Positions 1-34,072 of a stretch of 34,072 nucleotides of DNA are shown here, piece by piece; positions within the stretch are counted from its first letter, which is position 1, and each line of letters starts with the position of its first letter. Made by a program: the position numbers and the translations under genes. This DNA is from Anaerolineae bacterium (lineage in GTDB: Bacteria; Chloroflexota; Anaerolineae; J102): the NCBI GenBank assembly GCA_011371305.1, contig DRQW01000006.1, positions 1 through 34,072 of the forward strand, given 5' to 3'. Below the pieces are notes generated by a model that saw nothing but the letters and a program-made list of their open reading frames with translations, was not told the DNA's origin and made no database searches.

Positions 1-141
1 AGCGTGATTTTTGTGGGTAACGTGCGCTTCAATTCGCCACGGATGATGCGGATGTGGCGGATCAACACGGATGTTTACAGAAAAAGATGGCATCCTCTTG
101 AAAAATCCGCGGCAATCTGCTTCATCCGCGTTATCTGGGAT

Positions 142-205
142 GAATTTCAACCTCCGAGCGGCGATCCTGATCTTTGAGAGCGGTCAAGTGCATAACGGCC
201 TTTAA
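142..205 (+). repeat. Right-end fragment of interspersed MITE-like repeat (copy 1)
   Basis: GAATTTCAACCTCCGAGCGGCGATCCTGATCTTTGAGAGCGGTCAAGTGCATAACGGCCTTTAA closely matches the right parts of the copies ending at 19878 and 25582. Confidence 0.85.
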
Positions 206-807
206 TCCTCCATTTCCCGGATCTGGTGGGCCAGGATGATGGCTTCGGCCACCACGCGCATGGGCTTACGGGAATCCATGGAGAGTTTCTGGATGCGGCG
301 GAACGCTTCGGCCTCGGTCATGCCCTCTTTGTCCATGAGCAAGCCCTTGGCCCGATCCACGGCTTTGCGCGTTTCCAGCGCCTTCTTCAGGTCTGCCGCC
401 TGCTTTTTGATGGCCCGGAACTCGCGAAACCGCTCCAACGCGGTCTCGATGGCCGGGGCCAGGTCAGCTTCCGAGAAAGGCTTGATCAGATAGCCGACCA
501 CCCCCGCTTCTTTGGCCCGCTCCACCAGATCGCGCTGGCTATAGGCACTGAGCAAAAGCACCGGCGCGATATCCTCCGCGGTCAACACCCGGGCCGCGTC
601 AATGCCATCGAAATCATCGCCTTCGAAGCGGATATCCATGATCACCAGGTCGGGCTTGAGCTTGCGGGCCAGCTCCACCGCGGTACGGCCATCGCTGGCT
701 TCGCCGATGACAAGATAACCCTGCTCCTCCAACATCTCCCGCAGATCCCGTCGGATCAGCGATTCATCATCCGCGATAATGATGCGTGTACGTTTTGATT
801 GCGTCAT
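202..807 (-). CDS. ANTAR-domain response regulator (PdtaR/AmiR-NasT type)
   Basis: N-terminal receiver domain (IIIADDESLIRRDLREML...DLVIMDI...LLLSAY...GYLIKPF) and C-terminal ANTAR-like helices (AVDRAKGLLMDKEGMTEAEAFRRIQKLSMDSRKPMRVVAEAII). Confidence 0.93.
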   Translation of the reverse strand: MTQSKRTRIIIADDESLIRRDLREMLEEQGYLVIGEASDGRTAVELARKLKPDLVIMDIRFEGDDFDGIDAARVLTAEDIAPVLLLSAYSQRDLVERAKEAGVVGYLIKPFSEADLAPAIETALERFREFRAIKKQAADLKKALETRKAVDRAKGLLMDKEGMTEAEAFRRIQKLSMDSRKPMRVVAEAIILAHQIREMED

Positions 808-2321
808 TGCAGTTGACCTCCAGGGGCTTGTTTGGGGAAAAGCAGTCTGGCTCGGACGCCCCCTTGGGGAAGGGATGTGAATTCGATGGTTCCTTTTAGA
901 TCATCCTGCACCAAGGTGCGGATAATGTCAAGCCCTATGCTCGCGTTTTTCTCGGGTGAAAAATCTTCGGGCAGGCCGCGGCCTGTGTCTTCCATGATCA
1001 ACTCGATCTGCTCACCGCGGTCATAAAGCTGGATACGTATCTCGCCCGACGCGTGTTCCCCAAACCCATGCTTGACCGCATTAAGCAGGAGTTCGTTGAA
1101 CACCAACGCACAGGCCGTGACCTTGTTGGTGGGGAGCTGGATGTCATCGATATGGAGGAAGCGGATGCGGATATGCCGGTGAGGGGCGACGATGCTCATC
1201 TGCGTTTGCGCGGCGATCTGAGTGAGGACGTCGCTCAAGTTGAGGATTTCGCCTTCGCCTTGGGCGAGGGAATCATGAATGACCGCCATGCTGGTGAGGC
1301 GGTTCATGACCTCGCCAAGGAGGTCTCGCGCTTCCTCCGTCTGCGCGCGGCGCCGCTGCATGCGGATAATGGAGATCAACAATTGCAGATTATTCTTCAA
1401 GCGATGATGCACTTCCCGGATCATCGCGGTTTTGACTTTGATCTCCGCTTCGGTCTCGCGCACTTCAGTCACGTCGTTCACCAACAGGAGGGCGCCATAG
1501 CGATCCCGAACCCGCCCGCGCCATCGTCGCCGTTCCCAAAACGAGAGCTGGTCGGGCGAGCCAAAGAGGGGGATAACGCTGCGCTGGAGGATGCGATTCC
1601 GCACCAACGCTTCCTCAAACAGACAACAACGCGTCTCCCACGCCCGATGCACCAGCTCCTGATCCCCCGAAGCCACCTCCTCCAGGGTACGCATCCGCAG
1701 GTCATCCAGATACCCCAGTCGGCGATAGATGTTGGCCGCGATGCCGCTGAGATAGCGGTACCGCCCCAGCCCGTCGATGAAGACAATGCCGCTGCGGTCG
1801 GTGAAGGGTGGCAGGTCGGCACACCGGGTCAGTTCACCCCGGGCCAGGGCTTTGAAAAAGTGTTCCAACGCGAGCTGGAAGGAGCGGGAGCGTCGTTTAT
1901 GGCGTTCCAGCTCCACCGCGTTGGTATAGACCCCGACAGCCGCGATGACCTGGCCCGCTTCGCCCAGCACCGGCCAGATCTGCTGCTGCACCTGGCCCTG
2001 GGCTTCGGGAATATCCCGGATGCGATGCATATAGGCCCCGCGGGCGATGGCCTGCCATATCCAGGGCCGATCCTCCGCGGCCAGACAGCGCCCCGCCTGG
2101 CGGCTGGGAAACAACGTGGCCATGGCATGGGACCGGGCATGAATCGCCACGCAAAATTCCTCTTCCCCCGGCTGAAACAGGAAGACATCGGAGCGCGAGA
2201 TATCGGCAGCAATGGGCAAAGCCTCTCGCACCCGCCCCACCAACGCCCGCTCCCCTTCCGACAGCGGGGCCATCAGCTTGCTCCAGATCGCTTCATCGAA
2301 ATCCAGGTAAGAGAGATCCAC
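804..2321 (-). CDS. Sensor histidine kinase, PdtaS-like (HisKA_2/HATPase)
   Basis: REVHHRLKNNLQLLISIIRMQ phosphoacceptor motif, N-box FNELLLNAVKHGF and DTGRGLP. Overlaps the ANTAR regulator gene by 4 nt. Confidence 0.92.
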   Translation of the reverse strand: MDLSYLDFDEAIWSKLMAPLSEGERALVGRVREALPIAADISRSDVFLFQPGEEEFCVAIHARSHAMATLFPSRQAGRCLAAEDRPWIWQAIARGAYMHRIRDIPEAQGQVQQQIWPVLGEAGQVIAAVGVYTNAVELERHKRRSRSFQLALEHFFKALARGELTRCADLPPFTDRSGIVFIDGLGRYRYLSGIAANIYRRLGYLDDLRMRTLEEVASGDQELVHRAWETRCCLFEEALVRNRILQRSVIPLFGSPDQLSFWERRRWRGRVRDRYGALLLVNDVTEVRETEAEIKVKTAMIREVHHRLKNNLQLLISIIRMQRRRAQTEEARDLLGEVMNRLTSMAVIHDSLAQGEGEILNLSDVLTQIAAQTQMSIVAPHRHIRIRFLHIDDIQLPTNKVTACALVFNELLLNAVKHGFGEHASGEIRIQLYDRGEQIELIMEDTGRGLPEDFSPEKNASIGLDIIRTLVQDDLKGTIEFTSLPQGGVRARLLFPKQAPGGQLQ

Positions 2322-2414
2322 GGGCTGTTATCCGGCCGCAATCGGCATATGGTGTCCAAAAACCCATCATCATCGATGGGTGCATGGGCTGTCCACGGGT
2401 AGATAGATCAACAA

Positions 2415-2438
2415 GGGCCGATGGTTACCCATCGGCCC
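2415..2438 (-). terminator. Hairpin downstream of tRNA-Pro, probable terminator
   Basis: GGGCCGATGG-ttac-CCATCGGCCC, a perfect 10-bp stem, followed on the minus strand by a modest T-rich stretch. Confidence 0.6.
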
Positions 2439-2445
2439 GGCCTGG

Positions 2446-2519
2446 TCGGGGCGGGGCGATTTGAACGCCCGACCTCTTGAACCCCATTCAAGCGCGCTAC
2501 CGAGCTGCGCTACGCCCCG
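2446..2519 (-). tRNA. tRNA-Pro (anticodon GGG)
   Basis: Acceptor CGGGGCG/CGCCCCG, anticodon stem CTTGA/TCAAG with loop ATGGGGT, T arm GGGCG-TTCAAAT-CGCCC. CCA not encoded. Confidence 0.95.
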
Positions 2520-2531
2520 ACAGCAAAGGTA

Positions 2532-2560
2532 AGTATAGCCAAATAGGACGCGAATGTCAA
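2532..2560 (-). promoter_or_regulatory. Sigma70-type promoter of tRNA-Pro
   Basis: Minus strand TTGACA-N17-TATACT, about 12 nt before the tRNA 5' end. Confidence 0.85.
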
Positions 2561-2583
2561 GTCTCTGTGCTATAATCGCCCTT

Positions 2584-3702
2584 ATGGTCTCCCTTGCCAT
2601 TGTGCACGACTGGCTGAACCAGGTGGGCGGCGCCGAGGACGTGCTGGCCGAGATGCACGCGATCTTCCCGCAAGCGCCCATCTACACCTCGATCTACGCA
2701 GCAGAGAAGATGCCCGCCGCCATGCGCGCGTGGGATATTCGTCCAAGCTGGATGAATCGGCTGCCCGGCATCCATCAACACCATCAGCCCTACCTGCCCC
2801 TCTATCCCCTGGCCTTTGGGCGTTTGGATTTGACGGCTTACGATGTGGTGCTCAGCAACAAGTCGGGGTTTTGTCATGGTGTGCGGGTGCGAGAGGACGC
2901 GTATCACATCGATTATTGCCTGACGCCCACCCGCTATGTGTGGATGCCCGACGCCTACATGGCTCGCGAGGGGTTTGGCAAAACGGTGGCGTTGGCCATC
3001 CGCCCCCTGCTGGCCTGGCTGAAGCGGTGGGATTACGCGGCCGCGCAACGGGTGACCCACTTCGTGGCCATCTCACGGGAGGTGCAACAACGCATTCGCC
3101 GCTACTACCATCGCGAGAGCGTGATCATCTATCCGCCCGTGGACATCCACCGCTTTCGGCCCAATGGTCGGCCCCCCGAGCCCTTCTTCCTGGTCCTCAG
3201 CCGCCTCATCCCTTACAAACGTATCGATCTGGCCGTGCGCGCGTGTAATCTGGTGGGATGCAGGCTGATTGTGGCCGGGGATGGCCGCGATCGGGCAGCG
3301 CTGGAGGCCATTGCCGGGCCTACCATCGAGTTCCGGGGCCGCGTCTCCGATGAAGAGGCCGCGGATCTCATGGCCCGCTGCCAGGCGTTCATCTTCCCCG
3401 GCCTGGAGGATTTCGGCATCACGCCATTGCAGGCCCAGGCCGCGGGCCGCCCTGTTATCGCCTACGGAGCGGGGGGGGCGCTGGATACGGTCATCCCCGG
3501 CGTCACGGGCGAATTCTTCCATGAACAAACGCCCGAGGCCCTGGCTGAACTCCTGACGGCTTTCGATCCCACCCGCTACGACCCGGCCGCGTGCCGGGCC
3601 AACGCGGAACGCTTCCGGGCCGAACGCTTTCGCCAGGAGCTGGGGGAGTATATCGCCCGCGTCGCGTCGGGCCAGGAGCCTCCCTCGGCTTATCTGTTCT
3701 GA
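2584..3702 (+). CDS. GT4-type glycosyltransferase
   Basis: VSLAIVHDWLNQVGGAEDVLAEM N-terminus and GLEDFGITPLQAQAAGRPVIAYGAGGALDTV C-terminal motif. ATG at 2584 is preferred over ORF start 2554 because TATAAT lies at 2571-2576. Confidence 0.92.
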   Translation: MVSLAIVHDWLNQVGGAEDVLAEMHAIFPQAPIYTSIYAAEKMPAAMRAWDIRPSWMNRLPGIHQHHQPYLPLYPLAFGRLDLTAYDVVLSNKSGFCHGVRVREDAYHIDYCLTPTRYVWMPDAYMAREGFGKTVALAIRPLLAWLKRWDYAAAQRVTHFVAISREVQQRIRRYYHRESVIIYPPVDIHRFRPNGRPPEPFFLVLSRLIPYKRIDLAVRACNLVGCRLIVAGDGRDRAALEAIAGPTIEFRGRVSDEEAADLMARCQAFIFPGLEDFGITPLQAQAAGRPVIAYGAGGALDTVIPGVTGEFFHEQTPEALAELLTAFDPTRYDPAACRANAERFRAERFRQELGEYIARVASGQEPPSAYLF

Positions 3703-3770
3703 AAATAGCATGATCGCTGGTCGCTGAAGGTTCGCAAAGCCCTGGTTGGGCGAGTCTGCCATGGTGCGTA

Positions 3771-3826
3771 TTCCGTACTGCGTATTCCGTCCAGTCGACA
3801 CGCAATACGAAATACGCAATACGAGA
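3771..3826. repeat. Heptameric degenerate repeat arranged as an inverted repeat
   Basis: CGTATTC CGTACTG CGTATTC CGT facing ACGCAAT ACGAAAT ACGCAAT ACG across a short spacer. Confidence 0.8.
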
Positions 3827-3869
3827 TCAGCTTCCCGCACCACCCCCGTGTTTTTTCAAGAATCCGCTC

Positions 3870-4928
3870 ATGCAAACCTTCTCCCTCCTTCTCATCGGCT
3901 TTGGTTCTGTCCATCAGGCGTTCGCCCATCTGCTGCTCGAAAAACGCGAGGTCCTGGCCCAACGCTATGGCCTCGCCTTTCGCGTCGTTGGCGTGGTGGA
4001 TAGCCGCGGCGCGGTCGTCCAGGATGGCGGCCTGGATCTGGCCGCGCTGCTCGCGTACAAAGCCGCGGGGCACAGCGTGGGCACTTTTCCCAGCGGCAAG
4101 CCTTTGCCCGACGCGCTCACCCTGGCCCGAACCGCGACCTATGACCTGCTGCTGGAAGCCTCGCCGGTGAACCTGGTCGACGGCGAGCCCGCGCTGGGGT
4201 GCGTGCGGGCCGCGCTGGCCCAGGGCCGGGGCGCGGTCCTGGCCAACAAAGCGCCCCTGGTGCTCGATTTTCGTGGGCTGCACGCCCTGGCCGCGGCCCA
4301 TAACGCCGGCCTGGCCTTCAGTGCCACCGTCTGCGGCGGCTTGCCCGTCATCAATGTGGGCCGCCGCGACCTGGTGGCCGCGGATATCCATCGCATCGAA
4401 GGCATCTTCAATTCCACCAGCAACTACATCCTCACCCGCATGGCCGCGGGCGAGAGCTACGACGACGCCCTGGCCGAGGCCCAGCGTCGCGGCCTGGCCG
4501 AGACGGACCCCAGCCTGGATGTGGATGGTTGGGACACCGCCAACAAGCTGGTGATCCTCGCCAACGCGATCTTGGGGCTGGAGGTGGGACTGGAGGATGT
4601 GCGGGTGCAGGGCATGCGCGGGTTGGGCCAGGATGAGGTTATGGCCGCCCGGAGGCAGGGGGAAATGTTCCGCCTCATCGCCACCGCGGCGCGCATTGCG
4701 GATGGCTGGCGGCTGGAAGTGCGCCCCCGACGGGTGCCTCTGACCAGCTTCCTGGGCGGGATCGATCTGTGGGAGATGGGCATCGTGTTCCATACCGACA
4801 TCTTCGAGGACGTATATTTGAAAATCGACGAGCGAGGCCCCCTGGCCACGGCCGCGGCCATGCTGCGGGACGCGGTCCACCTCTCGCTTGCGTCCAAAGA
4901 TGTAACAATGATAGGATTTCGCGGGTAG
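3870..4928 (+). CDS. hom: Homoserine dehydrogenase (short form, no ACT domain seen)
   Basis: NKAPLVLDF...GLAFSATVCGGLPVINVGRRDL...IEGIFNSTSNYILTRMAAGESYDDALAEAQRRGLAETDPSLDVDGWDTANKLVILAN is diagnostic. Confidence 0.95.
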   Translation: MQTFSLLLIGFGSVHQAFAHLLLEKREVLAQRYGLAFRVVGVVDSRGAVVQDGGLDLAALLAYKAAGHSVGTFPSGKPLPDALTLARTATYDLLLEASPVNLVDGEPALGCVRAALAQGRGAVLANKAPLVLDFRGLHALAAAHNAGLAFSATVCGGLPVINVGRRDLVAADIHRIEGIFNSTSNYILTRMAAGESYDDALAEAQRRGLAETDPSLDVDGWDTANKLVILANAILGLEVGLEDVRVQGMRGLGQDEVMAARRQGEMFRLIATAARIADGWRLEVRPRRVPLTSFLGGIDLWEMGIVFHTDIFEDVYLKIDERGPLATAAAMLRDAVHLSLASKDVTMIGFRG

Positions 4929-4995
4929 CGACAAGTTTCCACACATCCGCTTTGCCATCACTTTTTCATCATGCAATCAGCTCGACAGCTGGCAC

Positions 4996-5020
4996 GCCCG
5001 CGCCGATACGAATGAAAATG
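4996..5020 (-). repeat. Reverse-oriented fragment of the MITE-like repeat interior
   Basis: Reverse complement CATTTTCATTCGTATCGGCGCGGGC closely matches CATTTTCATCCGTATCGGCGCGCGC in the copy at 25.4 kb. Confidence 0.65.
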
Positions 5021-5057
5021 CCTCACTGCTTAGTTGGTGCGGGAAGCCAGAGCCCTG

Positions 5058-5100
5058 ATGCGTGATGCGTAAGTCCTCATGTGTCACGCATCACGTTTCA
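5058..5100. repeat. CACGCATCACG-type periodic inverted repeat
   Basis: CGTGATGCGT-aagtcctcatgtgtc-ACGCATCACG, perfect 10-bp arms. Related units at 8474-8518 and 31389-31440. Confidence 0.75.
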
Positions 5101-5176
5101 TGCTCGTTGGCGCTTGGCGCAGCGCGGGCTTCGAATTGATTTTGCAATTGAAACAACGCTATTTTCAGACCCCATC

Positions 5177-6628
5177 ATGAAACAAACGTCCTCCATCACC
5201 CCGCCGGTCAAGCCCACGCCCGTGGACCGCATCGGGTATCGGTTCCAGAAATTCTCCCACATCGAAGGCATCAGCGGGATCCTGCTGGTCTTTGCCACCG
5301 CGGTCGCGTTGATCTGGGCCAATTCCCCCCTGTCCGCGTCCTATTTCGCGCTGCTGGAAATCCCCATCAGCTTCAACATGGGCCCCATCAGCATCGAAGA
5401 ACCCCTGGGGTTGTGGATCAATGATGCGTTGATGGCCATCTTTTTCTTCGTCGTGGGGTTGGAGTTGAAACGGGAAGTGGCCATTGGTGAACTCTCCTCC
5501 TTCCGCAAAGCCATCCTGCCCGGCCTGGCTGCGGTGGGGGGCATGATTGTGCCCCTGGGCATTTTCCTGGCCCTCAACTGGGGTGATCCTATGACCATGG
5601 AGGGCTGGGCCATCCCCATGGCCACGGACATCGCTTTCGCGCTGGGCGTGTTGGCCCTGGTGGGGAAGCGCGCGCCCCTCTCCCTGGCCGTGTTTCTAAC
5701 CGCCCTGGCCATTGTGGACGATATCGGGGCGATCCTGGTCATTGCCATTGCCTATACCGAAGCCATCGATTTTCGCATGTTAGCCCTGGGCCTGGGGATC
5801 GTCCTCCTCCTGCTACTGTACGCCCGGCTGGGCGGGCGGAGCCTGCTCGTCTATTTCCTTTTGGGCGGCATCACCTGGTTCGCCATCTTCGAATCGGGCA
5901 TCCACGCCACCATCGCCGGGGTGCTGGTGGCCCTGACCATCCCCGTGCGCACGCGGGTGAACACGCGGGATTTCAGCGATTGGATGCACAAGTTGTTGCA
6001 CTGGTTCGATAGCGAGAATGTGGGGGATGGGGAATGTGTGCTCACCTCGGTACAGCGCACCGCGCTCTTCGAGATGGAACGGGCCATCGAGCACGCGGAC
6101 TCCCCTCTCCATCGATTGGAGCACCTCCTGCACCCCTGGGTGGCTTTCGTGATCATGCCCATCTTCGCCCTGGCCAACGCGGGCATCATCATCCATCTGG
6201 ACTTGATCCAGGCGTTGCTCTCTCCCCTGGCATTGGGCATCATCCTGGGCCTGCTGGTGGGCAAGCCCGTGGGCATCCTGGGCGCGACCTGGCTGGGCAC
6301 AACGCTGGGGTTGGGCTCCCTGCCCCGGGGCGTGACCAAACGGCATATCCTGGGGGCGGGCGTGCTGGCAGGCATGGGGTTCACCATGTCCATTTTCATC
6401 GCTATCCTGGCCTTCAGCACCGATGGGCACGCGGGCCTGTTGGGCCTCAAGCTGGCCAGCCCCGCTCTGCTCGCAGGGGGAGGCGAGGAGAATGCGCTGA
6501 TCTCCCTGGCCAAGCTGGCCATCCTGGTAGCCTCGACCCTGGCGGGAATCTTGGGTTATCTCCTGCTGCGCACGGGCCCCGAAACCGTTGTGGAAACTTC
6601 CAAAGTCACACCACCGCCCCATGAGTAG
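5177..6628 (+). CDS. nhaA: Na+/H+ antiporter NhaA
   Basis: FSHIEGISGILLVFATAVALIWANSPL...MAIFFFVVGLELKRE...MATDIAFALGVLAL...ALAIVDDIGAILVIAIAYT. ATG at 5177 is preferred; the 5081 extension runs through a repeat. Confidence 0.96.
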   Translation: MKQTSSITPPVKPTPVDRIGYRFQKFSHIEGISGILLVFATAVALIWANSPLSASYFALLEIPISFNMGPISIEEPLGLWINDALMAIFFFVVGLELKREVAIGELSSFRKAILPGLAAVGGMIVPLGIFLALNWGDPMTMEGWAIPMATDIAFALGVLALVGKRAPLSLAVFLTALAIVDDIGAILVIAIAYTEAIDFRMLALGLGIVLLLLLYARLGGRSLLVYFLLGGITWFAIFESGIHATIAGVLVALTIPVRTRVNTRDFSDWMHKLLHWFDSENVGDGECVLTSVQRTALFEMERAIEHADSPLHRLEHLLHPWVAFVIMPIFALANAGIIIHLDLIQALLSPLALGIILGLLVGKPVGILGATWLGTTLGLGSLPRGVTKRHILGAGVLAGMGFTMSIFIAILAFSTDGHAGLLGLKLASPALLAGGGEENALISLAKLAILVASTLAGILGYLLLRTGPETVVETSKVTPPPHE

Positions 6629-7841
6629 GATGAAACCACCTCTGCTTGTGTTTCTGCTTTGGGTGGTCTGGTTCGGACTCACAGCCACCCTCTGGCAAGC
6701 CGATGCCCGGGGCCAAACGGTCTGGACGAACACCGATGCCGAACTGATCGTCAACGGCGACATGGAAACTGACGCGGGCTGGGTTTTCCCCGTTACCCCG
6801 GTCCAGGGGGGCTATAGCTACGACCGGTATGTGAGCCCGGTGCGCAGCGCCCGGTTGGGCATTGTGTCGGGCACGAACCAGTACGCCTATTCCTCCATGC
6901 ATCAAACCATCCATGTGCCCCCCTTGCCCGCGGGGGGGTCACTGACGCTCACCTGGGCCGCTTATCTTCTCAGTCAACCCCAGGATGGCAGCGACTTGCA
7001 ATACGTTCAAATCCGGGACGAAGCGGGAAGGCTTCATACCATCTGGTCGGGCCAACGAAATGATGCCCCCCACTGGCTCATATGCAGTTACGATGTAAGC
7101 GCCTATGCGGACCAAAGCATTGTCCTTTATTTCGGGGTGAAAAATGACGGTTCGGGCGGCATCACGGCCATGTATGTGGATGATGTGAGCCTGATGCTCA
7201 GCGCGTCCCCGTCATCCGCGGGAAATCGCTGCCAGCCGATGGCGAGCACCCCCACACCTGAGCCTGTCACCCCCACCCCCACGCCTACAGCCACGCCCAT
7301 GCCCACTCATACTCCTACCCCAACCCCCACCCCCTCCGGCCCGCCCTGCCAGCAGCTCATCCAAAACCCGGACTTCAACCAGGACTACACCGGCTGGACG
7401 CAAAACCTGTATCTGACCGCCCGCTACCGGGACGAGACGGGCCAGGAACATGAAGGGGCCTGGTTCGGAGGCGCGGAGTTTGTGGATCATTATCTGTATC
7501 AGGATGTGACCATCCCCGCGGGCAGCCCCGCGGCCCGGTTAAGCTTCTTGTGGGCCTTCGACCCAGATGAAAACATCGGTCCGGGCGAAAGCCTCACCAT
7601 CACCCTGCGTGCCACCGACGACACCCCCCTGGCTCATCTGCTGACCATCGACCAAAGCAGCACACCCCGGCGCTGGCTTGCCACAAGCATGGATCTCACC
7701 CCCTACATCGGCCAAACCATCCGCTTTCATGCCCAGGCAACAACCCACGCCTCGACTACAGCCTGGTATCTGGACCAGATCCTCCTTTACAACTGCGAGC
7801 TAACCCACACAATCCATTTGCCCTGGGTGGTGGAGGAATGA
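6621..7841 (+). CDS. Exported protein with Thr/Pro linker and LP-containing C-terminus
   Basis: Signal-peptide-like MSRMKPPLLVFLLWVVWFGLTATLWQADARG, PTPTPTPTATPMPTHTPTPTPTP linker between two carbohydrate-binding-like domains, C-terminus HTIHLPWVVEE. Start overlaps the nhaA stop. Confidence 0.8.
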   Translation: MSRMKPPLLVFLLWVVWFGLTATLWQADARGQTVWTNTDAELIVNGDMETDAGWVFPVTPVQGGYSYDRYVSPVRSARLGIVSGTNQYAYSSMHQTIHVPPLPAGGSLTLTWAAYLLSQPQDGSDLQYVQIRDEAGRLHTIWSGQRNDAPHWLICSYDVSAYADQSIVLYFGVKNDGSGGITAMYVDDVSLMLSASPSSAGNRCQPMASTPTPEPVTPTPTPTATPMPTHTPTPTPTPSGPPCQQLIQNPDFNQDYTGWTQNLYLTARYRDETGQEHEGAWFGGAEFVDHYLYQDVTIPAGSPAARLSFLWAFDPDENIGPGESLTITLRATDDTPLAHLLTIDQSSTPRRWLATSMDLTPYIGQTIRFHAQATTHASTTAWYLDQILLYNCELTHTIHLPWVVEE

Positions 7842-7872
7842 GGAGAAGCTGGCGGTGCCCATGCCCGCGAGG

Positions 7873-7901
7873 TTGACGAAAGAAGCCTTTCTCGCTATAA
7901 T
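7873..7901 (+). promoter_or_regulatory. Sigma70-type promoter of the tRNA-Gly/Ser/Ser cluster
   Basis: TTGACG-N17-TATAAT. Confidence 0.85.
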
Positions 7902-7913
7902 TATGAGTGCAGT

Positions 7914-7988
7914 GCGGGTGTAGTTCAGTGGTAGAACGACAGCTTCCCAAGCTGTATGTCGTCGGTTCGAGTCCGATCACCCGCTCCA
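7914..7988 (+). tRNA. tRNA-Gly (anticodon CCC)
   Basis: GCGGGTG/CACCCGC acceptor stem, ACAGC-TTCCCAA-GCTGT anticodon arm, GGTTCGAGTCC T arm. CCA encoded at 7986-7988. Confidence 0.95.
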
Positions 7989-8041
7989 CGGCAAGGTGTC
8001 CGGCCCGTCGCATGACGGGCCAGACGCCTTTCTCTTGTCAC

Positions 8042-8129
<88 letters not shown>

Positions 8130-8149
8130 CCTTCCAATCGCATACCCTT

Positions 8150-8237
8150 GGAGAGGTCGCATAGTCCGGTCTAGTGCGCGCGCCTGGAGAGCGCGTATCC
8201 CCTCTGGGGATCGTGGGTTCGAATCCCACCCTCTCCG
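8150..8237 (+). tRNA. tRNA-Ser (anticodon GGA)
   Basis: GGAGAGG/CCTCTCC acceptor stem, loop CTGGAGA, long variable arm, GGGTTCGAATCCC T arm. Confidence 0.95.
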
Positions 8238-8243
8238 CCTTGC

Positions 8244-8280
8244 AAAACGCTCCCATGATGCCCATGGGGGCGTTTTTGTT
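8244..8280 (+). terminator. Intrinsic terminator of the tRNA cluster
   Basis: AAAACGCTCCCAT-gatgccc-ATGGGGGCGTTTTT-GTTT. Confidence 0.9.
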
Positions 8281-8301
8281 TAGGAAAAACGCCCGAAACC
8301 A

Positions 8302-8330
8302 TTGATTTCTCATGGCGACCATGCTACAAT
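8302..8330 (+). promoter_or_regulatory. Sigma70-type promoter of gltB
   Basis: TTGATT-N17-TACAAT, giving a ~270-nt leader before the gltB ATG at 8609. Confidence 0.75.
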
Positions 8331-8381
8331 GAAGCTCCAACCCCCTTCTCGCCAAAACCCGCCATCCCATAAAGGCAACGA

Positions 8382-8424
8382 CGCCCCTGGCCCGCACCGC
8401 GCGACCAGGGGCGCTTTGTTTTCC
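8382..8424 (+). promoter_or_regulatory. Attenuator-like hairpin in the gltB leader
   Basis: CGCCCCTGG-N14-CCAGGGGCG followed by CTTTGTTTTCC. Confidence 0.55.
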
Positions 8425-8473
8425 TAAAACGACTTCAACGGCAGTTTTCAAGGCAACAAGTCGAGAACGCAGC

Positions 8474-8518
8474 GCGTGATGCCAAGCCCCTCACGTTTCA
8501 CGCATCACGCTTCACGTG
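8474..8518. repeat. CACGTTTCACGCATCACG-type heptameric repeat
   Basis: GCGTGATG...CATCACGC inverted arms; ACGTTTC ACGCATC ACGCTTC ACG with 7-nt period. Confidence 0.7.
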
Positions 8519-8608
8519 GGGCATTATTTCGGCCAATTTTAGCCCTGAATTATTTTCAGCATCCTGCTCAATACCTGCTTTCATCCATCCACACACTGGA
8601 GCCCCGCC

Positions 8609-11600
8609 ATGACCCATCCCCTCCACCATCCTTCCCACCATCGCGATGCCTGCGGCATTGGCCTCATCGCCGACATCCCCGGCCGACGCAGCCACGAGAT
8701 CGTGCGCATGGCCATCGATGCGCTCGCGGGCATGGAACACCGCGGGGGCGTGGCCGCGGACGCGGGCACCGGCGATGGCGCCGGCCTCCTCACCCAGATC
8801 CCCATCCGCTTCTTTGGCAAACTGCTCGACCTGCCCCAGACCAAATACGGCGACCTGGCCGTGGGCGTGTTCTTCACCCCGCGCGGGCTTAGCCCCGACA
8901 CCTGGCAGCCCCTGGTGGCTGCCGAACTGGAGGTGTTGGGCGCGCCCATCCTGACCTGGCGCCAAGTCCCGGTCAACGTCTATGCCCTGGGCGAATTCGC
9001 ATCCCGCACCCGCCCCGACATCTGGCAAGTCTTCATCCTCCGACCCGAGAACATCGACCGCAACGAGCCCTTCGAGCGCATCCTCTACCTGGCCCGCCGC
9101 GCCATCGAACGGGCCCTTGCCGCTGCCGGACAGGATATCTACATCGCCTCCCTCTCCAGCCGCACCATCGTGTATAAGGGCCTCATGCTGGGTTCCCAAC
9201 TGGCCAACTTCTACCCCGATCTGGCCGATCCCGACTACCGCAGCGCCATGGTCCTCTTCCACCAGCGGTACGCCACCAACACCGCGCCCGATTGGCGCCG
9301 GGCCCAGCCCTTCCGCCTGCTGGCCCATAACGGCGAGATCAACACCCTGCAGGGGAACATCAACTGGATGCGGGCGCGCATGAAGCAACTGGCCGGGGAG
9401 GATGACTTTGCCCGGGCCATCGCGCCCGTGCTGGAGGAAGCAGGTTCCGACAGCGCCATGCTGGACAACGCGGTGGAAGCCCTGGTGCGCCGCGGGCGGG
9501 AACTGCGCCATGCCATCATGATGCTCACGCCCGAGGCATGGGAGCATGTGAAGGATATGCCCCCGGAACTGCGCGCGTTCTATCGATATCATGCCGCGCT
9601 CACCGAACCCTGGGATGGGCCCGCCGCGTTGGTCTTTGCCGATGGGCGGGTGGCCGGCGCCTCGTTGGACCGCAATGGCCTCCGCCCCCTGCGCTATGTC
9701 CACACCCTGGATGGGCTGCTCATTGCCAGCTCTGAAGCGGGTGCCATCCCCATCCCTGCCGGCCGCATCGTGCGTCGGGGCAAATTGGGGCCCGGCCAGA
9801 TGCTTCTGGCCGACACCCATCGCGGGCGTCTGCTCCTCAACGACGAAGTCAAGGCCGAAGTCAGCAAGCGCCGCCCTTACCTCAAATGGTGCCATAACAA
9901 TTTCTACCACATCGACCGGCTGGAACGCTCCATTCACCATCGCCAAAACTTCCTCTACCAGGATGTGGGAGGGGAACTGGCCGAACCGGTCTATGAAGAG
10001 GGCGTGCTCAGCGACCCCGCGGACGCCACAGGAGCCGATTTGCTGCCTTTAGAGCAGGCTTTCGGCTACACCGTGGAATCGGTGAACATGATGATCAAGC
10101 CCATGGCCATTGCGGGCAAAGAGCCCACGGGCGCCATGGGCGACGACACCCCACCCGCGGTCATGTCCCAGCTGCCCCGCCCCCTCTACCATTACTTTTA
10201 CCAGCGCTTCGCGGAGGTCACCAACCCGCCCATCGACTCCTTGCGCGAACGCTCGGTCATGTCTTTGCAGATGCTCCTGGGGCGGCGGCGCAGCATCTTC
10301 ACCGAAACCCCGGCCCATGCTCGGCTCATCATCCTGGAAAGCCCTGTATTGGACCGGGAGACCATGCGGCTGCTGAAACAGCTGGAGCGGGACCGTCGCA
10401 CCCTTTTCGACGACGCCCACGATGGCCTGCCCTTCTCCTTGGTCCGCATCGACATGACCTTTCCCGTGGACGAAGGGGAAGCGGGCCTGGTCCAGGGGCT
10501 GGACCGCATCACCGCGGAGGCGGAGGAAGCTTTTCGCAACGGCCATAACCTGATCCTGCTCACCGACCGGGCCGTGGGCCCCGATCGCGCGCCCATTCCC
10601 GCGCTGCTGGCCGTAGGCGCGGTGCATCATCACTTGATCCGACAGGGCTTGCGGATGGAGGGGAGCATCCTGGTGGAGGCTGGGGATGTGATCAGTGTGC
10701 ATCGCCTGGCCGCGCTCATCGGTTATGGCGCCAACGGCGTCCACCCCTGGCTGGCCCTGGACACGGCCGCACATCTGGCCGAGGAAGGCCGCCTGAAGGG
10801 TGTAGCCCATCCAGCCACCGCGGAAGCCAATTACCTGCAAGCCCTGGAGATGGGCCTGCTCAAGATCATGGCCAAAATGGGCATCAGCACGGTGGAAAGT
10901 TACTGTGGCGCCCAGATCTTCGAGATCATCGGCCTCAGCCACCAGGTGGTGGACCGCTGTTTCGCGGGCACACCCAACCGGCTGGGTGGCGTCGGCTTCA
11001 ACAAGCTGGCTGACGACGTCCTCTACCGCCATCATCTGGCCTATCACACGCCCGTAGAAAAGCTGGAGCACTGGGGCCAGTTCAAATATCGTCGCCAGGG
11101 CGAGGTGCACGCGCTCACCCCCGAGGTCATCAATGCCCTGCACGAAGCCATCCGCACGCCAGGTGCGCTCAACGGCAACTTCGACCTGGCCTATCAACGT
11201 TATCGCCATTACAGCCAACTGCTGCAAGAAAAGCCTCCCACCGACCTGCGCGACCTGTTGGAAGTCCGCCCCGACCGGGAACCTATCCCCCTGGACGAGG
11301 TCGAGCCGGTGGAGGCCATCTTGCGGCGATTCAGCACCGCGGCCATGAGCTTTGGCGCGCTCAGCCCCGAGGCCCACGAGGTGCTGGCCATGGCCATGAA
11401 CCGCATTGGTGGGCGGTCCAACAGTGGCGAAGGGGGCGAGGACCCTGCCCGCTATGGCACCGAACGTAACAGCGCGGTGAAGCAGGTGGCTTCGGGCCGG
11501 TTCGGCGTCACCCCGGCCTACCTGGTCAGCGCGCAGGAACTGCAGATCAAGATGGCCCAGGGCTCGAAGCCGGGCGAGGGGGGCCACCTGCCTGGCCACA

Positions 11601-13201
11601 AGGTGACGGAGCAGATCGCGGCCATTCGCCTGACCACCCCGGGCGTGCCTCTCATCTCGCCCCCGCCCCACCACGACATCTATTCCATCGAAGATTTAGC
11701 CCAACTTATCGACGATCTGCGCCAGATCAAACCCGAGGCTGAGATCTCGGTGAAGCTGGTGGCGCAAACCGGCGTGGGGGCCATCGCCTCGGGTGTGGCC
11801 AAGGGGCGAGCCAACATCATCCTTATCTCCGGCCACAACGGCGGTACGGGCGCATCCCCTCTCACCTCCATCCGCCATGCCGGCGCGCCCTGGGAGATGG
11901 GCCTGGCCGAGACACAACAGGCCCTGCTGGCCGGGGGCCTGCGAGATCGGGTCATCCTGCGGGCCGATGGGGGGCTGCGCACGGGCCTGGATGTGATCAA
12001 GGCCGCCCTGTTGGGCGCGGATGAGTTTTCCTTCGGCACCCTGGCCATGCTGGCCGAAGGGTGCATCATGGCCCGGGTATGCCACCGCAACACTTGTCCC
12101 GTGGGTGTGGCCACGCAAGACCCCAAACGCCGGGCCAAGTTCCAGGGCCGGGTGGAGCATGTGGTGGCCGCGTTCACCTTCATCGCCCAGGAGGTGCGGG
12201 AGTGGTTGGCCCGGATGGGGTACCGTAGCCTGGACGAGATCATCGGCCGCACCGACCTGCTGGTCCAAAAGCACACCGGCGATCCCGCGCTGGATGCCCT
12301 GGACCTGAGCCCCTTGCTGGTCCGTCCGCCGTCGGACGCGGCCCGGCACTTTGTGCGCTGGCCCGATTACGACGCGCCCAACGCGCTAGGCAATCGGGTG
12401 GCCGAGGCTGCCCTGGCCGCGCTGGCGTTGGACCAGCTCCCCCTGCGCCGGGAGTTCGAGATTCGCAACACGGATCGTGCGGTGGGCGCCCGGCTGAGCG
12501 GACGGCTGGTGCAGTTGGGCTATACCGACCTGCCCGAGGATGCGATCCACTTTACCTTCCGCGGGAGCGCGGGCCAGTCCTTCGGCGCGTTTCTCGCCTC
12601 CGGCGTGCGCTTCACCCTCATCGGCGAGGCCAACGACTATGTGGGCAAGGGCCTGGCCGGGGGCGTTATCGTGGTGCGGCCCGAGGAGGAAGCCACCTAT
12701 CCCTGGCATGAAAATTATCTGGTGGGCAATACCTGCCTGTACGGCGCGACCGGCGGGACGCTCTTCGTAGCAGGCCGTGCGGGTGAACGCTTTGCGGTGC
12801 GCAACAGCCGCGGCCACGCGGTGGTGGAAGGTGTGGGCGATCACGGTTGTGAGTACATGACCGGTGGCGTCGTGGTGGTGTTGGGCCCCACGGGTTATAA
12901 CTTCGGCGCGGGCATGACAGGCGGTCAAGCCTTTGTGCTGGATGATCCCGACTGGCCCCGGTTCCTCAAGCGCATGAACCACGAGCTTGTCTATGCCACC
13001 CGGGTGGCGGATGAAGACGCGGCCAGGCTCCTGCGCGCCATGGTCGAAGCCCACTTCGAGGCGACGGGCAGCCCCCTGGCCGCGGCACTTCTCGATGATT
13101 GGGAGGCTACTCTGCGCCGCTTCTGGCATATCCGGCCCAAATGGATGCGGGATCGCGCGCCCCAGTTTTCCCCATCATCCACATCCATGCGCTCACCGTG
13201 A
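8609..13201 (+). CDS. gltB: Glutamate synthase large subunit
   Basis: Class II GATase start DACGIGLIADI; central and FMN domains (SNSGEGGEDPARYG, KPGEGGHLPGHKV, ISGHNGGTGASPLTSI, CHRNTCPVGVATQ); C-terminal GXGXG domain. About 1530 aa. Confidence 0.98.
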   Translation: MTHPLHHPSHHRDACGIGLIADIPGRRSHEIVRMAIDALAGMEHRGGVAADAGTGDGAGLLTQIPIRFFGKLLDLPQTKYGDLAVGVFFTPRGLSPDTWQPLVAAELEVLGAPILTWRQVPVNVYALGEFASRTRPDIWQVFILRPENIDRNEPFERILYLARRAIERALAAAGQDIYIASLSSRTIVYKGLMLGSQLANFYPDLADPDYRSAMVLFHQRYATNTAPDWRRAQPFRLLAHNGEINTLQGNINWMRARMKQLAGEDDFARAIAPVLEEAGSDSAMLDNAVEALVRRGRELRHAIMMLTPEAWEHVKDMPPELRAFYRYHAALTEPWDGPAALVFADGRVAGASLDRNGLRPLRYVHTLDGLLIASSEAGAIPIPAGRIVRRGKLGPGQMLLADTHRGRLLLNDEVKAEVSKRRPYLKWCHNNFYHIDRLERSIHHRQNFLYQDVGGELAEPVYEEGVLSDPADATGADLLPLEQAFGYTVESVNMMIKPMAIAGKEPTGAMGDDTPPAVMSQLPRPLYHYFYQRFAEVTNPPIDSLRERSVMSLQMLLGRRRSIFTETPAHARLIILESPVLDRETMRLLKQLERDRRTLFDDAHDGLPFSLVRIDMTFPVDEGEAGLVQGLDRITAEAEEAFRNGHNLILLTDRAVGPDRAPIPALLAVGAVHHHLIRQGLRMEGSILVEAGDVISVHRLAALIGYGANGVHPWLALDTAAHLAEEGRLKGVAHPATAEANYLQALEMGLLKIMAKMGISTVESYCGAQIFEIIGLSHQVVDRCFAGTPNRLGGVGFNKLADDVLYRHHLAYHTPVEKLEHWGQFKYRRQGEVHALTPEVINALHEAIRTPGALNGNFDLAYQRYRHYSQLLQEKPPTDLRDLLEVRPDREPIPLDEVEPVEAILRRFSTAAMSFGALSPEAHEVLAMAMNRIGGRSNSGEGGEDPARYGTERNSAVKQVASGRFGVTPAYLVSAQELQIKMAQGSKPGEGGHLPGHKVTEQIAAIRLTTPGVPLISPPPHHDIYSIEDLAQLIDDLRQIKPEAEISVKLVAQTGVGAIASGVAKGRANIILISGHNGGTGASPLTSIRHAGAPWEMGLAETQQALLAGGLRDRVILRADGGLRTGLDVIKAALLGADEFSFGTLAMLAEGCIMARVCHRNTCPVGVATQDPKRRAKFQGRVEHVVAAFTFIAQEVREWLARMGYRSLDEIIGRTDLLVQKHTGDPALDALDLSPLLVRPPSDAARHFVRWPDYDAPNALGNRVAEAALAALALDQLPLRREFEIRNTDRAVGARLSGRLVQLGYTDLPEDAIHFTFRGSAGQSFGAFLASGVRFTLIGEANDYVGKGLAGGVIVVRPEEEATYPWHENYLVGNTCLYGATGGTLFVAGRAGERFAVRNSRGHAVVEGVGDHGCEYMTGGVVVVLGPTGYNFGAGMTGGQAFVLDDPDWPRFLKRMNHELVYATRVADEDAARLLRAMVEAHFEATGSPLAAALLDDWEATLRRFWHIRPKWMRDRAPQFSPSSTSMRSP

Positions 13202-13218
13202 TGCGCGCCTTTGCGCGA

Positions 13219-13746
13219 CTATCGCGACGAAAGGGGCGGATGGGGGCGGAGCACCACATTCCGTTCCTGGTTCCTCCGTTCCAGACGGATGCGGCGGCGC
13301 TCGGCTGCTTCCTCGTACCGCCGTTTTTCATCCTCGGTTTCGGGCAACAGCGGCGGCACAGGTAAACGATTGCCCTCGGCATCCAGGGCGACGAAGGTCA
13401 GATACGCTGAGGAGCAGTGACGTCGCTCGCCCGTCAACGGGTTTTCCGCCTCCACCCGCACCCCGACCTCCATGCTGGACCGAAACGCGCGATTGACCTG
13501 GGCTTTCAGAATCACCACCTCGCCCTGATAGATGGGCGCGCGGAAGTGGAGATCATCCATGCTCGCGGTGACGACGATCTGGCGGGCGTGTCGGGTGGCT
13601 GCGATCCCCGCGCAGATGTCGATCCACGCCATCACCTGGCCACCAAAGGCCGTGCCCAGGGGGTTCGTGTGGGTGGGCAGAACGAGCTGCGTCATCTCCA
13701 CATAGGATTCACACGCGGGCTTGGGGGTTAGTTCGTGCTCGGACAT
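13219..13746 (-). CDS. Acyl-CoA thioesterase (hotdog, YciA/BACH-like)
   Basis: LVLPTHTNPLGTAFGGQVMAWIDICAGIAATRHA...VTASMDDLHFRAPIYQGEVV. ATG at 13746 is preferred over the ORF start. Confidence 0.92.
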   Translation of the reverse strand: MSEHELTPKPACESYVEMTQLVLPTHTNPLGTAFGGQVMAWIDICAGIAATRHARQIVVTASMDDLHFRAPIYQGEVVILKAQVNRAFRSSMEVGVRVEAENPLTGERRHCSSAYLTFVALDAEGNRLPVPPLLPETEDEKRRYEEAAERRRIRLERRNQERNVVLRPHPPLSSR

Positions 13747-13928
13747 GAGGGGATATGTTGTACCATGAAAAGTGGACTGTATCGCGCTTGGCCGCGCGCA
13801 TCGCTTGCCGACGTCAGGCAGTGTACCACAATCCACACGAATACCATACCAGGTTTTCCAAAAAACCAAAAGCAAGATAAAATTACCTTGCTGTTTCCAT
13901 GCGACGACGCTTCGATTAAGGTGCTGCT

Positions 13929-15347
13929 ATGCTCCGCCGAGAGGAGGACGCCAACTACATCATCTTCACCTATCTCAGCGACATCATCCTCACGTTGGTG
14001 GCGCTGTTCATGGCGTATCAAGCGCGTCTGGCCCTTCCCTTTGGCGTCCAACTAACTCCGGAACTCATCCACATCGATGCCGGGTTGTACGTCACCGTCG
14101 TGGTCATCTGGACCATGGTCTTCTTTCTGTTACATGTCTATGACGCCCGGCATACGCTCCGTTGGCCGGATGAATTGAGGACGTTGGCGCTGGCCATCAG
14201 CCTGGCCGCGTTCGTGTTCGCGGGGGTGCTCTACATTTCCTACCGTGATACCCCCAGGCTGATGTTCATCTATTTCATCCTGGCCGACTTCCTCTTCCTC
14301 ATCGGATATCGGTGGACCATGCGCCTGAGCCTGCGCTGGGCCGGCGCCCGGCAGCTCAGCCCCAGGCGGATTTTGATCGTCGGTGCGGGGAGCGTGGGCC
14401 GCGCGGTGGCGCAAAAGATCCACGAACAAGCGTGGACCGGGCTTCAGCTCACCGGGTTTGTGGATGATGACCCCGAAAAACAACAGCGCACCATCGAGGG
14501 GGCCCCGGTCCTGGGCGGCCTGAACGACACCCTGTCCATCGTTGATGACCATAAAATCGACCATGTCGTGTTCGCCTTGCCCCTGCGCGCCCACGAAGCG
14601 TTACGCGACATCGTCCTACGCCTTTACGAACGCCCTGTACGCGTCTTTCTGGTGCCCGATGTCCTGGACCTGGCCTTCTTCCGCGTGACCATGGAGGATT
14701 GGGATGGCATCCCGGTCATGGGGCTGAAGGAGCCGGTCATCGATGGGGTGGACCGCGTGATCAAACGTATCTTCGACCTGGCCGTGGCCACCATCAGCCT
14801 GTTGCTCCTCTGGCCCGTGATGCTGGTCATCGCCATCGCCATCAAGCTCGATTCGCCCGGCCCCATCATCCTCGCTCAGGAACGGGTGGGCGAAAACGGC
14901 CAGATCTTCAAGGTGTACAAATTCCGCTCCATGGTGCAGGATGCAGACAAAATGCTGGACAAAGTCGTCGTCCGCACGCCCGATGGCAAGATCATCCACA
15001 AGCGCAAGGATGATCCCCGGGTGACGCGGGTGGGGCGGTTTATCCGCCGCACCAGTCTGGATGAATTGCCTCAGCTATTCAACGTGCTGAAGGGGGAGAT
15101 GAGCATGGTGGGGCCACGGCCCGAACTCCCCTTCATCGTCCAGAACTATGAGACGTGGCAACACAAGCGCTTTGCCGTGCCACCGGGCATTACCGGTTGG
15201 TGGCAGATCAGCGGGCGCAGCGACAAGCCCATGCACCTTCATACCGAAGATGACCTCTACTACATCAGCCATTATTCTCCTTTACTCGACTTGCAGATTC
15301 TCATCAAAACCATCGGCGTGGTGATCCGCGGGAAGGGCGCCTATTGA
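13929..15347 (+). CDS. Polyprenyl-phosphate sugar phosphotransferase (WbaP/WcaJ type)
   Basis: N-terminal membrane segments, nucleotide-binding fold (ILIVGAGSVGRAVAQKI), C-terminal sugar-transferase domain (FKVYKFRSMVQDAD...RVGRFIRRTSLDELPQLFNVLKGEMSMVGPRPELP). Confidence 0.95.
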   Translation: MLRREEDANYIIFTYLSDIILTLVALFMAYQARLALPFGVQLTPELIHIDAGLYVTVVVIWTMVFFLLHVYDARHTLRWPDELRTLALAISLAAFVFAGVLYISYRDTPRLMFIYFILADFLFLIGYRWTMRLSLRWAGARQLSPRRILIVGAGSVGRAVAQKIHEQAWTGLQLTGFVDDDPEKQQRTIEGAPVLGGLNDTLSIVDDHKIDHVVFALPLRAHEALRDIVLRLYERPVRVFLVPDVLDLAFFRVTMEDWDGIPVMGLKEPVIDGVDRVIKRIFDLAVATISLLLLWPVMLVIAIAIKLDSPGPIILAQERVGENGQIFKVYKFRSMVQDADKMLDKVVVRTPDGKIIHKRKDDPRVTRVGRFIRRTSLDELPQLFNVLKGEMSMVGPRPELPFIVQNYETWQHKRFAVPPGITGWWQISGRSDKPMHLHTEDDLYYISHYSPLLDLQILIKTIGVVIRGKGAY

Positions 15348-15536
15348 AACTGGGGATGGGCTCAGGAAAATGAATATCTCTTCATTTATCAGGAGCTTGG
15401 CGGTCGAGACCGGGGTTTTCCATCGTCTCAGGCTTGTAGCGGGGCCTCGAGGTCTGCTACCATTGGCCTTCGCACGTCATGTACACTTCTCCGATCAGCA
15501 ACATCCCATACCCCATTTTAGGAGTAGATACTTTCG

Positions 15537-18500
15537 ATGAAACCGCGTGATTGGATTCCCATCCTGATACTCACCCTTTCTCTCACCTTCTGGGCTGGTT
15601 CCAGCCTGGCAGCTCCTCCTCCGCCCGAAAAGCAACCCACCAATTCGTTACGCGCCCAGGTTGCCGAAGGCACCAAAGGCCGATGGGAACGCGTATGGCG
15701 TTCCGAGGGACGGTTGAACGACCTCCTGGGCATCGACGACACCACCGTCATCGGCGTCGGCTCCGATGGCATGATCGTCAGCTCCACCGATGGTGGAGTG
15801 TACTGGCATTATCAAGCCCCTGCCGACGGCTATGACCTCTTCGCCATCGCCGGGACTCTGAACAACCTGTGGGCTGTGGGTGAACAAGGCGTGGTGCTGC
15901 GCTCGCAAGATGGTGGCAGTACCTGGCAAGCCATCGATGCGGGAGCGAACGTCACATGGCGCGATGTGGCCGTCGTGGGCAGCGGCAAGGCGTGGCTCGT
16001 CGGCAGTGACGGCCGGATCCGCGCCACCGTCGATGGCGGCGCCAACTGGCAGGACCAAACCAGCGGCGTCACCACCGATCTCACCACCGTCGCCTTCTTT
16101 AGCGATGGGCTCCACGGCATTGCGGCGGGGAAGAACGGCGTCACCCTCTATACCGAGGATGGCGGCGCGACCTGGACACCTACCAGTGCGTCTTCCGCTG
16201 ATATCAACGACATCTTCGTGGCCGAGGACCTGGCCTGGATGGTGGGCGTGGATGGCCGCGTCTATTTCAGTGAGGACTGGGGGGCCACATGGCGCCAACT
16301 GGCCCAACTCTGGTTCCCCATTACCCGCATTCGCATGCTTCCCGGCCAAACCCAGGTGGGCTGGCTGGTTGGGCTCGATGGCCGTATGGCCAAGACCACG
16401 GATGGTGGCGTCACCTGGAAGGCCAACAACGAAGATGAAGGCTATCACCTCTATGCCCTGGGCATCGGCGGCGAAAATGGCGTGTGGGTAGGTGGTTCCG
16501 TGCTGACGCAGGATTGGGGCAACTGGGACAAGACCGGGGATCGGCCAAGCTGGTTCGTGTGGGGAAGTGCCGATGGCGGTGTGACGTGGCGGGCGCTGAT
16601 CACCGGGCTGTATCCCAAGCTCTTCAACATCACGGCTGCCAGTGAACAGGTCGCATATGCGGTCGGCCAGAGGCTGCAAGTGCTCAAAACCGAAGATGGC
16701 GGCTATTCCTGGAGGGAGATCCACCAGGAGCTTTTCGATGCGCCCGGCATGCCCGAACCCAACCCCAATGTGGACCTCATCCTCCATGCCATTTCCTGCG
16801 CGCCCGAAAACCCCAACGATTGCCATGCCGCCGGACGCAATGAGATCATGCTCCACACCACCGACGGCGGCGACACCTGGACCCGGGAGACCATCCCCGG
16901 CGTCGGCCGCTCCATCTACGATGTGGTCATGACCACGGCCCAATCGGGCATCGCGGTCAGCCGGAACTACAACTACTTCACCGAGGATGGCGTCACCTGG
17001 GAGGGGGCGTTCGATAACGGTGTGGGCCGCACCCATCTCGACCTGGACATGATTAACTCATGGCAGGGGGTCGTCTCTACCAAGAAAAACCTGTTCGACT
17101 ATACCCTGGACGCGGGCAGGCATTGGAAGGGATATTTCTTCTACCAGTTCGGCGTATTTTACAACTCGGGCGCAGATGCCTATGACTACGATGGCGACGG
17201 CAACCTGGACTACGCATGGCTGGCCGGATGCATTGCAGAAGGCGATCTGGACGGGCCCTGCCGCGAGGGTGCCATTATCTTCAGCCCCGACGTCCTCAGC
17301 GGCCCCGACAGCTGGCGGGCCCTGTTGCTCGACCCCAACGTGCCCCGGCTGCAGAAAATCGAGATGGTCAATGAACAGACCGGCTGGGCCGTGGGCTTCG
17401 ATGCCACCGTTCTCTTCACCGAGGACGGGGGCAACACCTGGCAGATCCAACCCGTGCCTTCCGACGCCAATCTCTACGGCATGGACGTGTACAACCGGGG
17501 TCTGGTGTATGCGGTCGGGCTGCGCGGCGACATCCTTCGCTATAGCGAACCAGACCGTCGCCTCAAGGCCAACCCGCAATGGCTTAATCGGGTGGATGGA
17601 GACCTGGGCGAGTGGAGCGCGTACAATGCCCGGGACCTCAACAGCGAGGATATGGACACCATCGAGGGCGACGCCCCGGACCCCGATGACCTGAACGCCC
17701 ACGTGCGCGTCCGCTGGGATGATCGGGGCCTCTACCTGGGCATCGACGTCACCGACACGACCCTGGTGACCACGGGTGCGCTGGTCGATCAAATCGGTGT
17801 CGCCCTGGATGGATTGGGGGATGGCGTCGTCGGGGAAGACGACCACACCATCTTCTTCCTGGCCGATGGCTCCGCCCAAGGCCTGCCCGAAGGCGGCCAG
17901 TATGCCCTTACTTCCCGCGCCGAAGGCTATACCATCGAAGCTTTCATCCCCCAAACCACTCTGGGCGGGGATTTCGCGCACTTGCGCAAAATCGGCATCA
18001 ACTTCGCCCTGTATGACGCCCGCCCGGGCGAGGCCGCCTACGCGTCCCAGATGGTCTGGGCTGGCGACGCCCTTTCAGGCGATCCTGAAACGTTCGGCTA
18101 CATCACCCTCTTCCAGTTCGACCGGCTCCAGCCCACACAGACAGCGCTGGCCCAGGCCGAGATCGAGATCGACGGCGACCTGAGTGACTGGACCGACGAA
18201 CATACCTATCCCCTCAGCGCGGCCACAGCCGACAGCATCCAGGGAGAACTCCCGAGCGGGGACGAGGACCTGAGCGGCACGTTCAGAATGCGTTGGTGGG
18301 AAAACTATCTTTTCCTGGGTGTACAGGTCCAGGATGATATTCTGGCCGCGGGCGATTCGGTGGCTGTGGCCTTCGATGTGGATGGCGACAGTCTGTTGAG
18401 CCCGAACGACGTCACTTATCAGTTCTGGCCCGATGGCCGCGTCCTCGCCAACGGATCGCCGTCGAACACCGTCCTGGCCGCGGGTTCCACAACTGACACG

Positions 18501-19355
18501 GGTTACACCATCGAGGTCGCGATCCCGGCTGCCGAACTTGGCGGTCCCTTCCAGGCGACAACCCCACGCCAGACCCTGCATTTCAACTACGGGCTTTTTG
18601 ACGACGATCTCGATACCGGCGAGCTCCAGACCGCGATGAACTGGCAGGGTGCGTCGGTGGATGGCGTGCGCGCGGACTTCGGCTGGCTCGAAATCTCCCC
18701 CATTACCCTGCTGATCAAAGCCGAGTTCGATGATCCCCGATTCCAGGATACTTTCATCAACGAATGGTCACCCACATCCAACTACGACCGCATCGACGTC
18801 CTGCGCATCCGGCCTGGTGGCGTCGAATCCCCCCTGATTCGCCTGGACATCGATGCCATGCTCCCTGAGGGCATTCAGCTCAGCCTGGCTTATCTGGGGC
18901 TCTACACGGTCGATGATCGGGATTCTTCGATGGGCGCCCGCGTCTATCGCCTTCTCAGGCCCTGGGCCGCCTCGGAGGCCACCTGGCAGCAAGCTGCTCA
19001 GGGCCAGCCCTGGGAAGTGCCCGGCGCCAAGGGTACCACCGACCAGGCCGCCACCCCGACCGACGAGAAAAGCCTCGCCCCTATGGGCGCGGGCGGTTCC
19101 TGTGGCGATCGCAACGCGGCCTGGTTTGTGATCACCGAGGATGTGCAGCGCTTCGCCGCGGGCGAGGAACCTAACTACGGCTGGGTGCTACGCGGCCTGG
19201 CAGATGCCCAGATCAACTTCTCCCTGGGCTCAACTCGCCACGGCAATCCCGACTGCCGCCCCGAGGCATACTTCGAATACGTGTTCCCCTCGGGCACCCT
19301 GCCTCAACCCACCCCGGTCGTAAGACACCTCTATCTCCCCCTCATCGTTCCCTAA
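15537..19355 (+). CDS. Large exported protein: Ycf48/BNR-type repeats, two CBM9/DOMON-like domains, DNRLRE-like region
   Basis: Signal peptide; many S/T-x-D-G-G-x-T-W repeats; two DGDLxEW/DGDLSDW sugar-binding-like modules; DTFINEWSPTSNYDRIDVLRIRPGGVESPLIRLDI; C-terminus RHLYLPLIVP. Confidence 0.85.
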   Translation: MKPRDWIPILILTLSLTFWAGSSLAAPPPPEKQPTNSLRAQVAEGTKGRWERVWRSEGRLNDLLGIDDTTVIGVGSDGMIVSSTDGGVYWHYQAPADGYDLFAIAGTLNNLWAVGEQGVVLRSQDGGSTWQAIDAGANVTWRDVAVVGSGKAWLVGSDGRIRATVDGGANWQDQTSGVTTDLTTVAFFSDGLHGIAAGKNGVTLYTEDGGATWTPTSASSADINDIFVAEDLAWMVGVDGRVYFSEDWGATWRQLAQLWFPITRIRMLPGQTQVGWLVGLDGRMAKTTDGGVTWKANNEDEGYHLYALGIGGENGVWVGGSVLTQDWGNWDKTGDRPSWFVWGSADGGVTWRALITGLYPKLFNITAASEQVAYAVGQRLQVLKTEDGGYSWREIHQELFDAPGMPEPNPNVDLILHAISCAPENPNDCHAAGRNEIMLHTTDGGDTWTRETIPGVGRSIYDVVMTTAQSGIAVSRNYNYFTEDGVTWEGAFDNGVGRTHLDLDMINSWQGVVSTKKNLFDYTLDAGRHWKGYFFYQFGVFYNSGADAYDYDGDGNLDYAWLAGCIAEGDLDGPCREGAIIFSPDVLSGPDSWRALLLDPNVPRLQKIEMVNEQTGWAVGFDATVLFTEDGGNTWQIQPVPSDANLYGMDVYNRGLVYAVGLRGDILRYSEPDRRLKANPQWLNRVDGDLGEWSAYNARDLNSEDMDTIEGDAPDPDDLNAHVRVRWDDRGLYLGIDVTDTTLVTTGALVDQIGVALDGLGDGVVGEDDHTIFFLADGSAQGLPEGGQYALTSRAEGYTIEAFIPQTTLGGDFAHLRKIGINFALYDARPGEAAYASQMVWAGDALSGDPETFGYITLFQFDRLQPTQTALAQAEIEIDGDLSDWTDEHTYPLSAATADSIQGELPSGDEDLSGTFRMRWWENYLFLGVQVQDDILAAGDSVAVAFDVDGDSLLSPNDVTYQFWPDGRVLANGSPSNTVLAAGSTTDTGYTIEVAIPAAELGGPFQATTPRQTLHFNYGLFDDDLDTGELQTAMNWQGASVDGVRADFGWLEISPITLLIKAEFDDPRFQDTFINEWSPTSNYDRIDVLRIRPGGVESPLIRLDIDAMLPEGIQLSLAYLGLYTVDDRDSSMGARVYRLLRPWAASEATWQQAAQGQPWEVPGAKGTTDQAATPTDEKSLAPMGAGGSCGDRNAAWFVITEDVQRFAAGEEPNYGWVLRGLADAQINFSLGSTRHGNPDCRPEAYFEYVFPSGTLPQPTPVVRHLYLPLIVP

Positions 19356-19362
19356 CGCTTCA

Positions 19363-19393
19363 AGCCCCCGGTCGCCAGCCGGGGGTTTCTTTT
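19363..19393 (+). terminator. Intrinsic terminator
   Basis: CCCCCGG-tcgccag-CCGGGGG-TTTCTTTT. Confidence 0.9.
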
Positions 19394-19479
19394 ACACCTT
19401 AAAGCCCGTTCTGAAAGTAGAGGTTTCACGCCGAGGCGCCGAGGGCGCAAAGAGAATTAGGCGGCGAGTGGCAGGTGGC

Positions 19480-19542
19480 CTGCGCAACGTAACTTGCCAC
19501 CTGCCACCTGCAAACTTGCATACTTGCAAACCTGCTTAGCGT
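19480..19542. repeat. ACTTGCC/ACCTGCC heptameric-octameric repeat
   Basis: GGCAGGTGGC facing GCCACCTGCC, then ACCTGCAA ACTTGCAT ACTTGCAA ACCTGC. Confidence 0.7.
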
Positions 19543-19672
19543 CCTTGCGGCTCTGTGTGAGATTTTCATCCATATCGGCGAGCTGTCGTTCGTGCCGCCT
19601 GTTCCAAAGATAGAGTTGGTGAACCCGGAAACCGGTAGACCGGGCGAAGGAGCGAATCGGCCCGGTCGCCTT

Positions 19673-19765
19673 GGTTTACTGGTCTACTAGTCTACTGGTC
19701 TACTGGCCTCCTGGTTTACTGGCCTACTGATTTACCAGGTTACGAGACTACGAGCCTACACACCT
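19673..19765. repeat. Octameric repeat array, consensus CTACTGGT
   Basis: TTACTGGT CTACTAGT CTACTGGT CTACTGGC CTCCTGGT TTACTGGC CTACTGAT and further decayed units with 8-nt period. Confidence 0.85.
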
Positions 19766-19976
19766 GGTCATTTTCATCGATATCGGCGCGCGGCCGCGCG
19801 TGGTGCCTCCAGCGAATTTCAACCTCCGATGCGGCGATCCTGACCTTTAGGAACGATAGGGTGCACAACAGCCTTTAACCCCATCCTTGCGTATGTGATA
19901 AAATCTAACATCCCAACCCTTGGTCTCGCATCAATCCCATCCCGTCATCGCAATACCAGAAACAGCCATCGCCGCG

Positions 19977-20354
19977 ATGTCCAAAATCGATGAAACCCCC
20001 TTCCAGCATCCCTCGGAGAAAGAATTCGCCCGCCTTCTCGACTTCTACGGCATCCCTTGGGAGTATGAACCCCACACATTCCCCTTGGAATACAACGAAG
20101 ACGGCACCCTTCGCGCCGCGTTCTCGCCCGATTTCTACCTGCCCGAGCAAGACCTCTACGTGGAGCTCACCACCCAATCCCCCCGGCTGAACCACCTCAA
20201 AAACAAGAAAATCCGGCGCCTGAAAGAGCTCTACCCCCACATCAACATCAAGCTCCTGAACCGTCGCGATCTCCGCAGCCTGGCCATTAAATATGACTTT
20301 CCAGATCCCACCGACACAAACACCCAAAAAGGGCATCCCCGAGACCATCCCTGA
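19977..20354 (+). CDS. Small uncharacterised protein, possible PD-(D/E)XK nuclease-like fold
   Basis: MSKIDETPFQHPSEKEFARLLDFYGIPWEYEPHTF...AAFSPDFYLPEQDLYVELTT; PD-x(n)-ExT arrangement. Stop overlaps the start of hpt. Confidence 0.6.
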   Translation: MSKIDETPFQHPSEKEFARLLDFYGIPWEYEPHTFPLEYNEDGTLRAAFSPDFYLPEQDLYVELTTQSPRLNHLKNKKIRRLKELYPHINIKLLNRRDLRSLAIKYDFPDPTDTNTQKGHPRDHP

Positions 20355-20919
20355 GGCCTACCGTGAGGGCCTCTCCCGCCTGCTCATCGATGAAGCGTCG
20401 CTGCAAGCACGCATTCGCGAGATGGGCCGGGCCATCGCCCGCGATTACGCGGACAAAAACCCCATCTTCGTCGGGGTCCTCAAAGGTGTGCTCTTTTTCA
20501 TGGCGGACTTACTCCGCCATACGCCCATCCCCCTGGCTGTGGACTTCATGGCCATCTCCAGCTACAGCCCTGAATCCAGAGACCACGGCTATGTGCGTAT
20601 CACCAAAGACCTGGACCTCTGCATCGAAGGGCGGCATGTCATCTTTGTGGAGGACATCATCGACACGGGATTGACCCTGGGCTATCTGTTGCGCCTGCTT
20701 CGCGAACGCAATCCGGCCAGCCTGGAAGTCGCGGCCCTATTCGATAAACCCGGTCGTCGCCTCATCGACATCCAACCCCGCTATCTCGGTTTCCACCTGC
20801 CCGATCTCTTCGTGGTGGGGTATGGCCTTGATTTTCGAGAGCAGTATCGCAACCTCCCCTTTGTTGCCGTGCTCAATCCCGACGTCATCAAAAACCAAAA
20901 ACGCCAGCCCAAGCGCTGA
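20293..20919 (+). CDS. hpt: Hypoxanthine phosphoribosyltransferase
   Basis: VGVLKGVLFFMADLLRH...VDFMAISSYS...VIFVEDIIDTGLTLGYLL...GYGLDFREQYRNLPFVAVL. Exact start uncertain. Confidence 0.95.
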   Translation: MTFQIPPTQTPKKGIPETIPEAYREGLSRLLIDEASLQARIREMGRAIARDYADKNPIFVGVLKGVLFFMADLLRHTPIPLAVDFMAISSYSPESRDHGYVRITKDLDLCIEGRHVIFVEDIIDTGLTLGYLLRLLRERNPASLEVAALFDKPGRRLIDIQPRYLGFHLPDLFVVGYGLDFREQYRNLPFVAVLNPDVIKNQKRQPKR

Positions 20920-20921
20920 CG
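20890..20921 (-). terminator. Intrinsic terminator of minus-strand ncRNA
   Basis: CGTCAGC-GCTTGG-GCTGGCG-TTTTTGGTTTTT on the minus strand; overlaps the 3' end of convergent hpt. Confidence 0.8.
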
Positions 20922-21174
20922 CCTTCACGCGATACGGCCCCAAGGAACCTCTGTCGCTCTTGCGAGGTTGGTGAGACTTCACGTCTCTTGCCCTTCGAAA
21001 GCCTTTTGGCTTTCGCTCCGGGCATTTTTCCCTCGCTTTCCCCTTTCCTCTACCTTCAGGTTTCTTCCCTGGCCTTCTTTCATGTTGACGTTCATGACGT
21101 CATCCATGAAAGTGGCCTTCGAAACCTGGGGCTTCGGAAGGGGTGAGCTCCTTCGATTCCTCGGGGCTCGTATC
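20893..21174 (-). ncRNA. Putative structured noncoding RNA, family unassigned
   Basis: Promoter, terminator and many compatible helices, including closing stem GATACG-(A)-GCCCCGAGGAA / TTCCTTGGGGC-CGTATC and the extended hairpin CAGGTTTC...GAAACCTG. Details in findings. Confidence 0.75.
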
Positions 21175-21181
21175 TACCTAT

Positions 21182-21210
21182 AGTATAATCCGATGAAGGG
21201 GCGTTGTCAA
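21182..21210 (-). promoter_or_regulatory. Sigma70-type promoter of the ncRNA
   Basis: Minus strand TTGACA-N17-TATACT; same hexamers and spacing as the tRNA-Pro promoter. Confidence 0.85.
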
Positions 21211-21453
21211 GATAGATTTGACATAACCAAAGGAAATTTTGTGATTTCTCTCACATTTTCCTCTGCTCTTGGACACTTCGAGTGTCCTTGGGCGTCTCTG
21301 TGGACCAAGAGGGAGTCATGTTGCCCGGTTTCTTGGGGGCCGTATCATCGATCGTGGTTTTCGTTTATTCTGGCACGGAGCGTCGTTCATTCGTTCGTTG
21401 AGTTTCATCTAAATAGATATTTTGTCTCATCTTCGTCGTAGGGGCTGGGGATT

Positions 21454-21827
21454 TGTGGAAAAGTCCGCCTGCCAGGGGAAATCGGTAGGTTAAATGGGGG
21501 CTGCGGCCGCTGAACCCCCGGCATTTTGGGGGGATGGTGTCGTTTCCCTTGTGGGAAAGTGTTGCGGAAAACTGGGGGACGAAAATAGGAAAAAGATTGG
21601 GGGCGCCAGGAGGCAAAATGGGGCAACTCCACCATCGGAGGCGGGTTGCCGAAAGATTAGTGATACAGAACGCGTCCCCTACTAGATATCGTAGGGATGT
21701 GGGAGTCTGCGTGGTTTGGTTGACGTAATGCCTTTTCACAAATTATCCAAGGAATTCCCCAGGGTTGGTTGGGTAATCCGCAGGGATATTCGCAGCTTTT
21801 ATCCAGATTTCCACATAGTTATCCACA
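21454..21827. other. DnaA-box cluster, candidate oriC or DnaA-regulated region
   Basis: TGTGGAAAA (21454-21462, inverted TTTTCCACA), TTATCCAAG (21743-21751), TAATCCGCA (21774-21782), TTATCCAGA (21799-21807), ATTTCCACA (21807-21815), TTATCCACA (21819-21827). Confidence 0.55.
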
Positions 21828-21844
21828 GGTTGGGCACAGTCAGA

Positions 21845-23209
21845 CTATGCGGTGGTGATATCCCGCTGCAGGAAATAGCCTAACGCAAAAAGGGCCAGAA
21901 GGAATCCCAGATAATTTTCGTTGAGAAACCGTGAGAAGTAGGCGAAGACCAATAACAGCACCGCACCATGCCAGAATTGATTGGCCAAAGTGTTCTGTTT
22001 CAGTTGATGGAAGAGGAGGATTAGAAGGGTTGGGACGGTCGCCAGGAGCTCAGGGATCCAAAAGGGCCAGTAAGCGAAGCGATCGGCCAGGGAGCCGGTA
22101 GCGAGTACGAAGTTGGCGAACCCCAGGCCCCAAATCTGGTAGTGGGTCTCGGCCGTGCCCGCAGCCCAACGCCACACGTCGTCGATGAAATCGTTGGGAG
22201 ACCAGAGGAAATAGGGCAACGTGAAGGCCAGGAAGACTCCCCCCGCGGGCAAAGCGCGGCGGAAAAGGGTGACCAATGTCTCTTTGTTCAGGATGGCGTG
22301 GAGGGGCAAGGTGGGAGAATCCAGCAAGAGGAGCAGGAAGAAGGGAGCGAGAAACCAGGCAGTGGGTTTCGACGCGGCCGCGATGCCGAAGAAGACACTA
22401 CCCCACACCCATTGCTTGCGCCAGAGAAACCAGGCGCTGAGCACCAGCCAGGCCAAAATAAACACATCGTTCTGCCCGAAGATCACATCCAGCCCCATGA
22501 TGGGGTTGAGTCCAAGGACCATGGTCAATCCCAGTGCCGCCTGCGGGGTTCCGCGCGTCAACGCGTAGGCCAGGAAAAGGATGAGCGTGAACAGAAGCAA
22601 ATAGGTGAAACGCTGGTCATACCAGCCTATCAGCCCTTGGGAGATCAGCCGTACCGGTGCGGAGAGAATGAATGTGGCTGGAAGATAGGGATAGTGATCG
22701 AGGGCTGTTCGGAACTCAGGGAAACCCCATTCCGCCATAGGGGTGTCGCGATAGTCTTCGATGTAGGGATTTTTGCCCGAAAGGAAGTAGTCGATGGCGA
22801 TCTCTGTCTGGATAACGCCGCCATCGTGGCTGTAGGAGTGAGGCAGATTATCGTGACGAAGCAGGGCCATCTTCAAGGTGGGCAGGATGACCAGGGTTAA
22901 GATGATAACCCAGAGCAGCCCATATTTCCACCGGAAGGTCGCTGAGAGACCCCATCTTGCTTGGAACAGGTCCACGAAAATGTAGAGTATGAAGGTCAGT
23001 AGGCTGACAGCAGCCAGCAGGAGGAAGATGGGATCACCATACCACGGCCCGAACGCGTCCGCAGCTCCTGGTGGCAGCCAACCCCCCACCAAAGGATGGC
23101 GGACCACGTTTTGGAAATGCTCGAACAAGCTCGCTTCGGCGAATTTATTCAACATTAACCGGGCCAGAAGCAGGATGAAGAGAAGGAGGACGTCGAAGGA
23201 TCTTTTCAT
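21845..23209 (-). CDS. Polytopic membrane glycosyltransferase (GT87/DUF2029-like)
   Basis: Many hydrophobic segments; IDYFLSGKNPYIEDY and DVIFGQNDVFILAWLVLSAWFLWRKQ motifs. Start MKRSFDVLL at 23209 is preferred; the upstream ORF extension contains a repeat fragment. Confidence 0.8.
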   Translation of the reverse strand: MKRSFDVLLLFILLLARLMLNKFAEASLFEHFQNVVRHPLVGGWLPPGAADAFGPWYGDPIFLLLAAVSLLTFILYIFVDLFQARWGLSATFRWKYGLLWVIILTLVILPTLKMALLRHDNLPHSYSHDGGVIQTEIAIDYFLSGKNPYIEDYRDTPMAEWGFPEFRTALDHYPYLPATFILSAPVRLISQGLIGWYDQRFTYLLLFTLILFLAYALTRGTPQAALGLTMVLGLNPIMGLDVIFGQNDVFILAWLVLSAWFLWRKQWVWGSVFFGIAAASKPTAWFLAPFFLLLLLDSPTLPLHAILNKETLVTLFRRALPAGGVFLAFTLPYFLWSPNDFIDDVWRWAAGTAETHYQIWGLGFANFVLATGSLADRFAYWPFWIPELLATVPTLLILLFHQLKQNTLANQFWHGAVLLLVFAYFSRFLNENYLGFLLALFALGYFLQRDITTA

Positions 23210-23267
23210 GGGGTTGCCATAAAAGGAGAGTACGAATAAACACGGAAAGATATGGGGGCAAAAAGGC

Positions 23268-23330
23268 CGTAAGCCGGGAGACCAGTAGACCCGCAGACCG
23301 GGCGGTGAGCGATGCGGTCCGGTTTCCATG
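23268..23330. repeat. Fragment of the MITE-like repeat interior
   Basis: GTAAGCCGGGAGACCAGTAGACCCGCAGACCGGGCGGTGAGCGATGCGGTCCGGTTTCCATG aligns with 25371-25434. Confidence 0.75.
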
Positions 23331-23469
23331 GTACACGAATCCCGCCGAAGAATACAAAAGACCGGGAAATTGTAGAAAAACGGCAAGAAAACCGAGCGTG
23401 TTGGAACTTTTTGAGAAAAATGGGCGTATGGGTAGGTGTGATAGTTAGGTATTTGACGGGGGATGGGGA

Positions 23470-23498
23470 TTGACAAGAGGTCGGGGAAAGCGTACTAT
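23470..23498 (+). promoter_or_regulatory. Sigma70-type promoter of holB
   Basis: TTGACA-N17-TACTAT, then 6 nt to ATG 23505. Confidence 0.8.
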
Positions 23499-23504
23499 CT
23501 AACC

Positions 23505-24500
23505 ATGAAAGATTTCCGCATCCGCGTCTATGGTCATGTGTGGGCTCAGGAATTGTTGCGCCGGGCTGTGCAGCAAGGCGCGACCCGGCACGCGTATCTC
23601 TTCGCGGGGCCCGAGCATATCGGTAAGATGACCCTGGCCCGGGCGTTTGCCCAAGCCCTGACCTGTGAACACCCCACGGGCCAGGAAGGCGTGGGGGCTT
23701 GTGGCCGTTGCCGTTCCTGTCGCCTGACCGCAGAGGGCATGCACCCCGATCACCGAATCTTTGCGCCCGAAGGGAGCCAGCTTCGCATCGATCAAATCCG
23801 TGAAGTGGTGCGCGAGGCTGCGTTATCCCCCGTCGAAGGGCGTTACAAGGTCTTTATCATCACCGAATTTGAACGGGCCAATGTGAACGCGGCCAACGCC
23901 CTGCTAAAGACCCTGGAGGAGCCCAGCGCCTCAACCCGTATCATCCTCATCAGCCATCAGCCTTCGGGTCTGCTGGATACCATCATCTCCCGTTGCCAGC
24001 TACTCCGGCTCCGGCCCTTACCCGAACGGGAGATCGTCTCGGCTTTGCAGGAACAGCACGGATTGAGTGAATTAGACGCCCTCCGCCTGGCCCGGCTCAG
24101 TAACGGGCGCATCGGCCGCGCCCTGGCCCTGGCCGAAACACCGGATTCCTGGCAATCATACAACCAACGCCTTCAGGAGATGCAAGCCATCCTGAGGTAT
24201 TCTCCAGCACAGCGCATCGCCCATGCACAAATGCTGGAAAAACACCCCCAATTAGAGACCATCCTGCAGGAATGGCTGATGTGGTGGCGGGATGTGCTCT
24301 TGCTTCAGATGCAAGCGCCAGACCTGGTCTTGAATCGTGACCATCTTGCCGAGCTGACTCATCTGGCCCAAACCATTCCGGGGCCGCAGATCCGTCGCTT
24401 TATCGAGGCCACGATGACCACCGCGGGCTATCTGCGCAAAAATGTGAGCAGGCCACTCGCCATGGAAGCATTATTGCTAAAAGCACCCAAACATGGGTAG
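23505..24500 (+). CDS. holB: DNA polymerase III delta' subunit
   Basis: RHAYLFAGPEHIGKMTLARAFAQAL, zinc cluster CGRCRSC, RIDQIREVVREAALSPVEGRYKVFIITEFERANVNAANALLKTLEEPSASTRIILIS. Confidence 0.92.
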   Translation: MKDFRIRVYGHVWAQELLRRAVQQGATRHAYLFAGPEHIGKMTLARAFAQALTCEHPTGQEGVGACGRCRSCRLTAEGMHPDHRIFAPEGSQLRIDQIREVVREAALSPVEGRYKVFIITEFERANVNAANALLKTLEEPSASTRIILISHQPSGLLDTIISRCQLLRLRPLPEREIVSALQEQHGLSELDALRLARLSNGRIGRALALAETPDSWQSYNQRLQEMQAILRYSPAQRIAHAQMLEKHPQLETILQEWLMWWRDVLLLQMQAPDLVLNRDHLAELTHLAQTIPGPQIRRFIEATMTTAGYLRKNVSRPLAMEALLLKAPKHG

Positions 24501-24509
24501 AATACCCCC

Positions 24510-25346
24510 ATGCCGCAAGTCGTCAGCATCCAATTCCAACCGGTTACGAAACTCTATTACTTCGATCCCGGCCCATACACCGATCTTTTACCGGGTGAGT
24601 GGGTTTTGGTCGAAACCACGCGCGGGAAAGAACTGGCCCAGGTGGTGCTTCCTGCCAAAGAAGTGGACGAAGGTGAGCTGGAAGGGCCGTTGAAGCGTGT
24701 CCTGCGCCGGGCCAGCAAATATGATCTCGACCAGAAAGCCTATTGGGCCCAACAGGCAGAGGCCGCCAAGCCGGTCTGCCAGGAGAAAGCCAACAAGCAT
24801 GGGCTGAAGATGCGGGTTGTTCGTTGCCATTACAGTTACAATGGCGAACGCCTGACCGTCGAATTCGTAGCCGAACAGCGGGTGGATTTTCGTGCACTGG
24901 TGCGCGATCTGGCCCGTCACTTCCGCACTCGCATCGAAATGCGCCAGATCGGCGTGCGGGATCAAGCCAAGCTGGTGGGGGATTGGGGGCGCTGCGGTCG
25001 GGAGCTGTGCTGTCGCTCCTTCTTGCGGGAGTTCCATTCGGTTTCCATCCGCATGGCCAAAAACCAAAACATCCCCCTCAGCTCCTCCGACATCTCGGGC
25101 GTGTGCGGTCGGCTCATGTGCAGCCTGGCCTATGAAAACGACATGTACGCCGCGGCCCGGAAGCATCTTCCCAAAGTAGGCCAGAAGGTACTCACCCCCG
25201 ATGGCCCGGGTGTGGTGCGGTATCTCAATGTCTTGCTGGGCAAAGTCTCCGTCTATCTCGAAACAGGCGCGATGAAGGAATACGACGCGCCCGATCTCTC
25301 CCTGCCCGGACACCCCGAACGCGTTTTCCTCAGACCCGACCTCTAG
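24510..25346 (+). CDS. PSP1-domain protein (RicT/YaaT family)
   Basis: VLVETTRGKELAQVV, GRCGRELCCRSFLREFHSVSIRMAKNQNIPLSSSDISGVCGRLMCSLAYE, and adjacency to holB. Confidence 0.95.
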   Translation: MPQVVSIQFQPVTKLYYFDPGPYTDLLPGEWVLVETTRGKELAQVVLPAKEVDEGELEGPLKRVLRRASKYDLDQKAYWAQQAEAAKPVCQEKANKHGLKMRVVRCHYSYNGERLTVEFVAEQRVDFRALVRDLARHFRTRIEMRQIGVRDQAKLVGDWGRCGRELCCRSFLREFHSVSIRMAKNQNIPLSSSDISGVCGRLMCSLAYENDMYAAARKHLPKVGQKVLTPDGPGVVRYLNVLLGKVSVYLETGAMKEYDAPDLSLPGHPERVFLRPDL

Positions 25347-25582
25347 AGCCTGTTCTGAAAATAGCTTTGGTAAGCCGGGAAACCGGTAGACCCGTAGGCC
25401 GGGTGGAGGGGCGAATCGGCCCGGTTTCCCTGGTTTCCTGGTTTACCGGTTTACGGGGCTACACTGCCCGCCATTTTCATCCGTATCGGCGCGCGCGGCC
25501 GCGCGCGGTGCCTGCGGCGAATTTCAACCTCCAATGCGGCGATCCTGACCTTCGAGAGCGGTTAAGTGCATAACAGCCTCTA
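25344..25582 (+). repeat. MITE-like repeat (copy 3, most complete)
   Basis: TAGAGCCTGTTCTG left end versus reverse complement TAGAGGCTGTTATG of the right end; flanked by TA. GC palindrome CGCGCGCGGCCGCGCGCG inside. Confidence 0.85.
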
Positions 25583-25586
25583 AATC

Positions 25587-25784
25587 TCAGCGCGACCGGT
25601 CGATCAGCAGGCGCAGACGGTATTCCTCCGCCATCAGTTGTTCCAATTGGCGTTCAAGGCGTTCCCGTTTGCGTTTATTTTTGGGGGTGGGATGCGCCCG
25701 CATGCGCTCCAGCTCCCGCCGCACCCGGGCGATCTGGGCGATGACTTCATGTTTACGGGCGATGAGCGACGCTTTGTCGGCCAT
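25587..25784 (-). CDS. Small basic coiled-coil protein
   Basis: 65 aa heptad-like KR/E-rich sequence (MADKASLIARKHEVIAQIARVRRELERM...). Confidence 0.55.
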   Translation of the reverse strand: MADKASLIARKHEVIAQIARVRRELERMRAHPTPKNKRKRERLERQLEQLMAEEYRLRLLIDRSR

Positions 25785-25864
25785 GGGGTTTTCGCCTCAA
25801 CGAACAGATCGTCGCGTTTTGGTCACGGCATAGCACCGGCGTGTTTCGTTCATTCTAACACAGC

Positions 25865-26605
25865 ATGGCCACTTCCACCCTCATCATCGGCGGCACCGCC
25901 GCCTACGGGCTGGACCTCTCGCCGTGGGGGCCTGTGGATGAGCCCTTCATTCTGCAAACGCCCTACGGCCCCTCGCCCCCCATCACCTTGCTGCAACCCG
26001 ATCCCGACTATCCCCCGGTGGGGTTTTGTTCGCGGCATGGACGGGAGGCACTGAAACGGTCCGCGGCCTTCCTCAACCACCGGGCTATTATCTGGGGGGC
26101 GAAGATGTTAGGGGTGAGGACCATCTTCTCATGGAATGGCGTGGGGGCCATTCATGAACGCCTGGAGGTGGGCGACCTCATCGTCCCCGCGGACCTTATT
26201 GACTTTACGAGGACACGGATCACCACCTTCGGCCATCCTGATCTGCCCCCGGCCTCCGGGCCGCCCTTTCATCCCGACGCCCGCGGCGCCATCCTTCGCT
26301 CCCTTCCCGAGCCCCACTCCCCGATCCCAGATCCGGTGTACGTCTGCACCGAAGGCCCGCGGCTGGAGACCGTGGCCGAGATCGCGCTTTACCGTCGCGC
26401 AGGCGCCCACATTGTGGGCATGACCCTCTCGCCCGAGGTGTTTTTGGCACAGGAGGCCGGGATCAGGTATGCTTCTTTGTGTTATGTGACCAACTACGCC
26501 ACCGGCCGGGACCTGGGCCGACCGCCGAGGCGTCAGTTCGGGCCCGAGGTCGCCCGCACGTGCCTGCCCATCCTCCTCCGCGCAGCACTGAACACTGAAT
26601 ACTGA
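25865..26605 (+). CDS. PNP/MTAP-family nucleoside phosphorylase
   Basis: STLIIGGTAAYGL, GFCSRHGREALKRSAAFLNHRAIIWGAKMLGVRTIFSWNGVGAIHERLEVGDLIVPADLIDFTRTR, CTEGPRLETVAEIALYRRAGAHIVGMTLSPEVFLAQEAGIRYASLCYVTNYATG. Confidence 0.9.
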   Translation: MATSTLIIGGTAAYGLDLSPWGPVDEPFILQTPYGPSPPITLLQPDPDYPPVGFCSRHGREALKRSAAFLNHRAIIWGAKMLGVRTIFSWNGVGAIHERLEVGDLIVPADLIDFTRTRITTFGHPDLPPASGPPFHPDARGAILRSLPEPHSPIPDPVYVCTEGPRLETVAEIALYRRAGAHIVGMTLSPEVFLAQEAGIRYASLCYVTNYATGRDLGRPPRRQFGPEVARTCLPILLRAALNTEY

Positions 26606-26612
26606 ACACTTT
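26582..26612. repeat. Short heptameric repeat (ACTGAAC/ACTGAAT)
   Basis: ACTGAAC ACTGAAT ACTGAAC ACT at the stop codon of the preceding gene. Confidence 0.65.
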
Positions 26613-26636
26613 TCTACTGTTTACTTCCAACTTCCT

Positions 26637-27422
26637 ATGCCCCACCTACTCATCCTCGCCATCCCCGTCCCCCCGCGCTCCCTGGAGATGCTGGGGGAAC
26701 TGACTGAAGAAAGGGAAGTTGCAACGCCGTTTGGTCCGGTCGGGCCTCTGGCTCGCCGCCAACGCTCGGGACAGAATCCGGGCGTCTGGATCTTGCCTTA
26801 CTTTGGTTCCCCCACCCGCACCGACCCCCGTGCGACCATCTGGGCGGCCAAGGACCTGGGCGTGCAACGCATCCTGGCCGTCGAGGGCATGGTGGGCCTG
26901 GCCCACGACCTCACCCGGGGAGATATGGTCATCCCCGTCGATTACATCGACTGGACGAAGCATCAACCCACCACCTTCTTCCAGCAGACGGGCGCGGGAT
27001 ACATCTCCCAAAAGCCCCCCTTTTGCCCCGACATCAGCGCGGCCATCCGCCAACATCTGCCCCGCGCCCGGCCCGTCATCTACCTGGGAGATGAAGGCCC
27101 GCGGCACGAGACCGCGGCCGAAGCCCGCATGTTCCAGCAATGGGGCGCGCAGGCGCGTGGCCTCAACCTGGTCCCCGAAACCTATCTGGCCAAGGAGCTG
27201 GAGCTTTGCTTCGCGGCCATTGGGCTAATCGCCGCTCATGGCGCGGACCGCGAGCCGGCGCGGGGTGAAGGCGAGGTGCGCCGAGCTACCCGGGAGGTGC
27301 TCGAGGCCCTGCCCGCCATCTTCGCCACCCTTCCCGACCCGCCCACTTGCGGCTGCAATCATCTTCAAGACAGCGCCCGACAGCGTGGCGTCCTCTCCAA
27401 TGATTGGAGGACCTGGAAGTGA
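26637..27422 (+). CDS. Divergent PNP/MTAP-family phosphorylase paralogue
   Basis: ATIWAAKDLGVQRILAVEGMVGLAHDLTRGDMVIPVDYIDWTKHQPTTFF, DEGPRHETAAEARMFQQWGAQARGLNLVPETYLAKELELCFAAIGLI. Confidence 0.82.
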   Translation: MPHLLILAIPVPPRSLEMLGELTEEREVATPFGPVGPLARRQRSGQNPGVWILPYFGSPTRTDPRATIWAAKDLGVQRILAVEGMVGLAHDLTRGDMVIPVDYIDWTKHQPTTFFQQTGAGYISQKPPFCPDISAAIRQHLPRARPVIYLGDEGPRHETAAEARMFQQWGAQARGLNLVPETYLAKELELCFAAIGLIAAHGADREPARGEGEVRRATREVLEALPAIFATLPDPPTCGCNHLQDSARQRGVLSNDWRTWK

Positions 27423-29566
27423 AAAAAGACCAAGAGAAAGACCTTGTTCGCCATTTGAAAAAATTATCGCCGGAAATCATCCGCCAACAAACGTTCCTGC
27501 AGTTCACCGATTTACAACTGTTCGACGCGGCCGCGGCTTTTTCTCGGGATACAAAGCGTCAGATTGCCATTTACGAAGCCATCCTTCGCTCCCCGGAACA
27601 CAGTCCCGACCTCCTCAATTATGGGGAAATTTATTTCGAAGTCGGTGGTAGCGTGGTGCCATTTCGGGGATTTCAGGATAATCTGGCCACCTTTTACGCC
27701 TGGTTTGCCTATGGCGTCCAGCACGATTATCCGGAGGATATATTCGAGGCTGCTCAGAGCGTGATCCTGGAATATCTGGATCAGGACCATCAACAGGCTT
27801 TGGAAACCGGCCTTCGCATCCTGATCCGCTTTATCCGGGCGTTCTCTCCCCCCTTGGCATGGGCGGTCTGGATTTTAGATTTTTTGAATGAGCGTGATCA
27901 GACGGTGGAACTGGGCAACCACATCTTCGAAGAGTTGATGACGCGCTTTCAATCACACCCGCGGGCCGAAGAAGCCGCCGATCTCTTGGAAGAGTATCTG
28001 GGACAAGAAGTTCAGGCGCCGCAAAAATCGGTATCTTGGGATGCAAATCTGGTGGAAGAGTTGGTGAATGAACTCAGCAAACTCTCCCCAACCGTTTCCG
28101 ATTCTGATGAGATATCATTCACCATTCAGCCATCCCTGCGCGCGCTGCTTGCTCCAGAGGAGGGGATGACGCCACCGCCCCGGCCCGAAGAGGCCGTGTT
28201 GGAGCTTATCTATCTGGCCTTGAATGCGGACCTGGCCGAGACGCCTGAGGCGGACATGGCACTGCAGGTATTGCAACAGTGGCATCAGGAAGGTTTGGCC
28301 CTGCTGCAGGAACTCGCGCCCTGGTTGGAAAAAGCCCAAGGCAATTGGCGCGCGTTGCTTACCGACAGGGTCTGCAAGGTGGGGTTTCTTACTCCGGACG
28401 AATTGAAAGCCTTGGTGTCGGACATCCAGGCCGATGTCTTTTTGCGCAGCGACGCCACGGAGGCCCTCATCGAGATAGCGCAGCGCATGCCCTCCCTGGA
28501 ACCGGACATCAAGGATTTCGTTCGATACCTGCTGACCCGCGCCGAAAGCCGTGAGGTCCCCGAGGAAGAAACCTTTCTGGCTTTTGCGATCTCGGCATTG
28601 CTTGACGCCCAGTGGCGAGATCTTTTGCCCGAGATCGAGGCGGCCTTCAAAGATGATGTGGTCGATCCAGAAGTTGTTCAGCTAAAAGATGTGTCCGAGG
28701 CCTGGGGCGTCACACTGGATGTGCCTGAGAGGATGCCCGAGCGTGAAGATGGGGAATATATTTTGCTTCGATGCACCCAATGCGGCCGTTCTCGTCACCA
28801 TTTCGTACGCAAAATCTTGCTGGATTTGGGAACCTTGGACCGCAAGATGAAAGGGCTTCCCATCAAATACGATCCGTATGTCATGGATCATGAAATCATC
28901 TGTCCCAAATGCGGTGCCAGGGATGCCTATGAGGTGAATGAATTGGTCGCTACAAGATTGCTGGCGATGGCATTCCCAGATACGGAGCCCCCCGAAAAGA
29001 TCGAAAATGAGGGCGACCTGTTTGCCACGATCATGCTCAAGGCCGTCCGTATGATTGAAACCCCATTGAAAGTGTATCCCGTCCATTCGGCTACTCGTAC
29101 CGGGTTGCGTATCCATCCTTTGGCCTTGCGCGATCGCTATCTGGCCAACATCGAGAAAAACCCGAAAGACCCGGCGAATTATGTCAGTCTGGCCAATGTG
29201 TATAAGAACGTGTTTCGCGATGAAGAAGCCCTGGTCATGGCTCGCAAGGCCCATGAACTCGCGCCGGATAACATGGGTATCGTGCTTTTACGGGCCATGG
29301 CAGAGCACGATGCCGGCGACCCCGAAATGGCCCAAAAGCTTTACACGCAGATTATCGAGCGGAGCGTTGGAAAGGGATGGGGATGGGGCGATGATTTTGA
29401 ACTCGTGGCGACCGCGCGGGATGGGTTACAGGCATTGAAGCAAGGAAAACCCAGCCCTTGGATCGAAGGCTCCCGAGAGGTATTGTCAGCTTCCGCCCTT
29501 TCCACCAGATCGGAAGGCACGAAACGGCGCAAAAAGAAGCGCAAGAAGAAAAAGAAGAAACGATGA
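27419..29566 (+). CDS. Uncharacterised helical/TPR-like protein with two CxxC pairs and a poly-basic C-terminus
   Basis: CTQCGRSRHHF and CPKCGARDAYEV pairs, TPR-like PANYVSLANVYKNVFRDEEALVMARKAHELAPDN, tail KRRKKKRKKKKKKR. GTG at 27419 (GGAGG 8 nt upstream, GTGA overlap) is preferred over TTG 27404. Confidence 0.8.
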   Translation: MKKDQEKDLVRHLKKLSPEIIRQQTFLQFTDLQLFDAAAAFSRDTKRQIAIYEAILRSPEHSPDLLNYGEIYFEVGGSVVPFRGFQDNLATFYAWFAYGVQHDYPEDIFEAAQSVILEYLDQDHQQALETGLRILIRFIRAFSPPLAWAVWILDFLNERDQTVELGNHIFEELMTRFQSHPRAEEAADLLEEYLGQEVQAPQKSVSWDANLVEELVNELSKLSPTVSDSDEISFTIQPSLRALLAPEEGMTPPPRPEEAVLELIYLALNADLAETPEADMALQVLQQWHQEGLALLQELAPWLEKAQGNWRALLTDRVCKVGFLTPDELKALVSDIQADVFLRSDATEALIEIAQRMPSLEPDIKDFVRYLLTRAESREVPEEETFLAFAISALLDAQWRDLLPEIEAAFKDDVVDPEVVQLKDVSEAWGVTLDVPERMPEREDGEYILLRCTQCGRSRHHFVRKILLDLGTLDRKMKGLPIKYDPYVMDHEIICPKCGARDAYEVNELVATRLLAMAFPDTEPPEKIENEGDLFATIMLKAVRMIETPLKVYPVHSATRTGLRIHPLALRDRYLANIEKNPKDPANYVSLANVYKNVFRDEEALVMARKAHELAPDNMGIVLLRAMAEHDAGDPEMAQKLYTQIIERSVGKGWGWGDDFELVATARDGLQALKQGKPSPWIEGSREVLSASALSTRSEGTKRRKKKRKKKKKKR

Positions 29567-30207
29567 CCGACCGAGACACGTTCGTCCGCCAACTCATTGA
29601 ACTGGGCCAGGAGCTTGTAGCCCGTGGGCTCGTGTTGGGCAGTGGCGGGAACCTGAGCTATCGCGACGGGGATCGCATGTTCATCACCCGCTCGGGCGCG
29701 CTGCTCCACCAACTCTTGCCCGAGGACTTCCTGCCCGTGCCCCTGGACCAACCCTACCAGCGGCCCGAGACCACCCCCCGCCCCTCCACCGAGACGCCTA
29801 TGCACCGGGCCGCGTACTTCGCCCGGCCCGACGCCCATGTCATCGTGCACTGCCACCCGGTGAACGCCATCGCCTGGGCCATGCAAGGCGCGCCCCTGCC
29901 CGCGGTCACACCCGACTTCACCCTCTACCTGGGGGCCGAAGTCCCCACGCTACCCTACTTCCTGCCCGGCTCCCAGGCCCTGGCCCAGGCCGTCGCCCAA
30001 GCGCTCGTCTCAAGTCCGGCCGTCTTGCTGGGCAACCACGGCGTCCTGGTCACGGGTGACACCGTCCCCCGAGCGCGGCTGCGCCTCTTCCACATCGACG
30101 AGACCGCGGAGATCTGCCTGAAAGCCCGGGCCGCGGGCGTTCTGCGCCCCCTCCAACCGGACGAAATCGCCGAGGTCCTGGCTATCTATGGCGGCGCCAA
30201 AGGCTGA
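29563..30207 (+). CDS. Class II aldolase/adducin-family protein
   Basis: LGQELVARGLVLGSGGNLSYRDGDRMFITRSG...PMHRAAYFARPDAHVIVHCHPVNAIA...LLGNHGVLVTGDT. ATGA overlap with the upstream gene. Confidence 0.93.
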   Translation: MTDRDTFVRQLIELGQELVARGLVLGSGGNLSYRDGDRMFITRSGALLHQLLPEDFLPVPLDQPYQRPETTPRPSTETPMHRAAYFARPDAHVIVHCHPVNAIAWAMQGAPLPAVTPDFTLYLGAEVPTLPYFLPGSQALAQAVAQALVSSPAVLLGNHGVLVTGDTVPRARLRLFHIDETAEICLKARAAGVLRPLQPDEIAEVLAIYGGAKG

Positions 30208-30231
30208 ACAGCCCTCATCCCAACCTCGCTC

Positions 30232-30555
30232 CTACCCTCCCCGCGTTTCCTCATCCACCCAACGCAGGTAATCATCCAACCCGTCGGTCACGGGCAGCAT
30301 GATGATCTCGGGCGTGTCGTAGCTGTGACGGGCGGTGATCCACGCCTCCACCAGGGGATAGAGGCCCGTGCGGGTTTTGATCAACAGCAGGATTTCCTCG
30401 TCCTTGACCACCTTGCCCTCCCAGCGATAGGTGCTGCGGATGGGCGTTTGCTGCACGCACGCGGCCAGACGGGCTTCGACCAGCCCCATGGCGATGGCGT
30501 CGGCCTCCTCCTGAGAACCGGTGGTGGTGGTGAGAATGACGCAATACTCGGACAT
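30232..30555 (-). CDS. cutA: Divalent-cation tolerance protein CutA
   Basis: VEARLAACVQQTPIRSTYRWEGKVVKDEEILLLIKTR...HSYDTPEIIMLPV. Confidence 0.96.
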   Translation of the reverse strand: MSEYCVILTTTTGSQEEADAIAMGLVEARLAACVQQTPIRSTYRWEGKVVKDEEILLLIKTRTGLYPLVEAWITARHSYDTPEIIMLPVTDGLDDYLRWVDEETRGG

Positions 30556-30674
30556 GATCGCCTCCTGGAATCGGGTTGAAAAGAATTATACCAAATCGAC
30601 TTCCCCGCATCGCTTGCATGGCGTAACCGGGGCCGGTTGTTTTCAAAGCGAACGATTCAGGCTATAATCACCGC

Positions 30675-31388
30675 ATGCCCGAATCCTCGCCTTTACCCCC
30701 ACCCGAAGAAAAGCCCGTCTTCGTCCGTCACATGTTCGCGGACGCAGCCCGCCGTTATGACCGCATGAACCGCATCATGACCCTGGGCCAGGATCAGCGC
30801 TGGCGGCGGCTGGTGGTGGAAGCCTGCAACCTGCCGAGCGGAGGCAGACTGCTGGACGTGGCCACGGGCACGGGAGACATCGCCCTGGAGGCCCTGCGGC
30901 AACACCCTGACGTCTGGGTCGTTGGCGCGGATTTCACCCGCGAGATGATGCGCATCGGCCAGGCTAAGGACCCGGAGGGCCGCATCGCGTTCGTCGAGGC
31001 CGATGCCCTGCGCCTGCCCTTCCCTGACGATAGTTTCGACGCCGCCTGCTCCGGTTTCCTTATGCGCAATGTGACCGACGTGGCCGCGGCCTTTGCCGAA
31101 CAGCGCCGGGTGGTGAAGCCTGGCGGCCGTGTGGTCTGTCTGGAGATCACCCGGCCCGCCATGCCCATCTGGCGGGACATCTTCCATTTTTACTTCTTCC
31201 ACATCGTCCCCCGCCTCTCCGCCTTGCTCAGCAGCAACAGGGACGCCTACACCTACCTGCCCCACTCCACGCTGCAATTTCCCCGGCCGCCGGGCCTGGC
31301 CGAGATCATGCGGTCGGTGGGGTTGAAGCACGTCACCTGGCGCACGATGATGTTGGGCACCGTGGCCCTGCATGTGGGGGAGGTTTGA
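30675..31388 (+). CDS. ubiE: Demethylmenaquinone methyltransferase (UbiE/MenG)
   Basis: VRHMFADAARRYDRMNRIMTLGQDQRWRRLVV, LLDVATGTGDIALE, RNVTDVAAAFAEQRRVVKPGGRVVCLEITRP. Confidence 0.94.
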   Translation: MPESSPLPPPEEKPVFVRHMFADAARRYDRMNRIMTLGQDQRWRRLVVEACNLPSGGRLLDVATGTGDIALEALRQHPDVWVVGADFTREMMRIGQAKDPEGRIAFVEADALRLPFPDDSFDAACSGFLMRNVTDVAAAFAEQRRVVKPGGRVVCLEITRPAMPIWRDIFHFYFFHIVPRLSALLSSNRDAYTYLPHSTLQFPRPPGLAEIMRSVGLKHVTWRTMMLGTVALHVGEV

Positions 31389-31440
31389 GGTGTGAAACGT
31401 GAAGACGTGAAACGCGAGGACCTTACGCATCACGTTTCAT
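31389..31440. repeat. GTGAAACGTGAA/CACGCATCACGTTTCA heptameric inverted repeat
   Basis: TGAAACGTGAAGACGTGAAACGCG ... CGCATCACGTTTCA. Confidence 0.75.
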
Positions 31441-31507
31441 GGACCGCGCTTTCAGCGCCAACCTGGCTGGCGAGCGTTCTTATCTCAATTTGTTCAACGT
31501 AGATTTT

Positions 31508-32113
31508 ATGACCTTCCAACGTCTCATCATCGCCATGAGTGGCGCGTCGGGCCAGATCCTCGGCATCCGCATCCTGCAGATGCTGCGGAAGATGCCCGAG
31601 ATCGAAACCCATCTCGTCATCTCTCAGGCCGCGCGCATCACCATCGCCCAGGAAACCGACTTCACCCCCGCGCAGGTGGAAGCCCTGGCCGACGTGGTCT
31701 ATCGCCCGGGCGATATCGCCGCGGCCATTGCGTCTGGCTCCTTCGCAGCCCTGGGCATGATCGTGGCCCCTTGCTCCATCAAAACCCTGAGCGCCATCAC
31801 CCACAGCTATGCGAATGACCTCATCACCCGGGCCGCGGATGTGCAACTGAAGGAAGGCCGCCCTTTGCTCCTCGTCGTCCGGGAGACGCCCCTCCACCTG
31901 GGCCATTTGCGGCTCATGACCCAGGCCGCGGAGATCGGCGCCATCATCTTCCCGCCCGTGCCCGCGTTCTATGCCCGCCCCACGGACCTGGATGAGATGG
32001 TCACCCACACCGCGGGCCGCATCCTCGCCCGCATCGGCATCTCCAACACCGCGTATCCCGAATGGCGCGGGATGAGCCCCGAGAAAGGTGGTCCTGGCTC
32101 CCTTGACGTTTAA
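31508..32113 (+). CDS. ubiX: Flavin prenyltransferase UbiX
   Basis: LIIAMSGASGQILGIRILQML, IVAPCSIKTLSAITHSYANDLITRAADVQLKEGRPLLLVVRETPLHLGHLRLM. Confidence 0.96.
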   Translation: MTFQRLIIAMSGASGQILGIRILQMLRKMPEIETHLVISQAARITIAQETDFTPAQVEALADVVYRPGDIAAAIASGSFAALGMIVAPCSIKTLSAITHSYANDLITRAADVQLKEGRPLLLVVRETPLHLGHLRLMTQAAEIGAIIFPPVPAFYARPTDLDEMVTHTAGRILARIGISNTAYPEWRGMSPEKGGPGSLDV

Positions 32114-32137
32114 CGCGAGACGTTATAAGATAACGTC
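32103..32137 (+). promoter_or_regulatory. higBA promoter/operator
   Basis: TTGACG-N17-TAAGAT with GACGTTAT-aag-ATAACGTC (32119-32137) overlapping the -10. Confidence 0.75.
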
Positions 32138-32141
32138 CGCC

Positions 32142-32423
32142 ATGATCAAGAGTTTTCGCAGCAAGGGGACCGCCCGAATCTTCAATCGTCAATTCTCACG
32201 AAAGCTTCCTTTGGAGATACAAAGGATTGCCTTGAGAAAGCTGCGGATGCTCCATCATGCTCGGTCACTACAGGATTTGCGTGTGCCGCCGTCGAACCGT
32301 TTAGAGAAGCTTTCTGGCGATCGAGCCGGTCAATACAGCATACGCATCAACGAACAATGGCGGATCTGCTTCGAGTGGCATGATGGCGACGCATATCACG
32401 TGGAAATCGTTGATTATCACTAA
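32142..32423 (+). CDS. higB: RelE/HigB-family toxin
   Basis: MIKSFRSKGTARIFNR...LEKLSGDRAGQYSIRINEQWRICFEWHDGDAYHVEIVDYH. Confidence 0.93.
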   Translation: MIKSFRSKGTARIFNRQFSRKLPLEIQRIALRKLRMLHHARSLQDLRVPPSNRLEKLSGDRAGQYSIRINEQWRICFEWHDGDAYHVEIVDYH

Positions 32424-32432
32424 GGCTGAATC

Positions 32433-32741
32433 ATGAAAGAAACGAAACTTCCTCCTGTACACCCCGGCGAAGTCTTGCTGGAAGAATTTTTGAAACCCAT
32501 GGGAATCAGCCAGAACCAATTGGCACTGGCCATCCGCGTCCCCGCGCGCCGTATTAACGAAATCGTTCAAGGCAAGCGTCGGATTACGCCAGATACAGCC
32601 CTGCGTCTGGCCCGCTATTTCAATACGTCTCCCCACTTCTGGTTGGGGCTGCAAATGGATTATGACCTCGACGTGGCCATGGATGAAGTCGGGGACATCA
32701 TTGAACGTGATGTCCAGGTCCTGGTTCGAGATGCTGCCTGA
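32433..32741 (+). CDS. higA: HigA-family XRE antitoxin
   Basis: PPVHPGEVLLEEFLKPMGISQNQLALAIRVPARRINEIVQGKRRITPDTALRLARYF. Confidence 0.95.
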   Translation: MKETKLPPVHPGEVLLEEFLKPMGISQNQLALAIRVPARRINEIVQGKRRITPDTALRLARYFNTSPHFWLGLQMDYDLDVAMDEVGDIIERDVQVLVRDAA

Positions 32742-32814
32742 CAGAAGCATTCTATGGACCCGTTTCGCCCTGTAAAGTTGCTGAAAATCTCAATCCTTTG
32801 CCCTCCGCCCGTTC

Positions 32815-33276
32815 ATGCCCGCGCCCCAACCCGTCCTTGATTTCCTTGCCGCGCACAACACCCTGACCCTGGCCACCATCGGCCCGGACGGGATGCCCCA
32901 TGCCGCGGCCCTTTTCTACGCGTTTACCCCGGATCTCCGGCTCATTTTTCTGAGCGATCCCAAAACGCGACATGCCCAACACATCGGCACGGGCCGCGCA
33001 CATGTGGCCGCCACCATCCAGGCGGATGGCCAGAAGTGGCAGAGCATCACCGGGTTGCAGCTTCATGGCATCGCCAGTTTGGCCGAACAGGGCGCGCGGG
33101 AAGTGTATCTCGCCCGGTTTCCGTTCATCTACATCGCGCGCACCGGCCCCCTGGCCCGGGCCATGAGCAAGGTCGCATTCTACCAGATCGTTCCCACCTG
33201 GGTGCGGCTTATCGACAACCGCCTGGGTTTTGGACACAAGCAGGAATGGCGTTTCGACGATGGCCAATGGCATTGA
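32815..33276 (+). CDS. Pyridoxamine 5'-phosphate oxidase-like (PPOX) protein
   Basis: LTLATIGPDGMPHAAALFYAFTPDLRLIFLSDPKTRHAQHIGTGRAHVAATI. Confidence 0.82.
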   Translation: MPAPQPVLDFLAAHNTLTLATIGPDGMPHAAALFYAFTPDLRLIFLSDPKTRHAQHIGTGRAHVAATIQADGQKWQSITGLQLHGIASLAEQGAREVYLARFPFIYIARTGPLARAMSKVAFYQIVPTWVRLIDNRLGFGHKQEWRFDDGQWH

Positions 33277-34018
33277 CGACATCCGCCGCGACCTGAACAA
33301 AGCCGCGGTCCTGGGCCATCCTTCCTATGTGTGGCGGGCGGGCCAGCAACGCCGGTTTGAGATGATCCGGCGTTGGGCCCAGGTGGAAGGCGCGCGGGTG
33401 CTGGTGGATGGCGCGGGCATCGGCATGTATAGCCGCCATCTAGAAGCCGCGGGCGCGTGGGTGGTCTCCATCGACATTGACCTCCCGAGCATGGTGGAAG
33501 CCCACAGACACACTGCCCACTGCCTGGTGGCCGCGGGCGAGCAGCTTCCCTTCCCCGCCAACGCGTTCGATACCATCCTCTCCCACGAGGTGCTGGAGCA
33601 TGTGGCCGATGACGCCGCGGCCGTGGCCGAGATGGCCCGGGTGCTGAAGCCCGGCGGCCGGGCCGTGATCTTCGTGCCCAACCGCCTCTACTTCTTCGAA
33701 ACCCACGGCCATTACTGGAAGGGCAAGTATCACTTCGGCAACACGCCCCTCATCAACTACCTGCCCGACCGCTGGCGCAATCGACTGGCCCCCCACGTGC
33801 GGGCCTATCGCGCGGGCGACCTGCGGCGCCTGATCGAGGGCCTCCCCCTGAAAATCATCTACTGGACCCAGATCTACCCCGGCTACGACAACATCATCGC
33901 CCGCCAGCCCGCGCTGGGCAAAACCGTGCGCGGGTTCACCCGCTTTTTGGAGAAAACCCCCCTGCGTATCTTCGGCATCTCTCATTTCCTCGTGCTGGAA
34001 AAACAAACCGCCCCCTAA
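33260..34018 (+). CDS. Class I SAM-dependent methyltransferase
   Basis: VLVDGAGIGMYSRHLEAAGAWVVSIDID...LPFPANAFDTILSHEVLEHVADDAAAVAEMARVLKPGGRAVIFVPNR. Confidence 0.92.
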   Translation: MANGIDDIRRDLNKAAVLGHPSYVWRAGQQRRFEMIRRWAQVEGARVLVDGAGIGMYSRHLEAAGAWVVSIDIDLPSMVEAHRHTAHCLVAAGEQLPFPANAFDTILSHEVLEHVADDAAAVAEMARVLKPGGRAVIFVPNRLYFFETHGHYWKGKYHFGNTPLINYLPDRWRNRLAPHVRAYRAGDLRRLIEGLPLKIIYWTQIYPGYDNIIARQPALGKTVRGFTRFLEKTPLRIFGISHFLVLEKQTAP

Positions 34019-34025
34019 GCCTCCT

Positions 34026-34072
34026 ATGTCCATCCTCATCGCCAACGGTACCCTCGTCACCGATACCGAAAC
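34026..34072 (+). CDS. Start of a possible amidohydrolase-family protein (truncated by window)
   Basis: MSILIANGTLVTDTET resembles amidohydrolase N-termini; only 15 codons are visible. Confidence 0.4.
   Translation, partial: MSILIANGTLVTDTE

What the first reader, a model, noticed from the sequence alone, without database searches (positions are those of the whole stretch)
21190..21843. Noncoding region with clustered DnaA boxes: candidate oriC or DnaA-titration site
About 650 bp without a credible gene and visibly less GC-rich than its surroundings. It holds a perfect TTATCCACA (21819-21827), inverted TTTTCCACA (21454-21462), and near-matches TTATCCAAG, TAATCCGCA, TTATCCAGA and ATTTCCACA, with five same-strand boxes inside 21743-21827. 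AT-rich stretches (ggaaattttgtgatttctctcacattttcc; catctaaatagatattttgtc) could serve as unwinding elements. The nearby holB-yaaT(PSP1) pair also lies close to the origin in Bacillus. Against it: no dnaA, dnaN or gyr gene is in the window, and most genes to the left point toward the site.
Basis: partly seen in the sequence, partly recalled or inferred. Interest (0 to 1): 0.72.

Follow-up and report, generated by a model that had tools for sequence, protein, structure and literature searches.

The report
Chromosome origin with cytosine-type unwinding repeats
This stretch is very probably the place where an uncultured Anaerolineae (Chloroflexota) bacterium starts copying its chromosome; it lies apart from the initiator gene dnaA, and its strand-opening repeats carry cytosine where most bacteria have adenine.

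Summary
In detail: 2 perfect and 4 one-mismatch DnaA boxes lie in 654 bp (0.39 expected from shuffles, 0/400), and GC is 50% against 61% for the rest of the window. The interpretation (oriC) is strongly supported; "titration site" is not. On the minus strand 21427-21462 reads DnaA box, GC-rich spacer, 3-nt repeats, then an AT-rich stretch: the known basal unwinding system (BUS). A 24-nt pattern from this element occurs once in each of 9/9 congeneric genomes, at this site in 8 and on a broken contig in the ninth. Scanned over about 85,000 genomes, the same pattern lands within 400 bp of dnaA in 44 of 80 listed loci, in many phyla. In Longilinea arvoryzae (same class) the matching site lies within about 60 kb of the GC-skew switch and about 1 Mb from dnaA. 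Two features are unusual. The origin is detached from dnaA, while a conserved three-box array stays behind dnaA. The DnaA-trios use cytosine (TCG) rather than adenine (TAG) in their middle position, a substitution shown experimentally to work in B. subtilis. Activity is not shown; no read coverage was available. A conserved, previously unlisted structured RNA lies beside the origin.

The parts
21403..21426 (.). AT-rich stretch next to the trios: presumed DNA unwinding element (DUE)
   Evidence: sequence; GC 0.28 over 21401-21436; AT-rich in same position in genus alignment
21427..21441 (-). DnaA-trio repeats, + strand TCA-TCT-TCG-TCG-TAG (3'-GAT GCT GCT TCT ACT-5'); cytosine in the middle of trios 2-5
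21442..21453 (-). 12-nt GC-rich spacer between box and first trio, including most of a weak second tandem box (AAATCCCCA, 21446-21454, 3 mismatches)
   Evidence: sequence; published spacer peak 10-13 nt (PMC8287927)
21454..21462 (-). DnaA box TTTTCCACA, anchor box of the unwinding module
   Evidence: conserved in the genus
21550..21571 (-). Middle pair of DnaA boxes (TTTCCCACA 21550, TTTTCCGCA 21563), 96 and 109 bp from the anchor box; one or both members kept at 92-96 / 106-109 bp in most relatives
21677..21696 (.). Imperfect palindrome CCCTACTAGATATCGTAGGG, possibly a variant of a second conserved Anaerolineae origin motif (CCCATATATGGG)
   Evidence: assignment is inference
21743..21827 (+). 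Same-strand array of 6 strong-to-weak DnaA boxes (21743, 21774, 21786, 21799, 21807, 21819), ending in a pair 12 bp apart
   Evidence: 12-bp pair seen in 6 of 8 relatives (G012, G014, G011, G015, G013, G010)
20293..20919 (+). Left neighbour: phosphoribosyltransferase (HPRT-like), beside the site also in other genera
21845..23476 (-). Right neighbour: multi-spanning membrane protein of no named family; beside the site in the genus

Best explanation
The stretch 21403-21827 is the chromosomal replication origin (oriC). DnaA binds the box at 21454 (and probably the weak box overlapping it), oligomerises across the 12-nt GC-rich spacer onto the trinucleotide repeats 21441-21427, captures their bases one trio at a time and so opens the adjacent AT-rich stretch for helicase loading. 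The middle pair and the right-hand array of same-strand boxes recruit further DnaA and probably tune cooperativity. Shown: boxes beyond chance, module order, conservation in the genus, recurrence of the same pattern beside dnaA in other phyla, conservation of the five DnaA residues that contact trios, and a skew switch near the matching site of a class relative. Inferred: binding, unwinding and initiation. In this family the origin is detached from dnaA, and its trios mostly carry cytosine (3'-GCT) instead of adenine (3'-GAT).
For: Box enrichment. BUS pattern TMGTAGNNGNNGNGGATNTGTGGA (<=1 mismatch) occurs exactly once in each of 9/9 genus genomes and in 5 others of the family, reversed-pattern control 0 in all 20. 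In 8 of 9 genus genomes it is on one contig with the same membrane-protein gene, within about 450 bp of its 3' end; in the ninth the contig is broken there. Box spacings kept: 12-bp pair, about 95/108-bp pair. The window-derived pattern lies <400 bp from dnaA, nearly always on its 3' side, in 44/80 loci listed from a scan of about 85,000 genomes. Longilinea arvoryzae: skew negative 2.99 Mb->641 kb, positive 657 kb->2.70 Mb (one near-zero sample at 830 kb and one at 1.45 Mb go against the sign in raw skew); site 677 kb, dnaA 3.83 Mb. 4-fold-site skew is higher right than left of the site in 7/8 contigs. Trio-contacting DnaA residues N187, I190, I193, R202, E228 of B. subtilis are all kept in this organism's DnaA; cytosine can replace the middle adenine (PMC10721633).
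Against: No functional or read-coverage data. The genome is a 213-contig, 72%-complete bin, so a second candidate may be missing. The window's own skew shows only a local minimum, and the left/right 4-fold difference in the window itself is small (-0.137 to -0.111). In Longilinea the sampled switch lies left of the site (between 621 and 677 kb), and that site is linked to this one by the pattern, not by gene order. By the published BUS rule (at least three consecutive N-A-N trios) the window fails after trio 1. A separate conserved three-box array sits behind dnaA.
Confidence: 0.93

Rival explanations
1. The true origin is the array of three boxes directly 3' of dnaA (G000:C99, L001:2566-2615); the window site is a DnaA-titration or reactivation locus (datA/DARS-like).
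For: The array has three perfect TTATCCACA boxes 20-21 bp apart and is kept 3' of dnaA in most family genomes with dnaA in hand; in other families (L251, L252, L254, L257) a similar array is part of an origin 3' of dnaA.
Against: No trio-like repeat was seen beside the array in the sequence read for this organism. The window site has the complete unwinding module, one per genome. In Longilinea the skew switch is about 1 Mb from dnaA.
Confidence: 0.04
2. Two-part or dual origin: the window site and the array behind dnaA both take part in initiation although far apart.
For: Both are conserved in the family.
Against: To my knowledge bipartite origins span only about one gene; here the two lie at least about 36 kb apart in G017 (contig positions). 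No evidence of cooperation.
Confidence: 0.02
3. The region is a promoter/terminator region with chance boxes.
For: A strong promoter and RNA gene lie at its left end.
Against: Box count 0/400 in shuffles; boxes and spacings conserved while most of the sequence between them is not.
Confidence: 0.01

Closest known systems
Basal unwinding system (BUS) of Bacillus subtilis oriC: DnaA-boxes 6/7 plus DnaA-trios (PMC6669920, PMC8287927, PMC10721633)
   Same: Order box, weak second box, GC-rich spacer of 12 nt, trinucleotide repeats, AT-rich DUE; trio-contacting DnaA residues kept.
   Different: Trios 2-5 have C, not A, in the middle; site not beside dnaA/dnaN; a middle pair and a right-hand array of boxes with their own spacing.
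Origins of other Anaerolineae (Longilinea arvoryzae L181, UTCFX2 L169, family f26 loci L251/L252/L254)
   Same: Same BUS pattern or a close variant, several DnaA boxes on its right.
   Different: Mostly adenine trios (TAG/TAA); many carry the perfect palindrome CCCATATATGGG, here only a variant; in f26/f46 the origin is still 3' of dnaA.
DnaA-titration/reactivation loci (datA, DARS of E. coli)
   Same: Cluster of DnaA boxes away from dnaA.
   Different: To my knowledge those lack a DUE and DnaA-trios; this site has both and carries the only BUS-pattern match found in the genome.

Membership tests
Bacterial oriC | Cluster of DnaA boxes above chance | tested here: met
Bacterial oriC | AT-rich unwinding element beside the boxes | tested here: met
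   21401-21436, 28% GC
Bacterial oriC | Located at GC-skew minimum | tested here: inconclusive
   Met approximately in Longilinea; 7/8 flank comparisons; own genome too fragmented
Bacterial oriC | Next to dnaA/dnaN (usual, not universal) | tested here: not met
   dnaA is on another contig, C99
Bacterial oriC | Replication starts here (coverage, 2D gel, autonomous replication) | not testable with these tools
   No reads or cells
BUS | DnaA box, spacer <=16 nt, then trios | tested here: met
   Spacer 12 nt; rule from PMC8287927
BUS | At least three consecutive trios with middle adenine (N-A-N) | tested here: not met
   Only trio 1 has A in the window; C in trios 2-5. Met only if C is accepted, as shown for B. 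subtilis
BUS | DnaA with trio-contacting residues N187, I190, I193, R202, E228 | tested here: met
   All identical in own DnaA
datA/DARS-type DnaA-regulating site | Boxes without an unwinding module | tested here: not met
   Unwinding module present

The most novel reading that the evidence does not exclude
A lineage whose origin naturally runs on cytosine DnaA-trios: evolution has replaced the middle adenine by the other amino-bearing base across a genus, as the amino-group reading model for DnaA allows, after the unwinding module had moved away from dnaA and left a conserved three-box array behind.
Probability: 0.55. Interest if true: 0.62.

Novelty: new variant of a known kind. Interest (0 to 1): 0.5.

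Why it matters
My literature searches found no paper describing an Anaerolineae origin. This gives a testable origin for the group, shows that "next to dnaA" misleads here, and supplies natural sequences for the question of which bases DnaA reads when it opens DNA: Pelliciari et al. suspected deviant trios and found cytosine functional in B. subtilis; here a genus appears to use it. It also gives a simple 24-nt pattern that finds origins in draft genomes.

Tried and rejected
Window GC skew alone: not decisive. Searching the same DNA by similarity beyond the genus: only short conserved blocks match, so the pattern was used instead. The membrane-protein gene as a marker in other genera: site not beside it there in most. 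Single-contig class genomes: the strict pattern gave only poor matches in nearly all, so they were not used for skew. 6S RNA as identity of the neighbouring RNA: rejected, 6S found elsewhere in 15/20 genomes. Rfam on the region: no credible match. The CCCATATATGGG motif as origin-specific: rejected, other copies occur per genome, one of them upstream of dnaA.

Full report
What is there. The region lies between an HPRT-like gene and a membrane-protein gene on the minus strand. Against 400 dinucleotide-preserving shuffles the box counts are never reached (2 perfect, expected 0.01; 6 with <=1 mismatch, expected 0.39), and no perfect TTWTCCACA occurs elsewhere in the 34-kb window. GC is 50% against 61%.

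Whose DNA. The window is a whole contig (C6) of a 2.17-Mb, 213-contig bin, 72% complete. Relatives in the same genus and family correspond to records titled Anaerolineae bacterium (L172, L174) and Caldilineales bacterium (L182).

Conservation. The membrane-protein gene (P0003) led to the site in the genus. Next to its 3' end relatives have the same layout: an inverted anchor box about 380-440 bp away, a second inverted pair 92-96/106-109 bp from it (one or both members), and a same-strand array ending in two boxes 12 bp apart. The alignment shows the strongest block at TCGTCGTAGGGGCTGGGGATTTGTGGA. In the window this is 21433-21459.

What the block is. Read on the minus strand it is TTWTCCACA, AATCCCCAGCCCC, TACGACGA..., AT-rich: box, GC-rich spacer, trinucleotide run, DUE. 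This is the architecture of the basal unwinding system (PMC6669920; PMC8287927). The pattern TMGTAGNNGNNGNGGATNTGTGGA with <=1 mismatch hits exactly once in all nine genus genomes and once in five others of the family, with zero reversed-pattern hits in all 20 genomes. Of the 80 loci shown, 44 had it within 400 bp of dnaA, nearly always 3' of it and in opposite orientation, in Firmicutes, Thermus, Gemmatimonadetes, Poribacteria and others. By rough arithmetic about 15 chance hits are expected in the whole collection; some listed loci look like chance hits (for example L149, L189).

Genome-scale test. Longilinea arvoryzae (4.1-Mb scaffold) has one match at 677,392. Twenty samples of about 20 kb give negative skew from 2.99 Mb through zero to 641 kb and mainly positive skew from 657 kb to 2.70 Mb (raw skew is slightly negative in two samples of that arm, at 830 kb and 1.45 Mb); the opposite switch lies near 2.7-3.0 Mb, half a chromosome away. 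dnaA is at 3.83 Mb, inside the negative arm. So in this class relative the skew switch is near the pattern, not near dnaA. The switch lies 0-56 kb left of the site at this sampling. Flanks of the site in eight contigs give higher 4-fold-site skew on the right in seven; in the window itself the difference is slight.

Synteny. In other genera the element stays 3' of HPRT but the right neighbour is a NfeD-like gene (L103, L309, L311, L312). In G006 the order is HPRT, site, NfeD, membrane protein; the genus seems to have lost NfeD. holB proximity is therefore incidental.

Deviant trios. In the genus, trio 1 is TAG in 9/9, trio 2 TCG in 9/9, trio 3 TCG in 7/9 (TAG in 2), trio 4 has middle C in 8/9. 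In 45 dnaA-adjacent sites of other phyla trio 2 is TAG in 44. The search pattern fixed trio 1 and allowed A or C in trio 2, so the comparison is fair for trio 2 and for trios 3-5. Pelliciari et al. suspected deviant trios lacking the middle adenine. They later showed that cytosine, which also bears an amino group, supports strand opening in vitro and growth in B. subtilis, through Asn187 (PMC10721633). Asn187, Ile190, Ile193, Arg202 and Glu228 are all identical in this organism's DnaA. I infer that these cytosine trios work as the adenine trios do. This is not tested.

The array behind dnaA. Behind dnaA of this genome (L001:2566-2615) lie three perfect boxes spaced 21 and 20 bp. The array recurs in most family genomes with dnaA in hand. 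In families f26 and f46 a similar array is part of an origin that lies 3' of dnaA and ends in trio-like repeats (L251, L252, L254, L257). The simplest reading is that the ancestral origin was beside dnaA, the unwinding module moved, and the array stayed and is still selected. The direction of this change was not tested on a tree.

Verdict. It is a known kind of element in an unusual form (detached from dnaA, cytosine trios). Initiation itself is unproven.

Noticed in passing
window 20925-21181 (minus strand); L027:4281-4524, L069:3446-3704, L086:1703-1974, L096:2257-2521, L106:1058-1298, L107:1794-2050, L119:1096-1354: Structured RNA gene of about 250 nt between HPRT (convergent) and the origin, with a TTGACA-TATACT promoter: MFE -132.7 kcal/mol, z -11.9; relatives z -6 to -7. 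Closing stem and a hairpin covary (8 pairs changed on both sides, 0/500 shuffles). No Rfam match; not 6S RNA. Seen only in this family with the pattern used. Function unknown.
   Followed up: partly
L001:2566-2615 and 3' of dnaA in most of L038-L049; also L251, L252, L254, L257: Three DnaA boxes with 20/21-bp spacing directly 3' of dnaA, conserved although the origin is elsewhere in this family.
   Followed up: partly
L166, L169, L175, L176, L181 (origins); about 290-360 bp upstream of dnaA in L255, L256, L259, L262, L264-L269, L339: Palindrome CCCATATATGGG (often CCCCCATATATGGGGG) in Anaerolineae origins (13 strand-wise matches of CATATATGGG against 0 in background) and in dnaA upstream regions: candidate site of an unknown initiation regulator.
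   Followed up: partly
window 21454-21827 and relatives (L104, L064, L027): Conserved TGACTATC next to the left anchor box in most relatives and GACTATG just outside the right-end box in some; not explained.
   Followed up: no
L052-L061 (for example L061): About 470-520-aa protein with two DnaI/DnaC/IstB-like AAA domains in tandem, in nearly all family genomes and many of the class; possibly a helicase loader.
   Followed up: partly
window 21845-23476 (minus): Multi-spanning membrane protein conserved in the family but matching no Pfam or NCBIfam family.
   Followed up: no
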